From NCBI RefSeq assembly GCF_024362785.1, contig NZ_CP093301.1, positions 4,712,001 to 4,776,000 on the forward strand: DNA of 64,000 nucleotides, in the 5' to 3' direction. The notes under the pieces were generated by a model that made no database searches, was not told the DNA's origin, and worked only from the letters and a program-made list of their open reading frames with translations. Positions 1-64,000 of this stretch are shown in pieces. The DNA is from Evansella sp. LMS18 (GTDB lineage: Bacteria > Bacillota > Bacilli > Bacillales > Salisediminibacteriaceae). A program made the translations under genes and the position numbers. Numbering within the stretch: position 1 is the first letter of the stretch; every line of letters starts with the position of its first letter.

Positions 1-51
1 ATGTATAGGTGGGAAAATAGAGTAAATCTGGGTAAGCCTGAAAAAGAAAAA

Positions 52-73
52 GCCAGGCGTTTATATGCCCGGC
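52..73 (-). terminator. Terminator-like hairpin
   Basis: On the minus strand a GC-rich stem (GCCGGGC / GCCTGGC, with a G-T or mismatched pair) with a loop of about 8 nt is followed by a long T-rich tract. It looks intrinsic, but the gene it would serve is unclear because ppdK already has its own terminator at 311-334. It may be a back-up terminator. Confidence 0.4.
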
Positions 74-310
74 ATGTTACTAAATATTTTGTACACTATT
101 TCTACACATCCCAACGATTTAAGCAGGCTTTAGGAACCAGGTTTCGCTACTCCTTATTTCGCCACTGAAATCACCAACATTTATGCTATTAACGGAACGA
201 GGATCCCCAGCACTTCCCTGAAGCACCCTTTTTCTCCATTTAACGGAATGAGGACCCGTTTACGCTTGTTCCTTTTTTGAATAACGATTCTTTAACCTTG
301 AATGTAAAAA

Positions 311-334
311 GCAGGGACCAGCTTGCGTCCCTGC
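311..334 (-). terminator. Rho-independent terminator of the ccpN-ppdK operon
   Basis: Perfect 8-bp stem GCAGGGAC/GTCCCTGC with an 8-nt loop, followed on the minus strand by TTTTT. It sits 22 bases beyond the ppdK stop codon. Confidence 0.85.
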
Positions 335-355
335 TAAAACTATAAAACCTTTAAT

Positions 356-3016
356 TTATTTCACAACAGCTTCCGTTTTACTATTACGAATCGTTGCCTG
401 TGCTGCTGCAAGCCTTGCGAGCGGTACACGGTATGGAGAACAGCTCACATAATCAAGCCCGGCATTAAAGCAGAATTCAATGGAAGTTTTCTCTCCGCCA
501 TGCTCCCCGCAAATTCCTGTTTTCAGCTCTGGCTTTGCTGTTCTTCCGAGTTTCACGCCAGTCTCAACTAACTTTCCTACACCATTCTGGTCAAGCACTG
601 CGAATGGATTTTCAGGCAGGACTTTATTTTCAATATAGGCCTGTAGAAATTTCCCTTCTGCATCATCCCGGCTGTATCCAAAAGTTGTTTGTGTTAAGTC
701 GTTTGTACCGAAAGAAAAGAAATCTGCTTCCAACGCAATTGCGTCAGCTGTGAGAGCAGCCCGGGGTACTTCAATCATCGTGCCGACAGTGTAATCCACT
801 TGTGTGCCAGTTTCATCAGCGATCTGTTCAGCTGTGTTTACAACAAGCTTTCTCATTTCTTTTAGCTCATTTACATGGCCTACAAGAGGAATCATTATCT
901 CAGGAATGACTTTCATCCCTTTGTTTACCAGTTTTGCAGCCGCATAAAAAATAGCTTTGACCTGCATCTCATAAATCTCCGGGTGAATCATTCCGAGTCT
1001 GCAGCCACGGTGGCCAAGCATTGGATTAAATTCATCAAGCTGGCGTACTTTTCTGAGCAGCTGCTCTTTCTCCTTTAATTCAGGAGAATCAGGGTAAGTT
1101 AACTGTAACTTCGTTATGTCAACTAACAGCTCTTCCTTGTCCGGCATGAATTCGTGAAGCGGCGGGTCCAGAAGCCTTACTGTAACGGGGCGGTCTTCCA
1201 TTGCTTCGAATATTCCTTCGAAATCCTCCTGTTGCATCGGAAGAAGCTGTTCCAGTGCTTCAAGTCTTTCTTCTAATGTATCAGAAAGGATCATCCGCTG
1301 AACAACCGGAACCCGTGATGCATCCATAAACATATGCTCCGTCCGGCAGAGGCCGATTCCTTCCGCTCCAAATTCCACTGCTTTTCTTGAGTCCTGAGGA
1401 TTGTCGGCGTTTGTACGGACTTTCAATTTCCGCACATCATCTGCCCATGACAAAAGAGTCCGGAAATCATCGGATAGTTCCGGTTCTATCATAGGAATTT
1501 CCCCCAGCATGATTTCACCTGTAGAACCGTCAATTGTAATGATTTCTCCGTAGTTTACGACTGTATCTCCTGCAGTAAACTGCTTATTTTTCAAATCAAT
1601 CTTCAGAGCTTCACATCCGCAAATACACGCCTTGCCCATCCCTCTTGCTACCACTGCAGCATGAGAAGTCATCCCGCCGCGGCTTGTAACGACTGCCTGA
1701 GCGGAAATGATTCCGTGGATATCGTCCGGAGTAGTTTCAGGACGAACTAGTATAACCTTTCTGCCGTCGCCTGTAAGCCTTTCCGCTTCATCCGCGTCAA
1801 AAACAACCTGTCCTGTTGCAGCACCAGGGGAAGCTGGCAGTCCTTTTGCAATATGCTGCCGAACGAATGAATCATCGATACGGCGGTGAAGCAGCTGATC
1901 AAGCTGTTCCGGGTCAATACGGAGAAGCGCCTCCTGTTTTCCGATGACTTTATCGTTCACCAGTTCCACGGCAATACGAATAGCAGCTTCCGCTGTCCGT
2001 TTTCCTGTTCTTGTCTGCAAAATGAATAACTGGCCCCGTTCTACTGTAAACTCAATATCCTGCATATCTTTGTAATGGTTTTCCAGATGATTGCATGTCT
2101 CGACAAATTGGTCAAAAACGTCCGGCATCTCGTCTTTTAAAGTACTGATTGGCTGTGGAGTCCGGATGCCGGCAACAACATCCTCCCCCTGAGCGTTGAT
2201 TAAGTATTCCCCATAGAGCTTTTTTTCGCCAGTTGAGGGGTTCCTTGTAAAGGCGACACCAGTCCCTGAATCATTGCCCATGTTACCGAACACCATACTC
2301 TGAATGTTCACAGCCGTCCCTAAGTGATCCGGAATCTTATTGAGCCGTCTGTATACAACAGCTCTCTGGTTATGCCACGAATCAAAAACTGCCTGGATCG
2401 ATAAAAGCAGCTGTTCTTTAGGGTCCTGGGGAAAAGCCTTACGTGTATGTTTTTTTACAATTTTTTTATATTCGCCGATTACTTCTTTCCAGTCTTCTGC
2501 AGTTAATTCTGGGTCGGAAGTATATCCTTTTTCATCCCTTGTTTCCTCGAGCAGCTGCTCAAAATAGAAAACATCAACTCCCAGCACCACATCACTGAAC
2601 ATCTGGATAAACCTGCGGTAGGAGTCATAAGCAAATCTTGGGTTTTCAGTAAGCTTCGCCAAACCTTCCACTGTTTCGTCGTTCATCCCCAGGTTCAAAA
2701 CAGTATCCATCATTCCGGGCATGGAAAATACTGCCCCGGAACGTACAGAAACGAGCAGGGGATCTGATGTATCACCGAGTCTTTTACCAGTTTGTTCCTC
2801 CAGTGTGGCTAAAGCTTCATAAATCTCAAATCGCAGTTCCGGCGAAACGCTTTTGCCAGCTTCGTAATAAGCATTACATGCAGTTGTGGAAATGGTAAAA
2901 CCATAAGGAACTGGCAAACCAATCTTTGTCATCTCAGCAAGATTAGCTCCTTTACCTCCTAATAACTCTTTCATTTCACTATTGCCTTCATCAAAAAGGT
3001 ATACAAATTTATCCAC
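356..3016 (-). CDS. ppdK: Pyruvate, phosphate dikinase
   Basis: Cytoplasmic enzyme that interconverts pyruvate + ATP + Pi and PEP + AMP + PPi. The 886-residue length is full for bacterial PPDK. Visible domains are an N-terminal nucleotide-binding domain starting with the glycine loop GGKGANL (about residues 21-27), a central phosphohistidine domain with GGMTSHAAVVARG whose catalytic His is residue 452 (the regulatory Thr is 450), and a C-terminal PEP/pyruvate TIM barrel with the catalytic Cys 836 in GICGEHGGE. The start is GTG (TAGTG overlap of one base with the upstream regulator stop), with GGAGAGGAG upstream. The direct link to the PPDK regulatory protein gene and ccpN indicates gluconeogenic or PEP-balancing control. 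Family assignment is very secure. Confidence 0.97.
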   Translation of the reverse strand: MDKFVYLFDEGNSEMKELLGGKGANLAEMTKIGLPVPYGFTISTTACNAYYEAGKSVSPELRFEIYEALATLEEQTGKRLGDTSDPLLVSVRSGAVFSMPGMMDTVLNLGMNDETVEGLAKLTENPRFAYDSYRRFIQMFSDVVLGVDVFYFEQLLEETRDEKGYTSDPELTAEDWKEVIGEYKKIVKKHTRKAFPQDPKEQLLLSIQAVFDSWHNQRAVVYRRLNKIPDHLGTAVNIQSMVFGNMGNDSGTGVAFTRNPSTGEKKLYGEYLINAQGEDVVAGIRTPQPISTLKDEMPDVFDQFVETCNHLENHYKDMQDIEFTVERGQLFILQTRTGKRTAEAAIRIAVELVNDKVIGKQEALLRIDPEQLDQLLHRRIDDSFVRQHIAKGLPASPGAATGQVVFDADEAERLTGDGRKVILVRPETTPDDIHGIISAQAVVTSRGGMTSHAAVVARGMGKACICGCEALKIDLKNKQFTAGDTVVNYGEIITIDGSTGEIMLGEIPMIEPELSDDFRTLLSWADDVRKLKVRTNADNPQDSRKAVEFGAEGIGLCRTEHMFMDASRVPVVQRMILSDTLEERLEALEQLLPMQQEDFEGIFEAMEDRPVTVRLLDPPLHEFMPDKEELLVDITKLQLTYPDSPELKEKEQLLRKVRQLDEFNPMLGHRGCRLGMIHPEIYEMQVKAIFYAAAKLVNKGMKVIPEIMIPLVGHVNELKEMRKLVVNTAEQIADETGTQVDYTVGTMIEVPRAALTADAIALEADFFSFGTNDLTQTTFGYSRDDAEGKFLQAYIENKVLPENPFAVLDQNGVGKLVETGVKLGRTAKPELKTGICGEHGGEKTSIEFCFNAGLDYVSCSPYRVPLARLAAAQATIRNSKTEAVVK

Positions 3017-3843
3017 TAAACAGAGCTCCTCTCCATTTTAAAATTTTCTAATATGAGATTAGCTGTTTCTTCAACAGCTTTATTAGAGACGTCAATCACC
3101 GGGCAGCCGACCCGTTTCATAATCTTATCTGCATGCTCCAGTTCCTCCAGAATACGGTCCAGACGGGCATAGGAAGACTCAGCTGTCAGGCCAAGGGCTT
3201 TCAGCCGCTCTTTCCTGATTTCATTCAGCTTATCCGGTGAAATGATAAGGCCCACACATTTTTTTCTCGGCACCTCGTACAGCTCTTCCGGTGGAGCTAC
3301 TTCAGGAACGAGGGGGACATTGGCTACCTTAAAACGATGATGTGCCAGATACATAGATAAAGGTGTTTTCGATGTGCGGGAAACACCAATCAGGACGATA
3401 TCCGCTTTTTTTATCCCTCTTGGATCCCGGCCGTCATCATATTTAACTGCAAATTCAATCGCCTCTATTTTGCGAAAATAGGCATCGTCAAGCTTTCGCA
3501 CCATCCCCGGCTCATTTTTAGGCTTCTTTTGAAATTTATCAGAAAGAGCGTTCAAAAGAGGGCTCATTAAATCAACAGAGGTAATATCTTCCTCTTTTGC
3601 ACGCCGGTCCAGATAATTTTTTAACTCAGGAATTACAAGTGTGTATGCAATGATAGAATTCATATACTTCGCTTCCTGAATTACATCTTCAATATCTTCC
3701 GCTTCCTCCACATAGGAATGTCGCCGGATATCCATGGCTCCGCCGCTAAACTGGCTTACAGCAGCCTGAACAACAAACTGGGCAGTTTCCCCCACGGAAT
3801 CCGAGACTACAAAGACCGTTTCTTTCCTCTCCATGTTCTCCAC
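3016..3843 (-). CDS. PPDK regulatory protein (bifunctional kinase/pyrophosphorylase, YqfL/PDRP family)
   Basis: About 272-275 residues, DUF299/PDRP family. In characterised members this protein inactivates PPDK by ADP-dependent phosphorylation of the Thr next to the catalytic His and reactivates it by Pi-dependent dephosphorylation. The nucleotide-binding loop GVSRTSKT is visible at residues 153-160, preceded by the family signature [13 protein letters not shown]. The first ATG of MERKET (3834) and an upstream GTG (3843) are both possible starts; the purine-rich GGTGGAG lies only a few bases before the ATG. It lies between ccpN and ppdK with almost no spacing, so it is co-transcribed with its substrate. 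In Bacillus subtilis the orthologue (yqfL) sits next to ccpN as here. Confidence 0.93.
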
Positions 3844-3851
3844 CTGCTTTC

Positions 3852-4487
3852 TTATCTGGAGTAGTTTTCCATAAGTTCATAATAGGCTTTGGCAATAGTT
3901 GTTTTTGTGATGCTTCCTGTTAATTCAGCAAAAAACGGCTTCTCAGATTTAACAGCGATAACCGGCAGAGAATCGATTTCATGCTCTACCAGTTTTTTCG
4001 CAGCTTCCAGCAAAGTTTCCTGGTCTTCTGTAACAACTAAGTTAGGCATTCTTGCCATCACCACACTTACAGGAAGACTTTCCAGATTCGTATTATTTAT
4101 GGAAGCCATCAGCAAGTCCTTTTTTGATAAAGCTCCGGTTAATCCACCATCACTGTTAACCACATACAGGCAGCTGGTTCTCTCCAGACAAAGCTGAACA
4201 ACTGCATCGTATAAAGAGGAAGTTTCTGGCACTGCAACAGGCCTTCCTTTGAAGTCTTTTACCAGTTGCGCTTCAAACAACGATGCTTTTTTCTTGTTCT
4301 TAGAATTGAGTACATAACCGACACGGGGTTTTCCTTCCATTAACCCGCTCATAGATAAAACCGCCAGATCCGGCCTTAATGTCGCCCTGGTGACAGAAAG
4401 CTTTTCAGCAAGCTGTTCTCCAGTGACCGGCTGATCGGTGGTTAAAAAAGATAAGATTCTTTCCTGCCGTTCAGTCAGTTTGATCAT
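3852..4487 (-). CDS. ccpN: CcpN-type transcriptional repressor (HTH + two CBS domains)
   Basis: 211 residues. The N-terminal winged helix-turn-helix (about 1-60) is followed by two CBS domains (about 75-205), which bind adenine nucleotides in this family. In B. subtilis CcpN represses gluconeogenic genes (gapB, pckA) when glucose is present. Here it is the first gene of an operon with the PPDK regulator (8-bp gap) and ppdK, which extends the same carbon-control logic to PPDK. The start is the ATG of MIKLTERQ, placed 8 bases after GGAGG; a longer frame from 4496 has no better RBS. Confidence 0.9.
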
Positions 4488-4994
4488 AAACCCCACCTCC
4501 CGTGTGACCGAATTAATAAGCCATACTTTTTAAAATTAGTATATCACATTTAGCGAAAAAGGGAACAGATTGTTTTTAAATATACTTATAAAGTTAATAT
4601 GTTATATAAAAATATCAATAAAAATACCGTAAATAAGACTGTATCAGTCCTTATTCCCTGCTGTTATATTCTTTATATAAGTCGCATTTTAAGTGTCCTT
4701 GTGAGGAGGACACTGCCAACGAGTGCCTGTGGGTAAAGGGGTGAAAACTGTGGATAAGTATTTTTCTATGTATGGGACCTTCTTTTGTTGTTGATAAGTT
4801 TCTATCTGGTCTTCAATAAAGGGGAGTAGTGAGATGGAGGTTTTGCGAATATTTATTAGTGTGGCATAATTATTAATTTTGCTTTTTAAATTTATGAGGA
4901 AAAGATGAGTTGAAAAGGAAGTTTACATAATAAAATTACCGTTCTCTTTAATTAAAATTCACAGAGGCTGGGATTGCTCCCAGCCTCTTACTAA
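4488..4994. other. 507-bp intergenic region with two DnaA-box-like sites
   Basis: AT-rich spacer upstream of ccpN. It contains a short stem AGTGTCC/GGACACT (4692-4714) and two same-strand DnaA-box-like nonamers exactly 40 bp apart: TGTGGATAA (4749-4757, complement of the consensus TTATCCACA) and TGTTGATAA (4789-4797). No convincing gene is seen; an 11-codon frame near 4833 with a purine-rich leader is too short to call. Confidence 0.4.
4964..4987 (-). terminator. Terminator of the WrbA-like gene
   Basis: Ten-bp stem GAGGCTGGGA/TCCCAGCCTC with a 4-nt loop, 8 bases beyond the stop codon. The downstream tract on the minus strand (TGTGAATTTT) is only moderately T-rich. Confidence 0.75.
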
Positions 4995-5537
4995 TTATTT
5001 CGCCAGTTTAGCTGCTGCCTCTGCGACAAGCTTGCCATACTGCCGGGCAAGTTCCATTTCGGAGTTGTTCGGCTCATTCATCGGAGCTTCAGGTGAGGAT
5101 TCCACTGGTATTACTGATGTAGCACCATAAGGATTGCCATAATTCACCCGATCTTCATTCAGCGGGCCAGTGTTAGATACAAGAATCATACCATGGTGCT
5201 GCATTGGTGTTTGCAATGCACGGCACACATTTTCCACTCCCCCATGCTGGGAGGATGCCGTGGCAAACACCCCGCCAGCTTTACCTTGAAGGCCCCCGCT
5301 CACCCACAAACCGCCCAGTTTAGAAAAGAAAGTAGCCATCTTCGGATTAGGCTCCCCAAAATAACCTGAAGAACCCCAAATTATTCCCGCAGCATCTCTT
5401 AATTCTTCCGGGTCCGTATCTTCAACTGACTTTAGAATCCCCTCAACTCCTTCTGCCTGGTTTACCCCTTCGTTTACAGCATTGGCCAGAGCTTCAGTAT
5501 GGCCATACATACTTGCGTGCAAAATATATACTTTCAT
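4995..5537 (-). CDS. WrbA-like flavodoxin-fold NAD(P)H:quinone oxidoreductase
   Basis: 180 residues, flavodoxin/WrbA superfamily. The N-terminal phosphate-binding loop HASMYGHTEALA binds FMN. Further family features are WGSSGYFGEPNPKM, the SSQHGG segment, and the NPYGATS loop. Such enzymes reduce quinones by two electrons and avoid semiquinone radicals. The start is the ATG of MKVYILHAS with GGAGG six bases upstream; the longer frame to 5555 lacks an RBS. It is monocistronic, with its own terminator. WrbA or a generic NAD(P)H dehydrogenase cannot be separated without alignment. Confidence 0.88.
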   Translation of the reverse strand: MKVYILHASMYGHTEALANAVNEGVNQAEGVEGILKSVEDTDPEELRDAAGIIWGSSGYFGEPNPKMATFFSKLGGLWVSGGLQGKAGGVFATASSQHGGVENVCRALQTPMQHHGMILVSNTGPLNEDRVNYGNPYGATSVIPVESSPEAPMNEPNNSEMELARQYGKLVAEAAAKLAK

Positions 5538-5645
5538 CTTAATCCTCCTGTTCAAATGAGGTTTAACAAATATATTTTGCGCGGTTAAAAAGTAATTATT
5601 CAGCCTCTAAAACCAGTCACTTCATTACAAACGAAAATGAAAAAC

Positions 5646-5670
5646 ACGCCCTGCAAGTTAATGGGCGTGA
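5646..5670 (-). terminator. Terminator of the lipoprotein gene
   Basis: Stem CACGCCC/GGGCGTG with an 11-nt loop, followed by TTTTTC on the minus strand, about 40 bases after the lipoprotein stop. Confidence 0.8.
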
Positions 5671-5711
5671 TTATTTACTAAAGGTTATTCAATTTGGATC
5701 TACTGAACGTT

Positions 5712-6218
5712 TTAACCGCCTAATTCACTGATAATTGAATCCCAGCTTTTATACCAGGACTGGTAACTGCCGTGGATCTCTGTAGTGTTTTTTCCATCAA
5801 CGGAATAATAAGCACCGTCCAGAGGTTCCTCAGAAGCAGGAAAGGATGTGCCGCCAATAATGTCACCATCGTATAAATAAACCGTTACCTGGGTACTGTC
5901 CAGATAATACGGCTGACGACCGTAAAAATACCGGTCAAGGGGGTGATTCCTCACGAGAAATTCCTCTGTTTCAAGGGTTTTTCCCACAAAAGACTCAGGG
6001 CTCACTCTCTGTACAGACCAGACGTATTCCCCGTGTACTGTTTTCAGGTTTTCAAGAGTTACTTCGTATGTATTATCCCCTTCATATGAGACAATCTCAT
6101 ATCCATGTTCTTCTAAGTAGCTTTTTACTTGCTCAGCAGTTTCACTTAGTTCTTCCCTTCCTGCGCAGCCAGAAAGCAATAACATAATCAATATTCCGAG
6201 AGAAGCAGCCTTCATCAT
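5712..6218 (-). CDS. Putative lipoprotein of unknown function
   Basis: 168 residues. It begins with a type II signal peptide: MMK, a hydrophobic stretch, and the lipobox LLSGC, so the mature protein should be lipid-anchored on the outside of the membrane at Cys 18. The rest is acidic and Tyr-rich with no motif recognised. The segment YLEEHGYEIVSYEG suggests a small globular domain of the type seen in other Bacillus lipoproteins, but I cannot name the family. AGGGGG lies upstream of the paired ATGATG start. It is monocistronic, with a terminator at 5646-5670. Confidence 0.8.
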   Translation of the reverse strand: MMKAASLGILIMLLLSGCAGREELSETAEQVKSYLEEHGYEIVSYEGDNTYEVTLENLKTVHGEYVWSVQRVSPESFVGKTLETEEFLVRNHPLDRYFYGRQPYYLDSTQVTVYLYDGDIIGGTSFPASEEPLDGAYYSVDGKNTTEIHGSYQSWYKSWDSIISELGG

Positions 6219-6287
6219 TTCACCCCCTATTATAATAGACGAATCACATTTGCTAAGGTTTCAAAAAATCTGATTTTTTACAAAAAA

Positions 6288-6319
6288 AGACGTCAGAAAG
6301 GTTCCCCTTCCTGGCGTCT
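6288..6319 (-). terminator. Terminator of the small membrane-protein gene
   Basis: Stem AGACGNCAG paired with CTGNCGTCT (both strands complementary with two mismatches), loop rich in GGGG/CC, then seven Ts on the minus strand. It lies about 20 bases after the stop codon at 6339. Confidence 0.75.
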
Positions 6320-6338
6320 GATTTAATATTATTACGGC

Positions 6339-6539
6339 TCACCTCAGTGCAAAATAAAATATTGCAAAAAGTAAAGCTGGAATAAAAGCAATAATATAAA
6401 AACTTGTCAGTAATGTAATTCGGTTTCTCGTTTTTTTCTGATAAGATTCATCGTGTGGGTTAATTCCCACCATAATAGTAATTATTAGAGCTATTATGCA
6501 TATTAGTGCCGTGAAGATAAGATAAGGTGTCATATTCAT
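6339..6539 (-). CDS. Small two-TM membrane protein, unknown function
   Basis: 66 residues beginning MNMTPYLIF. Two hydrophobic helices (about 4-25 and 42-64) flank a polar charged loop (NPHDESYQKKTRNR). The start is chosen because GGAGG lies 10 bases upstream of the first ATG. A frame to 6620 exists, but its first 27 residues are encoded by the right end of the IS200/IS605-type element, so it is a shadow. The insertion therefore sits about 20 bp upstream of the start codon, just ahead of the RBS, and probably replaced the original promoter. Function unknown. Confidence 0.65.
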   Translation of the reverse strand: MNMTPYLIFTALICIIALIITIMVGINPHDESYQKKTRNRITLLTSFYIIAFIPALLFAIFYFALR

Positions 6540-6562
6540 AAATATAAATCCTCCATTTAACA

Positions 6563-6612
6563 TTGAACTACTCCACCTTAATTTCTTGAAAAATTTGAAG
6601 ATGGAGATTCCT
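6563..6612 (-). ncRNA. Right end of the IS element / candidate 3' part of an omega RNA
   Basis: In TnpB systems the guide (omega) RNA starts inside the tnpB 3' end, runs through the right end, and takes its guide from the DNA just beyond the border. The hairpin here (CTCCATCTTCAAATTTTTC... paired weakly with ...GGTGGAG) fits that scaffold. The guide would then be the leader of the small membrane-protein gene at 6339-6539. This is inference from family knowledge. Confidence 0.45.
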
Positions 6613-6639
6613 AAGAACACTAACCTAAGTCAGTTTTGA

Positions 6640-7812
6640 TTAGGCTATCCCCGCAGTTCCTGCGGTTAATCGTAAGGCTTCTTTACGAAGGTTTATGCTT
6701 GCGTTAATATCTCTTTGGTGATGCGTGTGGCACACAGGGCAATCCCATTCACGCATCGCAAGATTTTTAACGTCTTTATGCTTGTGGCCGCACGTAAAAC
6801 ACAGTTGACTGCTGGCAAAGTTTTTGGCTGCCGTAACGACTTGTTTGCCGTACCAGCCAGCCTTGTACTCCAGCATGGTTCCAAATTGTGACCAGGACAC
6901 TTCGCTGATGGATTTAGCGAGTTTGTGATTTTTTAACATGTTTTTCACAGACAAATCTTCCATTCCGATAATATCGTGGTTTTTGACTATTTCGGTGGAG
7001 ATTTTATCTAACATGTCTTTTCTCGCATTTGCTATTTTCTCGTGAATGCGGGCAACTTTCCTTTTTTGTTTATTCCAGTTGGAAGAACCCATTTGCCGTC
7101 TGGACAGAATGCGCTGCGCTTTCGCCAACTTTTCTTCTAATGTACGGAAAAATTTTGGGTTTTTATAGATTGTCCCGTCGGACAGGATAGCGAAATCCTT
7201 CAACCCAACATCGATCCCAATAGACGCCCCTGTCTTTTCAAAGTGTTCCACTTCTGTCTCAGCTAATATGGAAATGTAGTATTTACCGGAAGGGTTTCGT
7301 CTAATGGTAGCGTTTATGATCCTTCCGTCCACCTCACGGCTCTTCGCAAACCGGACAAGCCCAAGCTTTGGCAGTTTTATGTGTTTAGGGAGGATCTGGA
7401 AATTACCATTTACAAATTTCGTGGTGTACGATTGAACAGGATTCTTTTTGGACTTGAAACGTGGTTCGCGATTTTGTTTTTTGTAATACCGGCTGTAGGA
7501 GTCATTGACAATTTCAACGGATTTTTGGAGGGCAATACTATCCACTTCTTTTAAAAAAGGATAGTTCTTCTTCAATTCACGAACAGCTTTTATGGATTTG
7601 TTTTTATTGAAAAACTCACCTTTCCAGTTATTTCGAGGCAGCTGGCCGTTTTGCACCATTTCCTGAACGATATGCCAATAAGCATCTTTTTCCTTTTGTT
7701 TGCCAACAAAATAGTTGTAGACAAAACGTGCGCAGCCAATTGTTTTATTGATAAGTTCAGCCTGTTTTGAATTTGGATATATGCGAAATCTGTAAGCCTT
7801 TTTTACTTGCAT
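6640..7812 (-). CDS. tnpB: TnpB, RNA-guided nuclease of an IS200/IS605-type element
   Basis: 390 residues. The N-terminal OrfB_IS605 region is followed by the split RuvC nuclease with all three acidic residues present: Asp 201 ([10 protein letters not shown]), Glu 285 (GMEDLSVKN) and Asp 368 (HHQRDINAS). A four-Cys zinc ribbon is formed by CFTC (338, 341) and CPVC (358, 361). It therefore looks catalytically intact. The protein ends [11 protein letters not shown], a common TnpB end. The start ATG follows AGGAGGTGAAAACCA. An extended -10 (TGGTATAAT, complement of 7835-7840) is upstream. TnpB proteins cut DNA using an omega RNA and help keep the element in place. Confidence 0.93.
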
Positions 7813-7834
7813 TGGTTTTCACCTCCTCCTGTTC

Positions 7835-7863
7835 ATTATACCAGACGAAACAGGAGGGTTCGA
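7835..7863 (-). promoter_or_regulatory. Candidate promoter of tnpB
   Basis: The minus strand reads TGGTATAAT (extended -10), 23 bases before the tnpB start. The -35 region is poor. Short leader. Confidence 0.4.
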
Positions 7864-7993
7864 ACATTTGTTCCTTTGTTTTCTCGGGCAATTTAGATGC
7901 CGAAGCTATACTACCCGAAGGCGATTCATCTCCCCCTTACCGTTGGGCTGCACCCTTCACACGCTTGAAGAGGGAGTTTTCTCGCCTATTTTG

Positions 7994-8166
7994 ATAAAAA
8001 AAAGAAGAAGACCACCGCTTCCCATTAACCTTATCCTATCATAAAATATCAAACCGTGCCGTGAAGCAAGCTTACGGTAACCTAGTCTTCATCAAAAAGG
8101 AGCTGACTACTTCCTTAAACCTGCCAGGCAGGCATCAAAGAAACCTGCCTGGCCATTTTCCTGTCC
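7994..8166. other. Spacer between IS left end and UVR-motif gene
   Basis: AT-rich; carries the hairpin at 8123-8153. No gene seen. Confidence 0.5.
8123..8153 (-). terminator. Strong hairpin after the UVR-motif gene
   Basis: Perfect 10-bp stem GCCAGGCAGG/CCTGCCTGGC with an 11-nt loop, 13 bases past the stop at 8167. The T tract on the minus strand is weak, so termination is likely but not certain. Confidence 0.55.
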
Positions 8167-8376
8167 TTATTTAGCAGTTTTCACTTCCTTACGGTTCTTT
8201 AGTTCCTCAATAATATAAATCATTTCTGTTTTCACATCTGAGGCTCTTTCAAACTCATATGCATTTCTTGCAATCTTTAATTCTGAAACTAATAAATTAT
8301 ACTGTTTTTTCAGTTCTTCCGTCGTTTTCTCAGACAGGTGCAGCATTTCCTTAACATCGGGATGGACTTTATACAT
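8167..8376 (-). CDS. Small stand-alone UVR-motif-like protein
   Basis: 69 residues, mostly helical. Residues 20-60 (KKQYNLLVSELKIARNAYEF... ERASDVKTEM) follow the pattern of the UvrB/UvrC interaction motif (A..x-EFE-x-A-x-x-x-(R/K)-x-E/D-M/I). UvrB/UvrC use this helical hairpin to bind each other, and McsA and some Clp proteins also carry it. A free copy this small could act as an adaptor or decoy, but no function is proven. GGAG lies seven bases before the ATG, and a strong hairpin follows the stop, which supports a real gene. Confidence 0.6.
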   Translation of the reverse strand: MYKVHPDVKEMLHLSEKTTEELKKQYNLLVSELKIARNAYEFERASDVKTEMIYIIEELKNRKEVKTAK

Positions 8377-8656
8377 ATGAGCACTCCTTACATAATGGAT
8401 TTTTCATATTTTTTTACAGGAGAAATCATTATTACCCTGAGTCCGTATACTACTAGTTATGTATATGCTCTACGGATCAAAAAGATTAAATGATTCCGTT
8501 AAAAACACTTGCTGATGAACAGGAAAAATTATGATATTTAATAATATGTAGATAAATATACCAAAAATTTTGACAAAAGAAAATGCTAAACGGAAAAAAA
8601 TCGCAATTTCACATAATTTTGTCGAATTTATTTGCATTTCCTACAATAATAAAAAA

Positions 8657-8674
8657 CCGGGGAAGTCCCCGGCC
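8657..8674 (-). terminator. Terminator of the GNAT gene
   Basis: Stem CCGGGGA/TCCCCGG with a very short loop, followed by TTTTTTATTATT on the minus strand, about 68 bases after the stop. Confidence 0.8.
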
Positions 8675-8686
8675 TTATTTACATAC

Positions 8687-8720
8687 ATGAATGATTTTTA
8701 TCTATAGACTTTGCATAAAA
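8687..8720 (+). repeat. Solo end of the MITE-like repeat
   Basis: TGAATGATTTTTATCTATAG followed by ACTTTGCATAAAA closely matches the starts of the copies at 14529 and 63264. The rest of the repeat is missing here. Confidence 0.5.
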
Positions 8721-8741
8721 GATCCATCTTTCCCGGCAATT

Positions 8742-9620
8742 TTATGCATGCGATGTTACAGGCAATCTGAAAAACCTTGGCAAATATGTGTTTATGTTTT
8801 TAACAAATAACACATCATTTTCCTCTTGCCTCACTATACTGCTTGGTTTCATATCAGGAAAGTCCGGTGTGAAATGAAACTTAATTTCCCTGATGTTTCT
8901 GCAAGGAATATTACTGATGACTTCGTGGAAAAGCATTTTTCTCGTACAGATTACATCGTAAATATGAAGTTTTTCCCCTTCAATCTTGTATATGAGTACA
9001 GCATTTTCCTGGGGGGAATAATAAACACAGTCACTGAATGTATGGAGACAATGGAACAGCAGAATTCCTTTCGATTGTTCCACATCTATCTTTCTGGATA
9101 ACAACGCTTTCTTTTCATAAAGCCCGCAGATCAGTTCCATGTCTTCACTGGAGCCAGGATCCAGCTTCCGCAGGGGCGAGGCCGAATTACTGACATCCAG
9201 CCTGAGTGAATAACTGCTCTCCCTGACCATATTAAAACCAAATTTCGGATAAAAATTAAGGACTGATTCATTCGCAAACAAATATATTACGTCTGCTGTA
9301 CTTTCATACTCCTCTAAAACCTTGTTAAGAAGAGCTGCAGCGAGGCCTTTGTTCCTGAATTCAGGAGCTGTCATTACGGTGCCTATTTGCACAGCATTCA
9401 TTTTCTGTCCTTCTATAACTATATCAAGTTCACTGGCTGAAACGTTCGCTGCAATTTCACCGTGGTCAAAATAGGAGTAGCAGATAAAAGAATCATCCCA
9501 ATACCCCTTCGCATACCATTCTTCAAAATTTATCCCAAATACTTTCAGAGCGAGATCTGAAAAACTGCGGCGGTAAGAATCTGTTTCTTTGTAATCAGAA
9601 AGAAACCTGAGCTCATCCAT
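8742..9620 (-). CDS. GNAT-family N-acetyltransferase (two-domain)
   Basis: 292 residues. The acetyl-CoA binding signature is at about residues 80-115 (VQIGTVMTAPEFRNKGLAAALLNKVL, showing R-N-K-G-L-A), followed by the typical LFANESVLNFYPKFGF segment. The C-terminal half (about 150-290) forms a second domain without the CoA motif, as in Eis-like or YkwB-like two-domain acetyltransferases. Substrate unknown. GGAGAG precedes the ATG. It is monocistronic, with its own terminator. Confidence 0.85.
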   Translation of the reverse strand: MDELRFLSDYKETDSYRRSFSDLALKVFGINFEEWYAKGYWDDSFICYSYFDHGEIAANVSASELDIVIEGQKMNAVQIGTVMTAPEFRNKGLAAALLNKVLEEYESTADVIYLFANESVLNFYPKFGFNMVRESSYSLRLDVSNSASPLRKLDPGSSEDMELICGLYEKKALLSRKIDVEQSKGILLFHCLHTFSDCVYYSPQENAVLIYKIEGEKLHIYDVICTRKMLFHEVISNIPCRNIREIKFHFTPDFPDMKPSSIVRQEENDVLFVKNINTYLPRFFRLPVTSHA

Positions 9621-9873
9621 AATGTTCTCTCCTCAGCTAGCCTTTTTATAGTCATAAACTAATTTCGGTTTAACCACGGCTTTATGGAAAAAGTATAATG
9701 ACTTTTTCCGAAAATAGAAAGCACTTTCTTTTATAAAATCACAAATAATTCAACTTTTTTCAATGAGTATATAGGTCCCCTGCCAGTTCTGCAACATATG
9801 AAGCTTAGCGTTACGAAACTTTTATCTGTTATGGTAATATAATGTGTAATAGATAATATTTTTCAGAAAGGGG

Positions 9874-11256
9874 ATGTGGGCGACGAAACAAAACAGAATT
9901 TTTACATTCCTTGGTGTCTTATGCTATTTAACGGCTGTATTTTATTTAATGGAACAGTTTTTTCCGAGTTACATCCTGCTTTTTACATATAGTACCATTG
10001 CAGCTGTCCTTTTCGCAGCAGCATTTTTCTTTATTTCCAACGTAAGCAGAATAGTAGTGTCTGTCCTGCTGATTGTTGGGGCAATATGCTTTTATCTGGA
10101 AGGAGTTCCTGTCAGCATCGCGATGCTTGGGTTTGGGGAAAATACGAATTTATTATCTTTATTTCTGTTAATACCTCTTATCGGTACGTTTATGTCGACA
10201 GGGGGTTACCTTTCAGCCCTAAAGGAAAAAGTTCAAGAAATGGAACAGAAAGGCGGTCGCCACCCTTACCGGCTGAGTTATATGCTTACTGCTTCGATGG
10301 GGATTATTCTGAACTACGGATCAATGGCCATAGTCAAGCGAATGGCGGAGGAGAGTTTCACTGCCTACAGGGATAAACGGCTCAGCCTTAATATAATGAG
10401 AGCTTTTGGCTTTTGTATGCTTTGGTCCCCTTACTTTGTAAACGTCGGGTTAGTACTTGTGCTGTTTGATCTTTCCTGGTTTGATATTGGGTTGTATGTC
10501 ATAATTCTTGCCGTTATTTATCTCCTCATATCATACTTTCTGTTTGCACAAATTAAATTTCCGGAAGACCCAGTCGTTAGTAACAAAGGCAGAGAAAAAG
10601 GAAAAAAAGGCAGTCAGTCACTTGCTCCGCTGTATATGTTCAGTATTACATTAATTGCTCTTTCATTTCTGCTCGATTTCCTGCTGCCGGTCAATATGCT
10701 CACTGTTGTATCATTGCTTGCCCTTGTATTTCCTTTCATATGGGCAGCAGCGTCCCGGCTTTTGAGATACTATATATACGATGTTGCGGAACAAGTCCAG
10801 AATTCTTTTTTGAAAATCAAAAACGAACTTGCCGTTTTTATAAGTGCCGGTTTCTTTGGGATGGCTCTTTCATATACAGAAGCGGGAACTGTCATTTCCG
10901 GGTGGTTGTTCCAGGCTTCGTTCGGGTCTGTGTACTTATTAAGCCTGTTTATCGTAACTGTGGCAATCGCACTGGCGCAGATTGGAATACACCCTGTTAT
11001 CATAATAATTGGTATCGGAAGTTCATTAAGCCCTGAAAAATTCGGCGTGAGCCCGGAGTATATGGCGATTGTTCTGCTGCTGGCCTGGACCGCAGCAACG
11101 CAAATGTCCCCTTTTTCCGGCCAGGTCTTAATGACTTCGAGACTGATGAACCAGCCCCCGACTGCTATCATCAGGCAGAACTACAAGTTCGCCATACTGT
11201 CAGCAGCTTTACTTACTACCACACTGTATTTCTTCAGGCTGGCGGGGTGGATATAA
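9874..11256 (+). CDS. Polytopic membrane protein, possible transporter
   Basis: 460 residues with about 11-12 predicted membrane helices and a short basic cytoplasmic loop near residues 235-250 (SNKGREKGKKGS). The C-terminal half has a motif resembling ion-transporter superfamily permeases (AQIGIHPVIIIIGIGSSLSPE and later QMSPFSGQV...NQPPTAIIRQNY), which hints at an anion or dicarboxylate-type carrier. I cannot name the family. The start is uncertain: the ATG directly abuts AGAAAGGGG with no spacer, and in-frame upstream codons run into TAG at 9850. It is the only plus-strand gene in this region. Substrate unknown. Confidence 0.75.
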   Translation: MWATKQNRIFTFLGVLCYLTAVFYLMEQFFPSYILLFTYSTIAAVLFAAAFFFISNVSRIVVSVLLIVGAICFYLEGVPVSIAMLGFGENTNLLSLFLLIPLIGTFMSTGGYLSALKEKVQEMEQKGGRHPYRLSYMLTASMGIILNYGSMAIVKRMAEESFTAYRDKRLSLNIMRAFGFCMLWSPYFVNVGLVLVLFDLSWFDIGLYVIILAVIYLLISYFLFAQIKFPEDPVVSNKGREKGKKGSQSLAPLYMFSITLIALSFLLDFLLPVNMLTVVSLLALVFPFIWAAASRLLRYYIYDVAEQVQNSFLKIKNELAVFISAGFFGMALSYTEAGTVISGWLFQASFGSVYLLSLFIVTVAIALAQIGIHPVIIIIGIGSSLSPEKFGVSPEYMAIVLLLAWTAATQMSPFSGQVLMTSRLMNQPPTAIIRQNYKFAILSAALLTTTLYFFRLAGWI

Positions 11257-11631
11257 AGAAAACTCGCCGATTGGCTTGCCTTAAGGCGAAGACAGAGGCG
11301 TAGTGCACTTATACTTTAGCCCTAAAAATTTTATCAGCGTCGAGACGGCTGCGTTGCTAAAATTTTATGCTTTCTTATAGTATAAAAAAAAAGGACTGTC
11401 AGCCTGCCGCTGGCGGTCCTTTCCTATTTCTTAGCATGGCAATAAATATTTCGCTGAAGATAATTTGCCAATGCTGGATACTTTTTAAGGGTTTTTCAGG
11501 AAGGATTATAAGGAGTATGTGAAACAAATACTTACATTCGTGCCCTCAATCGGAGCAAGTGCACTTCTCAGGGAACGAATACATCTCTTTCGTCCCCTCA
11601 CTCGAAGTAAGTAGTCCGCTCAGGTTCTTTA
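11257..11631. other. Intergenic region with a large inverted repeat
   Basis: Between two convergent genes. It holds an inverted repeat with arms of about 25 bp (11308-11332 and 11356-11383; TATACTTTA...AAAATTTTA mirrored by TAAAATTTT...ATAGTATA) around a GC-rich core, then the phn terminator. No gene seen. Confidence 0.45.
11393..11424 (-). terminator. Terminator of the phnDEC operon
   Basis: GC-rich hairpin (AGGAC...GTCCT with CCGCCAGCGG inside) followed by nine Ts on the minus strand. It lies about 210 bases after phnC and may also stop plus-strand transcripts from 9874-11256. Confidence 0.65.
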
Positions 11632-12366
11632 TTATCCATAAATCCGTTCATATACTTCATCATTGAATTCCTCAGGTTTTCCATCATAGACAAGATTACC
11701 TTTATTCAAGCCGATAATGCGAGTGGCATACTTTTTAGCGAGCTGCACATCGTGTACATTAATAATAGAGATGAGCTCTTTTTCATCGTGGATAGTACGG
11801 AGTATATTAAAAATACTTTGAGCCGTACTTGGATCGAGGCTGGCAACAGGCTCGTCCCCCAGAAGGATTTCAGGTTCCTGGACCATTGCTCTCGCAATTG
11901 CTACCCTTTGTTTCTGGCCTCCGCTCAGCTGTTCTACTTTCCGGTTTGCAAAGGGCAGCAGCTCTACTTCCTGTAAATACTGCTCTGCTGATTTTTTTTC
12001 CTCAGCTGAAAAAATCCCCAGCAAGTTTTCATACACTTTCTTCCTGCCAAAAATTCCAGTAAGCACGTTCTGCTTCACAGTAAGCCGCGGGATGAGGTGG
12101 AAATGCTGAAAAATCATACCTATATTTGTCCTTAACAGGCGCTGCTCTTTTTTGCTCAGTGTCTGCAGATGCTTCCCAAGTATATTTATAGTCCCTTTTG
12201 TTAATGGCTGCAACCCGTTAAGTGTCCGGATGAAAGTTGATTTGCCGGAGCCGCTCCTGCCTAAAACACAGACAAATTCTCCTTTTTCAAAGGACAGATT
12301 TATCTTTTTCAATGCATCATCAGGCACTCCCGGATATCTTACTGTGACGTCTTCTAAATGGATCAT
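11632..12366 (-). CDS. phnC: Phosphonate/phosphite ABC transporter, ATP-binding protein
   Basis: 244 residues, full length for PhnC. Walker A GRSGSGKS (about 36-43), Q-loop in MIFQHFHLI, ABC signature LSGGQKQRVAIARA, Walker B ILLGDEP, and the switch His in IINVHD are all present. It powers import by the membrane permease PhnE using substrate delivered by PhnD. It is the last gene of phnD-phnE-phnC, 12 bp after phnE. No C-P lyase, phosphonatase or phosphite dehydrogenase gene lies nearby, so the real substrate (phosphonate, phosphite or another oxyanion) is open. Confidence 0.93.
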   Translation of the reverse strand: MIHLEDVTVRYPGVPDDALKKINLSFEKGEFVCVLGRSGSGKSTFIRTLNGLQPLTKGTINILGKHLQTLSKKEQRLLRTNIGMIFQHFHLIPRLTVKQNVLTGIFGRKKVYENLLGIFSAEEKKSAEQYLQEVELLPFANRKVEQLSGGQKQRVAIARAMVQEPEILLGDEPVASLDPSTAQSIFNILRTIHDEKELISIINVHDVQLAKKYATRIIGLNKGNLVYDGKPEEFNDEVYERIYG

Positions 12367-12378
12367 AAGTGAAGCCTC

Positions 12379-13140
12379 CTAGATAATTCTCTTCCGGACA
12401 AAAGAACCGAACATGTCTACGATTATGACGAGCACCATAATCAAGACGATTGATACAGCCATTCCCTGATAGTAAAAGCTCTGGTACTGGTTAAATATTT
12501 GCTGTCCAAGACCTCCACCGCCAACAAAACCCAGGATAAGGGATGTACGTATCGCTACTTCGAACCGGTAAAAATAATTAGACAGAACATTTGGCCAGAT
12601 TTGTGGAATAATCGCAAAGAGACTACCAATGCCATGGGTTGCTCCCACTGATTTCATCGCTTCCTGAGGCCCACGGTCTGAAGCCTCGATCAGCTCAGAA
12701 ATTAACTTCCCAAGCACTCCGATATTATGAAGAAGTATGGCCAGCACCGCCGCGAAAGGCCCTAGTCCAATCACTACGACAAACAATAATCCGAATACAA
12801 TTTCCGGCACGGACCGGAGCCCTGACAGGGAAAAACGGCTGAAATAATAAATATAATTATTTCTGCTCGTATTATTCGCAGCTGCAAAACTAAGAGGAAT
12901 AGCAACTAGAAGGGCGAAGAAAGTCCCCAGAAATGCTATCCCTAAGGTTATCAGGCTTTCCCGGATAAGCAGCGGAAGTATTGCCCAGTCAGGGGGAAGA
13001 AATCTTGTTTCAATAAACGAGATCATATTAGAGAAATTTGCAAACTTCTCCAGTTCAAAGCCGGTGATATTCATGCTCCACCATGTAAGTGCAATCAATA
13101 TAACTATGTAAATTAAACTTTTCTTATTAAACCAGGTCAA
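12379..13140 (-). CDS. phnE: Phosphonate ABC transporter, permease
   Basis: 253 residues with six membrane helices and the BPD permease EAA-type loop (SDRGPQEAMKSVGATHG). The start is taken as TTG at 13140 (product MTWFNKKSLIY) because GGAGG lies 6 bases upstream; a longer frame to 13221 would run through a palindromic repeat and has no RBS. It forms the channel of the PhnCDE importer and is followed 12 bp later by phnC. Confidence 0.92.
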   Translation of the reverse strand: MTWFNKKSLIYIVILIALTWWSMNITGFELEKFANFSNMISFIETRFLPPDWAILPLLIRESLITLGIAFLGTFFALLVAIPLSFAAANNTSRNNYIYYFSRFSLSGLRSVPEIVFGLLFVVVIGLGPFAAVLAILLHNIGVLGKLISELIEASDRGPQEAMKSVGATHGIGSLFAIIPQIWPNVLSNYFYRFEVAIRTSLILGFVGGGGLGQQIFNQYQSFYYQGMAVSIVLIMVLVIIVDMFGSFVRKRII

Positions 13141-13174
13141 ACTTCTGCCTCCTTTCTGCCGTCTGCCAATATGG

Positions 13175-13236
13175 TATAAAGTGAACCTAACAATCAGTGG
13201 GGGTTTTATTCTTCCCCCCACTGATTGTTAGTTGAA
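13175..13236. repeat. Short palindromic repeat, copy 1
   Basis: Stem AACAATCAGTGGGGG / CCCCCACTGATTGTTAG around an AT-rich loop, preceded by AAAGTGAA. The same unit recurs at 27502-27557. It lies between phnD and phnE and has no T tract, so an mRNA processing or attenuation role is possible. Confidence 0.7.
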
Positions 13237-13313
13237 ACGGAAAAGAAATGGGCGGGCATCCCCTGACCCATTCCTCCTCCGTTCCATTTCTATCAATAAG
13301 TTAATAACCCACC

Positions 13314-14312
13314 TTAGTCCTCAAGTGTTTCAGGATCCAGCATGTTGAATTCCCTGGCTGCTTCCAGGACATCTTCGTATTGGCTGTCGTCAGCCTCAAC
13401 AAACGCACTGGCTCCTCCAAAGATACGGAGAATTTCCGGATCGTCAATATTTATGAACGCTTCCTGTACTTCCCCGATCAGCTCGTCACTCATATCGTGA
13501 GGCACCACCCAAGGGTATTGGTACAGTTGTTCCGACTGCCAGATTACTTTTATCTGGTCATCATCTACCGCACCTTCTTCCACAAGGGAATCGTAAATAG
13601 CACTGTCAATAGCGCCAATATCCACTGTCTGGTCTTCCACAACCCTAGCAGTTACATCATGGGATCCAGTGTAGCGAACAGAAGCAAATTCATGATTATT
13701 CTCATCTTCAAATACACCTCGGTTAACAAGCTCTGTCCCGGGGATTAAAGAACCAGAGGTTGAGGAAATGCTTCCGAAAGCAAAGTCAAGTTCTCCAGGG
13801 CCTGGGTCTTCAAGTGCTTCATCTAACGAGTCCCACGGCTGGTCCACATGGGAAATCATATAGGAATAATAATATGGTTCTCCGTCTATCTCCTGAGTAA
13901 GGATTGCCTGTGCCCCACTCTGTTCGTGGGCGATTAAGTACGTAAGTGGCCCGAGAAAAGCCAGCTCGATATGGCTGTAATTAATTGCTTCCACTACAGC
14001 GTTATAATTTGGGTAATGCTCCACTTCTACTGGCATATCCAGTGCTTCTGTGAGAGTTTCCTGTAAGCTGTCAAGTCCTGTCTGCATTTCGCCAATAGAC
14101 TGTGATGGAATTACCGCTACACGGAAAACTTCACTATCTACCGCCGCATCATTTTCAGTCTCCTCAACATTATCATCATTAGCAGTTGTATTGTTGTCTT
14201 CGTTATTCGTCAGATTGGCATTATTTTCTGCTATTTCGTTTTCTCCGCCACAACCAGCAAGGAGCACTCCAGCTGCTAACATTATTGTGCCCGTCAGTTT
14301 AAATTTTTTCAT
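13314..14312 (-). CDS. phnD: Phosphonate/phosphite ABC transporter, substrate-binding lipoprotein
   Basis: About 332 residues. The type II signal peptide has lipobox LLAGC; the mature N-terminus is a long Asn/Glu/Asp-rich linker (residues about 25-60) of the kind common in halo-alkaliphiles. The PhnD/phosphate-binding fold follows: FRVAVIPSQSIGEMQTGLD, VEHYPNYNAVVEAINYSHIELAFLGPLTYLIA and FAFGSISSTSGSLIPG. The start is the ATG of MKKFKLTG with AAAGGGTGG upstream; a GTG four codons earlier overlaps that RBS. First gene of phnDEC. Confidence 0.92.
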   Translation of the reverse strand: MKKFKLTGTIMLAAGVLLAGCGGENEIAENNANLTNNEDNNTTANDDNVEETENDAAVDSEVFRVAVIPSQSIGEMQTGLDSLQETLTEALDMPVEVEHYPNYNAVVEAINYSHIELAFLGPLTYLIAHEQSGAQAILTQEIDGEPYYYSYMISHVDQPWDSLDEALEDPGPGELDFAFGSISSTSGSLIPGTELVNRGVFEDENNHEFASVRYTGSHDVTARVVEDQTVDIGAIDSAIYDSLVEEGAVDDDQIKVIWQSEQLYQYPWVVPHDMSDELIGEVQEAFINIDDPEILRIFGGASAFVEADDSQYEDVLEAAREFNMLDPETLED

Positions 14313-14399
14313 TTTCTTTTCCACCCTTTCAATCCTCCGGATGACAGCAATGTGTAATCCTATAGGAAAAATCTGATAAACTGATTGCTTAACTTGGTC

Positions 14400-14430
14400 A
14401 TTATATCACTATACTGCATAGAAATCTCAA
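14400..14430 (-). promoter_or_regulatory. Candidate promoter of phnDEC
   Basis: The minus strand reads TTGAGA, 19 bp, then TATAAT preceded by TGA (extended -10). It lies about 90 bases upstream of the phnD start. Confidence 0.5.
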
Positions 14431-14528
14431 ATTTACTCTTCCCATGCCTTCAATTATGTAAACTATTTACAGTGTCCCTCTTTTTCTAAAGCCTGAAACC
14501 TGTCTATCATCATTATAAAAAAGCAACT

Positions 14529-14749
14529 GAATGATTTTCATATAGAGACTTTACATAAAAAAGACGAATATTACTTTTCAATTGCAGCGTAAGGCGGCGA
14601 CTCTGACGGGAAAAGCATAAAAAGCTGAAAAATTAGTTGAAGCCGTGCCCGCAGAACGCGTCCGACTGTAGCGTAAATCGAACAATAAAGTAACATTTCG
14701 GCAAAATATTGTATTAATGACGATAATTTTAAATTATGCAATTGATTCA
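14529..14749 (+). repeat. MITE-like repeat, copy A
   Basis: About 220 bp, clearly homologous to 63264-63514: same start (TGAATGATTTTCATATAGA), same core (ATTGCAGCGTAAGGCGGCGA...GCCGTGCCCGCAGAACGCG...AGCGTAAATCGAAC) and same end (AATTATGCAATTGATTCA). It fills most of the 507-bp spacer upstream of phnD. No open frame is conserved. Confidence 0.75.
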
Positions 14750-14779
14750 ACTGTATAAAAATCTTAAATTACACAAAAA

Positions 14780-14809
14780 CAGCCTAAGGAAGACCTCTTC
14801 CCCAGGCTG
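14780..14809 (-). terminator. Terminator of the catalase gene
   Basis: Stem CAGCCT...GGAAGA/TCTTCC...AGGCTG followed by TTTTTGTG on the minus strand, about 10 bases after the stop codon. Confidence 0.85.
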
Positions 14810-14819
14810 CTCTGCCATA

Positions 14820-16406
14820 TTAATAAGGATCTGACGGATGGCTTAGTTCTTCAGCTTTTTCAACAGCTTCATCCTGCTTATCTTCCATGCTGACCCCGCC
14901 TTTTTCAAGCCCTTCTCTCACTCGCCGTCCGTATTCTTCATCGGCTTGTGTAAAGTTTTCAATCATTTTATCCTGAATTTCTTTGCGGCAGTCAGATAAG
15001 TTGTCTACGAGGTTTTTTATTAATTCATCCCTCTCAAAGTCAGACAGTCTCCGGTACGTTTCCCCTGCCTGTCCGAAATTGTTCTCACGGGTGATGGACT
15101 GCCGTGTCAGCTTCCCTTCCACATATGGTTCGTGAGGCTGATGTTCTCTTTTCGCTTCCTGCGGGCCGCCAATGGAAGAAGGTTCATAATTGATGTGTTT
15201 ATCTTCACCCTCCCCAAAATTGGTCCGGTAGTCCATCTGTCCCCCCTCCTGGTTGGTGGCAACTCCTTTTTTCGGCCTGTTAATCGGCAGCTGAAGGTAG
15301 TTTGCCCCAACACGGTAGCGCTGAGTGTCTGAGTAGGAGAACGTTCTTCCCTGAAGCATCTTATCATCGGAGAAATCAAGGCCATCGACCAGTACACCTG
15401 TACCGAAAGCAGCTTGTTCCACTTCCGCAAAATAATTCTCAGGGTTTTTATTAAGAACCATTTTACCGACTTTATGCCATGGATAATCCTCTTTATACCA
15501 CAGCTTTGTTGGATCAAGGGGATCAAAGTCAAGCTCCGGATGCTCGCCGTCTTCCATTATCTGCACGTAAAGCTCCCACTCAGGATAGTCCCCTTTTTCG
15601 ATTGATTCATATAAATCCACTGTAGCATGGTTAAAATCTTTGGAAACGATCTGATCCGCTTCCTTCTGAGTCAGATTGCGAATCCCCTGTACAGGTTCCC
15701 AATGGTATTTAACGAGGACTGCTTTCCCTTCCTCATTAACCCATTTATACGCGTGAACACCCGAGCCCTGCATCTGCCGGTAGTTTGCAGGGATTCCCCA
15801 TGGAGACATTATGAATGTGACCATATGGGTGGACTCAGGAGAATTGCAGCAAAAATCAAAGAATCGTTCCATATTCTGCACATTTGTCACCGGATCTGGC
15901 CTGAAGGCGTGGATCATGTCAGGAAATTTCAATGGATCCCTGATAAAAAATATCTTAAGATTATTCCCTACAAGATCCCAGTTTCCGTCTTCGGTGTAGA
16001 ATTTCACAGCAAAACCACGTGGGTCCCTTAAGGTCTCTGGAGAATGATTTCCATGGACCACCGTTGAAAAGCGCACAAAAACCGGAGTTTGAGCTTCCGT
16101 GTTTGTAAATACTTTCGCCCTGGTGTACTTAGAAATCGGCTCGTCTCCAACTTTGCCGTACGACTGGAAATATCCGTGTGCCCCGGCACCCCTTGCGTGC
16201 ACAATACGCTCAGGGACCTTCTCCCGATCAAAATGGGAAATTTTTTCAAGGAAATCATAATTTTCGAGAGTAGTTGGCCCTCTATTCCCAACTGTCCTGA
16301 CGTTTTGGTTGTCTTTTACGACGTGACCCTGCCGGTTAGTCAGTGTATCTTCTGAATTCCGGCTGTCCTGGTTAGCCTGGTTTTCGTTTTGCTGCCTTTT
16401 TTCCAC
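14820..16406 (-). CDS. Monofunctional heme catalase (KatX/KatA type)
   Basis: 528 residues, clade of medium-size catalases. The active-site His 70 lies in [17 protein letters not shown], the distal Asn about 148 in [15 protein letters not shown], and the proximal heme Tyr in RTFSYSDTQ. It breaks H2O2 to water and oxygen in the cytoplasm or spore. The N-terminal Asn/Gln-rich tail resembles spore catalase KatX of B. subtilis, but this is only a likeness. The GTG start is chosen because GAAAGGAG lies 8 bases upstream; the longer frame to 16460 has no RBS. Monocistronic. Confidence 0.93.
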
Positions 16407-16513
16407 TATGTAGACTCCTTTCATGTTTACAAACTGTTCTGTTAGATTTTTTTCACTCAAGTAAAATTGTATTATTTACCAGACATCATTACTTTTTCCA
16501 AAAACAGAAAAAA

Positions 16514-16540
16514 TACCCGCAAAAGTAAAATTTGCGGGTA
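16514..16540 (-). terminator. Terminator of the glg operon
   Basis: Stem TACCCGCAAA/TTTGCGGGTA (7-10 bp) followed by TTTTTTC on the minus strand, 7 bases after the glgP stop. Confidence 0.9.
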
Positions 16541-16546
16541 CTTCCT

Positions 16547-18976
16547 TTACACTTTGTTCAATTTCCATATTTCTTCTGCGTACTCCTGGATTGTCCGGTC
16601 ACTTGAGAACTTGCCGGAGTATGCGATATTAGTCACGCTCATGTTCAGCCATGTGAGTCTGTCTCTGTATGCCTGCTCCACAAGTTCATGCGTTTCAATA
16701 TAAGAATCGAAGTCCTTCAGAACAAAATAAGGGTCGTTATGGTACAGAATGTGATAATAGATATCTTTAAATTCGATTTCCTGGGAACCGAAGCCCCCCT
16801 CATTCAGCTGGTCCATAATGCGCTTAATCCTGTCATCCGTATTATACACGGCTGTTGCATCGTAACCGCCATAATTATAATAATTCAGCACTTCATCAGC
16901 TGTGAGTCCGAAAATAAAGATATTCCGGTCCCCTACAAGGTCCCGAATTTCAATATTCGCCCCGTCAAGGGTACCTACCGTTAACGCGCCGTTCATCATC
17001 ATCTTCATGTTTCCTGTTCCTGATGCTTCTTTACTTGCCGTAGAAATCTGCTCACTTATATCAGCAGCCGGGATAATCTTTTCAGCCAGGCTCACATTAT
17101 AATTTTCAAGAAAAACAACTTTTAATTTTCCATTAATGTCTTTATCGTAATTAATAATGGAAGCCGCTTTATTAATCAGTTTGATTACTTCTTTTGCCAT
17201 ATAGTAGCCCGGGGCCGCTTTAGCGCCAAAAATAAAGGTCCTCGGAGTTATATCAAGGCCGGGATTATCCTTTAGCTCATTATATAAGTAAATGACGTGG
17301 AAAATGTTCAGGAGCTGCCGCTTATATTCATGAAGCCGTTTGATCTGAACATCGAAGATAGACTGATCGTCCACCAGTATCCCCGTACGGTCATGAATAA
17401 AATTAGCAAGTGCCCTTTTATTTTCGTGTTTAACTTTATCGGCTTTTTCCAGAAATGGTCTGTCCTTCGAATAACGAAGCAGGCTTATCAGCTGGTTTGG
17501 ACGCTGGATCCACTGGCTGCCGATAACTTCGGTAATCAGGTTCGCTAAATTTGGATTCGCCTGCAAAAGCCATCTTCTGTGAGTAATCCCATTTGTTTTG
17601 TTATTGAACCGGTCCGGAAATAACGCATAAAAATCCTTCATTTCCTTCTTTTTTAATATATCCGTATGAAGCCGGGCGACCCCATTCACACTGAAGCTCC
17701 CTACAATAGCGAGTCTTGCCATATGGACCTGGTCATCCGCTATAACCGCCAGTTCAGGTATTTTATCCCTTAATTCCTCATGATCAAACCAGATTCCTTT
17801 GCAGAAACGCTCGTTTATCTCATCTATAATCATGTAAATACGCGGCAATAGATGCTGAAGCATTTGTACCGGCCATTTTTCAAGGGCTTCACTTAATGTT
17901 GTATGGTTCGTGTAAGCCATCACTTTTGTGGTAATCGCCCAGGCATCATCCCAGCCAAGGCGTTCTTGATCCAGTAGGATTCTCATGAGTTCCGGGACTG
18001 CGAGGCTCGGATGAGTGTCATTAATCTGAATGACAACTTTTTCAGGGAGATGCCTGATGGACTTCCTTGAATTCTTTTTGAAATTCCTGATAATGTTCTG
18101 GATACTGGAAGAGACAAGGAAATATTGCTGCTTAAGCCTGAGCTCTTTCCCCTCGTAGTTTGAATCGTCCGGATATAAAAAACCGCTGATTTGCTCAATG
18201 GAATGCTTATGGTCAAGATCCCTGTAATACTGTGATTTACCAGCAGAATAATCAGTGTTATTAAACGGAGATTCCGCATTCCAGAGACGGAGCGTATTGA
18301 CCACTTTGTTCTTGTAACCGGCGACCGGGATATCATACGGAACCGCCATTACTTTATCTGTATTCTCATATTTGAATTCCAGGCTTCCGTCATTTTTCTT
18401 GAACATATGTACATCCCCGCGAAAATGGATGCATACTGCTTCTTCCTCTTTTCGGTTTTCCCATGGATATTCATCTTTCAGCCAGTAATCAGGGAGTTCA
18501 ATCTGATTACCGTGGATAATCCGCTGTTCAAACAATCCATACTTATATCTGATGCCAAAGCCGTGGCCTGGATACTTCAGGGAAGCCATGGAATCAAGGA
18601 AACATGCTGCAAGACGGCCGAGCCCCCCATTGCCGAGGCCTGCATCATGTTCCTGAGAGTAGATTTCCTCAGGTTCGTAACCGAGCTCCTGCAGGGAACT
18701 GTTCGCCGCATCAAGCATACCGCAGTTCATCAGATTGTTCTCGAGCATAGTGCCTACTAAAAACTCCATGGATAAGTAATAAGTCTGCTTACAGTTTTTT
18801 TCTTTATATCTATTTTGTGTCTCCAGCCAGAGCGGCATCAATTCTTCGTTAACAATCGATGATACCGCATAATATAAATCTTTCTTTGAGGCATCGGTTA
18901 ACGATTTTCCTTTTTGAACCTTCAGCTTATTCGTTATTCGATCCGTGAATTCTTCAGCGGTTAATTGGGTTGTCAA
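16547..18976 (-). CDS. glgP: Glycogen/alpha-glucan phosphorylase
   Basis: 809 residues, full length. It releases glucose-1-phosphate from glycogen ends. The PLP-binding Lys is residue 658 in EASGTGNMKMMMNGAL; the N-terminal GLGNGGLGRLAACFLDS and the VIQINDTHP segment are typical. It uses a TTG start, with GGAGG 9 bases upstream. Last gene of glgBCDAP, 13 bp after glgA. Together with pulA it gives the degradation arm of glycogen metabolism. Confidence 0.96.
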   Translation of the reverse strand: MTTQLTAEEFTDRITNKLKVQKGKSLTDASKKDLYYAVSSIVNEELMPLWLETQNRYKEKNCKQTYYLSMEFLVGTMLENNLMNCGMLDAANSSLQELGYEPEEIYSQEHDAGLGNGGLGRLAACFLDSMASLKYPGHGFGIRYKYGLFEQRIIHGNQIELPDYWLKDEYPWENRKEEEAVCIHFRGDVHMFKKNDGSLEFKYENTDKVMAVPYDIPVAGYKNKVVNTLRLWNAESPFNNTDYSAGKSQYYRDLDHKHSIEQISGFLYPDDSNYEGKELRLKQQYFLVSSSIQNIIRNFKKNSRKSIRHLPEKVVIQINDTHPSLAVPELMRILLDQERLGWDDAWAITTKVMAYTNHTTLSEALEKWPVQMLQHLLPRIYMIIDEINERFCKGIWFDHEELRDKIPELAVIADDQVHMARLAIVGSFSVNGVARLHTDILKKKEMKDFYALFPDRFNNKTNGITHRRWLLQANPNLANLITEVIGSQWIQRPNQLISLLRYSKDRPFLEKADKVKHENKRALANFIHDRTGILVDDQSIFDVQIKRLHEYKRQLLNIFHVIYLYNELKDNPGLDITPRTFIFGAKAAPGYYMAKEVIKLINKAASIINYDKDINGKLKVVFLENYNVSLAEKIIPAADISEQISTASKEASGTGNMKMMMNGALTVGTLDGANIEIRDLVGDRNIFIFGLTADEVLNYYNYGGYDATAVYNTDDRIKRIMDQLNEGGFGSQEIEFKDIYYHILYHNDPYFVLKDFDSYIETHELVEQAYRDRLTWLNMSVTNIAYSGKFSSDRTIQEYAEEIWKLNKV

Positions 18977-18989
18977 GGGATCCTACCTC

Positions 18990-20414
18990 CTATGCGTAAA
19001 TTGTTGTTAATTCTGAATAAATGGAAGCATAGTCCCTTGCAGAATCCTTCCAGCTGAACTGGCTTTTGTTAATGTTTTTCAGCAGCTGATGCCAGTGCTC
19101 TGGCGTATTATATATTTCAAGAGAATAACGCAGCACTTCCAGAAGTTCATGGGCATTATAATTACTGAAACTGAAGCCGTTTCCTTCTCCGGTGATTTCA
19201 TTATATGGGAAAACAGTATCCTTCAGGCCGCCAGTTTCCCTGACAATCGGAGCAGCCTTATACTGCAGCGCAATAAGCTGGGACAGGCCGCATGGTTCAA
19301 ACTTAGACGGCATGACGAAAAAGTCTGCACTCGCATAAAGCTGGCGGGCCAGCCCCTCGTCAAAGGTAAGCATTGTTACCAGTTTTCCCTGGTAGCGGTT
19401 CGAGGCATCTGAAAAATAAGTCTCAAATTCTTTGTCACCTGTTCCGAGAATGATGAGCTGTACATCCTCGATGAGAAACTCATCAAGTATATGCTGGATA
19501 AGGTGAAGGCCTTTTTGCTCAACAAGTCTTGTGATAATTATATATACCGGGGTTTCACCATTCTCAGGCAGTCCAAGTTTCTGCTGGACAGCCAGTTTAT
19601 TTTCCTTTTTCTTGCCTCTGGAAGAACGGTAGTGAACCGGGATATACGGGTCTTTCATAGGATTATAATCATCCGTGTCAATACCGTTAAGCACCCCTGT
19701 TAAATCACTCGCCCTTTCCTGAAGCACTGGATGAAGCCCTTCTCCAAAGTAAGTGTCTTTAATTTCTTCCGCATAGCTCGGGCTCACTGTCGTTATTTTA
19801 TCTGCATGGTAAAGGCCGCTTTTCATGCAGTTCAGCATGCCGTTCCATTCCATGCCCCCAATATGCTCTTCGGATAAATTAAAGAAATCATCAAATGTCC
19901 CGAGGGGCATAACACCTTGGTACTTAATGTTATGGATCGTAAATACAGTTTTCATGTTTTCAATCGGCTGCATTATCTTTGCAAGCGCTACAACAATTCC
20001 TGTCTGCCAGTCATGGGCGTGCAGCACGTCTGGTTCAAAATCAAGATGAGGAATTGCTTCAATCACCGCCCGGCTGAAAAAAACGAAGCGTTCCCCGTCA
20101 TCGTAATAACCATATACCCCTTTACGGGTAAAATAATAATCATTGGAGATGAAATAATATAAAATATTATTGTGTTCCATTGTAAAAAGGCTTGCTTCCT
20201 GGTTCCGCCATCCAAGAGGCACATCAAAGGAGGATTTATACTCCATCTGTTCCCGGAATTTTTCCGGTATTTCATCGTAAAGAGGAAGAATGACCCGGGT
20301 CTCCATCCGTTCATTCTTTTTTAATGCCTGAGGAAGAGAGCCGATGACATCTGCAAGTCCTCCAGTTTTAATAAATGGTGTGCATTCTGAAGCTACGTGT
20401 AATATATTCTTCAC
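18990..20414 (-). CDS. glgA: Glycogen synthase (ADP-glucose dependent)
   Basis: 474 residues, GT5 family. It adds glucose from ADP-glucose to the glycogen chain. The N-terminal KTGGLADVIGSLP (about 17-29) binds ADP-glucose; the C-terminal Rossmann domain holds PSKFEPCGLSQLIAL with the family Glu. The GTG start has GGGAGAG upstream. It sits in the glg operon between glgD and glgP. Confidence 0.96.
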   Translation of the reverse strand: MKNILHVASECTPFIKTGGLADVIGSLPQALKKNERMETRVILPLYDEIPEKFREQMEYKSSFDVPLGWRNQEASLFTMEHNNILYYFISNDYYFTRKGVYGYYDDGERFVFFSRAVIEAIPHLDFEPDVLHAHDWQTGIVVALAKIMQPIENMKTVFTIHNIKYQGVMPLGTFDDFFNLSEEHIGGMEWNGMLNCMKSGLYHADKITTVSPSYAEEIKDTYFGEGLHPVLQERASDLTGVLNGIDTDDYNPMKDPYIPVHYRSSRGKKKENKLAVQQKLGLPENGETPVYIIITRLVEQKGLHLIQHILDEFLIEDVQLIILGTGDKEFETYFSDASNRYQGKLVTMLTFDEGLARQLYASADFFVMPSKFEPCGLSQLIALQYKAAPIVRETGGLKDTVFPYNEITGEGNGFSFSNYNAHELLEVLRYSLEIYNTPEHWHQLLKNINKSQFSWKDSARDYASIYSELTTIYA

Positions 20415-20437
20415 TTTAGTTCTCTCCCTTCAACTGT

Positions 20438-21544
20438 TCAGATTACCTGCCGTTTAGCCACCACATAAGGTTTATCCTTTGAACCTATGAATCTCTGGTC
20501 GCCTTTTACATGAACATCCTTATCAAGGATGACATTCTCCAGATGGACGCCAGGCTCAATGACGCACCGTTGCATAATGATCGAATTTTTCACAGTCGCG
20601 CCTTCCTTCACTTCCACTCCCCGGAACAGGATACTTCCTTCTACGTTTCCGTCAATAATGCAGCCGTTTGCGAGAATAGATTTTTTCACGCTCGATTCGA
20701 ACCTGTACTTGGCCGGAGGCTGATTACTGATTTTCGTCCGGATAAAAGGCTCCTTATAAAAGAGTTCGATATACTCTTCCTCATTTAACAGATTCATATT
20801 GTGGCGGTAATAGCTTTCAATGGAATTAATGAAAGCACTGTAACCTTCGTATTTATACGTCTGAATATTTAATTCCCCAAGCTTTTCTTTAATGCCGTGG
20901 ATAAAAAAGTTGTCCTTATGATGGGCAATACAGTCATCGACCAGCTCCATAAGCAGATCCTTGCTTAGAATGTAAACTCCTGAATAAGCAAGCTTATTTT
21001 TCTTATCATTAGTAATATGTGTAACCCATCCGTCCCCGTCTGTTGAAAGTTTCAGGCACGAATTATGCTCAGGGAGCAGTGTTTCCACCTCTGTAGAAAT
21101 AAGAGTGACATCAGCATTACGGTCCAGGTGATACTGAAATGCTTCTTTATAATCAGTATTCGCGATAAACTGGCTGCCGCTCACAAGGACATAGGATGAC
21201 TTACTCCTGTTAAAGTAATCTCTGTTATTATGAAAGTGCTTCAGATCGCCTTTCGAGATGTCCGAAGGGTCGTTCCAGTCCGGAGGCAGGATAAACAAAC
21301 CTCCGTTTCTTCTGTCCAGTTCCCAGTTCTCTCCAGTTCCGAGATGGTCCATCAGAGAACGGTATTTGTTTCTTGTGAATATAGCGACTTCCTGAATTCT
21401 GGAATTGACCATGTTTGAGAGGGCGAAATCAATCAGCCGGTACCGGCCTGCGAAAGGGATAGACGCTCCGGTACGGAAATATGTCAGTTCGTGAAAAAAG
21501 TGGTGCTCGTGTTCTAAGTTTATAAGACCCATCATTGAGTTCAT
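20438..21544 (-). CDS. glgD: ADP-glucose pyrophosphorylase, GlgD-type subunit
   Basis: 368 residues. The nucleotidyltransferase fold is followed by a C-terminal left-handed beta helix (about 280-360). The N-terminal nucleotide loop GG-x-G-x-RL of GlgC is missing here; the protein starts GLINLEHEHHFFHELTYFRTGASIPFAGRYRLIDF. GlgD proteins lacking this loop act as regulatory partners of GlgC in Bacillus-type heterotetramers. The ATG follows AAAGGAGG. It is 26 bp after glgC. Confidence 0.94.
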   Translation of the reverse strand: MNSMMGLINLEHEHHFFHELTYFRTGASIPFAGRYRLIDFALSNMVNSRIQEVAIFTRNKYRSLMDHLGTGENWELDRRNGGLFILPPDWNDPSDISKGDLKHFHNNRDYFNRSKSSYVLVSGSQFIANTDYKEAFQYHLDRNADVTLISTEVETLLPEHNSCLKLSTDGDGWVTHITNDKKNKLAYSGVYILSKDLLMELVDDCIAHHKDNFFIHGIKEKLGELNIQTYKYEGYSAFINSIESYYRHNMNLLNEEEYIELFYKEPFIRTKISNQPPAKYRFESSVKKSILANGCIIDGNVEGSILFRGVEVKEGATVKNSIIMQRCVIEPGVHLENVILDKDVHVKGDQRFIGSKDKPYVVAKRQVI

Positions 21545-21570
21545 CGGGATCCTCCTTTATTTCTTAAAAA

Positions 21571-22719
21571 CTATTTTTTCTGGTAAAGTAATTCTGCTAA
21601 TTTTTCTTCGTCAATGATCAGTGGTTCTTCATCTGGGTTTGAGCGTATATGGGTTCCTACTGGTATCTCTGTATTCTCCTTCACGATGACACGCTCAAGG
21701 GTGCAGTGTTTACCAACCTTTACTCCAGGATGAAGGATCGACTGATAGATTGTGCTTCCCCGGTGAACCGTTACATTCCTGAATAAAACAGAGCTTTCTA
21801 CCGTTCCGCACACCCAGCACCCTGAATTTATGAGAGAGTGTTTAACGATGGCGCTTTCCCCGATGAACTGTGGCGGGAAGTTAGAATCATTGGAATACAT
21901 CCGCCAGTTCTTATTATTCAGAGAAAGACTCAGATCCTCGTCAAGAAGGTCCATATTTGCTTCCCAGTAACTCTGTACTGTCCCAACATCCTTCCAGTAT
22001 CCATTAAATTTATAAGCATACAGCTTCAGGTCATCGTAGAGCATCGCCGGGATAATATCCTTCCCGAAATCATGGCTGGACCTGCTGTTGACAGCATCCT
22101 CTTTCAGGTAGCGCTTCAGTTTATCCCACGAAAAAATATAGATGCCCATGGAAGCAAGATTACTCTTTGGCTTTGCCGGCTTCTCATCAAATTCATAGAT
22201 TCTTAAATCTTCTGTCGTATTTAAAATCCCGAAACGTGAGGCTTCCTCCCACGGTACAGTCATAACCGAAATAGTAGCATCAGCCCCTGATTCCTTATGG
22301 TGCTGCAGAAGCTTTTTATAATCCATGTGATAAATATGGTCTCCGGAGATCACAAGTACGTAATCCGGCTCATACTGGTCGATATAGTGTGTGTTCTGGT
22401 AAATAGCATCCGCTGTGCCGGAGTACCAGCTTCCTCCGTCTTTTGCAGTGTATGGAGATAATATCGTTACACCGTCTGTCTGCCTGTCAAGATCCCATGG
22501 TTTTCCTATGCCAATATGTTTGTTTAATTCCAGCGGCGAATACTGGGTCAAAACACCAACAGTATGGATTCCTGAATTCGTACAATTGCTCAGTGTGAAG
22601 TCAATGATTCTGTATTTTCCTCCAAAATGAACTGCAGGCTTTGCCAGATTTTTTGTCAATGCACCAAGGCGTTTTCCTTCCCCTCCAGCTAACAGCATCC
22701 CTACACATTCTTTTTTCAT
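21571..22719 (-). CDS. glgC: Glucose-1-phosphate adenylyltransferase
   Basis: 382 residues. Makes ADP-glucose from glucose-1-P and ATP, the committed step of glycogen synthesis. The catalytic loop [22 protein letters not shown] is intact (about 9-30), followed by [11 protein letters not shown] and the DHIYHMDY metal/sugar segment; the C-terminus is a beta helix. Its ATG directly follows the glgB stop codon (TAA-ATG), so translation is coupled. Pairs with glgD. Confidence 0.97.
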
Positions 22720-24642
22720 TTATTCATCAGCCTCCTTAAGGCGAGAAGTCGTTTCTTCTTTTTTAAAAATCGAGATTGCCAATGGCGGGACTTTGAGCTT
22801 TATATGTTGCGGCAGCCCCTGCCATTTCTCCGGAAAACTAAAATGTTTCCCTTCATTTATCTGGCCGGATCCTCCGTATATGGAGGAATCGGAATTAAAA
22901 ACTTCCTTATAAATTCCTGGTTCAGGAACACCGACTTTATAATCGAAATATACGTTCGGAGTGAAATTACAGACGACAATTAATTCATCACCTGGTTTCT
23001 TTCCCCGCCTTCTGAAAGCAATGACGCTCTGGTCAATATTGTGGGGGTCGATCCATTCAAAGCCTTCCGGTTCGTGATCAAGCTCGTAAAGTTCCCCGTT
23101 TTCACGATAAAAATCATTTAAAGATTTCACATAATCAAAGATTCCTTTATGAAATGGATATTCCATAAGGTGCCAGTCGAGCTGCTCTTTATCTTTCCAC
23201 TCGGCATACTGGGCCAGCTCCCCGCCCATAAACAGCAGCTTTTTCCCTGGATGAGTGTACATATATCCATATAAAAGCCTGAGGTTCGCAAATTGCTGCC
23301 ATTGATCCCCAGGCATTTTATCTAGAAGGGACTTCTTACCGTGGACGACTTCATCGTGGGATAATGGAAGCAGAAAGTTTTCTGAATTGGTATACATGAA
23401 CGAAAAGGTAATCAAATTATGATGCCATTTTCTGTACACCGGATCATACTTCATGTATTTCAGCATGTCGTTCATCCAGCCCATATTCCATTTGAAATTA
23501 AACCCCAGCCCCCCTGCGTATACCGGAGCGGTAACAAGAGGCAGATCTGAACTGTCTTCCGCCATCATCAAGGCGTTTGGCTCGTATTCAAACACAACTT
23601 TATTAAGCTTCCTGATAAACGCGTGAGCTTCCAGGTTTTCATCTCCCCCAAAGGAATTGGTGATTTTCTCCTCATCGTCCTGCTTATCAAAATTCAGGGA
23701 AAGCATACTGGCAACAGCATCCACACGGAGACCGTCAATATGGTATTCCTCCAGCCAGTAAAGAGCATTAGATATCAGAAAGCTTTGGACCTCAGGACGA
23801 CCGAAATCAAAAGTGAGTGTTCCCCAGGTCCTTTTTTCCGATTTTCTCTGGTCTTCGTATTCATATATTGGTTTCCCGTCAAATTCTCTGAGAGCAAAGT
23901 CATCTTTACAAAAATGTCCAGGGACCCAGTCCATAATGACACCGATATTTTCTTTGTGGCACTGGTCCACAAAGTACTTTAGGCCTTCCCTGCTGCCGTA
24001 CCTTGATGTCACAGCAAAATATCCGGTTATCTGGTAACCCCAGGAAATATCCAGAGGGTGTTCAGCCAGAGGAAGCAGCTCGATATGGGTGTAACCGAGA
24101 GATTTAACGTAAGGGATTAATTCATCGGCAAGCTCGCGATATGTAAGAAACTCGCCATCCTCATTTTTCCTCCACGAACCTAAGTGGACTTCATAAATGG
24201 AAACAGGGGATTCATACGGCACATAACTGCTTTTCGCTTTTTGCCAGACACTATCCGACCATTTATATTCTTCTGTCCCAGGTGTTACTGAAGCTGTTGC
24301 AGGCCTTAACTCCCATTGATAAGCATAAGGATCGGACTTTAGCAAAACCTGTCCCTCTGTCGTCTTAATTTCATATTTGTACGCTTGATTTCCGGAGATC
24401 CCGGTAAAAAAACCGCCCCATAATCCTTCCTTTGTAAACCTTGTTAATTCATATAAAGTTCCATCCCAGTTATTAAATTCTCCTGCCACCTTTACTTCCC
24501 TTGCATTCGGGGCCCATACGGCGAAGCGGAGGCCTGTTTCTCCGTTCCAGTCAATCTTGTGGCAGCCCAGCAGCTTGTGGCTGTGATAATTGGTTCCCTG
24601 GTGGAATAAATAAACTTCTTCTTCTGTGATGTTATACAGCAT
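22720..24642 (-). CDS. glgB: 1,4-alpha-glucan branching enzyme
   Basis: 640 residues, GH13. A CBM48/isoamylase N-terminal domain (about 25-125) precedes the (beta/alpha)8 barrel. Motifs seen: DWVPGHF, the nucleophile Asp in GLRVDAVASML, the acid/base Glu in MAEDSSD and the third acid Asp in LSHDEVVHGKKSL. It creates alpha-1,6 branches in glycogen. GGAG lies 8 bases before the ATG. First gene of glgBCDAP. Confidence 0.97.
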   Translation of the reverse strand: MLYNITEEEVYLFHQGTNYHSHKLLGCHKIDWNGETGLRFAVWAPNAREVKVAGEFNNWDGTLYELTRFTKEGLWGGFFTGISGNQAYKYEIKTTEGQVLLKSDPYAYQWELRPATASVTPGTEEYKWSDSVWQKAKSSYVPYESPVSIYEVHLGSWRKNEDGEFLTYRELADELIPYVKSLGYTHIELLPLAEHPLDISWGYQITGYFAVTSRYGSREGLKYFVDQCHKENIGVIMDWVPGHFCKDDFALREFDGKPIYEYEDQRKSEKRTWGTLTFDFGRPEVQSFLISNALYWLEEYHIDGLRVDAVASMLSLNFDKQDDEEKITNSFGGDENLEAHAFIRKLNKVVFEYEPNALMMAEDSSDLPLVTAPVYAGGLGFNFKWNMGWMNDMLKYMKYDPVYRKWHHNLITFSFMYTNSENFLLPLSHDEVVHGKKSLLDKMPGDQWQQFANLRLLYGYMYTHPGKKLLFMGGELAQYAEWKDKEQLDWHLMEYPFHKGIFDYVKSLNDFYRENGELYELDHEPEGFEWIDPHNIDQSVIAFRRRGKKPGDELIVVCNFTPNVYFDYKVGVPEPGIYKEVFNSDSSIYGGSGQINEGKHFSFPEKWQGLPQHIKLKVPPLAISIFKKEETTSRLKEADE

Positions 24643-24812
24643 GCATAATACTCCTTTCAGAACAAAACGAAGTCAGGAAATAAGACAGAAGATTCTGAAC
24701 AGAAATGTCAGACCTTCGTCAGGAATATACCTGGAGGGTAAACTATTATGTAGGTTTTTTGCTTTCACATTATGATTTAAAGCTAATTATAGAGGTTATC
24801 TTTAAAGCAATG

Positions 24813-24824
24813 CGAAATATTTCG
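24813..24824. promoter_or_regulatory. Perfect palindrome, possible operator
   Basis: CGAAATATTTCG sits inside the extended GCGAAATATTTCGTGAATA; a second half-site-like TATTTC follows. The regulator is unknown. Confidence 0.35.
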
Positions 24825-25034
24825 TGAATATTTCAACAAATTAGTGAACGAAAAAACTAACATTCTATTATCATTAATCCTTTGTGCATCCCTTAACATT
24901 TACTCGTTATTATAGACGATTTCAGTGTATATTTCTTTAAGTTTGTAAAAGAATCTTTCAACAAATTCATCTGAAAAATAGCTTAAGATAGGGACATTTG
25001 TCGAACACATTATACTAAAATAACATTGTATTTA

Positions 25035-25063
25035 TATACATTTTTATGCATTCTGTATATAAT
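25035..25063 (+). promoter_or_regulatory. Candidate sigma-A promoter of pulA
   Basis: TATACA, 17 bp, TATAAT, about 125 bases before the GTG start. The -35 matches TTGACA at four of six bases. Confidence 0.4.
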
Positions 25064-25189
25064 TGGAGAAATGGATGGTTGCACAATAATTTTACTGATT
25101 TTCTAGTTTCCTGAACTATATAAAAGCCGTCCTCAGCAGTTTTTGCATACAATAATAAATAATATATAAATTTCAAAGGGGTTGCTCTT

Positions 25190-27310
25190 GTGGAAAATCA
25201 TGTAGCCTGGATCGAGGATAAAAATATTTTGAGTTTAACACATGACAATGCTGCACATCTGCTTCACGCTGAAGCTCAACCCTTTATTAAAAAATGTCTG
25301 GATGGATCTGTTATCTCTGTTTCGATTTCAGAAGTAACAGACGACAATAAATTATTTTTCTCATCCAGCCAGGAACTGTCTCTGGGAGAAAGCCTTGAGC
25401 TGCACCTGGCCGGACATGTTTTCCCTGTATATGCCGGTGCGATAGTCCGCACTGACTGGTTCGATACTCTTTATGCGGCCCCTGACGAGAAACTTGGCGC
25501 TGCCTGCGGAAAAAAAGAAACCACTTTCGCAGTCTGGGCTCCGACAGCCACTGAGTTGAAGTTATATTTAAATAATGTTAGCTATTCAATGAATCGACAA
25601 AAAAATGGTGTGTGGAAGTGCACAATTCCTGGATACTGGCATGGTTCATCATATCAATATAAAGTTACGGTCAATGGTCAGACAGAGTTAGTTAACGATC
25701 CATATGCAAAGTCCCTTATGCCAAACAGTACTAAATCAGTAGTAATTGACCAGGATAAAGTCAGGATCAACTGGCTTCCTGCTAGTCAGCGGCCCTCCCT
25801 GAAAAATGTAACAGACGCTGTCATATACGAATTACACTTACGTGATGCCACAAGCCACAAAGAAAGCGGTGTAAAGCAAAAAGGGAAATACTGCGGGCTC
25901 GCTGAACGGAATACAAAGACAAATAAAGGCTTTTCCACTGGTATAAGTTATATGAAAGAACTCGGCTGTACTCATGTTCAGCTGCTGCCGGTCAATGATT
26001 TCGCCAGGGTTGACGAGCTTGACCCGGAAAAAGATTATAACTGGGGATACGACCCCCTGTTTTTCCAGGTGCCTGAAGGGAGCTATTCTCTTTCCCCTGA
26101 AGACCCTGCTGCCAGAATTACAGAATGTAAAACAATGATTAACACCATCCACCAGGAAGGGCTGAGTGTCATCCTGGATGTTGTTTTCAATCATGTTTAT
26201 AAGATTGAGGAATCCACATTTCAAAAGCTGGTTCCAGGCTATTACTTCCGGTACCACGAAGACGGCACACTTAGCAACGGAACCGGAGTTGGGAACGACT
26301 TTGCTTCAGAAAGAACCATGGGGCGAAAGTTTATCATTGAATCGATTGATTACTGGCTGACTGAATTTAAGGTGGATGGCTTCCGGTTTGACTTAATGGG
26401 AATCCTTGATATAGAAACAATGAAACAGGTCCGTGAGCGATGCGAAGAGGAAAATGTAAAAATAATTGTTTTAGGCGAAGGCTGGGATTTATCTACTGCC
26501 CTCCCTGCAGAGCTTAAATCTGTTACAAACCATTCTCAGAAACTTCCGGGAATCATGTTTTTTAATGACTTTTTCAGAGATACGCTTAAAGGAAATTTGT
26601 TTAATATGCATGATACAGGCTATACGAATGGTAAAGGCCGGTTTATCGAACGGCTGCCCCACCTCGTATCCGGGTGTGCCCTTGAAGAATTTGGCCTTCC
26701 TGTTGTTTCCGATATAAACCAGACAATCAATTACGTTGAATGCCATGACAACCATACTTTATGGGACCGCCTGCTTAAAACAAATGAAGAGGAAAGCGAC
26801 AAGGACAGGAAGAAAATTCACCAGCTCGCAACAGGCCTCACCTTGCTCAGCCAGGGTGTACCCTTCATTCATGCAGGGCAGGAATGGTTCCGTTCCAAGC
26901 AGGGAGACGGTAACAGTTATCTCTCCGGGGATAAAATCAACCAGCTTGACTGGAGTATGAGAGAGACAGAGGAAGAAAATATTAAATTTATTAGAAATCT
27001 TATCAGCATAAGGAAACAATTTAATGTATTCCGCCTTTCATCAAAAGAGGAAGTACGGAGACGTCTTCATATCCTTCAGACTCCTGCGCCTGTTTTCGGT
27101 TTTGCCCTGTTTGGCGACCGGGAAGACTTTGTCATATATGTAAACCCAACGAAAAGGAGATTTGAGCTTCATCTCCCATCCCCTGGGAAATGGCGGGTTA
27201 TGGCGACAAATGAATTTCCCGGCGATACTGAGTTAGCCGGGAAAGAAGTATCGGGGGAATTCACTTTTCTCGAACCATACGAATTAACAGTAATGAAAAA
27301 GGCAAGATAA
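25190..27310 (+). CDS. pulA: Type I pullulanase
   Basis: 706 residues, GH13_14. It hydrolyses alpha-1,6 bonds of pullulan, limit dextrin or branched glycogen. An N-terminal module and CBM48-like domain (about 110-190, FAVWAPTATELKLYL) lead to the barrel with YNWGYDP (type I pullulanase signature), VVFNHVY, the nucleophile Asp in DGFRFDLMGI, the acid/base Glu in GEGWDL and Asp in YVECHDNHTLWDRL. No signal peptide, so it acts inside the cell like B. subtilis AmyX, fitting with the glg operon running divergently. The start is GTG with AAAGGGG upstream. Confidence 0.95.
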   Translation: MENHVAWIEDKNILSLTHDNAAHLLHAEAQPFIKKCLDGSVISVSISEVTDDNKLFFSSSQELSLGESLELHLAGHVFPVYAGAIVRTDWFDTLYAAPDEKLGAACGKKETTFAVWAPTATELKLYLNNVSYSMNRQKNGVWKCTIPGYWHGSSYQYKVTVNGQTELVNDPYAKSLMPNSTKSVVIDQDKVRINWLPASQRPSLKNVTDAVIYELHLRDATSHKESGVKQKGKYCGLAERNTKTNKGFSTGISYMKELGCTHVQLLPVNDFARVDELDPEKDYNWGYDPLFFQVPEGSYSLSPEDPAARITECKTMINTIHQEGLSVILDVVFNHVYKIEESTFQKLVPGYYFRYHEDGTLSNGTGVGNDFASERTMGRKFIIESIDYWLTEFKVDGFRFDLMGILDIETMKQVRERCEEENVKIIVLGEGWDLSTALPAELKSVTNHSQKLPGIMFFNDFFRDTLKGNLFNMHDTGYTNGKGRFIERLPHLVSGCALEEFGLPVVSDINQTINYVECHDNHTLWDRLLKTNEEESDKDRKKIHQLATGLTLLSQGVPFIHAGQEWFRSKQGDGNSYLSGDKINQLDWSMRETEEENIKFIRNLISIRKQFNVFRLSSKEEVRRRLHILQTPAPVFGFALFGDREDFVIYVNPTKRRFELHLPSPGKWRVMATNEFPGDTELAGKEVSGEFTFLEPYELTVMKKAR

Positions 27311-27336
27311 TGGTTTGCTGAGCGGGAAACGCCTAA

Positions 27337-27412
27337 TGGGGCACGTTATCGGGTGCTTTCTTATTAAAAGATATTAGAATTGACGTATGAATTAGCATAC
27401 GTCTTTTTCTTT
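27337..27412 (+). terminator. Terminator of pulA, in a repeated module
   Basis: Stem GACGTATG/CATACGTC with a 6-nt loop and TTTTTCTTT. The whole segment from GCACGTTATCGGGTGCTTTC onward is homologous to 49657-49717 (there in reverse orientation), so the terminator is part of a dispersed repeat. Confidence 0.85.
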
Positions 27413-27472
27413 ATTAACAATTTTCTGCGACATCCCTACCTGGACTGGAACAACCTGATTTGTACTTTTTGG

Positions 27473-27770
27473 TTGGGAGTTCAGGTTAAGCAACCAATTT
27501 AATAAAGTGAATCTTCAATCAGTGGGGATTATTCATCCCCCACCGATTGTTAGTTAAACTAATCGGGATAAATAGACGGAAGGATTCCGCTTAATTCATA
27601 GTTACTATAAAATAACGCTGAAATAGACGGAGAGATTCCGCCTATTCACTCGAAATGTTCGAAAATGCGGGCTTTTGCTTCGCATAAGCGGAAAACCTCC
27701 TCTTATTTCAGCCCGCAATGGACTCCAATCTGCGAATAAACGGAAAATCTCCGTTTAATCTTTGCTGATT
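27473..27770 (+). repeat. ACGGA/TCCGT composite repeat, copy 1
   Basis: Intergenic repeat of about 300 bp with four short palindromes of the form ACGGA-n-TCCGT, including AAACGGAAAATCTCCGTTTA. Homologous copies at 40729-40950, 49405-49622 (reverse) and 54455-54690. This copy carries an extra palindromic insert (27502-27557). Confidence 0.8.
27502..27557. repeat. Short palindromic repeat, copy 2
   Basis: AATCAGTGGGG...CCCCCACCGATTGTTAG, same unit as at 13175-13236. The other three composite repeats lack it, so it looks inserted. Confidence 0.65.
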
Positions 27771-27865
27771 ATTTTAAAAGCGTGTGAGTTTTATCTCAAA
27801 ACCAGGAATCGAAACGAAACCTTTAGGAAAACACACCCAGCCGAATTTCCCCTGTCGTTTATTCG

Positions 27866-29191
27866 TTATTTGGGTATAGAGTTCTCACCGTCAATATAAC
27901 CTGCACCGTAAATATCAGGGTCCCTGTCTTTCCACATTGTAGTACCTTTTTTCAGCCGCCTTTTTACTTTTTTCGGTGTCAGCTCTGGATTATGCTGCAG
28001 CATCAAAGCAACGATTCCCGCACATACAGGGGTTGCCATAGAGGTGCCTGATAAAGAAATATATTCAGCTCCCACCCTGCTTCCCTTTGACAGCTTATCG
28101 ATATAAGAGCCAGGTGATTTTGCAGCAATGATATTCACACCTGGTGCAAGGATATCAGGTTTTGTCTTTCCATAAATTGTCGGCCCCCTGCTTGAAAATC
28201 CCGCTGCTTCGTCATCAGCTCTGTCCACTGTTCCTTTGTCATCTAATGCGCCTACTGTGATAATCTTTTTGCTGATACCCGGGCTCGCGATCGTCTGTGG
28301 CTCCGGACCGGAGTTACCTGCAGCAGCACAGACAACGATTCCTCTCTTCCAGGCTTCCTCGACGATTTGCACCATCGGGTCATCTGTTTCCTTTTCATAC
28401 CTCTGAGCGGGGCTGCCAAGTGAAAGATTAATGACATCAATCCTCCCTGATTCATTTTGTTCGTTATACTCTATACACCACTGCACCCCTTCCATGACTG
28501 TATCGAGAGAACCTGCTCCCATTTTATCCAGCACCTTCACGCCAATCAGATTCGCTTCAGGTGCCGGTCCCCGGTAATTTCCTCCGGAAGCAAAGCCATC
28601 CCCAGCTGCATCGCCGGCACAATGGGTACCATGTCCATTATCATCATAAGGATCAGTTCTCCCGTTTATGAAATCCACAAACCCTGTAATTCTGCCGTTA
28701 AAATCAGGATGAGGATATAAGCCAGTATCAATAATCGCTATTGTAACTCCTCTACCTGTCAGTCTCGTATCATTTCTTACAATATTATCTGCATTTGCTG
28801 CTGGAACCGCTGTATTAAGAAAGGCCTCTACTTTCCTGTTCAGATATACCTTTTCGACATGGCTGCAGCTTTCCAGTATTTCTTCAAGTGCTGCCGGAGT
28901 CACCTCCGCACTGCAGCATGAAATAAGGCGAAACTGTTTTTTCAGGCTGCACCTCAATTTACCTGTGAAAATTCTGTTAATCTCTTCACAGCCAGCTTCA
29001 TAACAGCCTTCCTTGAACTTTACTATCACTTGCAGCTTTCTCGTACTTTTAATCATCCTTTCAGCTATATTATGGAAAAAACAAGGGGTCCACCTGAAAG
29101 GTTTATATAGATTAAGAACTTCCCCCCGGAGTGCTCTGTCTACTTTATGAGCATGCCTCCTTATCACCTGTACCATTGAAAAACCCAGCAT
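27866..29191 (-). CDS. aprX: AprX-type serine protease (subtilase S8)
   Basis: 441 residues, matching the length of B. subtilis AprX, with the same characteristic start MLGFSMVQVIRRHAHK. No signal peptide, in line with an intracellular protease. An N-terminal prodomain-like region is followed by the catalytic Asp in AIIDTGLYPHPD, His in NGHGTHCAG, oxyanion Asn in AAGNSGPEP and Ser in SGTSMATPVCAG. AAGGAGG is 8 bases before this ATG, which makes it better than the longer frame to 29266. It is 119 bp after the VOC gene; whether it shares that transcript is unclear. Confidence 0.94.
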   Translation of the reverse strand: MLGFSMVQVIRRHAHKVDRALRGEVLNLYKPFRWTPCFFHNIAERMIKSTRKLQVIVKFKEGCYEAGCEEINRIFTGKLRCSLKKQFRLISCCSAEVTPAALEEILESCSHVEKVYLNRKVEAFLNTAVPAANADNIVRNDTRLTGRGVTIAIIDTGLYPHPDFNGRITGFVDFINGRTDPYDDNGHGTHCAGDAAGDGFASGGNYRGPAPEANLIGVKVLDKMGAGSLDTVMEGVQWCIEYNEQNESGRIDVINLSLGSPAQRYEKETDDPMVQIVEEAWKRGIVVCAAAGNSGPEPQTIASPGISKKIITVGALDDKGTVDRADDEAAGFSSRGPTIYGKTKPDILAPGVNIIAAKSPGSYIDKLSKGSRVGAEYISLSGTSMATPVCAGIVALMLQHNPELTPKKVKRRLKKGTTMWKDRDPDIYGAGYIDGENSIPK

Positions 29192-29310
29192 CTGACTGTC
29201 CTCCTTATTTTGTAATCTACGATAAGGTATGAGGACAGGCAGACTTTCGAAACGGTGATTGTCCACCCCTGCTGGGAAAAACGGGTGTTAAACTCGCAAA
29301 ATGAGTTTCT

Positions 29311-29667
29311 TTAGCTATTCCTGTCTGTTATCAACTCTATGAATTCTCCCTCTTCATTTTCTAAAAAAACGGTCTTCCAGCCAGTATCAAGAAGGTAGGG
29401 TCCCTCCGTAGACAGATATCCAAGGTTTTGAAAGAGTTTAACTCCGCTTGTAATATCAGTAACCAGGAATGCTGTATGGAGAGGCTGGCGGCTTTTCTTC
29501 TTTACTTCTATTAGCTCTATTTTCCAGCGGTCCCCTGACAGAAAAACAATTCTTTCACCCTCAAAAATAAATCGTCGTTCTTCCTTTAACTTATATTTAT
29601 TAATTAAATATGCGGCTGTTTTCTCCAGGTTCTCCGTTTCCGCACCAATATGGTGAACGGCAATCAT
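29311..29667 (-). CDS. VOC (glyoxalase-like) family protein
   Basis: 118 residues in two beta-alpha-beta-beta-beta modules: MIAVHHIGAETENLEKTAAYL and LHTAFLVTDITSGVKLFQNLGY. Metal-ligand pattern: His near position 5-6, Glu near 44-51, His about 64, Glu near 110, as in VOC enzymes. Substrate unknown. Its ATG overlaps the stop of the QueA-like gene (ATGA), pointing to translational coupling; a longer frame to 29700 would overlap that gene more and lacks an RBS. Confidence 0.75.
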   Translation of the reverse strand: MIAVHHIGAETENLEKTAAYLINKYKLKEERRFIFEGERIVFLSGDRWKIELIEVKKKSRQPLHTAFLVTDITSGVKLFQNLGYLSTEGPYLLDTGWKTVFLENEEGEFIELITDRNS

Positions 29668-30710
29668 AGTATGAGGTTGATATCGCCGAACTCGTGCCAT
29701 AAATATCCTTCCTCTAATGCAGTGTTGTAAGCGGATATTAATTTTTTCCGTTCAACAAACGCGGTTAACATATTCAGATGGCTTGCTTCAGGCTCGTGAA
29801 AACCGGTGATCAGCCCATCAGCTGCAGATAGTGAACTAGTTTCGTTAATATAAATGTCCGTCCATCCTGATTGAGCAGTCATTCTGCCGTTTTTAAAGCC
29901 TGCTGTTTCAAGAGCCCTTACAACCGTTGTCCCGACAGCAATAATCCGCCCGCCGTTCTGTTTTGTCTCAGTTACCAGTTCCGCTGTTTCCTGAGGGACC
30001 ATATAGCTTTCTTTATTTTCTCCCGGGGGAAGCTCCCACTGGTTATCCGTAAGGTAGCTCAGGCCGGTATGAAGCTGGAGAAATGCTGTCTTTACGCCTA
30101 TCTTTTTCAGCTGGCTGATCAGCTCCCAGCTAAAAGCCCTTCCTGCCGATGGCATCTCCACCGAGCCAGGAACAGACCCATAAACAGTCTGATACTGCCC
30201 CAAATCCCACGGGTGGTGGATATATTCATAACGTACTGGCTCTCCCAGCTTATATATTTCGTCGTAAAGCTGCCTTCCTGTTAACGAAAATCGAACCAGC
30301 ACAAAGGGATAATTATCTTTCAGTAAAACTGCCTTTCCCTGCAGCCTTCTGGAAAAGATCAATTTGTCCCCCTTTTTCACCCCTCCTTCAGGCAGGAGAA
30401 CTTCCCAGCCGTTTTCATATATTTTCCTTGCAAGACGCACTTCCGTGGCTTTTCTTCTCTTAATGCCGTTCCTCCATACATCAGCCTTAAGGACAGCAGG
30501 GATTGTTCTGCTGTTATTCAGGACGAGCAGGTCACCTTCCCTAAGAAAATCAGTAAGATTATTAAAGTGAGAATGGATAAGCTTCCCATTGGTACGGGAA
30601 AGAACCATCATTTTCACTTGATCGCGCCTGATTCCCCGTACCTCAGGAGGCGCTGCAGCATTCAGTTCCTCTGGAATAGTAAATGTTTCGGCGGATAATG
30701 AGGTATTCAT
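29664..30710 (-). CDS. Divergent QueA paralogue (SAM:tRNA ribosyltransferase-isomerase family)
   Basis: 348 residues, over the full length of the QueA fold. Conserved pieces include GDLLVLNNSRTIPAVL, YQTVYG, IGVKTAFLQLHTGLSY, GGRIIAVGTTVVRALE and SGWTDIYI. However, the strongly conserved AAPTAGLHFT block of true QueA reads VEMPSAGRAFS here, and NFHLPKSTLIML reads GFHEPEASHLNML. It is not next to tgt, ruvB or yajC, as true queA is, but between an SDR gene and a VOC gene, all overlapping by 1-4 bases. A changed substrate is plausible. AAGGGGG precedes the ATG. Confidence 0.8.
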   Translation of the reverse strand: MNTSLSAETFTIPEELNAAAPPEVRGIRRDQVKMMVLSRTNGKLIHSHFNNLTDFLREGDLLVLNNSRTIPAVLKADVWRNGIKRRKATEVRLARKIYENGWEVLLPEGGVKKGDKLIFSRRLQGKAVLLKDNYPFVLVRFSLTGRQLYDEIYKLGEPVRYEYIHHPWDLGQYQTVYGSVPGSVEMPSAGRAFSWELISQLKKIGVKTAFLQLHTGLSYLTDNQWELPPGENKESYMVPQETAELVTETKQNGGRIIAVGTTVVRALETAGFKNGRMTAQSGWTDIYINETSSLSAADGLITGFHEPEASHLNMLTAFVERKKLISAYNTALEEGYLWHEFGDINLIL

Positions 30711-31444
30711 CAGACTGCCCCCTTATTCGTAAGAGCAAATTCCTGTGCCCGGAACCGCTGTCCGTTTACTTTACTGCTTTCTTCAGATGCAAGATAAATA
30801 AACACATCCACCGAATCCTCAGGCTTACCAATCTCGTAATCACAGTCAGGGACTGCGAGATCATGCATTTCTGTATCCATTTCTCCTGGGTCAACCATAT
30901 TTACGCGCACCCCTGTATCCTGAACTTCGTCTGCCCATGTTTCTGTCATACCTTCAAGAGCAAATTTGGAAATCCCGTATGTTCCCCATCCGGCATAGCC
31001 AGTGTTGCCTGCCTCGGAAGTAACATTTATAATCGAACCGGCACCACGGGAAAGCATACCTGCAAGGACTCTTTTAGTTATTAAAAATGGGCCGATCGTG
31101 TTTGCCTGCAGGACCTTTTGGAAATCCTCTTCTGTGGTATCAGCCAGGAATGGGATTGGGCTCGGTCCGATGGTGGAAGCATTATTGATTAATACGTCGA
31201 TCGTGCTATAGCTGATTTCCGTCAGGGAGATAAATCTGTCCACATCGGCAGCTTTTGAAACATCGGCTGGTACAGCAAGAACTTCGGCTCCAAGTGCTTC
31301 TGCTTCCTTTTTTACTTTCATTAAATCCTTTTCTCCTCTGGCACAGATTGCTAGCCTTGCTTTCTGTTTTGCAAAAGCAAGTGTTAACGCCCTGCCTAAC
31401 CCTTTTGATGCTCCGGTAATCACTATTGTTTGTTTATCATTCAT
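30710..31444 (-). CDS. SDR-family oxidoreductase
   Basis: About 244 residues with a classical short-chain dehydrogenase fold: NAD(P) loop TGASKGLGRA at the N-terminus, NNAST, and the catalytic Tyr-Lys pair in YGISKFALEG with Ser in INVTSEAG. Substrate unknown. Its stop overlaps the ATG of the QueA paralogue (TGATG). A longer frame starts at 31471; the ATG of MNDKQT has GAGAG upstream at an acceptable distance, so I prefer it. First gene of a possible SDR-QueA-VOC operon. Confidence 0.85.
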   Translation of the reverse strand: MNDKQTIVITGASKGLGRALTLAFAKQKARLAICARGEKDLMKVKKEAEALGAEVLAVPADVSKAADVDRFISLTEISYSTIDVLINNASTIGPSPIPFLADTTEEDFQKVLQANTIGPFLITKRVLAGMLSRGAGSIINVTSEAGNTGYAGWGTYGISKFALEGMTETWADEVQDTGVRVNMVDPGEMDTEMHDLAVPDCDYEIGKPEDSVDVFIYLASEESSKVNGQRFRAQEFALTNKGAV

Positions 31445-31551
31445 TTTCTGATCAGCTCTCTTTCTATTCATCTTGTTCGTCTATAGTTACATCTTATAGA
31501 GTAAGAGCTGTTGAATCTTCAGTATGGAGAATGAAAAGTATGTACAGAAAA

Positions 31552-31574
31552 AGCCCTGCAACTAAGGCAGGACT
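31552..31574 (-). terminator. Terminator of the two-component operon
   Basis: Stem AGTCCTGC/GCAGGGCT (one G-T pair) and TTTTTCTG on the minus strand, about 30 bases past the regulator stop. Confidence 0.75.
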
Positions 31575-31605
31575 TCATCTCAGACTATAGACTGAGTTTG
31601 GAAAC

Positions 31606-32250
31606 TCATACTTTGTCATAACCATGTTTCATCGCATAAATGGCTGCCTGGGTGCGGTCGTTTACCTGCAGCTTCGCAAGAATATTGCTTACATGTGTCT
31701 TGACTGTTTTTTCAGTAATAAACAATTCACTTGAAATTTCTTTGTTGCTTTTCCCTGATGCTATCAGGCTGAGCACTTCCTCCTCCCTGCGCGTGAGCTT
31801 TTCAACTAAGCTGCTGTCAGTGTTGTCGTTGCCCCCTGCAACATGCGTCATCAGCTGATTGGCCACCTGAGGATGAATTTGGGCGGTTCCTTTACAGGCG
31901 CCTCGGATTGTTTCAGCAAGCTGCTCAGGCTCTATGTCCTTCAGCTGATACCCCGCCGCGCCTGCCCGGATGGCAGGTACTACATGGCCCTGGTCGGAAT
32001 AGCTCGTTAGGATTATCACCTTTATTTCCGGGTGTTTCTCAGTAATTTTCTTTGTAGCTTCGATGCCGTTTAAAACTGGAAGGTCAAGATCCATTAAAAT
32101 GACATCCGGAAGCAGTTCAGCAGTTTTTTCAATCGCTTCCTGCCCGTCGTAAGCCTCTCCTGCCACCACAATATCCTCCTGTGTTGACAGGAAAAAACGA
32201 AGGCCCCGTATGACCATTGGGTGGTCATCCACCAGAAGTACTTTTATCAT
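31606..32250 (-). CDS. LuxR/NarL-family response regulator
   Basis: 214 residues. A receiver domain (1-120) has the acidic pair Asp 8-9, phosphoacceptor Asp 54 in LMDLDLP and Lys in the LTSY-segment region. A C-terminal LuxR helix-turn-helix (about 148-205, REEEVLSLIASGKSNKEIS...TVKTHVSNILAKL) follows. It starts immediately after the kinase stop codon (TAA-ATG), so the pair is one operon. Closest in layout to Bacillus YhcYZ- or LiaSR-type systems. Target genes unknown. Confidence 0.92.
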   Translation of the reverse strand: MIKVLLVDDHPMVIRGLRFFLSTQEDIVVAGEAYDGQEAIEKTAELLPDVILMDLDLPVLNGIEATKKITEKHPEIKVIILTSYSDQGHVVPAIRAGAAGYQLKDIEPEQLAETIRGACKGTAQIHPQVANQLMTHVAGGNDNTDSSLVEKLTRREEEVLSLIASGKSNKEISSELFITEKTVKTHVSNILAKLQVNDRTQAAIYAMKHGYDKV

Positions 32251-33801
32251 TTAGATTCCCCCATTGACCGGAAAGTCTGCAATGATTTCTGTCCCTCTCC
32301 CCGGTCCGCTATTAATTTTTACGGTTCCCTGCAGCTCTTCGGCTCGTTCAATCATCCCTGTTAAACCAGCGGAGCGGTACGTCTTCTCAGAATTAAACCC
32401 TCTTCCATTATCTTTAACTATTAATCTTACATTTTCTTTAGTGAGCTTCAAATCGGCAAAAACGTCACTAGTATCTCCATGTTTGCAGGTATTATTTAAC
32501 GCTTCCTGCCCAATCCTCCAAAGTGCTTCTTCTACTTTTTCAGGAATTGGAGCAACTCCCTCAACGTGTGCATGTACCTGCATACCAAGATTGCTTCCGT
32601 ATTTTTTCAGCGCAGTGATTACTCCATCTTCCAGGCCTGGGGGCTTAAGCTGCAAGATTAAAGAACGCATTTCTGTGAGCGCCGTCTGTGCCATTTGCTG
32701 GAGGTCTTCAAATGTTTCTTTAATTCCCTGCTCATGTTTATAAATATTTTTCGCTCCCTTTGCTGTAAGAGAAAGAGAAAACAATGTCTGAGTGACAGAG
32801 TCATGAAGGTCCCTTGCCAGCCGGTTTCTTTCCTCCATGACAGATATCTCCTGCCTCATTTTATGCAGCTTTGCGTTTTCCATTGCAAGTGTAAGATGGC
32901 CTGCAAGAGCAGAAAAGATTTCCCCAGGTATTTTACAGCTCCTGTCCATACCCGCCAGCAGGAAACCAGCTGTTTCCTCCCCGCTCAGCAATGGGATGGC
33001 TGCCACTTTTCGGTGGGCATCTTCTGTAAAAATAACTTCTTTCCTTTTCTCAGCCTCGGTTAAAATCGAGCTGATATGTTCTTCGGCAACTTCTGGTATC
33101 AGTTGAGGGCTGTCTGTTAAAACTCCAGTAGTTTTTATGTAAAGTTCAGCGAACGTAAAACCAAATATGTCTTTAATTTTATGAGCGGCCTGCTCCGGAA
33201 AAGTTTCGATGTCATTCAGTTTCTTCAGTTCCCTGCTGGCCACATCAAGCCGGGCAAATTCTTCCGCTCTGTGCTGCTGAGCTTCATACAGTTTCATTCG
33301 CTTAATTGCCGTACCTATTTGAAACGCAACTGAACTTAGGAGAGCAAGCTCCTCTTCTGTAAATTTTGTTTTCCCGGGAGCCGCCACATTCAGCAGCCCG
33401 AAAGTTTCCTCACCTGCTTTTAACGGTACTGTAGCATGGTGAGTAATCCCTTTAGTATCTCCTCGTTTCAAGGTGATGGAGTCTTCCAGCCGTTTACACT
33501 CCATTATATTCACTGCACTAGTCAGACGCCCGGACCAGAACTTTTCAATACACCAGCAAACACCTTCCCGCATTGGCTTCTTTTCCTCTATCGCCAGCGC
33601 AGGAGGCAGACCTGAATCAGCCGAACAGACATACTCCCCTTTTGATTCACTGAGAAAAATCCAGCCGGCGGAAAGCCCCGTTATTTCAAGAAGCCGGTCA
33701 AGAACAACAGAAAGCATAGCATGTAAGTCATTGGACTGGTTTAAAGTTTCAGCAATCACTTTTAAAGTTGTTAATTCATTCTCACGTAATTCAGAACTCA
33801 T
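32251..33801 (-). CDS. GAF-domain sensor histidine kinase (HisKA_3)
   Basis: 516 residues, no membrane helix, so a cytoplasmic sensor. Two GAF-type domains (about 20-165 and 195-310), then the HisKA_3 dimerisation domain with the phosphoacceptor His in RLARDLHDSVTQTLFSL and the HATPase_c domain (N-box EALNNTCKHG, G1 DNGRGF). The first GAF has a CWC pair (GVCWCIEKF) that could bind a metal or iron-sulfur cluster, or sense redox. GTGGGGTGAGA precedes the chosen ATG. Partner is the LuxR-type regulator downstream. Confidence 0.9.
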   Translation of the reverse strand: MSSELRENELTTLKVIAETLNQSNDLHAMLSVVLDRLLEITGLSAGWIFLSESKGEYVCSADSGLPPALAIEEKKPMREGVCWCIEKFWSGRLTSAVNIMECKRLEDSITLKRGDTKGITHHATVPLKAGEETFGLLNVAAPGKTKFTEEELALLSSVAFQIGTAIKRMKLYEAQQHRAEEFARLDVASRELKKLNDIETFPEQAAHKIKDIFGFTFAELYIKTTGVLTDSPQLIPEVAEEHISSILTEAEKRKEVIFTEDAHRKVAAIPLLSGEETAGFLLAGMDRSCKIPGEIFSALAGHLTLAMENAKLHKMRQEISVMEERNRLARDLHDSVTQTLFSLSLTAKGAKNIYKHEQGIKETFEDLQQMAQTALTEMRSLILQLKPPGLEDGVITALKKYGSNLGMQVHAHVEGVAPIPEKVEEALWRIGQEALNNTCKHGDTSDVFADLKLTKENVRLIVKDNGRGFNSEKTYRSAGLTGMIERAEELQGTVKINSGPGRGTEIIADFPVNGGI

Positions 33802-33877
33802 TCTCACCCCACCGATCTTCATCTGAATATTTAAATTATACCATGCGGGATTAAAAGTTGGTTTGGATTTAAATTAA

Positions 33878-33912
33878 ACCCCCGGTATAGCTGTGCTGGC
33901 TATACCGGGGGT
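33878..33912. repeat. Perfect 13-bp inverted repeat
   Basis: ACCCCCGGTATAG...CTATACCGGGGGT with a 9-nt spacer. A second GTGCTGGCTATACCGG follows 25 bp on, so the unit is partly duplicated. No adjoining T tract. Confidence 0.7.
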
Positions 33913-33964
33913 TGGGTGTGCTGGCTATACCGGTGGCGGGTGTGCTTTTGTATACTCGTTTATG

Positions 33965-34130
33965 CTCCTGTTTTCACGGTCTGCCAACCTGGCACTTTGG
34001 GACCGGGTTCACCAGTGCCACGTTGAGAAACTCGCCTATTCTCCCTCATTCTCCTGTTTTCTCGGTCTCGCAACCTGGCACTTCGGGACCGGGTTCACGC
34101 GGACCGGGTTCACCAGTGCCACGTTGAAGC
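33965..34130. repeat. Duplicated hairpin block (AACCTGGCACT / AGTGCCACGTT)
   Basis: Two direct repeats of about 65-75 bp starting CTCCTGTTTTC. Each has a stem AACCTGGCACT...AGTGCCACGTT around GGGACCGGGTTCACC. The second copy holds an internal 15-bp duplication of CGGACCGGGTTCACG. It ends right at the stop codon of the hydrolase gene and may act as its terminator or 3' stabiliser. Confidence 0.65.
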
Positions 34131-34138
34131 AGGAGGTA

Positions 34139-36394
34139 CTAAGGAACCGAAATGAAACCAAAATCCTCAATAATTACCCTGCCTGGCCCTTCGTAAAAAT
34201 GGAGCGTAATTCTCGCAAGCTCGTCCCGCTGGAAATCCTCATTAGCCTCTTCAAATACATGAAACGGAAATTCATGCGTCTGAAAAGCAATTTCTGCCTG
34301 TTCTTCATACTTGCCGTCACGGAAATATTCATCCATCACACCGAACTTTGTGTAATGGGTTTTAATTTGTGGTTTTACCGGCATAAAATCATCAAACGGC
34401 AGCCTTACCGAAGTCCCGTCAAGCGTAGCAACCTCAATTTCAATAAAGTATCCGGCTTCGGCCATTTCTTCCGCACGCTCTGTTTCCAGGCTCATATCCG
34501 CCATGGAGATCCAGATACTCTCCGGTTCAGCATCATTTAAGTTTTCCAGAAAGCTTTCAGACAGATGCACTGAATAAAGGCTGTCGCTGGAAGGGTCATT
34601 TTTCCATTCAAGCACCACGCCATCTGTGTTCTTTGAATTGCCCCGCCGGTCTTCCGCAGCTTCTATTTCCCATTCTGTAAAGCCTTCTGCTTCAACTGTA
34701 ACATCATCAGGGAACTCTGTTTTACTCTCGTTTCTTCTGAACGGAGTAAGGGATAAAAATTTTCCATTTTCAAACCTGCTCATATACTGGGTGTCCGGCA
34801 GCCAGTGAGCCCCGGAGCGATAATCACGGAACAGATTTATATAATCCTCTCTTCCATGGAAGACAGCTCCCATAAAAGCGGATATATATACTTTTGCGAT
34901 TTCCTGCTGCTCTTCCGGTTCGAGCAAATTGTCACGATTGGTGAAAATCCCGCCTGGAAGGCTCATATCGGATCTGCCCCAGTCTGTATTAAACTGGCTG
35001 TGGTTCGCCTCACCTATATACAATGAGGCTTTAAATCGTTCTGATCCTTCATCGAAAGAAGTTCTTTCATACTGCCGGTCACCATGGAAAATATGGAGAT
35101 CTCCATCTCTCGCCCCATGAAGCAGAAGGTAATACGTTTCATGCAGTTCCGACCGCATATCATCCGTCCTTCTGTCAGTTGGCGCAAGTGCAATCACAGC
35201 TTCAATGCCGATTTCGTCAATTCCCTGGAGTGAGAGGTCCTCTGAGAACCATCTTTCATGGTCTGCTGCCATGGCAGCTGCCTGCCCGCCCCGGGAATGC
35301 CCCATTAATGCTACCTGATCCATATTTACTTTACGGAAAAACGGTGTGCTTACCATCTCGTTAAAATCTTTTATTTCCAACAGATGATGAAGCAAAATCC
35401 ACGCCCGCAGTTCATAGTTTCGGCTAGGGATTCCTGACCAGCCAGTATAATTCAGGAAATTCTCATCCACAGAAACAGCAATAAAACCTCTGCTTGCAAG
35501 GAGCTCACCTAAATAACCGTAACCTCCATCTGAAAAGTTTTCCATACGGTGGTTACCATGGACCATGAGAAGGAGGGGAAAAGGTCCCTCTCCGTCAGGC
35601 ATCCAGACCCGGCCATTTAAAGGAAGTTTTGTTTCATCAAAACCCCAGAAGTGTTCCCGGTCCCTGGTCCATCTGTCAATATACTCCGAGGCATCCACAG
35701 ATGCTGACAGCAAATCCGTTTCCTCTCCAAATTCCGGACGATGCCTGTCCTGGCCGCTCCCATATGTAAAGGAAATAACATCATAATCACCAGGCTCCCC
35801 CGGATTGCCTGCTGGTATAGGTGTAATATGTTCCGGCATGGCCATCTCCTCTAAAGAAAGGCGAACATTGTCTCCAGCATCGTTTACTAAAAAGGCTGTA
35901 AGTATCGCCGCCGATGGAACCAGAACTGCCAGTACTTTTATAACAGGCTTAGCTTCCGGATGGAAAATTATATAAAGCACTGCTCCTAATATCAGCCCTC
36001 CTATCGTATAAGAAAGGCCTGCCACTAAAGAAAATACGAGGCCGAGGTTTTGTAAATGGAGCACATACACTGATAAAAAACCTGTATAAAGTAAACTTCC
36101 GAAAAACAGCCGGGGTACAGGAAGATATATGAGTGAAAACAGATAGGCAAGAATAGCTCCTGCGACAATAAAAAACAGCAAGTTAAGGACAAAGTAGATG
36201 ATAATATCCGGCACAAAGCCAAAGCCTGTAGGGTTTCCAAGCCCGGAAACTACCATAGCAACACTGGCAGCAATAAACAAAGCTGTAATTAAAAAGGAAG
36301 AAAGCATGGTGTCATAGCTGCCGGTTAATGCTGCTCTCCGCTGCAGCCATCTGAATATATGTATTGGTTTAAACATAGCAAGTCTGCTTAGCAT
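34139..36394 (-). CDS. Membrane-anchored alpha/beta hydrolase
   Basis: 751 residues. The N-terminal third (about 30-170) holds about five or six membrane helices. The alpha/beta hydrolase part starts near residue 200: oxyanion HGNHRM segment (LLLMVHGNHR), nucleophile Ser in ALMGHSRGGQAAAM, and likely Asp/His further on (HSQFNTDWGRSD). The last about 200 residues form an extra acidic beta-rich domain (FDDFMPVKPQIKTHY...RVIIEDFGFI). The hydrolase domain is expected outside the membrane. Substrate unknown; lipid esterase or peptidase are possible. AAAGGAG lies 12 bases before the ATG. Confidence 0.8.
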   Translation of the reverse strand: MLSRLAMFKPIHIFRWLQRRAALTGSYDTMLSSFLITALFIAASVAMVVSGLGNPTGFGFVPDIIIYFVLNLLFFIVAGAILAYLFSLIYLPVPRLFFGSLLYTGFLSVYVLHLQNLGLVFSLVAGLSYTIGGLILGAVLYIIFHPEAKPVIKVLAVLVPSAAILTAFLVNDAGDNVRLSLEEMAMPEHITPIPAGNPGEPGDYDVISFTYGSGQDRHRPEFGEETDLLSASVDASEYIDRWTRDREHFWGFDETKLPLNGRVWMPDGEGPFPLLLMVHGNHRMENFSDGGYGYLGELLASRGFIAVSVDENFLNYTGWSGIPSRNYELRAWILLHHLLEIKDFNEMVSTPFFRKVNMDQVALMGHSRGGQAAAMAADHERWFSEDLSLQGIDEIGIEAVIALAPTDRRTDDMRSELHETYYLLLHGARDGDLHIFHGDRQYERTSFDEGSERFKASLYIGEANHSQFNTDWGRSDMSLPGGIFTNRDNLLEPEEQQEIAKVYISAFMGAVFHGREDYINLFRDYRSGAHWLPDTQYMSRFENGKFLSLTPFRRNESKTEFPDDVTVEAEGFTEWEIEAAEDRRGNSKNTDGVVLEWKNDPSSDSLYSVHLSESFLENLNDAEPESIWISMADMSLETERAEEMAEAGYFIEIEVATLDGTSVRLPFDDFMPVKPQIKTHYTKFGVMDEYFRDGKYEEQAEIAFQTHEFPFHVFEEANEDFQRDELARITLHFYEGPGRVIIEDFGFISVP

Positions 36395-36542
36395 AAAGTA
36401 ATGGAACTCCTTTTATCCGTTTAAAAAGTGCACGGTTAATTCTATCACACATAATATATTAATCTATTATATCAATTAAAAAAAGAAATGCCTTTGAAAA
36501 AATGCAGACTGTTTAATACTGCTAAGGTACTGTATAAAAATA

Positions 36543-36572
36543 GGGCGGGGGAATCAGCCGATTCCCCCGCCC
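36543..36572 (-). terminator. Strong GC terminator of the 4-TM gene
   Basis: 13-bp stem GGGCGGGGGAATC/GATTCCCCCGCCC with a 4-nt loop and TATTTTTAT on the minus strand, about 65 bases past the stop at 36637. It also separates the next gene. Confidence 0.85.
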
Positions 36573-36636
36573 TTTTCTATTGCTGGAACTCAAAAAAAAT
36601 GATTCTACACCTATTCAGTACGTTCCATCCAGCAGT

Positions 36637-37038
36637 CTATTCTTTGTCTGTAATAAATTTCCCGTGAACAAAAACCATGACAAGGAATACAAAGAAACTG
36701 ACCATCAGGATGGAGCCACCAATGATAAAGTACAGTAGTGAAAATAATTCAGGCGACCAGGCCGGCTGAAAGTTATACAGCCACATTCCGGTTGTGAGGC
36801 CAATCGAACCTATTATTGCTGTCCAGACATGGATTTTCGCAAGCTTGGAATCTTTCGGGATTTTAAACAGTGCGTAAAATACGGCAAAGGCAAATAGAGA
36901 CAACCAGCCAACTACGAGGATATGCGTATGCACTGCCCGGAATAAATAGGACCCTGCACCTGCCATATGTCCGCCGATAAACACACCAATCACAGCATAT
37001 ATTGCTGAAATTTGAATTAATAGTTTTGCTTTATTCAT
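36637..37038 (-). CDS. Small 4-TM heme-copper-oxidase-subunit-I-like protein
   Basis: 133 residues with four membrane helices. His-containing motifs GGHMAG and RAVHTHILVVGWLSLF resemble the heme-ligand helices of cytochrome oxidase or nitric oxide reductase subunit I, but only four of the twelve helices are present and no subunit II or III genes are nearby. Such orphan proteins are often annotated cytochrome-c-oxidase-like; actual heme binding is not shown. The RBS GGGGGAGAG precedes the ATG. Confidence 0.7.
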   Translation of the reverse strand: MNKAKLLIQISAIYAVIGVFIGGHMAGAGSYLFRAVHTHILVVGWLSLFAFAVFYALFKIPKDSKLAKIHVWTAIIGSIGLTTGMWLYNFQPAWSPELFSLLYFIIGGSILMVSFFVFLVMVFVHGKFITDKE

Positions 37039-37272
37039 TATTTCTCTCCCCCGGATATCTTCTTTTTCTGCAGTTAAGCATGATTATTACTATATGAATG
37101 TTATTAACCTATTTACCATCTTAAGCACTGCTTATTTTTTTATCAATTATAAAGACGACTTGTCACCAGTTTGTCACAATTTTGTGTTTGTTGCTTGCCG
37201 TACGGGTTAAAATTTCCCAAATGAGAAACAATATAGATAGTTTTTTATTAATGGGTTATGGAGGGTCTTAAG

Positions 37273-37503
37273 ATGGAATATCAGATAAAAGCAAAAGATG
37301 GGGCTTTTCCCTGCGAAGTAACAATTGATGAGGATAACGGCAGGTATATGGTTAGAAAATCGGATACTTCCGGTGAAGTGTTTCACAACAAGGAGGAATT
37401 AATCGACTGGGTAAAAAACAACTGGGAATCCAGCCAGTTTGAGAGCCCGGGCAGCTTTCAGCACTTAATGAGTGAACTGACAACTATTTCTATGCAGGAT
37501 TAA
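37273..37503 (+). CDS. Small acidic protein of unknown function
   Basis: 76 residues, acidic, no membrane segment. The sequence MEYQIKAKDGAFPCEVTIDEDNGRY... contains many Glu and Asp residues and a WVKNNWES segment; no family recognised. GGAGG lies 8 bases before this ATG, which argues for a real gene and for this start over 37258. It is one of the few plus-strand genes and converges with the ATP-grasp gene, sharing a hairpin at 37510-37536. Confidence 0.65.
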   Translation: MEYQIKAKDGAFPCEVTIDEDNGRYMVRKSDTSGEVFHNKEELIDWVKNNWESSQFESPGSFQHLMSELTTISMQD

Positions 37504-37509
37504 AGTAAA

Positions 37510-37536
37510 CGGCTGAACCATCTGGTGGTCCAGCCG
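37510..37536. terminator. Bidirectional hairpin between convergent genes
   Basis: Stem CGGCTG/CAGCCG extended by CCA/TGG around a short loop, 7 bases after the plus-strand stop codon and 12 bases beyond the end of the minus-strand gene. Confidence 0.5.
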
Positions 37537-37548
37537 TTGCCAATTTCC

Positions 37549-38499
37549 TTAAACCGGTTGCGTTACTTTCAGCTCACTGCCTAAGAACTTTGCAAGCTCA
37601 AGCATTCCATATTTTCCTGCTGCAGCTTCCGCCTCTGAGTTGTAATTTGTGTTTGTGTTAATGTCATACGTGTATATCACACCGTCTTTATCCCGGATAA
37701 ACTCAATTCCGGCAACCTGGATGCCATTTGCAGCAAGAAGTTCTTCATACTGCTGAATAACCGGCTTGTTAAAATCTTCCACAATCTGAAACATTGGTTT
37801 TTGCTGAGGAGCTTCCTCACCTGCAGGGCAGAAAAGATCATCGATTCTGCACGCTTCTGCAGGGCAGAGTTCAAAACCTTCTGAAGTGTCCACTTCAACC
37901 GCGTAAAGGAATTTCCCGCCAACGAATTCACAGCGTGTGATATATTTTTCCGGAGACTCAATATACTCCTGGATTAAAGTTATACCATCAAGCGGCTCTT
38001 CAAAATCCGGGCTGTTAACATATTCCTTTAATGTTGCAACAGTCTGGAAAAGCTGAACTCCTAATCCTTTCCCTGCCCGGTTATGTTTGGTAATAAACGG
38101 TGATCCTTCAAATTTCTCCGCAGCTTTAAGAATTTGTTCCTTCCCAACCGCTGCTGTCGTTTTAGGAGTACGAATACCGAACTTGTTGAGCTCCATGTAC
38201 TGTTCCACTTTACTGACTTCCAGCTGCAGCGCCCTCGTCCCGTTAAATACTTTACGACCATGCCTTTCAAGCCAAGCGAGCACACTTCTCGTAAGCTCAG
38301 GCGCAAACCGGTGTCCTCTCGTATGGGAAGAAGCGCTCATTCTGCTGTAAAATACTCCCTCCGGCGGTTCACTGCTCAGGTCAACAGTTCCTTCATCCAG
38401 ATGCCATAACTCATATGGAAGCTCTAATTCTTCTAAGCGTTTCGTCAGGTGGTCTGTCCACTCGTTATTTTCGTGAATTACATAGATTTTGCTCATCAT
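37549..38499 (-). CDS. RimK-like ATP-grasp protein
   Basis: 316 residues (or 315 from the second ATG at 38496). The ATP-grasp fold is supported by the ATP-lid ITKHNRAGKGLGVQLFQ (about 135-155), the IQEYIES base-binding strand and the metal-binding end EFIRDKDGVIYTYDINTNTNYN (about 270-290). ATP-grasp ligases join a carboxylate to an amine via an acyl phosphate; the substrate here is unknown. It lies 16 bp after the LLM gene, with AAGGGG in front of ATGATG. Confidence 0.82.
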   Translation of the reverse strand: MMSKIYVIHENNEWTDHLTKRLEELELPYELWHLDEGTVDLSSEPPEGVFYSRMSASSHTRGHRFAPELTRSVLAWLERHGRKVFNGTRALQLEVSKVEQYMELNKFGIRTPKTTAAVGKEQILKAAEKFEGSPFITKHNRAGKGLGVQLFQTVATLKEYVNSPDFEEPLDGITLIQEYIESPEKYITRCEFVGGKFLYAVEVDTSEGFELCPAEACRIDDLFCPAGEEAPQQKPMFQIVEDFNKPVIQQYEELLAANGIQVAGIEFIRDKDGVIYTYDINTNTNYNSEAEAAAGKYGMLELAKFLGSELKVTQPV

Positions 38500-38515
38500 T
38501 TATTCCCCTTCCTGT

Positions 38516-39574
38516 TTATACAGATGCTTGGTTACGCTTTTTCTCTACTAATGGTATCACATCTTCACTGAATCTTTTCATTTCTTCCAGCTGGGGCGAA
38601 AACTGAAGGAGCAGCAAATTCAGGCCTGCGGCTTCATATTCAAGAATCCGGTCAGCAATTTGTTCAGGCGTGCCTACAAGATTCGGCCTGAGGCCACGGT
38701 TAGACACAGAATAATCTTTAAGCTGAATTTCCTGTTCCAGCTGTGATTTACTTGTAAAATCCTTAAAGCCGGCATAACCGCTAACGTCCTTAACATCTGT
38801 AATCCGCGCCAGTTCTTCCAGTGCTTCTTCTTCTGTATCCCGGCAGATGACATACGCTGCCATCCCAAACGACTGGAAAGGATCATTTCCTGTTTGTTTT
38901 CTTCGCGCAGCCATATCGCTTATTTTCTTCTCCACTTCCTGAACAGTTCCCCCATGCATTACATAGGCATCCATGACGGAAGAAATCACTTCCTTGCCTT
39001 TCGGGCTCTCTCCTCCGGCATATAAAACAGGATTAGGCTGCTGCGCTGGCTTCGGTGAAAGCTTTGCATCTTTAATTTGATAATACTTTCCGTCGTAGCT
39101 GAAAGTTTCCTCCTGCCACATCCCTTTTAATATATCGATGAATTCTTTTGTGCGTTCGTATCTCTCGTCATGCTCTGTAAAAACACCGTTATACTGTTTC
39201 GCTTCCTCTTCCCACCAGGCTGATACCACATTTAAGGTAAATCTTCCGTTAGAAATCCGGTCAATATTCGCCGCCATTTTGGCAGTAACCGCCGGGTTAT
39301 GAAACCCTGGCCGTACTGCAGTCATAATTTCTATTTTGTCAGTAACAGCAGCTAATGCTGCAGCTGTGGACCAGGCTTCCAGAGAATCTTCTTCCGGGCC
39401 CTTTATATCATTTAAGTAAAGTTCAGCGATTAAAGTTGTGTCAAATCCCCACTTTTCTGCTGACTGAATAACTTCTTTTGCATAATCAAACGTGGGAGGC
39501 ATATTTTCATCTTCTACATTTCTGAGCCACCCGCCGAATATCGGCAGCCAAAATCCGAACTTCAACACACTCAC
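38516..39574 (-). CDS. LLM-class flavin-dependent monooxygenase
   Basis: 352 residues, bacterial luciferase/SsuD-like family: KFGFWLPIFGGWLRN start, TVRPGFHNPAVTAKM-type segment (AVRPGFHNPAV), NVVSAWWEEEAKQYNG and YAGGESPKGKEV. These enzymes use FMNH2 and O2; alkanesulfonates are known substrates of SsuD. No ssuABC genes are here, so the substrate is unknown. It is paired with an ATP-grasp gene downstream and preceded by an 82-bp tandem repeat upstream. Confidence 0.88.
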   Translation of the reverse strand: MSVLKFGFWLPIFGGWLRNVEDENMPPTFDYAKEVIQSAEKWGFDTTLIAELYLNDIKGPEEDSLEAWSTAAALAAVTDKIEIMTAVRPGFHNPAVTAKMAANIDRISNGRFTLNVVSAWWEEEAKQYNGVFTEHDERYERTKEFIDILKGMWQEETFSYDGKYYQIKDAKLSPKPAQQPNPVLYAGGESPKGKEVISSVMDAYVMHGGTVQEVEKKISDMAARRKQTGNDPFQSFGMAAYVICRDTEEEALEELARITDVKDVSGYAGFKDFTSKSQLEQEIQLKDYSVSNRGLRPNLVGTPEQIADRILEYEAAGLNLLLLQFSPQLEEMKRFSEDVIPLVEKKRNQASV

Positions 39575-39697
39575 TCCTCGATACTAATCTGGTCAATTCA
39601 TGCTGGAATATTTGTGAAAATCATTTCTCCTATTAATCCTACCACAATAGTATGAATTAGTGTTAAAAAAAGAACTACAAATTTAGCAGTGAGGAAG

Positions 39698-40011
39698 CTT
39701 GCGAAATTGGCATGCCTTGTTGCTGTACCACGCTGACTTGTTGCGAATTCATTGGCCCTTGTTGCGTTTTCGTTTTCTTGTTGCGAAATTGGCATGCCTT
39801 GTTGCGATATCACGCTGCCTTGTTGCGAAATCATTGGCCCTTGTTGCGTTTTCGTTTTCTTGTTGCGAAATTGGTATGCCTTGTTGCGATATCACGCTGC
39901 CTTGTTGCGAAATCATGAACCCTTGTTGCGTTTTCGTTTTCTTGTTGCGAAATTGGCATGCCTTGTTGCGATATCACGCTGCCTTGTTGCGAAATCATGA
40001 ACCCTTGTTGC
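39698..40011. repeat. 82-bp tandem minisatellite (about 3.8 copies)
   Basis: Unit of three 21-bp blocks and one 19-bp block, each starting CTTGTTGCG on the plus strand (CGCAACAAG on the minus). The first unit is the most diverged. 82 is not a multiple of three, so each unit shifts frame; frames here are not coding. It lies between the phosphodiesterase stop and the LLM gene start. Confidence 0.9.
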
Positions 40012-40024
40012 CATGCGGAGCCAA

Positions 40025-40513
40025 TTACTTAAAAAATACATGCTCTGCCTGGATTTCCTCACCGAGCCTTAAAATACCGAATGAAAAATAAGGACTTCTC
40101 CGTTTATCTGTTGGGGAACCTGGATTAAAGAGAATCATTTTATTAACAGTTTTTAAATAAGGAATATGGGAATGGCCGAATATGATTACATCAGGTTTTT
40201 CTTCCTGGAACGCTTCCACAACCCGTTTCTCCGTTGTTTTCCTGTCCCCATGACCATGAGTAACCCCAATAGTCCACCCATTTAATCTTAAAAGCTGTTT
40301 TTCAGGAAGCATTGACTTAAGGTCTTTGCCATCTACATTGCCATACACCCCATGTAAAGTTGCAAACTCCTTTATTTGTTCATATACGGCAACTGATTGC
40401 CAGTCCCCCGCATGAATGATCTGGTCAGCCGTTTTCAATTCTTTCAAAAGTCGCCGTGGAAGTCTTTTACTTCTTTTTGGTACATGCGTATCAGAAATAA
40501 CTACAATTTTCAT
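40025..40513 (-). CDS. YfcE/MJ0936-type metallophosphoesterase
   Basis: 162 residues. Five metal-site motifs of the calcineurin-like family: VISDTHVPKRS, IIHAGDWQS, GVYGNVDG, GVTHGHGDRK and IFGHSHIPYL. Such proteins hydrolyse phosphodiesters (YfcE type). The start is the ATG of MKIVVISDTH with AAGGAGG 12 bases upstream; a longer frame to 40564 is less likely. Confidence 0.9.
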   Translation of the reverse strand: MKIVVISDTHVPKRSKRLPRRLLKELKTADQIIHAGDWQSVAVYEQIKEFATLHGVYGNVDGKDLKSMLPEKQLLRLNGWTIGVTHGHGDRKTTEKRVVEAFQEEKPDVIIFGHSHIPYLKTVNKMILFNPGSPTDKRRSPYFSFGILRLGEEIQAEHVFFK

Positions 40514-40728
40514 AGTGTTTGCCAACCTCCTTTGTCCATTATAGTATGCATTATTGAAGCGCACTGGTTCTAATAAAACTAACTATTTATTTTCTCGTTC
40601 AGCCAGTTTAATTATAATAAGGGCAGATTTGGACTACCCATGCAAAATTGTACTGCAGTTGGAAAAAAAGGCTCGTTATATTAAACTTGATTGCTCCCGC
40701 ATAAGGGTGGGCACTTGTCCGCTTTTTG

Positions 40729-40950
40729 GATTGAGATTAAACAGCCGATTTAATAATTAGGCGTAAAAATTCCGGTTATTTAATAATATTTGTTGAAAAG
40801 GGGCTTTAATAGACGGAGCTATTCCCCCTATTAACCTGAAATATTCAAAAAAGAGCGAATTTGCTATGCCTAACCGGAAATTGTCCCCTTAAACCATCCC
40901 AAAACGAGCTCCCATCTGCATATAACCGGAAATCTCCGTTTATTTTACTT
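40729..40950 (+). repeat. ACGGA/TCCGT composite repeat, copy 2
   Basis: Shares AATAGACGGAG, TTTGCTATGCCTAACCGGAAA, ACGAGCTCCCATCTGCAT and ACCGGAAATCTCCGTTTAT with the other copies. Confidence 0.75.
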
Positions 40951-40974
40951 CTTCATTTTGTACCATATGAAAAA

Positions 40975-40996
40975 AGAAGCGGCAGAACCGCTTCTT
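40975..40996. terminator. Bidirectional terminator of the copA operon
   Basis: Stem AGAAGCGG/CCGCTTCT, 5-nt loop, with T tracts on both strands (TTTTTA plus strand; CTTTTTTC minus). Located 35 bases after the His-rich peptide stop. Confidence 0.8.
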
Positions 40997-41030
40997 TTTA
41001 GTAATATCTTATTTTTCACAGCCAGCTTAA

Positions 41031-41198
41031 TCAGGAATGATCCTCATCCTCACTGTGTTCAGTCTGCATATCATGATCATCTCCATGATCCATTTCACCG
41101 CTTATAAAGGGATTTTCGCCCGTAATCAGCGTGTAGGAACCAATAACAATGACCAGATACGCAATCGCGGAAAACAGCCATTTTTTCACTTCTGTCAT
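41031..41198 (-). CDS. 55-residue His-rich membrane peptide, coupled to copA
   Basis: Starts MTEVKKWLFSAIAYLVIVIG, one membrane helix (about 7-24), then an acidic His-rich tail (MDHGDDHDMQTEHSEDEDHS, four His plus two Met) that could bind copper. AGGAGG lies inside the end of copA, and the ATG starts 2 bases after the copA stop codon, which indicates translational coupling. Too short for routine ORF calls. A terminator follows. I infer a copper-related role from context only. Confidence 0.7.
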   Translation of the reverse strand: MTEVKKWLFSAIAYLVIVIGSYTLITGENPFISGEMDHGDDHDMQTEHSEDEDHS

Positions 41199-41200
41199 CC

Positions 41201-43627
41201 TTATCCCTCCTGCTTTGCCAGTTTGACTTTTTGAAGCCTGAGAGCATTAAGAACGACCGACACAGAACTAAATGCCATCGCTGCTCCTGCTACCCATGGC
41301 GCAAGAAGTCCAGCTGCAGCGATTGGAATCGCTGACGTATTGTAAAGAAACGCGAAAAATAAATTTTGTTTAATGTTTCGGATGGTTCTCCGGCTCATTT
41401 CTATTGCATCAGCAACACTGTTTAAGTCGCCTCGCATCAGTGTAATATCCGCCGCTTCAATCGCCACATCTGTTCCTGTCCCGATTGCCATACCAATATC
41501 AGCCACTGCCAGCGCCGGAGCGTCATTAATGCCGTCCCCAACCATAGCCACTTTTTTCCCTTGTTTCTGAAGTTTGACTATCTCTTCACTCTTCTGTTCA
41601 GGGAGAACTTCCGCTATTACTTTATCTACACCAACCTGGGCAGCTATCGCTTCTGCGGTTCTCTTGTTATCCCCGGTAAGCATAATAACTTCAAGCCCCA
41701 GATCGTGCATCCGCTGAATCGCTGTTTTGGACGTTTCTTTGACGGTGTCGGCTACAGCCACTACTCCCGCAAAAATTCCATCTACCGCGATGAGCATAGC
41801 AGTCTTGCCTTCCCTTTCAAGTCTCTCCATCTCTGTCTCCGCATCGGATACGGAAACCGAATGTTGGTTCATTAGCTTTCGAGTTCCTGCAAGTACTTTT
41901 TTGCCATTAACAACAGCTTTGATACCGTGCCCGGGTATAGCTTCAAACTCAGCAGATTCGAAAAGCTCTACTCCCTGATTTTTAACACCATTTACAATTG
42001 CCTGCGCCAGAGGATGTTCTGAGTTTTTCTCTGCGCTTCCCGCGAACATAAGCAGATCTTCTTTCTGGAAGCCTTCTGCCGGAATGACATCTGTAAGTTC
42101 AGGTTCACCTTTTGTTACTGTTCCTGTTTTATCAAGTACTACAGTTTGAATTCCCTGTGTGTTTTCAAGATGTTCTCCACCTTTAAACAGTACACCTATC
42201 TCAGCAGACCTCCCGGATCCTGCCATGATGGAAGTTGGTGTTGCCAGGCCAAGAGCACATGGACAAGCAATAACCAGAATGGAGATTACAGGAATAATCG
42301 CTGCTCCGAAATTACCTGGTGCGACAACGAAATACCAGATAAAGAACACAGCGATCGCAATCAGCACAACAACCGGGACAAATATCCCGGACACTTTATC
42401 TGCGAGCCTCTGAATATCTGCTTTTGACCCTTGTGCTTCTTCCACAATTTTAACAATTTGTGAAAGTGCAGTATCTTTCCCTACTTTAGTTGCTTTTATT
42501 TTCAGGACACCGTTTTTATTGATCGTAGCCCCAATCACTTCATCGCCCTCTGCCTTATCAGCCGGGATGCTTTCACCAGTCAGCATGGACTCATCAACTG
42601 CCGAACGGCCTTCAATCACTTCACCATCTACCGGAACTTTTTCCCCAGGCTTCACGATAACTGTATCTCCAGCCAGCACTTCTTCCACCGGGATAACAAG
42701 CTCCTCGCCGTTTCGTATAATGTTCGCGGTTTTCGCCTGGAGTCCGAGCAGCTTTTGGATAGCCTGGCTTGTTCTGCTTTTTGCGCGGACTTCGAATAGT
42801 TTACCAAGCACGATTAACGTAATAATTACTGCTGCCGCTTCAAAATACAGGTCCGGCATACCCGTTGCACCAGCATTATACCAGCTCCATCCGAGATAAA
42901 TACTGTAGAAATAAGCCGCACTCGTACCAAGGGCTACCAGCACATCCATATTCGCGCTTTTGTTTTTCAATGCTTTATAGGCTCCCACATAAAACTGGGC
43001 ACCAACGATGAACTGGACAGGCGTTGCCAGTGCGAGCTGTAACCACGGATTCATGAACATATCAGGCATGTAAATAAACGCCGTGAATTCAAAGTGAGTA
43101 ACCATTGACCATAGAAGGGGCAAAGTGAGGATAGCAGAAAAAATAAATTTCCCTGTCTGCCTTTCAATCTCTTTTTCCTTATGGTCTGTCTTTGCTTCTT
43201 CCTCCTGTTTCGGTATCAGTTTAAATCCCAGCTTTTTAATTGTTTCAACCATATCGTTAGGCGTCACTGAGCTGTCATCGTACTGAACCGACGCTGTTTC
43301 AAGAGCAAAGTTAACATTTGCCGACGCCACTCCATCAATCTTATTAAGCCGTTTTTCAATTCTGTTGGCACATGCCGCACAGGTCATCCCGGAAATGTCA
43401 AATTCCGTTTTTTCATTCATTACTTTAAAGCCTAATTTTTCAATTTTTTGTTCAAAATCCTGTGTATTCGTTTTTTCAGGATCATAAACAACCTTTGAAC
43501 GCTCAAGCGCGAAATTCACATTCGCTTCTTCCACACCTTCGATTCTGGAAAGTCCTTTTTCAATCCTTGTGGCACATGCCGCGCAAGACATGCCGGATAT
43601 TTTTAACGTTGTTTCTTTGTTTGCCAT
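41201..43627 (-). CDS. copA: Copper-exporting P1B-type ATPase
   Basis: 808 residues. Two N-terminal HMA domains with [12 protein letters not shown] and [12 protein letters not shown], then eight membrane helices with the CPC motif ([12 protein letters not shown]), phosphorylation motif [13 protein letters not shown] loop and [10 protein letters not shown] hinge. It exports Cu(I). The ATG of MANKETT follows GGAAGGTGAGAGAA; the longer frame is less likely. A CsoR box covers the region just upstream. No copZ gene adjoins. Confidence 0.97.
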
Positions 43628-43641
43628 TTCTCTCACCTTCC

Positions 43642-43660
43642 TATACACCCTAGGGGTATA
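43642..43660. promoter_or_regulatory. CsoR operator of copA
   Basis: TATACACCCTAGGGGTATA, a near-palindrome with the GC-flanked pattern of CsoR boxes, 14 bases before the copA ATG. A TATAAT-like -10 overlaps its upstream side (GTGTATAATATACC). Confidence 0.8.
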
Positions 43661-43676
43661 TTATACACCAATGGAA

Positions 43677-43698
43677 AGACCGTACTCCTGTACGATCT
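43677..43698 (-). terminator. Terminator of csoR
   Basis: Stem AGATCGTAC/GTACGGTCT (one G-T pair) around AGGA, followed by a short TTTCC tract on the minus strand. Located between csoR and copA. Confidence 0.6.
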
Positions 43699-43724
43699 TA
43701 CATTTTTGTGACAAACTTTGATTA

Positions 43725-44066
43725 CTATTTCATCAATTTTGAGACAGTTTTCAAAAATTCATCAACAACTTCCGAATCGTCCTCCTTCAGCCGTTCCAGC
43801 ACACAAGTTTTCATGTGGCTGTCAAGAAGCATCCGGGAAACAGCTTTTAATGCTGACTGAACAGCGGACATCTGATTTAATATATCGTCACAGTATACGT
43901 CCCTGTCGATCATACCTTTTATTCCCCTTACCTGCCCTTCAATTCTGCTCATGCGTTTAAGCAATGCTTCTTTCACTTCAGGGGGCATATTGCCGTGATG
44001 ATCGGCATGCTCACAGCATGTAGTCATTTCCTCTGATTCTTTTACTATTTCATCAAGTTTTTCCAC
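43725..44066 (-). CDS. csoR: Copper-sensing repressor CsoR
   Basis: 113 residues with a GTG start, GGAGG 8 bases upstream. The Cu(I) ligands Cys 59 (DVYCDD), His 84 and Cys 88 (LLDSHMKTC) are intact, and the N-terminus has extra CC-x-H-xx-HH. In this family copper binding releases the repressor from boxes before copZA. Two matching operators flank this locus (43642-43660, 44187-44203), so it controls copA and itself. Confidence 0.94.
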   Translation of the reverse strand: MEKLDEIVKESEEMTTCCEHADHHGNMPPEVKEALLKRMSRIEGQVRGIKGMIDRDVYCDDILNQMSAVQSALKAVSRMLLDSHMKTCVLERLKEDDSEVVDEFLKTVSKLMK

Positions 44067-44186
44067 CTTACATCCCTCCATTGGATGATGATATTGAACC
44101 TGCTGGCGTTAAAAATTAAGACTTGTTTTATATACCTGTTGGTTAAATACGTCCCTATACTATGTTATTACTAACCTCATTATATT

Positions 44187-44203
44187 ATACCCCATTAGGG
44201 TAT
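44187..44203. promoter_or_regulatory. CsoR operator of csoR
   Basis: ATACCCCATTAGGGTAT, near-perfect palindrome, about 120 bases before csoR. Same type as the box before copA. Confidence 0.75.
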
Positions 44204-44222
44204 GCAACAAGTTTACAAAAAA

Positions 44223-44241
44223 AGACCTTAAATAAAGGCCC
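44223..44241 (-). terminator. Terminator of the BltD-like acetyltransferase
   Basis: Stem GGCCTT/AAGGTC with a TATTT loop and TTTTTTT on the minus strand. Confidence 0.75.
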
Positions 44242-44284
44242 TGATGAAAAGTGAAACTTGAGCTGCTAAAGCATACTAGTCCCT

Positions 44285-44740
44285 TTAATGCACAGGAGCC
44301 TGTATATAATATCTCGCTTCTTTTTCACCGTCAATGATCTCCCCTGTTTCCTGAAAGCCAACTGATTGGTAAAGCTGTGCCGCAGTTATATTATCAGGCA
44401 CAAAGCTTGTAATAATATACGGACTGCAGTCAGGAAGACCCTTTATTAATTCGATGGTTTTCAGGACTGATTCCCTTCCATAGCCATTCCCCTGAAATTT
44501 TTCATCTATCATAAGGCGGACCATCCAGTATATTCCGTCTTCAGGATCCTTGCCGCACATAACGAAACCGACCATCTGATTATCGGAATACACAGCTAAA
44601 GGAACATAAGACGTGTCATAACGGGACTGGACGAGAGAGTACATGTTGGAAGCTACAAATCCCTTCTGTTCGCTGCTAACCTTGAGGCTTATGCATTCTT
44701 CCCAGTTATCGATAGTCACCTGTCTAAGCTGAACTGCCAT
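44285..44740 (-). CDS. GNAT acetyltransferase, BltD/PaiA-like
   Basis: 151 residues. Acetyl-CoA loop EKFQGNGYGRESVLKTIELIKG (Q-x-x-G-x-G), MVRLMIDE strand, and the C-terminal NITAAQLYQSVGFQETGEIIDGE, all as in spermine/spermidine acetyltransferases BltD and PaiA of B. subtilis. Substrate is inferred only. AAAGGGGG before the ATG. Confidence 0.85.
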   Translation of the reverse strand: MAVQLRQVTIDNWEECISLKVSSEQKGFVASNMYSLVQSRYDTSYVPLAVYSDNQMVGFVMCGKDPEDGIYWMVRLMIDEKFQGNGYGRESVLKTIELIKGLPDCSPYIITSFVPDNITAAQLYQSVGFQETGEIIDGEKEARYYIQAPVH

Positions 44741-44798
44741 ACTGAATCCCCCTTTAATTTGCCATACGGCCTGATAATTGTTTTTTCACCTGAAAAAA

Positions 44799-44829
44799 AT
44801 AGCGCCTGCCATAATAATGCAGGCACTAT
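44799..44829 (-). terminator. Terminator of the acyl-CoA synthetase gene
   Basis: Stem ATAGNGCCTGC/GCAGGCNCTAT, 9-nt loop, TTTTTTTC on the minus strand, 15 bases past the stop. Confidence 0.85.
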
Positions 44830-44843
44830 TCTTGGTTAAACGA

Positions 44844-46430
44844 TTACTCGTACGCCTTATCCATTTCCTTAAACCGCAGTTCCACCCTTCTGATTTTTCC
44901 GGAAGTCGTTTTTGGCAGTTCATCCACAAAGGTAATTTTTCTCGGATACTTGTAAGGTGCCGTCAGCCTTTTCACATGCTCCTGCAGTTCAGATACGAGG
45001 GCATCTGACTCATGTTCAGGATCCCGAAGAACGATAAAAGCTTTGACGATACTGCCTCTGTCTTCATCGGGGCTGCCTACAACTGCACACTCCCTTACAG
45101 AAGTATGTTTCATTAAGGCATCCTCTACTTCGAATGGTCCTATTGTATATCCGGAACTGATGATGATATCATCGGAGCGCCCTTCAAACCAGAAATACCC
45201 GTCTTCATCTTTTTTCGCCTGATCGCCTGTTAAATACCATTCTCCACGATAGGCCATCGAAGTCCGCTCAGGATCTTTGTAATATTCTCTGAACAAGGCA
45301 GGCGTGCTTTTATGGACCGCAATATCGCCAACCTCACCTGGCTCCACAGGCTCTCCATCCTCATTGATGACATCCACCTTGTTACCCGGGGTGGGTTTCC
45401 CCATGGACCCAGGTTTAATATCCATTCCGGACATCGTCCCGACGAGGAGCGTGTTTTCTGTCTGTCCGTACCCGTCCCGCACATCCAGGCCATAGTGTTC
45501 TTTAAACGTTTCAATCACCTGGCGGTTCAGGGGCTCTCCTGCGGAAACAGTGCTCCTCAGGTTTGGAAGGGAATAATCATCAAGGTTTTCCAGTTTAGCC
45601 ATAAACCTGTATTCTGTCGGCGTACAGCAGAGCACATTGATTTCATTATCCTGAAGGAGCTGCAAATATTTATCAGGGTCGAATTTTCCGTTATAAACAA
45701 ACGCTGTGGCTCCCATTCCCATAGTAGAAAGGAACGGGCTCCAAACCCATTTTTGCCAGCCTGGCGCAGCTGTGGCCCAGACGACATCCCCTTCATTGAC
45801 ATCAAGCCAGCCTTTTGATGCGGTCTGCAGGTGGGAATATGCCCACCCATGGGTATGTACTACAGCTTTCGGATTTCCTGTAGTCCCGGATGTATAAGGC
45901 AGGAACGCCATTTCATCACGATGAGTTTCAGGTCCGTCATACTCTCCGGATTCCTCTTCTGCAAGCTGGCTGAGAGAAGTCCACCCTTCTTTATCACCGT
46001 TTACTGTTAGCTTCAGCTGAAGTGTAGGGATATCTTCTTCGATTTTATCTATCTCAGTCGTAAATTCGCTGTACGCCACAACAGCTTTAGCCTCTGAATG
46101 GTTAATCCGGTAACTCAAGTCCTTTGCCCTTAGCATTTCTGAGCAAGGTATGATTACAAGTCCAGCTTTTATACAGGCAAGGTACGTAAAATAGGCCACC
46201 GGGATCCGCGGTAAAATAAGAAGAACCCTGTCTCCTTTAGCCAGTCCGTTATTTACTAAAGCGTTCGCAAACTTGTTCATTTGTTCAATTAACTGATTGT
46301 ATGTATATTCCCTTGTCTGTCCGGCTTCATTTAACCACTTAATCGCAAGACGTTCAGACTCCCCGCTGAACCTTTCCACTTCCTGGGATAAATTATAATA
46401 CTCCGGTGCTATTAAATCTTTCGTCTGCAT
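44844..46430 (-). CDS. Medium/branched-chain acyl-CoA synthetase (MACS-type, AMP-forming)
   Basis: 528 residues. AMP-binding motifs YTSGTTGNPKAVVHTH, GYGQTEN, STPALFREYYKD, GEWYLTGDQAKKDEDGYFWFEGR and the terminal PKTTSGKIRR with catalytic Lys. It forms acyl-CoA from a short/medium-chain acid, ATP and CoA. Similar in layout to Bacillus MbcS/YtcI, which acts on branched short-chain acids, but this is a guess. The ATG of MQTKDL is chosen, after AAAGGGTGAT. Confidence 0.9.
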   Translation of the reverse strand: MQTKDLIAPEYYNLSQEVERFSGESERLAIKWLNEAGQTREYTYNQLIEQMNKFANALVNNGLAKGDRVLLILPRIPVAYFTYLACIKAGLVIIPCSEMLRAKDLSYRINHSEAKAVVAYSEFTTEIDKIEEDIPTLQLKLTVNGDKEGWTSLSQLAEEESGEYDGPETHRDEMAFLPYTSGTTGNPKAVVHTHGWAYSHLQTASKGWLDVNEGDVVWATAAPGWQKWVWSPFLSTMGMGATAFVYNGKFDPDKYLQLLQDNEINVLCCTPTEYRFMAKLENLDDYSLPNLRSTVSAGEPLNRQVIETFKEHYGLDVRDGYGQTENTLLVGTMSGMDIKPGSMGKPTPGNKVDVINEDGEPVEPGEVGDIAVHKSTPALFREYYKDPERTSMAYRGEWYLTGDQAKKDEDGYFWFEGRSDDIIISSGYTIGPFEVEDALMKHTSVRECAVVGSPDEDRGSIVKAFIVLRDPEHESDALVSELQEHVKRLTAPYKYPRKITFVDELPKTTSGKIRRVELRFKEMDKAYE

Positions 46431-46525
46431 ACTATCACCCTTTTTTAGTAGATTAGCGACCATACAAACCTATTATACTAAATTTTTGGTGTATTTCGAA
46501 TAATCGGGTGATAAAAAGGGAGAAA

Positions 46526-46553
46526 AGCCACAGAGATATAATTCTCTGCGGCT
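46526..46553 (-). terminator. Terminator of the helicase gene
   Basis: Stem AGCCGCAGAG/CTCTGTGGCT, followed by TTTTCTCC on the minus strand, about 20 bases past the stop. Confidence 0.75.
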
Positions 46554-46574
46554 TCTGGTTAGTAAGCTGTTAAT

Positions 46575-48857
46575 TCAGACAACCTTATGGCCTCTGCCCA
46601 TCGCTGAATTGCAAAGGGGGCAAAGTTTTTCCTTCAGGACCTGTTCCTGATAGCTGTCAGCACGCTGCCAGGCATTGCAATTATCTGCCGTGCAAATCCA
46701 TGCAACTACCTTTTCTTTAGGCTTTGCCTCCATTTGAATCTGATGGCCTTGTTCAATGTTTTTCCTCTCTCGTACAGTAGCTTGTTCAGACTTCGGCTGC
46801 AGACCAAATGCCTCGGTCAAAAACCTGGAAACCTCGGCTTTCTTGCCGCGAAAATAAGCAGGAGAACTGACATACAGTTCTTCCATCGCTCTTGTGACGG
46901 CTACATAGGCAAGCCTTCTCTCCTCCTCCACTGCCTTCAGCAGCTTTTCCCCTGTTTTATCCTTACCAGGCTTATCTGCCATGTTAGCAGCATCAAGAGC
47001 CGTACTGTGGGGGAGTATCCCTTCAGAAGCTCCAATAAGGTATACTACCGGGAATTCCAGCCCTTTTGACCGGTGTATAGTCATTAAAGAAACAGCGTCG
47101 GCTTCCTGATCTTTTTTTAATTCTATCATTTCTTTGTTTTTCTCTATCATCTCATCAATAAATTGAATGAAATCATACACTGAAGAGAAACGCTTTGCAG
47201 AAGCTTCAAGTTCATCAAGCCCTTCTTTAATCGTTTCCTGGTGAACTGTTTCGCTTTCCTTCCCTTGAGCTTCAAGATATTTATCATAAAAATCATTTCT
47301 GATCCTTTTCACGGCAATTAACGGATCCTGCCTTTTTAACTCTCTGATAAACTTAATCCGCTCCCTCACCTGCTCAGACTGAAATGGCTTAATATTCGGA
47401 AGAGAGATGAGATGGACAAGAGGATATTTTTTCGGCTGCAAATATTCTTCTCCATTAATATGCTTCATCCCAGCGTCCCGCCCGATATACAGTGTAGGTA
47501 GCACATCCTCCATTGCCTCGAAATTCCTCGCATCGAGCGCAAGTCGCAAATAACTTACAACCTCTTTTACCGGCCACTCCTCATAAAAAGTCCTGTTGCC
47601 TGCAGCGTGGTTAACAAAAGGCATCCCCTTTAGTGTGAGCTGCTCAAATACCGCCCGGCTGTTGCTCCCGGCCCGGTGCAGGATGGCAAAATCCCGATAC
47701 GTGTATGTGCCAGTTGAAACCTTGTCTTTTATGTCCTGAAAAATCCATTCGGCTTCTTCATCGGGTGTTCCAGGCCTCAAATACTGGGGACGCCGGCTTG
47801 ATTCTTTTACCGCCTTCAGCGTTTTCGTTTTTCTATGCTTGTTATGTTTCACAATTTCGTTGCCAAGCCCTAATATACTGGCCGTCGACCTGTAATTGAT
47901 ATTGAGGGTCACAGACTCAGCTTCTGAAAACTCATTATGGAAATTTAAAATAAATTCATTCCTTGCCCCATTAAAAGAATAAATCGTCTGGTCATCGTCC
48001 CCCACTACGAACAGGTTCTGGTGACCCCGCGCGAGCATTTTCATTAACTCATACTGCAGCTTATTTGTGTCCTGGAATTCATCGACCATAATGTATTGAA
48101 ATCTCTTCTGCAAGGCTGCCAGCAAAGTCTGGTTATGCTTTAACAGCTTGTACGCTTCCAAAAGAATATCATCGAAGTCCATTTGTTTATTTTTCTTTTT
48201 TAATTCCTCGTACTCTGTGAAAACTTTCTTCATTTCTTTTTCCGCCGTTGATTTCGCCGGAATTTCCTCAGGCTCAACTATATTCATTTTATAGGCTGAA
48301 AGCTCGGCAAGCAGGGTCTCCGGCTGGAATGAATCAGCCATGCCGTGTTTCCTCAGCAATTTTTTAATTATTATCTGTTTATGCCTCTCACTGCTCAGAA
48401 TCGTTTCTTCATAGCCGCGGCTTTTCAGCAGCCTCAAAAAGAAAGCATGAAAGGTGGCCGTCTGGATTTTATAAGCCGACTGTTTTGTAATTCCAGGAAG
48501 CCGGGCAATTCTTTCTTTCATCTCATCTGCTGCTTTCTTTGTAAAAGTAACCAGCAGGATTTCACCAGGATCGACTTTTTTTATGTTAATAAGGTAACCG
48601 GCTCTCACTGTCAATACTGATGTTTTGCCTGAACCGGCTCCTGCAAGCGTGAGGAGCGGCCCCTTAAAATGCCTGACCGCTTTAATTTGCGGTTCATTTA
48701 AAAAGATCCCCGCTTTCTCAAGGGATCTGAAGTATGCAGCGTCATTGTAGCTGTTTTTTATAATGGATGAACTGTCTGCTGCCGGAGCCATTTCAGCAGC
48801 TGGTATCTTCGCTGCCGGGCAGCCTTCCGGAACAGTCTGGAATCTTGCTTTTTTCAT
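46575..48857 (-). CDS. UvrD/Rep-family helicase (YjcD type)
   Basis: 760 residues, close to the length of B. subtilis YjcD. Superfamily 1 motifs: Walker A LAGAGSGKTSVL (about 72-83), DEFQDTNKLQ, VGDDDQTIYSFNGA, MTIHRSKGLEFPVVYL. The last 40 residues carry CTADNCNAW...CPLCNSAM, a Cys-rich zinc-ribbon-like end. It unwinds DNA in repair or replication restart; role here is inferred from family. The ATG follows AGGTGATT. Confidence 0.92.
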   Translation of the reverse strand: MKKARFQTVPEGCPAAKIPAAEMAPAADSSSIIKNSYNDAAYFRSLEKAGIFLNEPQIKAVRHFKGPLLTLAGAGSGKTSVLTVRAGYLINIKKVDPGEILLVTFTKKAADEMKERIARLPGITKQSAYKIQTATFHAFFLRLLKSRGYEETILSSERHKQIIIKKLLRKHGMADSFQPETLLAELSAYKMNIVEPEEIPAKSTAEKEMKKVFTEYEELKKKNKQMDFDDILLEAYKLLKHNQTLLAALQKRFQYIMVDEFQDTNKLQYELMKMLARGHQNLFVVGDDDQTIYSFNGARNEFILNFHNEFSEAESVTLNINYRSTASILGLGNEIVKHNKHRKTKTLKAVKESSRRPQYLRPGTPDEEAEWIFQDIKDKVSTGTYTYRDFAILHRAGSNSRAVFEQLTLKGMPFVNHAAGNRTFYEEWPVKEVVSYLRLALDARNFEAMEDVLPTLYIGRDAGMKHINGEEYLQPKKYPLVHLISLPNIKPFQSEQVRERIKFIRELKRQDPLIAVKRIRNDFYDKYLEAQGKESETVHQETIKEGLDELEASAKRFSSVYDFIQFIDEMIEKNKEMIELKKDQEADAVSLMTIHRSKGLEFPVVYLIGASEGILPHSTALDAANMADKPGKDKTGEKLLKAVEEERRLAYVAVTRAMEELYVSSPAYFRGKKAEVSRFLTEAFGLQPKSEQATVRERKNIEQGHQIQMEAKPKEKVVAWICTADNCNAWQRADSYQEQVLKEKLCPLCNSAMGRGHKVV

Positions 48858-48995
48858 GTGTAATCACCTGTTTTTATGTACAATCTGTCTTTAAAATTAT
48901 AAAGGAGGATGCAGTGGAAGTCACTTGGTTTTTTGCAGGACTGACTGTTTTCACCTGTCTGTTAAATGAAGCGGGAGCCGCTAATTTAGCAGACA

Positions 48996-49022
48996 AAAGG
49001 CCGGACACACTATCGCCCGGCC
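48996..49022 (-). terminator. Terminator of the excisionase-like gene
   Basis: Stem GGCCGG/CCGGCC with a loop of about 12 nt and TTTTGTC on the minus strand. Confidence 0.65.
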
Positions 49023-49046
49023 AGCTTAAACAGCATATTATTTTTA

Positions 49047-49277
49047 TTAATCCTCGTCTCTCACATCAATATCTTCCGGTATAGGCTGACTGAGAATCTC
49101 CATTACCATTTCCTTATACTTCTCCATCTCGTTCATGTGATTGTCAAACTGGCTTTTGTTCACTAAGAACTGTTCCCCGTCATGGATAGCACGAATCTTT
49201 TTCTGATAAATCATGTTTTCGATATAAGGTTCAGGAAGCTCCAGAAACTCGGCGATTTCTTTCACAGTTAAATACAT
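49047..49277 (-). CDS. Excisionase-family (HTH_17) DNA-binding protein
   Basis: 76 residues. The N-terminus MYLTVKEIAEFLELPEPYIENMIYQKKIRAIHDGEQFLV is the MerR-like HTH_17 fold of phage excisionases; the C-terminus is acidic. Its role may be regulatory, since no integrase gene is near. GAAGGTGA precedes the ATG; a terminator follows. Confidence 0.85.
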   Translation of the reverse strand: MYLTVKEIAEFLELPEPYIENMIYQKKIRAIHDGEQFLVNKSQFDNHMNEMEKYKEMVMEILSQPIPEDIDVRDED

Positions 49278-49404
49278 TTTCCGTCACCTTCTTTCATTAT
49301 TGTTACTAAAATTATAAATGACATCTGGCCGAAAGTCACCTGTAAGGTTTCCAATTCGCTTGTGAAATGGGTCACCGCATGCCTTGTCCTTCCGGTAACC
49401 GACA

Positions 49405-49622
49405 AAAGTGAAATAAGCGGAGATAATCCGTTTATTTTCACTTTGGAGCTTATTTCAGTGGGAATAAGGGGAGATTTTCCTGTTATGCAAAGCAAAATCT
49501 CCCCTTTTCTGAATTTCTAAGTTAATAGGCGGAATCTCTCCGTCTATTTAAGCGTTTTATAGTAATAAATTCGTATTAAGCGGAATTTTTCCGTTTATAT
49601 TATATCGGATGCTTAACCTGCT
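49405..49622 (-). repeat. ACGGA/TCCGT composite repeat, copy 3
   Basis: Reverse-oriented copy. Minus strand holds AACGGAAAAATTCCGCTTAA, AATAGACGGAGAGATTCCGC and ATAAACGGATTATCTCCGC in the same order as copy 1. Confidence 0.8.
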
Positions 49623-49656
49623 CCCACGACCAATAAGTGCAAACTCTCTTAATACA

Positions 49657-49717
49657 GGAAAAGACGTATGCCAATACATACGTCTTTCCCATCAGAAAGC
49701 ATCCGATAACGGGACCC
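49657..49717 (-). terminator. Terminator of the M14 gene, same repeat as after pulA
   Basis: Stem GACGTATG/CATACGTC followed by TTTTCC on the minus strand. Preceded by CCCGTTATCGGATGCTTTCT, matching the pulA terminator region (27337-27412). Confidence 0.85.
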
Positions 49718-49751
49718 TTTACTTATTTACAAGGACACCCCGATTAAATAT

Positions 49752-52544
49752 TTAGTTATTGCCTCTTCCATTATTGCCTTGCTGACCTTGATTTGCGTTA
49801 TTCCCTTGCCCTCTTTTCGCTTCGGCTTCAGATGCCGTGGATGCAAAAATCGTGTTTGCAAGCATTCGGTAGCTGTGCTCCGTGTGAGCTCTGAATGCCA
49901 GCGAGTTAGCAAATAAGGTGAAATCTGTATCATTATTTTCATAGGTAAAAGCCATCGTCTGTCCCTGAGCTTCGTTGTGGCCCGGCCACCAGCCAGCAAC
50001 ATAAAAGTCGTCGGTACCGGCGAACTCAGCCAGCACTTCAGCTCCTTCTGGAATCTCGGAAATCCATGCTCCTGTCGTTACATAAAGCAGCTCGTCCGCA
50101 CTGTAACCTGACGTCAGCTGATGCTGAGTCATATCAGCTTTAACGAGTCCTTCATGTCTTCCCCCTGTTCCATCAACCTCAAAGCCTTCCAGTACTCCGC
50201 TCTCCTGAACGGATTCCAGCGCTCCGGCACCCATACCAATGTATGCTTTTCCTTCTGCTGTTTCCGCACTAAAGTTTCCACTATCATCCACTATAATATC
50301 CGCCTCGGCTTCCTCTGTCACATGAAACCCTAATTGATTTAAAGTGAAATACAACTGAGGAGATCCAGCTGCGGCAACCGCCGGCTGAGACAAAATGCTC
50401 GTTTCAAAATTTTGCCCGTTTCCTAACGGCTGTGCTTCGAAGTAATAAATGTCCGTATATTGCTGCAGGTCGCTCGTTTCCACGATAAAATCCCCTTGAG
50501 AAATACGGCCTTTGTCTTCGGCAGCAACTTCCACAGTTTTTCCTTCAGCAAGCAAATCATTTACTAGTTTAATAGCATCGTTCGTATTGTTTTTAACAAT
50601 TTGTTTTGGAGGGTTGCCAGTAACATCCCCTGTTGGCAGTTCAACATTGTCTACTTCAGCAGTGACACCGTCAAACGCTCCCGGCTCCCGAATTTCGTCT
50701 TTATCGAACCCGCGAAGAGCAGGAAAGTTTACGACAATCGGGTCATACATCGCTCCCCAGTCAGAAACATCGTCGCCGCTGTAAAGTACAGCGTTAGCAA
50801 GTCCTCGCTTAGCCTGGTTCATCGGCACTACAAACGTTCCTGCCGGATAAGTTGTCCCGTTAATTTCTGTTTCCTCAGTTGTTGCTTCAACGTTAATCCC
50901 GTTTCTTAAGAGGTACTCGGCCATTTTATAAGCCTCTAACACATTCTTTTGTGAGTCTTCATCTGCCGGGATGACATAGTAATCCGGGAAAAAGCTGTCG
51001 TGCTCCCCTCTTACACGTCCGATAGATTCCCCGTCTGCATTGACGTAATGCTCATCAACTGCCCGGTTATCTTCTCCATTTACACCACGTTCAAAAATCC
51101 GAAGCTGGTTTGCGAATAGTTCGTCTTTGTTTTCAGTTACAAAGTGTGTTGCTCCTAACCCTGTGCCTACCATTGCATACAGGGAATCCTGGCTTAATGT
51201 CGGAACTTCAATTGTATGCCCCAGAGAACCGTGCAGCATAGCGTAAATAGCTGTATACGCCGGTGTCATATCGTCCCAGCCGTCGCCCCAGTCTGTCTTG
51301 GGTATAAAATAAGAATCCAGCTGGGAAACGCCGGTCCCTGCCCTGCCCATCGCATGAGCCTGGCCGAACATACTGTCAATGAGAAGGTCATACTCAAAGT
51401 TAGGGTTATGCGGCGGTGTAGCAGGTTCAATTAAGAAACCATCCACATATCCGTGCATATCAAGGAAAGACAGCGGTGTCCATTCAGAAACCAGCTCATT
51501 CACCTGCTGCGTTTCCACCTGTGTTTGATAAGTATTGTCCCGGTTAAGGTCAAAGCCGTGGGCATTCGTTCTTGTATTGGCTTCTCTTCCATCAGGGTTG
51601 CTTGTAATTAAATACAGGAAAATAGCATCATCAAGAATATCATCCATGTTCAAAGTGGCTTCAAAAGCTTGGTCGTTTTCGTCGGATGTCTCAAAGTTGA
51701 TTTCGTCTTCCAGTGCAAACTTTTTCAGTAGTTCAATCTGGGCGTCCACACCTTCCACTTCATCAGGATGGATATTGTTAAACCAGATAGGAACCTGGTA
51801 ATCTCCCATCGTATCATTTTCCAGATTTTCTAATAAGGAAGCAGGGTCTTCCAGTGCAGCAGGAAGTGTTTCTTCAAGATAAGTATCCACTGCCGCCTCA
51901 TCTCTCGCTAAAATAACAAAATGGATATCCCTGCCTTCAGCACTTTCTCCTACTTTCTGATATTCTAGGTATCTGTCATTCTCAGTATCCTCTTCCGCTG
52001 CTGCAAAAATCTCATCAATGGCAGGCTTTAGTTCATCATTGAAGAGAAACTCATCATAAACGTTCAGCCTGACTTCAGCAGCAGCTTTTTCTCCAGTCTC
52101 CGAATCTATCAAAGCTAGTTCATAGTCTCCGATAAGCTCCTGGTATTCTGTTCTTATCGTTCTGTTTGATAAATCGTCTGTGCCATACGGGAGGCCAAAC
52201 TCCAGTTCAGCAGTTATGACAGAAGAATCTTCTGCCAGCTCAGGACCCTCTGTAACGGTTATAAACGGCTCCCCTTCATATTGGCCGTCTCCACTCCAGG
52301 AACCCCATTCAGAAATATCCTGGCCGCCAAATTCAAAAATGATATTTTCCGGATCAGCCTCTGCGCCTAAATCAGCTTCCAGTTTCACCGTACGTATTTC
52401 CGTCAGTGAAAAAAGCGATCTGCTGAGTTCCAGCCCGGACGCAGAGGTTTCCTCCGCAGAATCATCAGCTGTGACACTCATTACGGGAATTGCTGCAGAC
52501 AAAAGCATAAAGGCTGCAAGCCCGCCTGCTAATTGTTTCTTCAT
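49752..52544 (-). CDS. Secreted M14 zinc carboxypeptidase (short form)
   Basis: 930 residues with a type I signal peptide (MKKQLAGGLAAFMLLSAAIPVMS). Catalytic features of the M14 family: zinc ligands His 259 and Glu 262 in NNIHPDEVEG and His 364 in FLDMHGYVDGF, substrate Arg in FDLNRDN, and catalytic Glu 446 in GHTIEVP. An N-terminal acidic domain of about 170 residues precedes it and a large C-terminal part (about 600-930) of unknown fold follows, ending in a Gly/Asn/Gln tail. Very acidic, as in halo-alkaliphile exoenzymes. It follows an S8 protease gene and is a paralogue of 54893-58006. Confidence 0.9.
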   Translation of the reverse strand: MKKQLAGGLAAFMLLSAAIPVMSVTADDSAEETSASGLELSRSLFSLTEIRTVKLEADLGAEADPENIIFEFGGQDISEWGSWSGDGQYEGEPFITVTEGPELAEDSSVITAELEFGLPYGTDDLSNRTIRTEYQELIGDYELALIDSETGEKAAAEVRLNVYDEFLFNDELKPAIDEIFAAAEEDTENDRYLEYQKVGESAEGRDIHFVILARDEAAVDTYLEETLPAALEDPASLLENLENDTMGDYQVPIWFNNIHPDEVEGVDAQIELLKKFALEDEINFETSDENDQAFEATLNMDDILDDAIFLYLITSNPDGREANTRTNAHGFDLNRDNTYQTQVETQQVNELVSEWTPLSFLDMHGYVDGFLIEPATPPHNPNFEYDLLIDSMFGQAHAMGRAGTGVSQLDSYFIPKTDWGDGWDDMTPAYTAIYAMLHGSLGHTIEVPTLSQDSLYAMVGTGLGATHFVTENKDELFANQLRIFERGVNGEDNRAVDEHYVNADGESIGRVRGEHDSFFPDYYVIPADEDSQKNVLEAYKMAEYLLRNGINVEATTEETEINGTTYPAGTFVVPMNQAKRGLANAVLYSGDDVSDWGAMYDPIVVNFPALRGFDKDEIREPGAFDGVTAEVDNVELPTGDVTGNPPKQIVKNNTNDAIKLVNDLLAEGKTVEVAAEDKGRISQGDFIVETSDLQQYTDIYYFEAQPLGNGQNFETSILSQPAVAAAGSPQLYFTLNQLGFHVTEEAEADIIVDDSGNFSAETAEGKAYIGMGAGALESVQESGVLEGFEVDGTGGRHEGLVKADMTQHQLTSGYSADELLYVTTGAWISEIPEGAEVLAEFAGTDDFYVAGWWPGHNEAQGQTMAFTYENNDTDFTLFANSLAFRAHTEHSYRMLANTIFASTASEAEAKRGQGNNANQGQQGNNGRGNN

Positions 52545-52807
52545 TTAAATACCCCTTTCTAATATTGCTTGTCCGTTTTTTAATCGAGTTCTCCTGGCAG
52601 TGTATGACGCCAAAATTATTCACTCCCCGGAAAAAAAAAACGACTTAACTATACTAATATACTTTCTTGCTTGTGTGAATAAAAATACATTATTTTAGTT
52701 AAATATTCACAGAAGTCCTACAGCTAATCTGGTAGTTTTGGCTTAGTTATACATTCTGTATTAAATACGAGACCCCCATATTTGCACATGGGGGTCTAAA
52801 TGAAGTT
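52545..52807. other. 263-bp spacer between S8 protease and M14 gene
   Basis: Contains the terminator at 52770-52797 and leader of the M14 gene with AAAGGGG before its ATG. Nothing else seen. Confidence 0.5.
52770..52797 (-). terminator. Terminator between S8 and M14 genes
   Basis: 12-bp stem AGACCCCCATNT/ANATGGGGGTCT, 4-6 nt loop; the tract on the minus strand is only weakly T-rich. Confidence 0.6.
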
Positions 52808-54136
52808 TTATCGATACAGGGCATTATAAACATTTACTATCCCATGACCGAAGTACTGACGGTCTTCCCCGCTGTTACCTGGCTGATCAGCCGTCTGCTG
52901 AAGCAATGTCCTGATTTGAGCCGGATTCATGTGCGGGTATTCAGCTTTAACAACACCAATAGCTGCAGCTACCTTAGGGGCAGCCATGCTTGTACCCATC
53001 GCCCAGCCGTATCCTCCCTCTTCCAGAGGAATAGTTGAATAAATTCGGTCCCCTTCAACCATCAGGCTTTCATCTTCCGCATCGTTAGGCCAGTCTGGAC
53101 CGTAATCTCCGCCTGGGGCAGCAAGTGTTACATTCCCGTAATTGGAAAAGTAAGAAAGAGTGTCTCTGGAAGTTGTGGAGGAAACACTGATCACCCACGG
53201 GATATCAGTAAACGTATCAAACAACGGTCCGGACCATTGCGCCCCTTCTCCTGGTACCGTGTGCATTTTTTTACCTAAATCAATTCCGTTGTTTCCATTT
53301 GCACCTACAATCATCATTCCCTGGCTTTGCGCATATCTCACTGCTCGTGAAGAAGAGATATGTAGAGCTCTTTGCTGGTCGTCATTCATGGTGCTGTATG
53401 TCCCTAAGCTAAGGTTGGCCACATCGGCCCCATCGTCAGCGGCTGTTGTAATCGCATCAAGAATTCCGCCCCAGTCCATTCGGCCGTCATGCCCTGATAC
53501 TCTGTAAGAAGCAATGGCAAGTTCAGGCCCAACACCAAGCACCCTGCCATTTGCTGCGATTGTACCAGCTACATGTGTCCCGTGAGTTCCTGCGTCTTCA
53601 AAGCCGTCTTCTTCCGTTGCACCTGGGAAGAATGCTTTCCCGAACAGCAGGTTGTCCTGTAAATCAGGGTGGGAAAAGTCTACCCCTGTATCAATAACAG
53701 CAACGAGTACATCATGGCTTCCTGCATTTATATTCCAGGACTTTCCATCATTTGTAACCCGTTTAATATCCCATTGGTACTCTTCATATAAATCAGCTTC
53801 AGAGTCATTTGCTTCCGTTTCTTCTGCACGGGGATCTGCTTCAATCTGAACTTCCGGTGCCCGGATAAGGATATCCTCTGCAACAGCAGTAACAGGAGAA
53901 TGGTTTTCTGCCCATTCAATAAAATCCGGATCGGAAGAACGGACAGTTACAACGCCAATTTGCGATGCTTCCTGAACCACTTCTCCTCCTCTGCTCTCAA
54001 TCTCAGCAATCGTTTCCTGGTCCACTGATTCCTCTGAGAAAACCACCAGGTACTCTTTTGTTACTTCAGCCGTTACTCCATTTGCTGCAAAAGCAAATAA
54101 AGCGAATACTAAAAATGAAAATAACAGCTTCTTCAT
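52808..54136 (-). CDS. Secreted subtilisin-like serine protease (copy 2)
   Basis: 442 residues. Signal peptide (about 1-24), inhibitor-I9-like propeptide (about 27-95, KEYLVVFSEESVDQ...), then the S8 domain: Asp 149 (VAVIDTGVDFSHPD), His 185 (GTHGTHVAGT), oxyanion Asn in VGANGNNG, Ser in GTSMAAPKVAAAIG. Linker rich in Glu/Asp. GGAGG is 6 bases before the ATG. It is upstream of the short-form M14 gene and is a close paralogue of 58347-59672. Confidence 0.94.
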   Translation of the reverse strand: MKKLLFSFLVFALFAFAANGVTAEVTKEYLVVFSEESVDQETIAEIESRGGEVVQEASQIGVVTVRSSDPDFIEWAENHSPVTAVAEDILIRAPEVQIEADPRAEETEANDSEADLYEEYQWDIKRVTNDGKSWNINAGSHDVLVAVIDTGVDFSHPDLQDNLLFGKAFFPGATEEDGFEDAGTHGTHVAGTIAANGRVLGVGPELAIASYRVSGHDGRMDWGGILDAITTAADDGADVANLSLGTYSTMNDDQQRALHISSSRAVRYAQSQGMMIVGANGNNGIDLGKKMHTVPGEGAQWSGPLFDTFTDIPWVISVSSTTSRDTLSYFSNYGNVTLAAPGGDYGPDWPNDAEDESLMVEGDRIYSTIPLEEGGYGWAMGTSMAAPKVAAAIGVVKAEYPHMNPAQIRTLLQQTADQPGNSGEDRQYFGHGIVNVYNALYR

Positions 54137-54454
54137 CAAAACCCTCCAATAGATTTTTTCGGTTAGATATTTCGGTAACCGATATATTTATACTATTATA
54201 AATCGTCAGTAATTTTTAAATGATTCGATGCTTAAGTTACAAGTAAAGAATAAAAGTCATGGGTAATAGTTTTACCAGGTAGTACAATTAGCGGTTAATT
54301 TGTAAAATACTTAAAATTTTAAGTTGATTTACTTAGGCGCTCTTGATGCGCGGGGTTAATAAATTTTTATGGATATGGGTGACAGGAGAATTACTCCGGC
54401 TCTCTGGTAGGCTATAATACGCCAGAGTTTAAAGGGTTATAGGAGGCTTATCGG

Positions 54455-54690
54455 TTGAGATTCAGGTCAAGCGACCGAATTAATTGTTAATCGGAAAAAT
54501 TCCGGTTAATCATAAATTATTAGTATAAAACGCTCAAATAGACGGAGAATTTTCACCTATTAACTCGAAAAGGTCTAAAATGGGTGATTTTGTTTTACTT
54601 AACCGGAAAAATTCCCCTTATATCACCCCAAAATGAGCTCCAATCTACATTTAAACGGAAACTCTCCGTTTATTTTCCTTTTGCTGATTA
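54455..54690 (+). repeat. ACGGA/TCCGT composite repeat, copy 4
   Basis: Includes AATCGGAAAAATTCCGGTTA, AATAGACGGAGAATTTTCAC, AACCGGAAAAATTCCCCTTA and TAAACGGAAACTCTCCGTTT. Confidence 0.8.
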
Positions 54691-54820
54691 ATCAATTAAG
54701 GAAAAGACACCTTATTTATCTCATCAGGAAAGAGAACCCTATTCTGATGTTTGACAGTGAACTGTTACACTTGTAAGTGTGATGGGACATAAAATAAAGT
54801 TTTATACTCCTAATAAAGAA

Positions 54821-54843
54821 CCTCGCCAATTTACTTGGCGAGG
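54821..54843 (-). terminator. Terminator of the long-form M14 gene
   Basis: Perfect 8-bp stem CCTCGCCA/TGGCGAGG, 7-nt loop, TTCTTTATT on the minus strand, about 50 bases after the stop. Confidence 0.8.
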
Positions 54844-54892
54844 TTTACTTTATATACTATTTTTCCGGGTGCTTTTATGCGTCGCTCCCCTT

Positions 54893-57800
54893 TTATTCAA
54901 TAACCTGGAAGCTGGTCATTTCTTCTTTTTTATTGCCTGACTTAGCAAAGACTTTTACCGTACTTACTTTTTGCGTTACAGCCTCTTCTTCACGGTCAGT
55001 ATGGAGCTCTTCTGTTTCTGTCGAGATTTCTACAGAAACGCTGAATCCGTTGCCTTTCACTTCTTTCAGGCTGTCAAAATCAAGTTCTGCAAGCGGAATC
55101 AGGTAAGATGCTTCCCCAGCTTTTACTTCAAGCGCTGCAACGTTTTTCTTCGCATCTTTTACTGTTTTAACAGGAATATCAACCTGAACTGTTTTACCTG
55201 CAGCAGCACTATCGGCAGTAACTAACAGGTTATCAGCTTTTGCATTGCCTTTGCCTGGCTTGTTTTGCTGCTTGCGCTTCGCTTCCGGCTCAGATGCTGT
55301 GGAAGCAAAAATGCTGTTGGCAAGGAGACGGTAACTGTGTTCTGTATGGGCACGGAATGCCAGATCGTTAGCAAATAACGTAAATGTTGTGTCGCCTGCA
55401 TCATGAGTGAATGCCATTATTTTACCTTTTGCACCCTGATTTCCAGGCCACCAGCCGGCAAGATAGAAATCATCCGTGTCGGCAAATTCAGCAAGTACAT
55501 CTGCACCTTCAGGGACAGAGTTAATCCAGTTCCCGGTTGTAATATAAAGATTTTCTTCTCCCTGGTAACCTGAAGTCAGGAGATGGTCGTGAACGACTGC
55601 CTTTACTAAACCTTCGTGGTTAGTTCGTGTGTAACCCCAGGTGAAACCTGGAAGAAGTCCACTGTTACGGACTGAATTTAAAGATTGAACACCGATACCA
55701 ATAAAGTCTTTACCTTTCACATTATTACTATTAAAGCTGCTGCTATCGCTTACTATTACATCAGCATCGGCCTGACCTACAAGATTAAAGCCTAACTGGT
55801 TAAGGGAGAACCTCATTTGTGATGAACCAGTCTGGGCTACATCCGGCTGAGACAGAATACTAGTTTTAAAGTTATCACCGTTACCAAGCGGTAATGTTTC
55901 AAAATAATATTTGTCAGTGTATGGGCGAAGGTCGCTTGTCGCTACGATAAAGTCCCCTTTAACAATACGCCCTTTATTTTCCGTTGCCCACTCAACTGTT
56001 TTTCCTTCAGCAAGGAGTTCGTTTACTAGCTTAATTGCATCATTCGTATTGTTTTTTACGATTTGCTTTGGAGTATTTCCGACCACATCACCTGTAGGCA
56101 GTTCCACAGATTCAACTTCGCTTGTCAGTCCTTCAAATACTCCTGACTCGCGCACTTCTTCAATGTCGAAACCACGAAGAGCAGGGAAGTTTACAACGAT
56201 TGGATCGTACATTGCTCCCCAGTCAGATACATCATCGCCAGGGTAGAGCATAGCATTTGCAAGGCCCCGTTTTGCCTGGTTCATCGGAACGATAAATGTT
56301 CCCTTTGGATAAACTGTTCCGTTGTAGTCCAGTTCTTCTGTAGTGCGTTCCACTTTCACACCGTTACGAAGAAGATATTCTGCCATTTTGTATGCTTCAA
56401 GAACGTTTTTCTGTGCGCCTTCTTCTGCTGCTATTACATAGTAGTCAGGGAAGAAGTTTTCATTATCACCGCGGACACGTCCGATGGATTCCCCGGCAGC
56501 ATTTACAAAATACTCGTCAACTGCACGGTTGTCTTCACCGTTTACTCCCCGTTCAAAGATCTCAAGCTGATTTTTGAACAGCTCGTCTTTATTTTCAGTG
56601 ACAAAATATGTTGCTCCATATCCAGTCCCAACCATTGCATGAAGGGAATCCTGGCTTAATTCCGGTACTTCAATCGTATGACCAAGGGCTCCATGCAGCA
56701 TGGCATACATTCCTGTATATGCCGGTGTCATATCGTCCCAGCCGCTGTCCCAGTCAAGTCTTGGGATGAAATATGAATTAAGTTGTGAATTTCCTACGCC
56801 AGCTCTTCCCATCGCATGAGCCTGGTCAAGCATTTCGTTAACAAGAAGGTCGTATTCAAAGTTTGGATTATGCGGTGGTGTAGTCGGCTCAATCAGGAAA
56901 CCGTTAACATAGCCATGCATATCAAGGAAGGACAAAGGTGTCCACTTCGAAATTATTTCGTTTACCTGCTGTGTTTCTACCTGAGTCTGGTTAGCGTTGT
57001 CACGGTTTAAGTCAAAACCGTTCGCATTTCCACGGGTGTTTGCTACTCTTCCGTCAGGGTTGTTTGTAAACATATAAAGGAAGATTACGTCATCTAATAC
57101 TTCATCCATATCCAAAGTTGCCGGGTATTCATTATTGTTTCCATCAGAAGTATTAAAAGTAACCTCATCCTCAAGGGCAAACTTCTTAAGTAATTCTACC
57201 TGAGCATCCACACCTTCTACCTCATCCGGGTGGATGTTGTTGAACCAGATTGGCACCTGATAGTCGCCAATTGTATCATTTTCAAGCTGTTCAATCAGGC
57301 TTGCAGGATCTTCGAGAGCAAGTGGAAGCGTTTCATTTAAGTACTTGTCTACAGCCTCTTCATCCCTTGCAAGAATCACAAAATGGATGTCCCGGCCTTC
57401 AACCGATTCTCCGACTTTCTGGTATTCAAGGTAACGGTCGTTATCTTCATCAGCTGCCGCTGCAGCAATTACTTCATCGATTGCCGGCTTCAATTCATCA
57501 TAGAAAAGAAACTCATCATATACATTCAGTTTTACTTCTGTTGCAGCTTTAGTTCCGCTAGCTGCGTCAACCATTGCAAGTTCATAGTTTCCAATGAACT
57601 GCTGGTACTGAGTTCGGATTGTTCTGTTGGATAGATTAGTTCTGTCATATAAAAGGCCAAATTCGAGAGTGGCAGTGACAACTGTTGAATCATCCACAAA
57701 GGTAGGCCCTTCAATAACATTTATCCAAGAGGCACCATTATAGTTAGATCCCCCACTCCATTTTTTCCACTCAGAAAGCGGCTTTCCACCGAATAAGAAT

Positions 57801-58006
57801 TCAATGCTATCCAGGTCAGCCCCTTCACCCAGATCTGCCGATACTTCCACAGTTCTTACTTCCGTTAAAGAAAATAAATCCCTGCTTACTTCTAGTTCAA
57901 CCACGTCATTAACATGCACTTCTGCTGCGGAAACTGTTAACGAGGCTGGAATGATCATCGAAAACAGCATTAAAACTGCTAACCATCCAGTTAATACTTT
58001 TTTCAT
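54893..58006 (-). CDS. Secreted M14 zinc carboxypeptidase (long form)
   Basis: 1037 residues; signal peptide MKKVLTGWLAVLMLFSMIIPASLTVSA. Same architecture as 49752-52544, with zinc ligands His 259 and Glu 262 at identical positions, Arg in FDLNRDN, and Glu in GHTIEVPELSQD. It has an extra C-terminal domain of about 120 residues after a basic linker (KRKQQNKPGKGN...) that ends FQVIE; this part is beta-rich by pattern and unnamed. The ATG of MKKVLT has GGGAG upstream; the longer frame to 58099 is not supported. It follows the first S8 protease gene. Confidence 0.9.
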   Translation of the reverse strand: MKKVLTGWLAVLMLFSMIIPASLTVSAAEVHVNDVVELEVSRDLFSLTEVRTVEVSADLGEGADLDSIEFLFGGKPLSEWKKWSGGSNYNGASWINVIEGPTFVDDSTVVTATLEFGLLYDRTNLSNRTIRTQYQQFIGNYELAMVDAASGTKAATEVKLNVYDEFLFYDELKPAIDEVIAAAAADEDNDRYLEYQKVGESVEGRDIHFVILARDEEAVDKYLNETLPLALEDPASLIEQLENDTIGDYQVPIWFNNIHPDEVEGVDAQVELLKKFALEDEVTFNTSDGNNNEYPATLDMDEVLDDVIFLYMFTNNPDGRVANTRGNANGFDLNRDNANQTQVETQQVNEIISKWTPLSFLDMHGYVNGFLIEPTTPPHNPNFEYDLLVNEMLDQAHAMGRAGVGNSQLNSYFIPRLDWDSGWDDMTPAYTGMYAMLHGALGHTIEVPELSQDSLHAMVGTGYGATYFVTENKDELFKNQLEIFERGVNGEDNRAVDEYFVNAAGESIGRVRGDNENFFPDYYVIAAEEGAQKNVLEAYKMAEYLLRNGVKVERTTEELDYNGTVYPKGTFIVPMNQAKRGLANAMLYPGDDVSDWGAMYDPIVVNFPALRGFDIEEVRESGVFEGLTSEVESVELPTGDVVGNTPKQIVKNNTNDAIKLVNELLAEGKTVEWATENKGRIVKGDFIVATSDLRPYTDKYYFETLPLGNGDNFKTSILSQPDVAQTGSSQMRFSLNQLGFNLVGQADADVIVSDSSSFNSNNVKGKDFIGIGVQSLNSVRNSGLLPGFTWGYTRTNHEGLVKAVVHDHLLTSGYQGEENLYITTGNWINSVPEGADVLAEFADTDDFYLAGWWPGNQGAKGKIMAFTHDAGDTTFTLFANDLAFRAHTEHSYRLLANSIFASTASEPEAKRKQQNKPGKGNAKADNLLVTADSAAAGKTVQVDIPVKTVKDAKKNVAALEVKAGEASYLIPLAELDFDSLKEVKGNGFSVSVEISTETEELHTDREEEAVTQKVSTVKVFAKSGNKKEEMTSFQVIE

Positions 58007-58346
58007 CCACGTTACTCCCTTCAAATTTTTTTGCCAGCTATTTGTCTGGCATTCTTTAAAACTACTTTTATGTACATGCAGATAAAAATTTAAAGTCATG
58101 AATTATTATTCACACTCAATAACTGCTTTGGTGAGACTCCATCCATAACAATCACTCTCTAAATCTATTTCTGCATATTACATATAATAGTATAAAGTTT
58201 CACGTTAGTGAATATTAATGCATATATTATATTAAATATTCACAGTTTTCCAGACCTCAAGATAGACCAAAAGGCCCATCGGCAGTTTTAATTATAGCCT
58301 GTCCCCTATTCCTCATAAGAGAAAGGGGACAGGCAGTTATTGATTA
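58007..58346. other. 340-bp spacer between cassette-1 S8 and M14 genes
   Basis: Contains the hairpin at 58297-58334 and AT-rich leader of the M14 gene. No gene seen. Confidence 0.5.
58297..58334 (-). terminator. Hairpin after the cassette-1 S8 gene
   Basis: Perfect 10-bp stem GCCTGTCCCC/GGGGACAGGC with an 18-nt loop, just past the stop. T tract poor; may end or process the transcript before the M14 gene. Confidence 0.55.
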
Positions 58347-59672
58347 TTATCTGTTTAGAGCGTTATATACATTGACGATTCCGTGTCCGAAGTACTTACG
58401 GTCGGTGCCACTGCCTGGCAAATCAGCTGTCTGCTGAAGCAGAGTTCTGATTTGAGCCGGCTTCATGTGCGGGTATTCTGATTTCACAACACCGATAGCT
58501 GCAGCTACTTTAGGTGCCGCCATGCTTGTACCCATTGCCCAGCCGTAGCTTCCACGGCTTACAGGGATAGTGGAATAAGCACGAGCTTCCATATCTCTTA
58601 AACTCTGGTCGTTTGCTGCATTCGGCCAGTTAGGCCCGTAGTCCCCGCCTGGAGCAGAAAGATGCACATTCCCATAATTTGAGAAGTAAGAAAGTGTGTC
58701 CCTGTTTGTTGTAGAGGAAACACTGATTACTCCAGGAATATCTGTAAAGGTATCAAATAACGGACCTGCCCACTGAGCACCTTCTCCAGGAACAGTGTGC
58801 ATTTTCTGGCCTAAGTTAATTGCATTGTTACCATTGGCGCCTACAATGATCATTCCTTTGCTTTGTGCATAACGTACTGCACGTGCAGAGGAAAGATGCA
58901 GTGCTCTTTGCTGCTCGTTATTCATCGTGCTGTATGTTCCCAAGCTCAGGTTTGCTGAAACTGCTCCGTCATCAGCAGCTGTTGTAATAGCGTCAAGAAT
59001 GCCGCCCCAGTTCATGCGACCCTGATTATTCGATACACGGTAAGAAGCAATTCCAAGCTCTGGTCCGACCCCTAACACTCGTCCGTTCGCTGCGATCGAA
59101 CCAGCAACATGTGTACCATGTGTCCCAGAATCTCTCAGTTCGTCACCTGGCTGATTATCCGGGTGGAATGCTTTACCGAATAAAAGATTGTCCTGTAAAT
59201 CCGGGTGAGTGAAGTCTACCCCTGTGTCAATGACTGCTACGAAAACATCGTGGCTTCCAGCATTAGTTTCCCAGGCTTTACCGTCATTCGTCACACGCTT
59301 TATATCCCACTGATACTGCTCGTACAAATAAGCTCCTGTTGAATTTGCATCAACTTCAGCGCGTGTATCAGCTTCTACTTCCACTTCCGGTGAACGGATT
59401 TCAAGATCTTCTGTTACGGAAGTAATCGTATCCAAACCGTTTGCCCATTCTGCAAAATCAGGATCGCCTGATCTAACAGTCATAACACCGATTTGAGATA
59501 CTTCCTGGACTACTTCTGCGCCAGCAGCCTCCAGTTGAGCCACAGTTTCCTGATTAACTGACTGTCCTGAAAAAATTACAAGATAGTCTTTCTCCTCGTC
59601 ATTTGCCAGTGCACCAGCACCACCAAAGGCCAGTCCGGAGAATAATACTAAAGATGCCAAAAACTTTTTCAT
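58347..59672 (-). CDS. Secreted subtilisin-like serine protease (copy 1)
   Basis: 441 residues. Signal peptide MKKFLASLVLFSGLAFGGAGALA, I9-like propeptide (YLVIFSGQSVNQETVA...), then Asp 149 (VAVIDTGVDFTHPD), His 185 (GTHGTHVAG), Asn in VGANGNNA, Ser in GTSMAAPKVAAAIG. Near-identical layout to 52808-54136; by eye the mature regions share most residues. GAGGAGG precedes the ATG. A perfect palindrome TTAACACTGTTAA (59702-59714) lies just upstream and could be an operator. Confidence 0.94.
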   Translation of the reverse strand: MKKFLASLVLFSGLAFGGAGALANDEEKDYLVIFSGQSVNQETVAQLEAAGAEVVQEVSQIGVMTVRSGDPDFAEWANGLDTITSVTEDLEIRSPEVEVEADTRAEVDANSTGAYLYEQYQWDIKRVTNDGKAWETNAGSHDVFVAVIDTGVDFTHPDLQDNLLFGKAFHPDNQPGDELRDSGTHGTHVAGSIAANGRVLGVGPELGIASYRVSNNQGRMNWGGILDAITTAADDGAVSANLSLGTYSTMNNEQQRALHLSSARAVRYAQSKGMIIVGANGNNAINLGQKMHTVPGEGAQWAGPLFDTFTDIPGVISVSSTTNRDTLSYFSNYGNVHLSAPGGDYGPNWPNAANDQSLRDMEARAYSTIPVSRGSYGWAMGTSMAAPKVAAAIGVVKSEYPHMKPAQIRTLLQQTADLPGSGTDRKYFGHGIVNVYNALNR

Positions 59673-59701
59673 AGACTTCCTCCTCAATTATTTGTTATCG
59701 A

Positions 59702-59714
59702 TTAACACTGTTAA
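59702..59714. promoter_or_regulatory. Perfect palindrome upstream of S8 copy 1
   Basis: TTAACACTGTTAA, about 30-42 bases before the start codon. The other S8 gene also has a GGTTA/TAACC dyad in its leader (54160-54181), but the half-sites differ. Regulator unknown. Confidence 0.3.
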
Positions 59715-59885
59715 CCGCTATAATTTAGAATAATATATTTTCTTTGTTCACTGATGAAAATTATGAATATTTAGAATATAAAGGAGGAAAGGTCATATAT
59801 ATATAAATTCAGGGTAGGAAAAATTGAGGAGTTTTACCCCAATTAACGGAAATAAATCATAGGACCAAATTTGCCTCTATAAATA

Positions 59886-59922
59886 AAAAAACCCCGCTCC
59901 TTAAAGTAAATGGAGAAGGGTT
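59886..59922 (-). terminator. Terminator of fmdAB
   Basis: Stem ACCCTTCTCC/GGAGCGGGGT (partial pairing) with TTTTTTTA on the minus strand, 8-15 bases beyond the FmdB stop. Confidence 0.7.
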
Positions 59923-59929
59923 CTTACTT

Positions 59930-60196
59930 TTATACCTGCCATGGACGAGATGTCACTGAAGGATTCCCTAGCTTTTTTCCAGTTATGGAAGCCTTGCTCA
60001 TAACACGAGGTTCCATCCCTTTTTCGATTCTGTTTTTTACTTTCTGATCCATTTTGAATATCCCGGCTGGTTTAAAAACTCTCTTTGATTGTTTATCACA
60101 TTGGGGGCAGCTGGAATATGCTTTCTGTCCAGCCATAGTTGTATGCCATTCCGTGAATTCACCGCATTGCGGGCAATAAAAAGAATAATATGCCAT
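59930..60196 (-). CDS. fmdB: FmdB-family zinc-ribbon protein
   Basis: 88 residues. N-terminal FmdB domain with Cys pairs CPQCGEF and CPQCDKQ (about 9-12 and 34-37). The C-terminal part is basic and variable. FmdB proteins are encoded next to formamidase; role in regulation or maturation is not settled. It starts 6 bp after fmdA, with GAGGAATAA at the fmdA end as its RBS. Confidence 0.85.
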   Translation of the reverse strand: MAYYSFYCPQCGEFTEWHTTMAGQKAYSSCPQCDKQSKRVFKPAGIFKMDQKVKNRIEKGMEPRVMSKASITGKKLGNPSVTSRPWQV

Positions 60197-60202
60197 TAGC
60201 TT

Positions 60203-61390
60203 TTATTCCTCTTTTTTAGGAAATATATCTTTTTGAAAGATATCTTTAGGAATGGCAACTGTGCAGCAGGCATTAGGTATATCCACTATGCCGCTGATTC
60301 TTCCCTCAACAGGAGCAGTACTCAGGAGCATATAGGCCTGTTCACCTGTGTACCCGAGAGTTTTCATATATTCAATAGCGTTCAGGCAGGCTCTTTTATA
60401 TGCAAGATGGGCATCCAGATACGCCTGTTCCCCAGTTGATTCATTTACAGATACCCCCTCAAACACAATGTAATCGGTATAATGCGGCTCCACTGGGCTG
60501 GTTTTAAAAATTGGGTTGGATTTTATCTGGTATTTTTCCATTCCCCCCTTAATAACGTCAACATGGAGGTCGATCCAGCCAGGAATTTCTATACCGCCGC
60601 AGAATGAGATTTCCCCATCCCCTTGTGAAAAATGGAGGTCGCCAACAGAAAGCTTCGCTCCGTCAACGAATACCGGAAAATAAATCCGGGAGCCTTTAGT
60701 AAGGTTTTTTATATCACAATTCCCACCATTTTCCCTGGGCGGAACAGTTCTTGCACCTTCCCTGGCAACACGGTCGAATTCTCCTCCTTCAAGTGTACCA
60801 AGTACGACGCTATCTTTATCAGGAAGCTCAGCCAGCGGCGGTACACGATCCGGGTCGCTGTTCACAAGCTCACGTTCTCTTCTGTTCCATTCGTCCAGGA
60901 GTTCTTTCGAGGGTGCTGTTCCAATAAGTCCAGGATGAATCAGCCCGGCAAATTTCACATCTGGTATATGTCTTGAAGTGGCGTAAATTCCATGGATATC
61001 CCAGATCGACTTCGCCGCCTCAGGATAGTGGTCTGTCAAAAAACCTCCGCCATTTTCCCGGGAGAATATACCATTAAAACCCCATTCAGCCTCCTGAAAG
61101 ACCCCGATATCAAGAATATCCACTACAAGAAGGTCCCCAGGTTCTGCACCATTAACATAAACCGGGCCACTCAATACATGTACTCTTTTCAGATTCACAT
61201 CCCTGATATCTGAAGGATCGTCATTGTTGGATATCTGCCCGTCCGTCCAGTCAAGGCACTCCATGCGAAAAGAAGCACCAGGGTTTACTGAAAAGGCAGC
61301 AGGAATGTCCGGGTGCCAGCGGTTATGACCAGGCACTTCCTGTTCATTCATTCTCCTTTTTAAATCCACCTTAAATTTCGTTTCCGGCAT
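60203..61390 (-). CDS. fmdA: Formamidase/acetamidase
   Basis: 395 residues, FmdA/AmdA family: MPETKFKVDLKRRMNEQ... and PGHNRWHPDIPA at the N-terminus, PRENGGNCDIKNLTKGSRIYFPVFVDGAKLSVGDLHFSQGDGE in the middle (zinc/active site region) and AYLDAHLAYKRACLNAIEYMKTLGY at the end. It splits formamide to formate and ammonia, giving nitrogen. The ATG of MPETK follows GGGAGAGTGACTGAG; the frame to 61465 adds an unlikely N-terminus. Operon with fmdB. Confidence 0.94.
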   Translation of the reverse strand: MPETKFKVDLKRRMNEQEVPGHNRWHPDIPAAFSVNPGASFRMECLDWTDGQISNNDDPSDIRDVNLKRVHVLSGPVYVNGAEPGDLLVVDILDIGVFQEAEWGFNGIFSRENGGGFLTDHYPEAAKSIWDIHGIYATSRHIPDVKFAGLIHPGLIGTAPSKELLDEWNRRERELVNSDPDRVPPLAELPDKDSVVLGTLEGGEFDRVAREGARTVPPRENGGNCDIKNLTKGSRIYFPVFVDGAKLSVGDLHFSQGDGEISFCGGIEIPGWIDLHVDVIKGGMEKYQIKSNPIFKTSPVEPHYTDYIVFEGVSVNESTGEQAYLDAHLAYKRACLNAIEYMKTLGYTGEQAYMLLSTAPVEGRISGIVDIPNACCTVAIPKDIFQKDIFPKKEE

Positions 61391-61753
61391 CTCAGTCACT
61401 CTCCCGAATAATATTTTACTCTTACTGGTAAATCTCCTCCGAAATACATGTAAAAAGCAAAACACTTATAAAATAAACCTATGTTTTTTCACTTGCCGCC
61501 TGCTGATCCTAGACAAAATAAAAGGATATTCCACCTCCTGTTTTTAAAATTTCAGATCAGTATAAAGCGAGTGAAGATGGATGACAAGCAGATAACACGG
61601 AAGCTGGTTTTCGCTTGATGAAGTTTCATAGAATAATCTTGAAGAAAATAGAGAGGTTTTCTAAGGAGTTTTGTTTAAAGGTATCATAATTCAAAATATT
61701 TTGAAAGTACAGCGACTTTCATCATCAAAAACGCCCGCATTAATACGGGCGCA
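61391..61753. other. 363-bp spacer between formamidase and PAS kinase
   Basis: AT-rich; only the kinase terminator (61732-61751) is recognised. Confidence 0.5.
61732..61751 (-). terminator. Terminator of the PAS kinase gene
   Basis: Stem CGCCCGTA/TGCGGGCG (7-8 bp) with a short ATTAA loop, then TTTTTGAT on the minus strand, right after the stop. Confidence 0.85.
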
Positions 61754-63238
61754 TTACCCAGTTTTTTTAGGAAGAGTAACAGTAACGATTGTTCCAATAT
61801 TTTCTTTACTTTCAATATGGATGCTGCCATGGTGGTTCTGGATGATCTTAAAACATACCATCATGCCTAATCCGGTTCCTTTTTCTTTAGTAGTGTAAAA
61901 CGGTTCGCCAAGTCGTTTGATTTTTTCAGGAGGTATACCCACTCCTTCATCTTTAAAGTATAAAACGGCCGACTCGTTGTTTACCGTAATTTTAATATGT
62001 AAAATACCACCGTCGGGCATAGCTTCAATGGCGTTCTTTATCAGGTTCATAAAAACTTGTTTCAGCTGATTTTCTTCACATTGAACAATTACATCTTCAT
62101 CTTTGAAGTCATAATCCAATTTAATGACAACATCCTTCAGATGAATTTCCGACTCAAGGAATTTGATGACCTTCTGCACTATGTCAATTAACCTTTTATC
62201 CGATAGATCAACCGCCTGAGGTTTGGCAAGCAGCATAAACTCCCCAGCTATAAAGTTTATTCTTTCAATTTCTTCTAAAAGAAGATTATAATATGTCTTT
62301 TTCTTTTCATCTTTCTCATCCGCATTCAGGAATTCCATAAAACCTTTCAGCGTAGTCAGGGGGTTTCTGATTTCATGTGCCACTCCTGCGGCAAGTTCAC
62401 CGATAATTGACAGCTTTTCTGATCTTAGAAGCAGTTCCTCTGATTTTTTCTGTTCGGTTATATCATTTCGGATAGCCGCATATTGATATGGCTTGCCTGC
62501 TTCATTCAAAAAAGGGACGATTGTCGTGAATACCCAGTAAAAAGAACCGTCCTTTGCCCTGTTTTTTATTTCCCCCTGCCAGACCTCTCCTTTACCGATT
62601 GTACTCCAGAGATCTTTGAAGAATTCTCTGGAATGGTGTCCTGAGTTGAGTATACGGTGATCCTGCCCAATAAGCTCTTCCCTGCTGTATTTTGAAATCT
62701 CGCAGAATGTATCATTCACATAAGTTATGGTGCCTTTCCTGTCAGTAATAGCTACAATAGAAGATTCGTCGAGAGCATGTTTGATAGCCTGTAACTCTTT
62801 ATTGGATTTAGCTAACTTATTAAGCGTCAGTTTTAACGTTCCTTCAGTTTCCTTATTATTCGTTATATCTTTTTGGATAGATATATATTTGCAGATTTCT
62901 CCGTTTTCATCTTCAAATGGAATGATTGTAGTGTGCACCCAGTAGTATGTTCCATCTTTTGCTTTGTTCTTGATCTCTCCTTCCCATACTTTTCCCCGCC
63001 TGACAATTTTCCACAGATTGCTGAAAAATTTGCGGGAGTGGAAATCCGAATTTAATATACTGTATTTTTCCCCTGTGATTTCATCTCGTCTGTATTTTGA
63101 AATTTCACAAAATCGGTCGTTTACATAGGTTATTTTCCCTGCAGGGTCGCAGACAGACACAACATTTGTCAGATCCATCGCAAAAAGCATTTCACTGCCG
63201 AGTTTATCAATCGTCATCAATTTATCCAACTGTGCCAT
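61754..63238 (-). CDS. PAS-domain sensor histidine kinase (sporulation-kinase type)
   Basis: 494 residues without membrane helices. Two near-repeated PAS-PAC domains (about 15-130 and 140-265) with the shared motif ITYVNDxFCEISKYxRxE(E/L)I. Then the HisKA domain with phosphoacceptor His 288 in AAGVAHEIRNPLTTLKGFM and HATPase_c (NLIKNAIEAMP, GTGLGM). The HEIRNPLTTLKGF region resembles KinA/KinE-type kinases of sporeformers. No response regulator gene is adjacent, as usual for phosphorelay kinases. GGAGGTGA precedes the ATG. Confidence 0.9.
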   Translation of the reverse strand: MAQLDKLMTIDKLGSEMLFAMDLTNVVSVCDPAGKITYVNDRFCEISKYRRDEITGEKYSILNSDFHSRKFFSNLWKIVRRGKVWEGEIKNKAKDGTYYWVHTTIIPFEDENGEICKYISIQKDITNNKETEGTLKLTLNKLAKSNKELQAIKHALDESSIVAITDRKGTITYVNDTFCEISKYSREELIGQDHRILNSGHHSREFFKDLWSTIGKGEVWQGEIKNRAKDGSFYWVFTTIVPFLNEAGKPYQYAAIRNDITEQKKSEELLLRSEKLSIIGELAAGVAHEIRNPLTTLKGFMEFLNADEKDEKKKTYYNLLLEEIERINFIAGEFMLLAKPQAVDLSDKRLIDIVQKVIKFLESEIHLKDVVIKLDYDFKDEDVIVQCEENQLKQVFMNLIKNAIEAMPDGGILHIKITVNNESAVLYFKDEGVGIPPEKIKRLGEPFYTTKEKGTGLGMMVCFKIIQNHHGSIHIESKENIGTIVTVTLPKKTG

Positions 63239-63602
63239 TCACCTCCGAAAAAATTCAGCTATTTGAATGAATTTGATATATAGACTTTGCATAAAAAAAG
63301 ACGAACATTATTTTTCGATTGCAGCGTAAGACGGCGACTCTGACGGGAAAGGCGCGAGCTGAAAATCCATTTTAGACGGCGTTCAGCCGGAAAAAATTAG
63401 TTGAAGCCGTGCCCGCAGAACGCGTCCGTCAGTAGCGTAAATCGAACAACAAAGTAACATTTGAAGATAATGTTCTTATTAATGATGGTAATTTTGAATT
63501 ATGAAATTGATTCATTTACTAAACGATTTAAGTTTTACAAATTTTGCCAGAAAAGTTTTTGCCATGATATAATAAAAGAAATTTATTCTTCCAGGAGGTC
63601 AT
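63239..63602. other. 364-bp spacer containing MITE-like copy B
   Basis: The repeat occupies 63264-63514. A GGAGG before 63603 begins the next gene. No other gene seen. Confidence 0.6.
63264..63514 (+). repeat. MITE-like repeat, copy B
   Basis: About 250 bp; ends are imperfect inverted repeats (TGAATGAATTTGATATAT at the left, and TGAATCAATTTCATAATT on the opposite strand at the right). It has about 45 extra internal bases relative to copy A (14529-14749). Confidence 0.75.
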
Positions 63603-63896
63603 ATGATGAAACTTCCTGCCTGCTGGTGCTGCCAGTACAAATTTGCGTGGAAAGAGCTGTTATTTTTCCTGGGGCCCAAAAAATGCCCGGTCTGTAAAGA
63701 AAAACAATTTGTAACTGCAAAGAAAAGGCTCCAGGCAGCATGGTCCAGCCCTGTTACAGTTATTCTCATGTTTATATTCCTGCATCTTTTTTCTTTCCCT
63801 ACAGCGATTTTGCTTGGAGTATTCGTTCTGATAATAGGCATTACCCTGAGTCCTTTTTGTTATGAATTTACAAATGAGCAGGAGCCATTGTTTTAG
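63603..63896 (+). CDS. Small membrane protein with cxxc_20_cxxc zinc ribbon
   Basis: 97 residues. Two Cys pairs (CWCCQYKF and CPVC, about 20 residues apart) form a zinc-ribbon of the CXXC_20_CXXC type, followed by two membrane helices (about 50-66 and 67-85). GGAGG lies 7 bases before the second ATG (63606), which may be the true start. Function unknown; family is common in Bacillales. Confidence 0.8.
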   Translation: MMKLPACWCCQYKFAWKELLFFLGPKKCPVCKEKQFVTAKKRLQAAWSSPVTVILMFIFLHLFSFPTAILLGVFVLIIGITLSPFCYEFTNEQEPLF

Positions 63897-63938
63897 GGGA
63901 TGAATTTTAGAGGGGAACCCTTTCTTTGCTGCAAGGTA

Positions 63939-64000
63939 TCAGCTGTAAATAATACGGGCAGCCTGCTCCATTATATCGTTAATAATCTCCTTAGCCGATT
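63939..64000 (-). CDS. Partial C-terminal reading frame entering from the right edge
   Basis: On the minus strand an open frame runs from the window edge to a TGA at 63939, giving ...SAKEIINDIMEQAARIIYS. About 19-20 residues only; it may be the end of a gene to the right. No family can be assigned. Confidence 0.3.
   Translation of the reverse strand, partial: SAKEIINDIMEQAARIIYS

What the first reader, a model, noticed from the sequence alone, without database searches (positions are those of the whole stretch)
41031..41198. His-rich membrane peptide coupled to copA
A 55-codon frame begins 2 bases after the copA stop, using an RBS inside copA. It has one membrane helix and a tail with four His and two Met among acids, a metal-binding composition. 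Together with CsoR boxes this suggests a copper chaperone or CopA partner not listed among standard cop proteins; no copZ is nearby, so it might take over part of copper delivery at the membrane.
Basis: partly seen in the sequence, partly recalled or inferred. Interest (0 to 1): 0.6.

Follow-up and report, generated by a model that had tools for sequence, protein, structure and literature searches.

The report
Copper pump's tiny membrane partner
Right behind the copper-export pump gene lies a real 55-residue membrane peptide; its relatives behind the same pump in many bacilli range from a bare 23-residue membrane helix to a 300-residue protein with an outer, histidine-rich domain, which suggests an undescribed helper of the pump.

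Summary
The 55-codon frame starts 2 nt after copA, with its ribosome site inside copA. Against G003, the closest relative found to carry it, it shows 18 synonymous and 3 amino-acid codon changes (dN 0.039, dS 1.03), while similarity breaks up after the stop: a maintained protein.

It is the short form of an undescribed copA-coupled family. Of 99 profile hits kept (93 from a 397-genome sample of the order, 6 from nearer relatives), 94 follow copA on its strand: 60 long forms (261-307 aa: helix, His-rich linker, two beta-sandwich domains with seven invariant His) and 34 shorter (23-148 aa). On the copA tree the two states interchange at least 18 times. Ten are nearly bare helices (27 aa or less); one helix face (W-A/G-Y-V-Y) is conserved in short and long forms.

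Best reading: the helix packs against CopA; the outer His tail or domain takes or buffers exported copper. The inferred topology argues against replacing CopZ, and a CopZ-like gene exists elsewhere. CopA contact, copper binding and function are inferred, not shown.

The parts
41031..41198 (-). 55-aa copA-coupled membrane peptide (short form)
   Evidence: dN 0.039, dS 1.03 against G003
41121..41180 (-). membrane helix, about residues 7-26, with the conserved face W7-A11-Y14-V18-Y22
   Evidence: helix 3-27 in the model of a long form
41034..41120 (-). His/Asp/Glu-rich tail, residues 27-55, inferred extracytoplasmic
   Evidence: composition; codon counts
41206..41211 (-). AGGAGG ribosome-binding site inside the end of copA
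   Evidence: printout
41201..43624 (-). copA, copper-exporting P1B ATPase with two N-terminal HMA domains (ATG start; a GTG start at 43648 would run through the CsoR box)
43645..43659 (-). CsoR-like box before copA
43725..44081 (-). csoR-type repressor
   Evidence: PF02583
44187..44203 (.). CsoR-like box before csoR
40970..40999 (-). hairpin with T run, likely terminator 31 nt after the stop
   Evidence: read; fold z -2.17, 7 of 200 shuffles fold as well; the scanner did not list it; same hairpin in G003

Best explanation
The frame encodes the short form of a copA-dedicated single-helix membrane protein. Shown: it is translated-type sequence under selection, it is coupled to copA in many genera, the helix is the shared part, and the soluble part has been lost or shed repeatedly. 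Inferred: the helix lies N-in/C-out and packs along one face (W, A/G, Y, V, Y) against CopA's membrane domain, stabilising or tuning the pump as MgtU/MgtS do for MgtB/MgtA; the outer His/acid tail (here) or the two His-rich beta-sandwich domains (long forms) sit at CopA's exit and take up or buffer exported copper, as CusF does for CopA in E. coli.
For: Selection: 18 synonymous against 3 replacement codons, dN/dS about 0.04; over 8 non-overlapping short-form pairs 51.5 synonymous against 35.5 non-synonymous steps, 17.3 against 69.7 expected if neutral (two of the 8 pairs are not significant alone, P 0.4 and 0.12). Coupling: 94 of 99 kept hits follow copA on the same strand, 92 of the 94 with a gap of -11 to +67 nt. 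Helix without cargo: 34 of 34 short forms follow copA; 32 of them leave no trace of the soluble domain at tblastn E 0.01, though a 90-base remnant shows by blastn in one of these, L040. Copa tree: at least 18 changes between long and short, 9 forced by starred branches. Face: conservation repeats at 98-100 degrees in short (1 of 10000 permutations as strong) and long forms (3 of 10000), and with a neutral anchor and the Trp left out (3 of 10000). Two carriers found by position alone keep W-G-Y-V. Outside location: three unlinked domain proteins (L284-L286) have lipoprotein-like N-termini (lipobox recalled). Own genome has no copy of the soluble domain beyond the peptide itself.
Against: No binding, expression or copper phenotype was measured. 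The profile that found most hits favours the residues called conserved, and the anchor rewards them. L164 lacks the last Tyr and L110 the Trp. Staphylococcus plasmids carry the soluble part in csoR-copA-copZ-X order without any membrane helix, so there the domain may work in the cytoplasm and without the helix. Only 86 of 397 genomes of the order had the profile hit, while 390 of 397 had a copA-like match: CopA does not need it in general. Some short forms are plainly recent breaks (L065 with an in-frame stop, L057 cut inside the domain, L040 with a remnant).
Confidence: 0.5

Rival explanations
1. The helix is only a membrane anchor; the tail or domain does the work as an extracytoplasmic copper buffer or acceptor, and this 55-aa form is a minimal tethered His peptide.
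For: Tail of the window peptide is conserved (7 synonymous, 1 non-synonymous step) and has 4 His and 2 Met; the long forms have seven invariant His.
Against: 12 of 34 short forms have no His in the tail, among them the five 24-aa forms of one genus, and the helix face is as well conserved without cargo as with it.
Confidence: 0.27
2. Short forms are dying remnants of the long gene, kept for a time by chance.
For: L065, L057 and L040 look like recent breaks; several changes on the copA tree are near the tips.
Against: dN/dS about 0.04 for the window pair and the pooled count; five species-level genomes share the 24-aa form 3 nt after copA.
Confidence: 0.12
3. A cytoplasmic or membrane copper chaperone feeding CopA in place of CopZ, along the lines of CupA.
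For: Position next to copA and a His/Met tail.
Against: Inferred N-in/C-out topology, no Cys, no HMA or cupredoxin part in the window peptide, a CopZ-like gene elsewhere.
Confidence: 0.06
4. The frame works through its translation (coupling or stalling at the end of copA mRNA), not through its product, as CutF does for CutO.
For: Start 2 nt after copA; CutF is a known nascent-chain copper sensor (abstract start seen).
Against: Selection acts on amino acids along the whole frame, and no gene follows before the hairpin in the window.
Confidence: 0.05

Closest known systems
MgtU, MgtS, MgtR and KdpF (small membrane partners of P-type ATPases)
   Same: Very short single-helix proteins made with a P-type ATPase; MgtU and MgtS protect MgtB and MgtA from FtsH (passages of PMC10710835); KdpF is co-transcribed with kdpABC (abstract starts).
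   Different: Those serve Mg2+ and K+ pumps; here the pump is a copper exporter, the peptide follows the pump gene, and the helix also occurs fused to a His-rich outer domain. No binding shown here.
CcoS and CcoH (FixS, FixH) with the copper ATPase CcoI (FixI)
   Same: Deleting ccoI or ccoS of C. jejuni abolishes cbb3 oxidase activity, partly restored by copper (abstract and passages of PMC8267372). The long form is weakly like Pfam FixH: 21 of 52 members at E 0.1 or better, one just over the cut-off (23.1 against 23.0 bits).
   Different: CopA here is coupled to CsoR and not to an oxidase; the short form matches no FixS/CcoS model at E 0.1. One helix serves in both forms, while CcoS and CcoH are separate proteins (recalled).
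CusF, periplasmic acceptor of copper from CopA
   Same: An extracytoplasmic copper binder that takes copper from CopA (passages of PMC7558416); proposed role of the long form and the tail.
   Different: CusF is a small soluble beta-barrel of Gram-negative bacteria; here a membrane-tethered double sandwich or a bare tail.
CupA of Streptococcus pneumoniae
   Same: Membrane-anchored, encoded with copA.
   Different: CupA has a cupredoxin domain with a Cys-bridged copper pair (passages of PMC7558416); the window peptide has neither.

Membership tests
copA-coupled helix family described here | Frame directly behind copA on the same strand | tested here: met
   gap 2 nt
copA-coupled helix family described here | Helix with W-x3-[AG]-x2-Y-x3-V-x3-Y | tested here: met
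   W7, A11, Y14, V18, Y22 in the window peptide
CopZ (HMA copper chaperone) | HMA domain with MxCxxC | tested here: not met
   no Pfam family at E 1; no Cys
CupA | Membrane helix plus cupredoxin-like domain with Cys-bridged copper site | tested here: not met
   55 aa, no Cys, nothing after the tail
FixH/CcoH (PF05751), for the long forms | Match to the Pfam model over its cut-off | tested here: inconclusive
   member L227 23.1 bits against 23.0; member 1 and 39 others scanned one by one below the cut-off or unlisted at E 0.002; 11 of the 52 not scanned one by one, but none has a better E than L227
FixS/CcoS | Match to the family model | tested here: inconclusive
   not among matches at E 0.1 for 22 short forms; profiles are weak on so short proteins
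KdpF / MgtS-type regulators | Physical binding to a P-type ATPase | not testable with these tools
   no complex prediction or experiment on hand
Copper-binding protein | Measured copper binding by the tail | not testable with these tools
   composition only

The most novel reading that the evidence does not exclude
Bacillales copper pumps have a dedicated membrane subunit: a single conserved helix, as short as 23 residues, that packs against CopA, and that carries an exit-side copper-handling domain in some lineages and sheds it in others. It would be the first such small partner known for a copper P1B exporter and a distant counterpart of the FixH/FixS proteins of the FixI copper pump.
Probability: 0.4. 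Interest if true: 0.75.

Novelty: new variant of a known kind. Interest (0 to 1): 0.6.

Why it matters
Copper ATPases are usually studied as single polypeptides with a soluble chaperone. A helix kept behind copA in dozens of genera, under selection even when it is all that is left, points to a missing membrane partner, and the repeated natural loss of the outer domain separates helix function from copper-handling function without any mutagenesis.

Tried and rejected
Chance frame: rejected by codon substitution pattern. Pseudogene remnant: rejected for the window lineage; accepted as possible for L065, L057 and L040. CopZ replacement: weakened by topology and by the CopZ-like gene; a second small HMA match at G000 C1:2158426-2158566 was fetched (L303) but not looked at. 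A missing soluble domain encoded elsewhere in the window's genome: not found.

Led nowhere: a first CsoR pattern with fixed spacing gave 0 matches. Solved structures by sequence gave nothing convincing (best E 0.0025 to a designed Ig protein). Foldseek and VIA-align on the long-form model gave ordinary fibronectin/Ig-like sandwiches (best Foldseek E 1.6e-5 at TM 0.23; best Z 9.5 over 86 residues), so a common fold with no clue to function. NCBIfam matches of A3 and A4 were weak and scattered; their cut-offs were not shown for members other than the first. Paper searches (all ten allowed) found no description of a small protein behind copA in bacilli; only open-licence papers are held, and one search returned none at all.

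Own errors: one of 60 copA stretches (G232) was fetched too short (125 bases), leaving 59 usable.

Full report
What is there. On the minus strand the window holds csoR (43725-44081), copA (41201-43624) and, two bases after the copA stop, a 55-codon ATG frame (41198-41031) with AGGAGG seven bases before it inside copA. CsoR-like boxes stand before both csoR and copA. A hairpin with a T run follows 31 bases after the stop; its folding energy is only moderately unusual (z -2.17, 7 of 200 shuffles), and the scanner did not list it, but G003 keeps it.

Is it a gene? In G003, of the same genus, the same 55-aa frame follows copA. 21 codons differ, 18 synonymously; dN 0.039, dS 1.03 (copA tail: 0.0076 and 0.247). 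After the stop, 61 of 104 alignment columns agree and 22 hold gaps. Both helix (11 synonymous, 4 non-synonymous steps) and tail (7 and 1) are constrained. The fourfold higher dS than in the neighbouring copA is unexplained.

Relatives. A profile of the first 58 positions (A1, 12 rows of both lengths) hit 86 of 397 genomes of the order, 39 of 135 genera, at E 0.001, and 2 of 398 genomes of the phylum at E 0.0001, the window's own and G080, both of the order. In the genus, of 9 genomes two carry the short form (G000, G003), two the long form (G004, G008), five no clear member. After removing 8 duplicate loci and 8 rows under 18.9 bits (one of them, L128, a copA-linked long form), 99 hits remain: 65 with 200 aa or more, 60 of them behind copA; 34 under 200 aa, all 34 behind copA. 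Of the five unlinked, L126 is probably not a member (19.0 bits). 33 of the 34 short forms have 78 aa or less and 10 have 27 or less.

Denominator. 390 of 397 genomes have a copA-like match. From that capped list I fetched 60 copA ends without a profile hit, chosen by hand from the top; of 59 usable, three more carriers appeared (L141, 26 aa; L164, 32 aa; L191, 240 aa), and in 56 no such frame with a ribosome-site motif was seen. So the gene is an optional but specific neighbour of copA.

The long form. 52 long forms from named genomes (of 80 loci kept from 306 confirmed) align with seven invariant His. The AlphaFold2 model has a helix at 3-27, a disordered His-rich linker at 30-54 and two beta-sandwiches at 60-152 and 171-267 (mean pLDDT 88.1). 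It is weakly like Pfam FixH: 21 of 52 members at E 0.1 or better, one (L227) at 23.1 bits against a cut-off of 23.0. Plasmid records call it a hypothetical protein. On Staphylococcus plasmids the soluble part alone, without helix, follows csoR-copA-copZ (37 percent identity, hhalign probability 100). Three unlinked relatives look like lipoproteins.

Long and short. On a quick tree of 94 copA ends the two states need at least 18 changes, 9 forced by starred branches, against 27.7 to 27.8 in shuffles. The label includes L057 and L065, 39 of 91 inner branches are open, and long branches meet, so 18 is a rough figure; parsimony counts give no direction. Direction towards loss is suggested by L065 (in-frame stop before an intact domain), L057 (cut inside the domain), L040 (90-base remnant) and by L106, whose downstream DNA resumes where the long gene of its relative L049 has ended. 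Domain copies elsewhere were seen in 6 of 35 genomes searched, not in G000 or G003.

The helix. In 26 non-redundant short and 47 long helices, Trp, Ala/Gly, Tyr, Val and Tyr at positions 1, 5, 8, 12 and 16 are the most conserved, with a helical period (1 and 3 of 10000 permutations as strong). That script's anchor rewards these residues; with the first Trp as plain anchor and left out of the count, 3 of 10000 remain. A mere anchor would not need a conserved face, so the helix probably meets a partner in the membrane, and CopA is the obvious one. This step is inference.

Mechanism. N-terminal Lys/Arg and acidic tails give N-in/C-out by the positive-inside rule. The tail or domain then faces the side where CopA releases copper, as CusF does in E. 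coli (PMC7558416 passages). Small helices that stabilise P-type ATPases are known for Mg2+ pumps (PMC10710835 passages). I therefore propose a CopA partner helix with an optional exit-side copper module, at 0.5; that the tail alone matters, 0.27.

Verdict. Observation confirmed; interpretation right in naming a CopA partner, wrong in seeing a CopZ substitute; the family and its modular loss are the real finding.

Noticed in passing
window 39699-40011: Array of an 82-bp unit, 3.8 copies, 95 percent matches, in the gap before the phosphoesterase-like gene; similar Cys/Leu-rich frames show at the matching place of G003 (L003 minus strand).
   Followed up: partly
window 49752-59687: Two successive pairs of a large peptidase-like frame (930 and 1068 aa) and a subtilase-like frame (443 and 446 aa), which look like a tandem duplication (names by eye).
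   Followed up: no
window 6640-7812: 390-aa frame that looks like a TnpB-type protein of an IS200/IS605 element (recalled, not searched).
   Followed up: no
L272 4810-5466 (Staphylococcus haemolyticus plasmid pBNF01A): The soluble double domain without helix or signal follows csoR-copA-copZ; 100 Staphylococcus plasmid records match the query.
   Followed up: partly
L284, L285, L286: Unlinked relatives of the soluble domain with lipoprotein-like N-termini in genomes that have a short form or cut form behind copA.
   Followed up: partly
G000 C1:5558-5773 (L302 1059-1274): 71-aa CopZ-like protein with MTCNHC, far from the cop operon.
   Followed up: partly
window 41031-41198 against G003: dS in the peptide frame is about four times that of the neighbouring copA tail (1.03 against 0.247); no explanation.
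   Followed up: no
window 43624-43659: The mechanical copA frame starts at GTG 43648, which lies inside the CsoR-like box; ATG 43624 is the likelier start.
   Followed up: no
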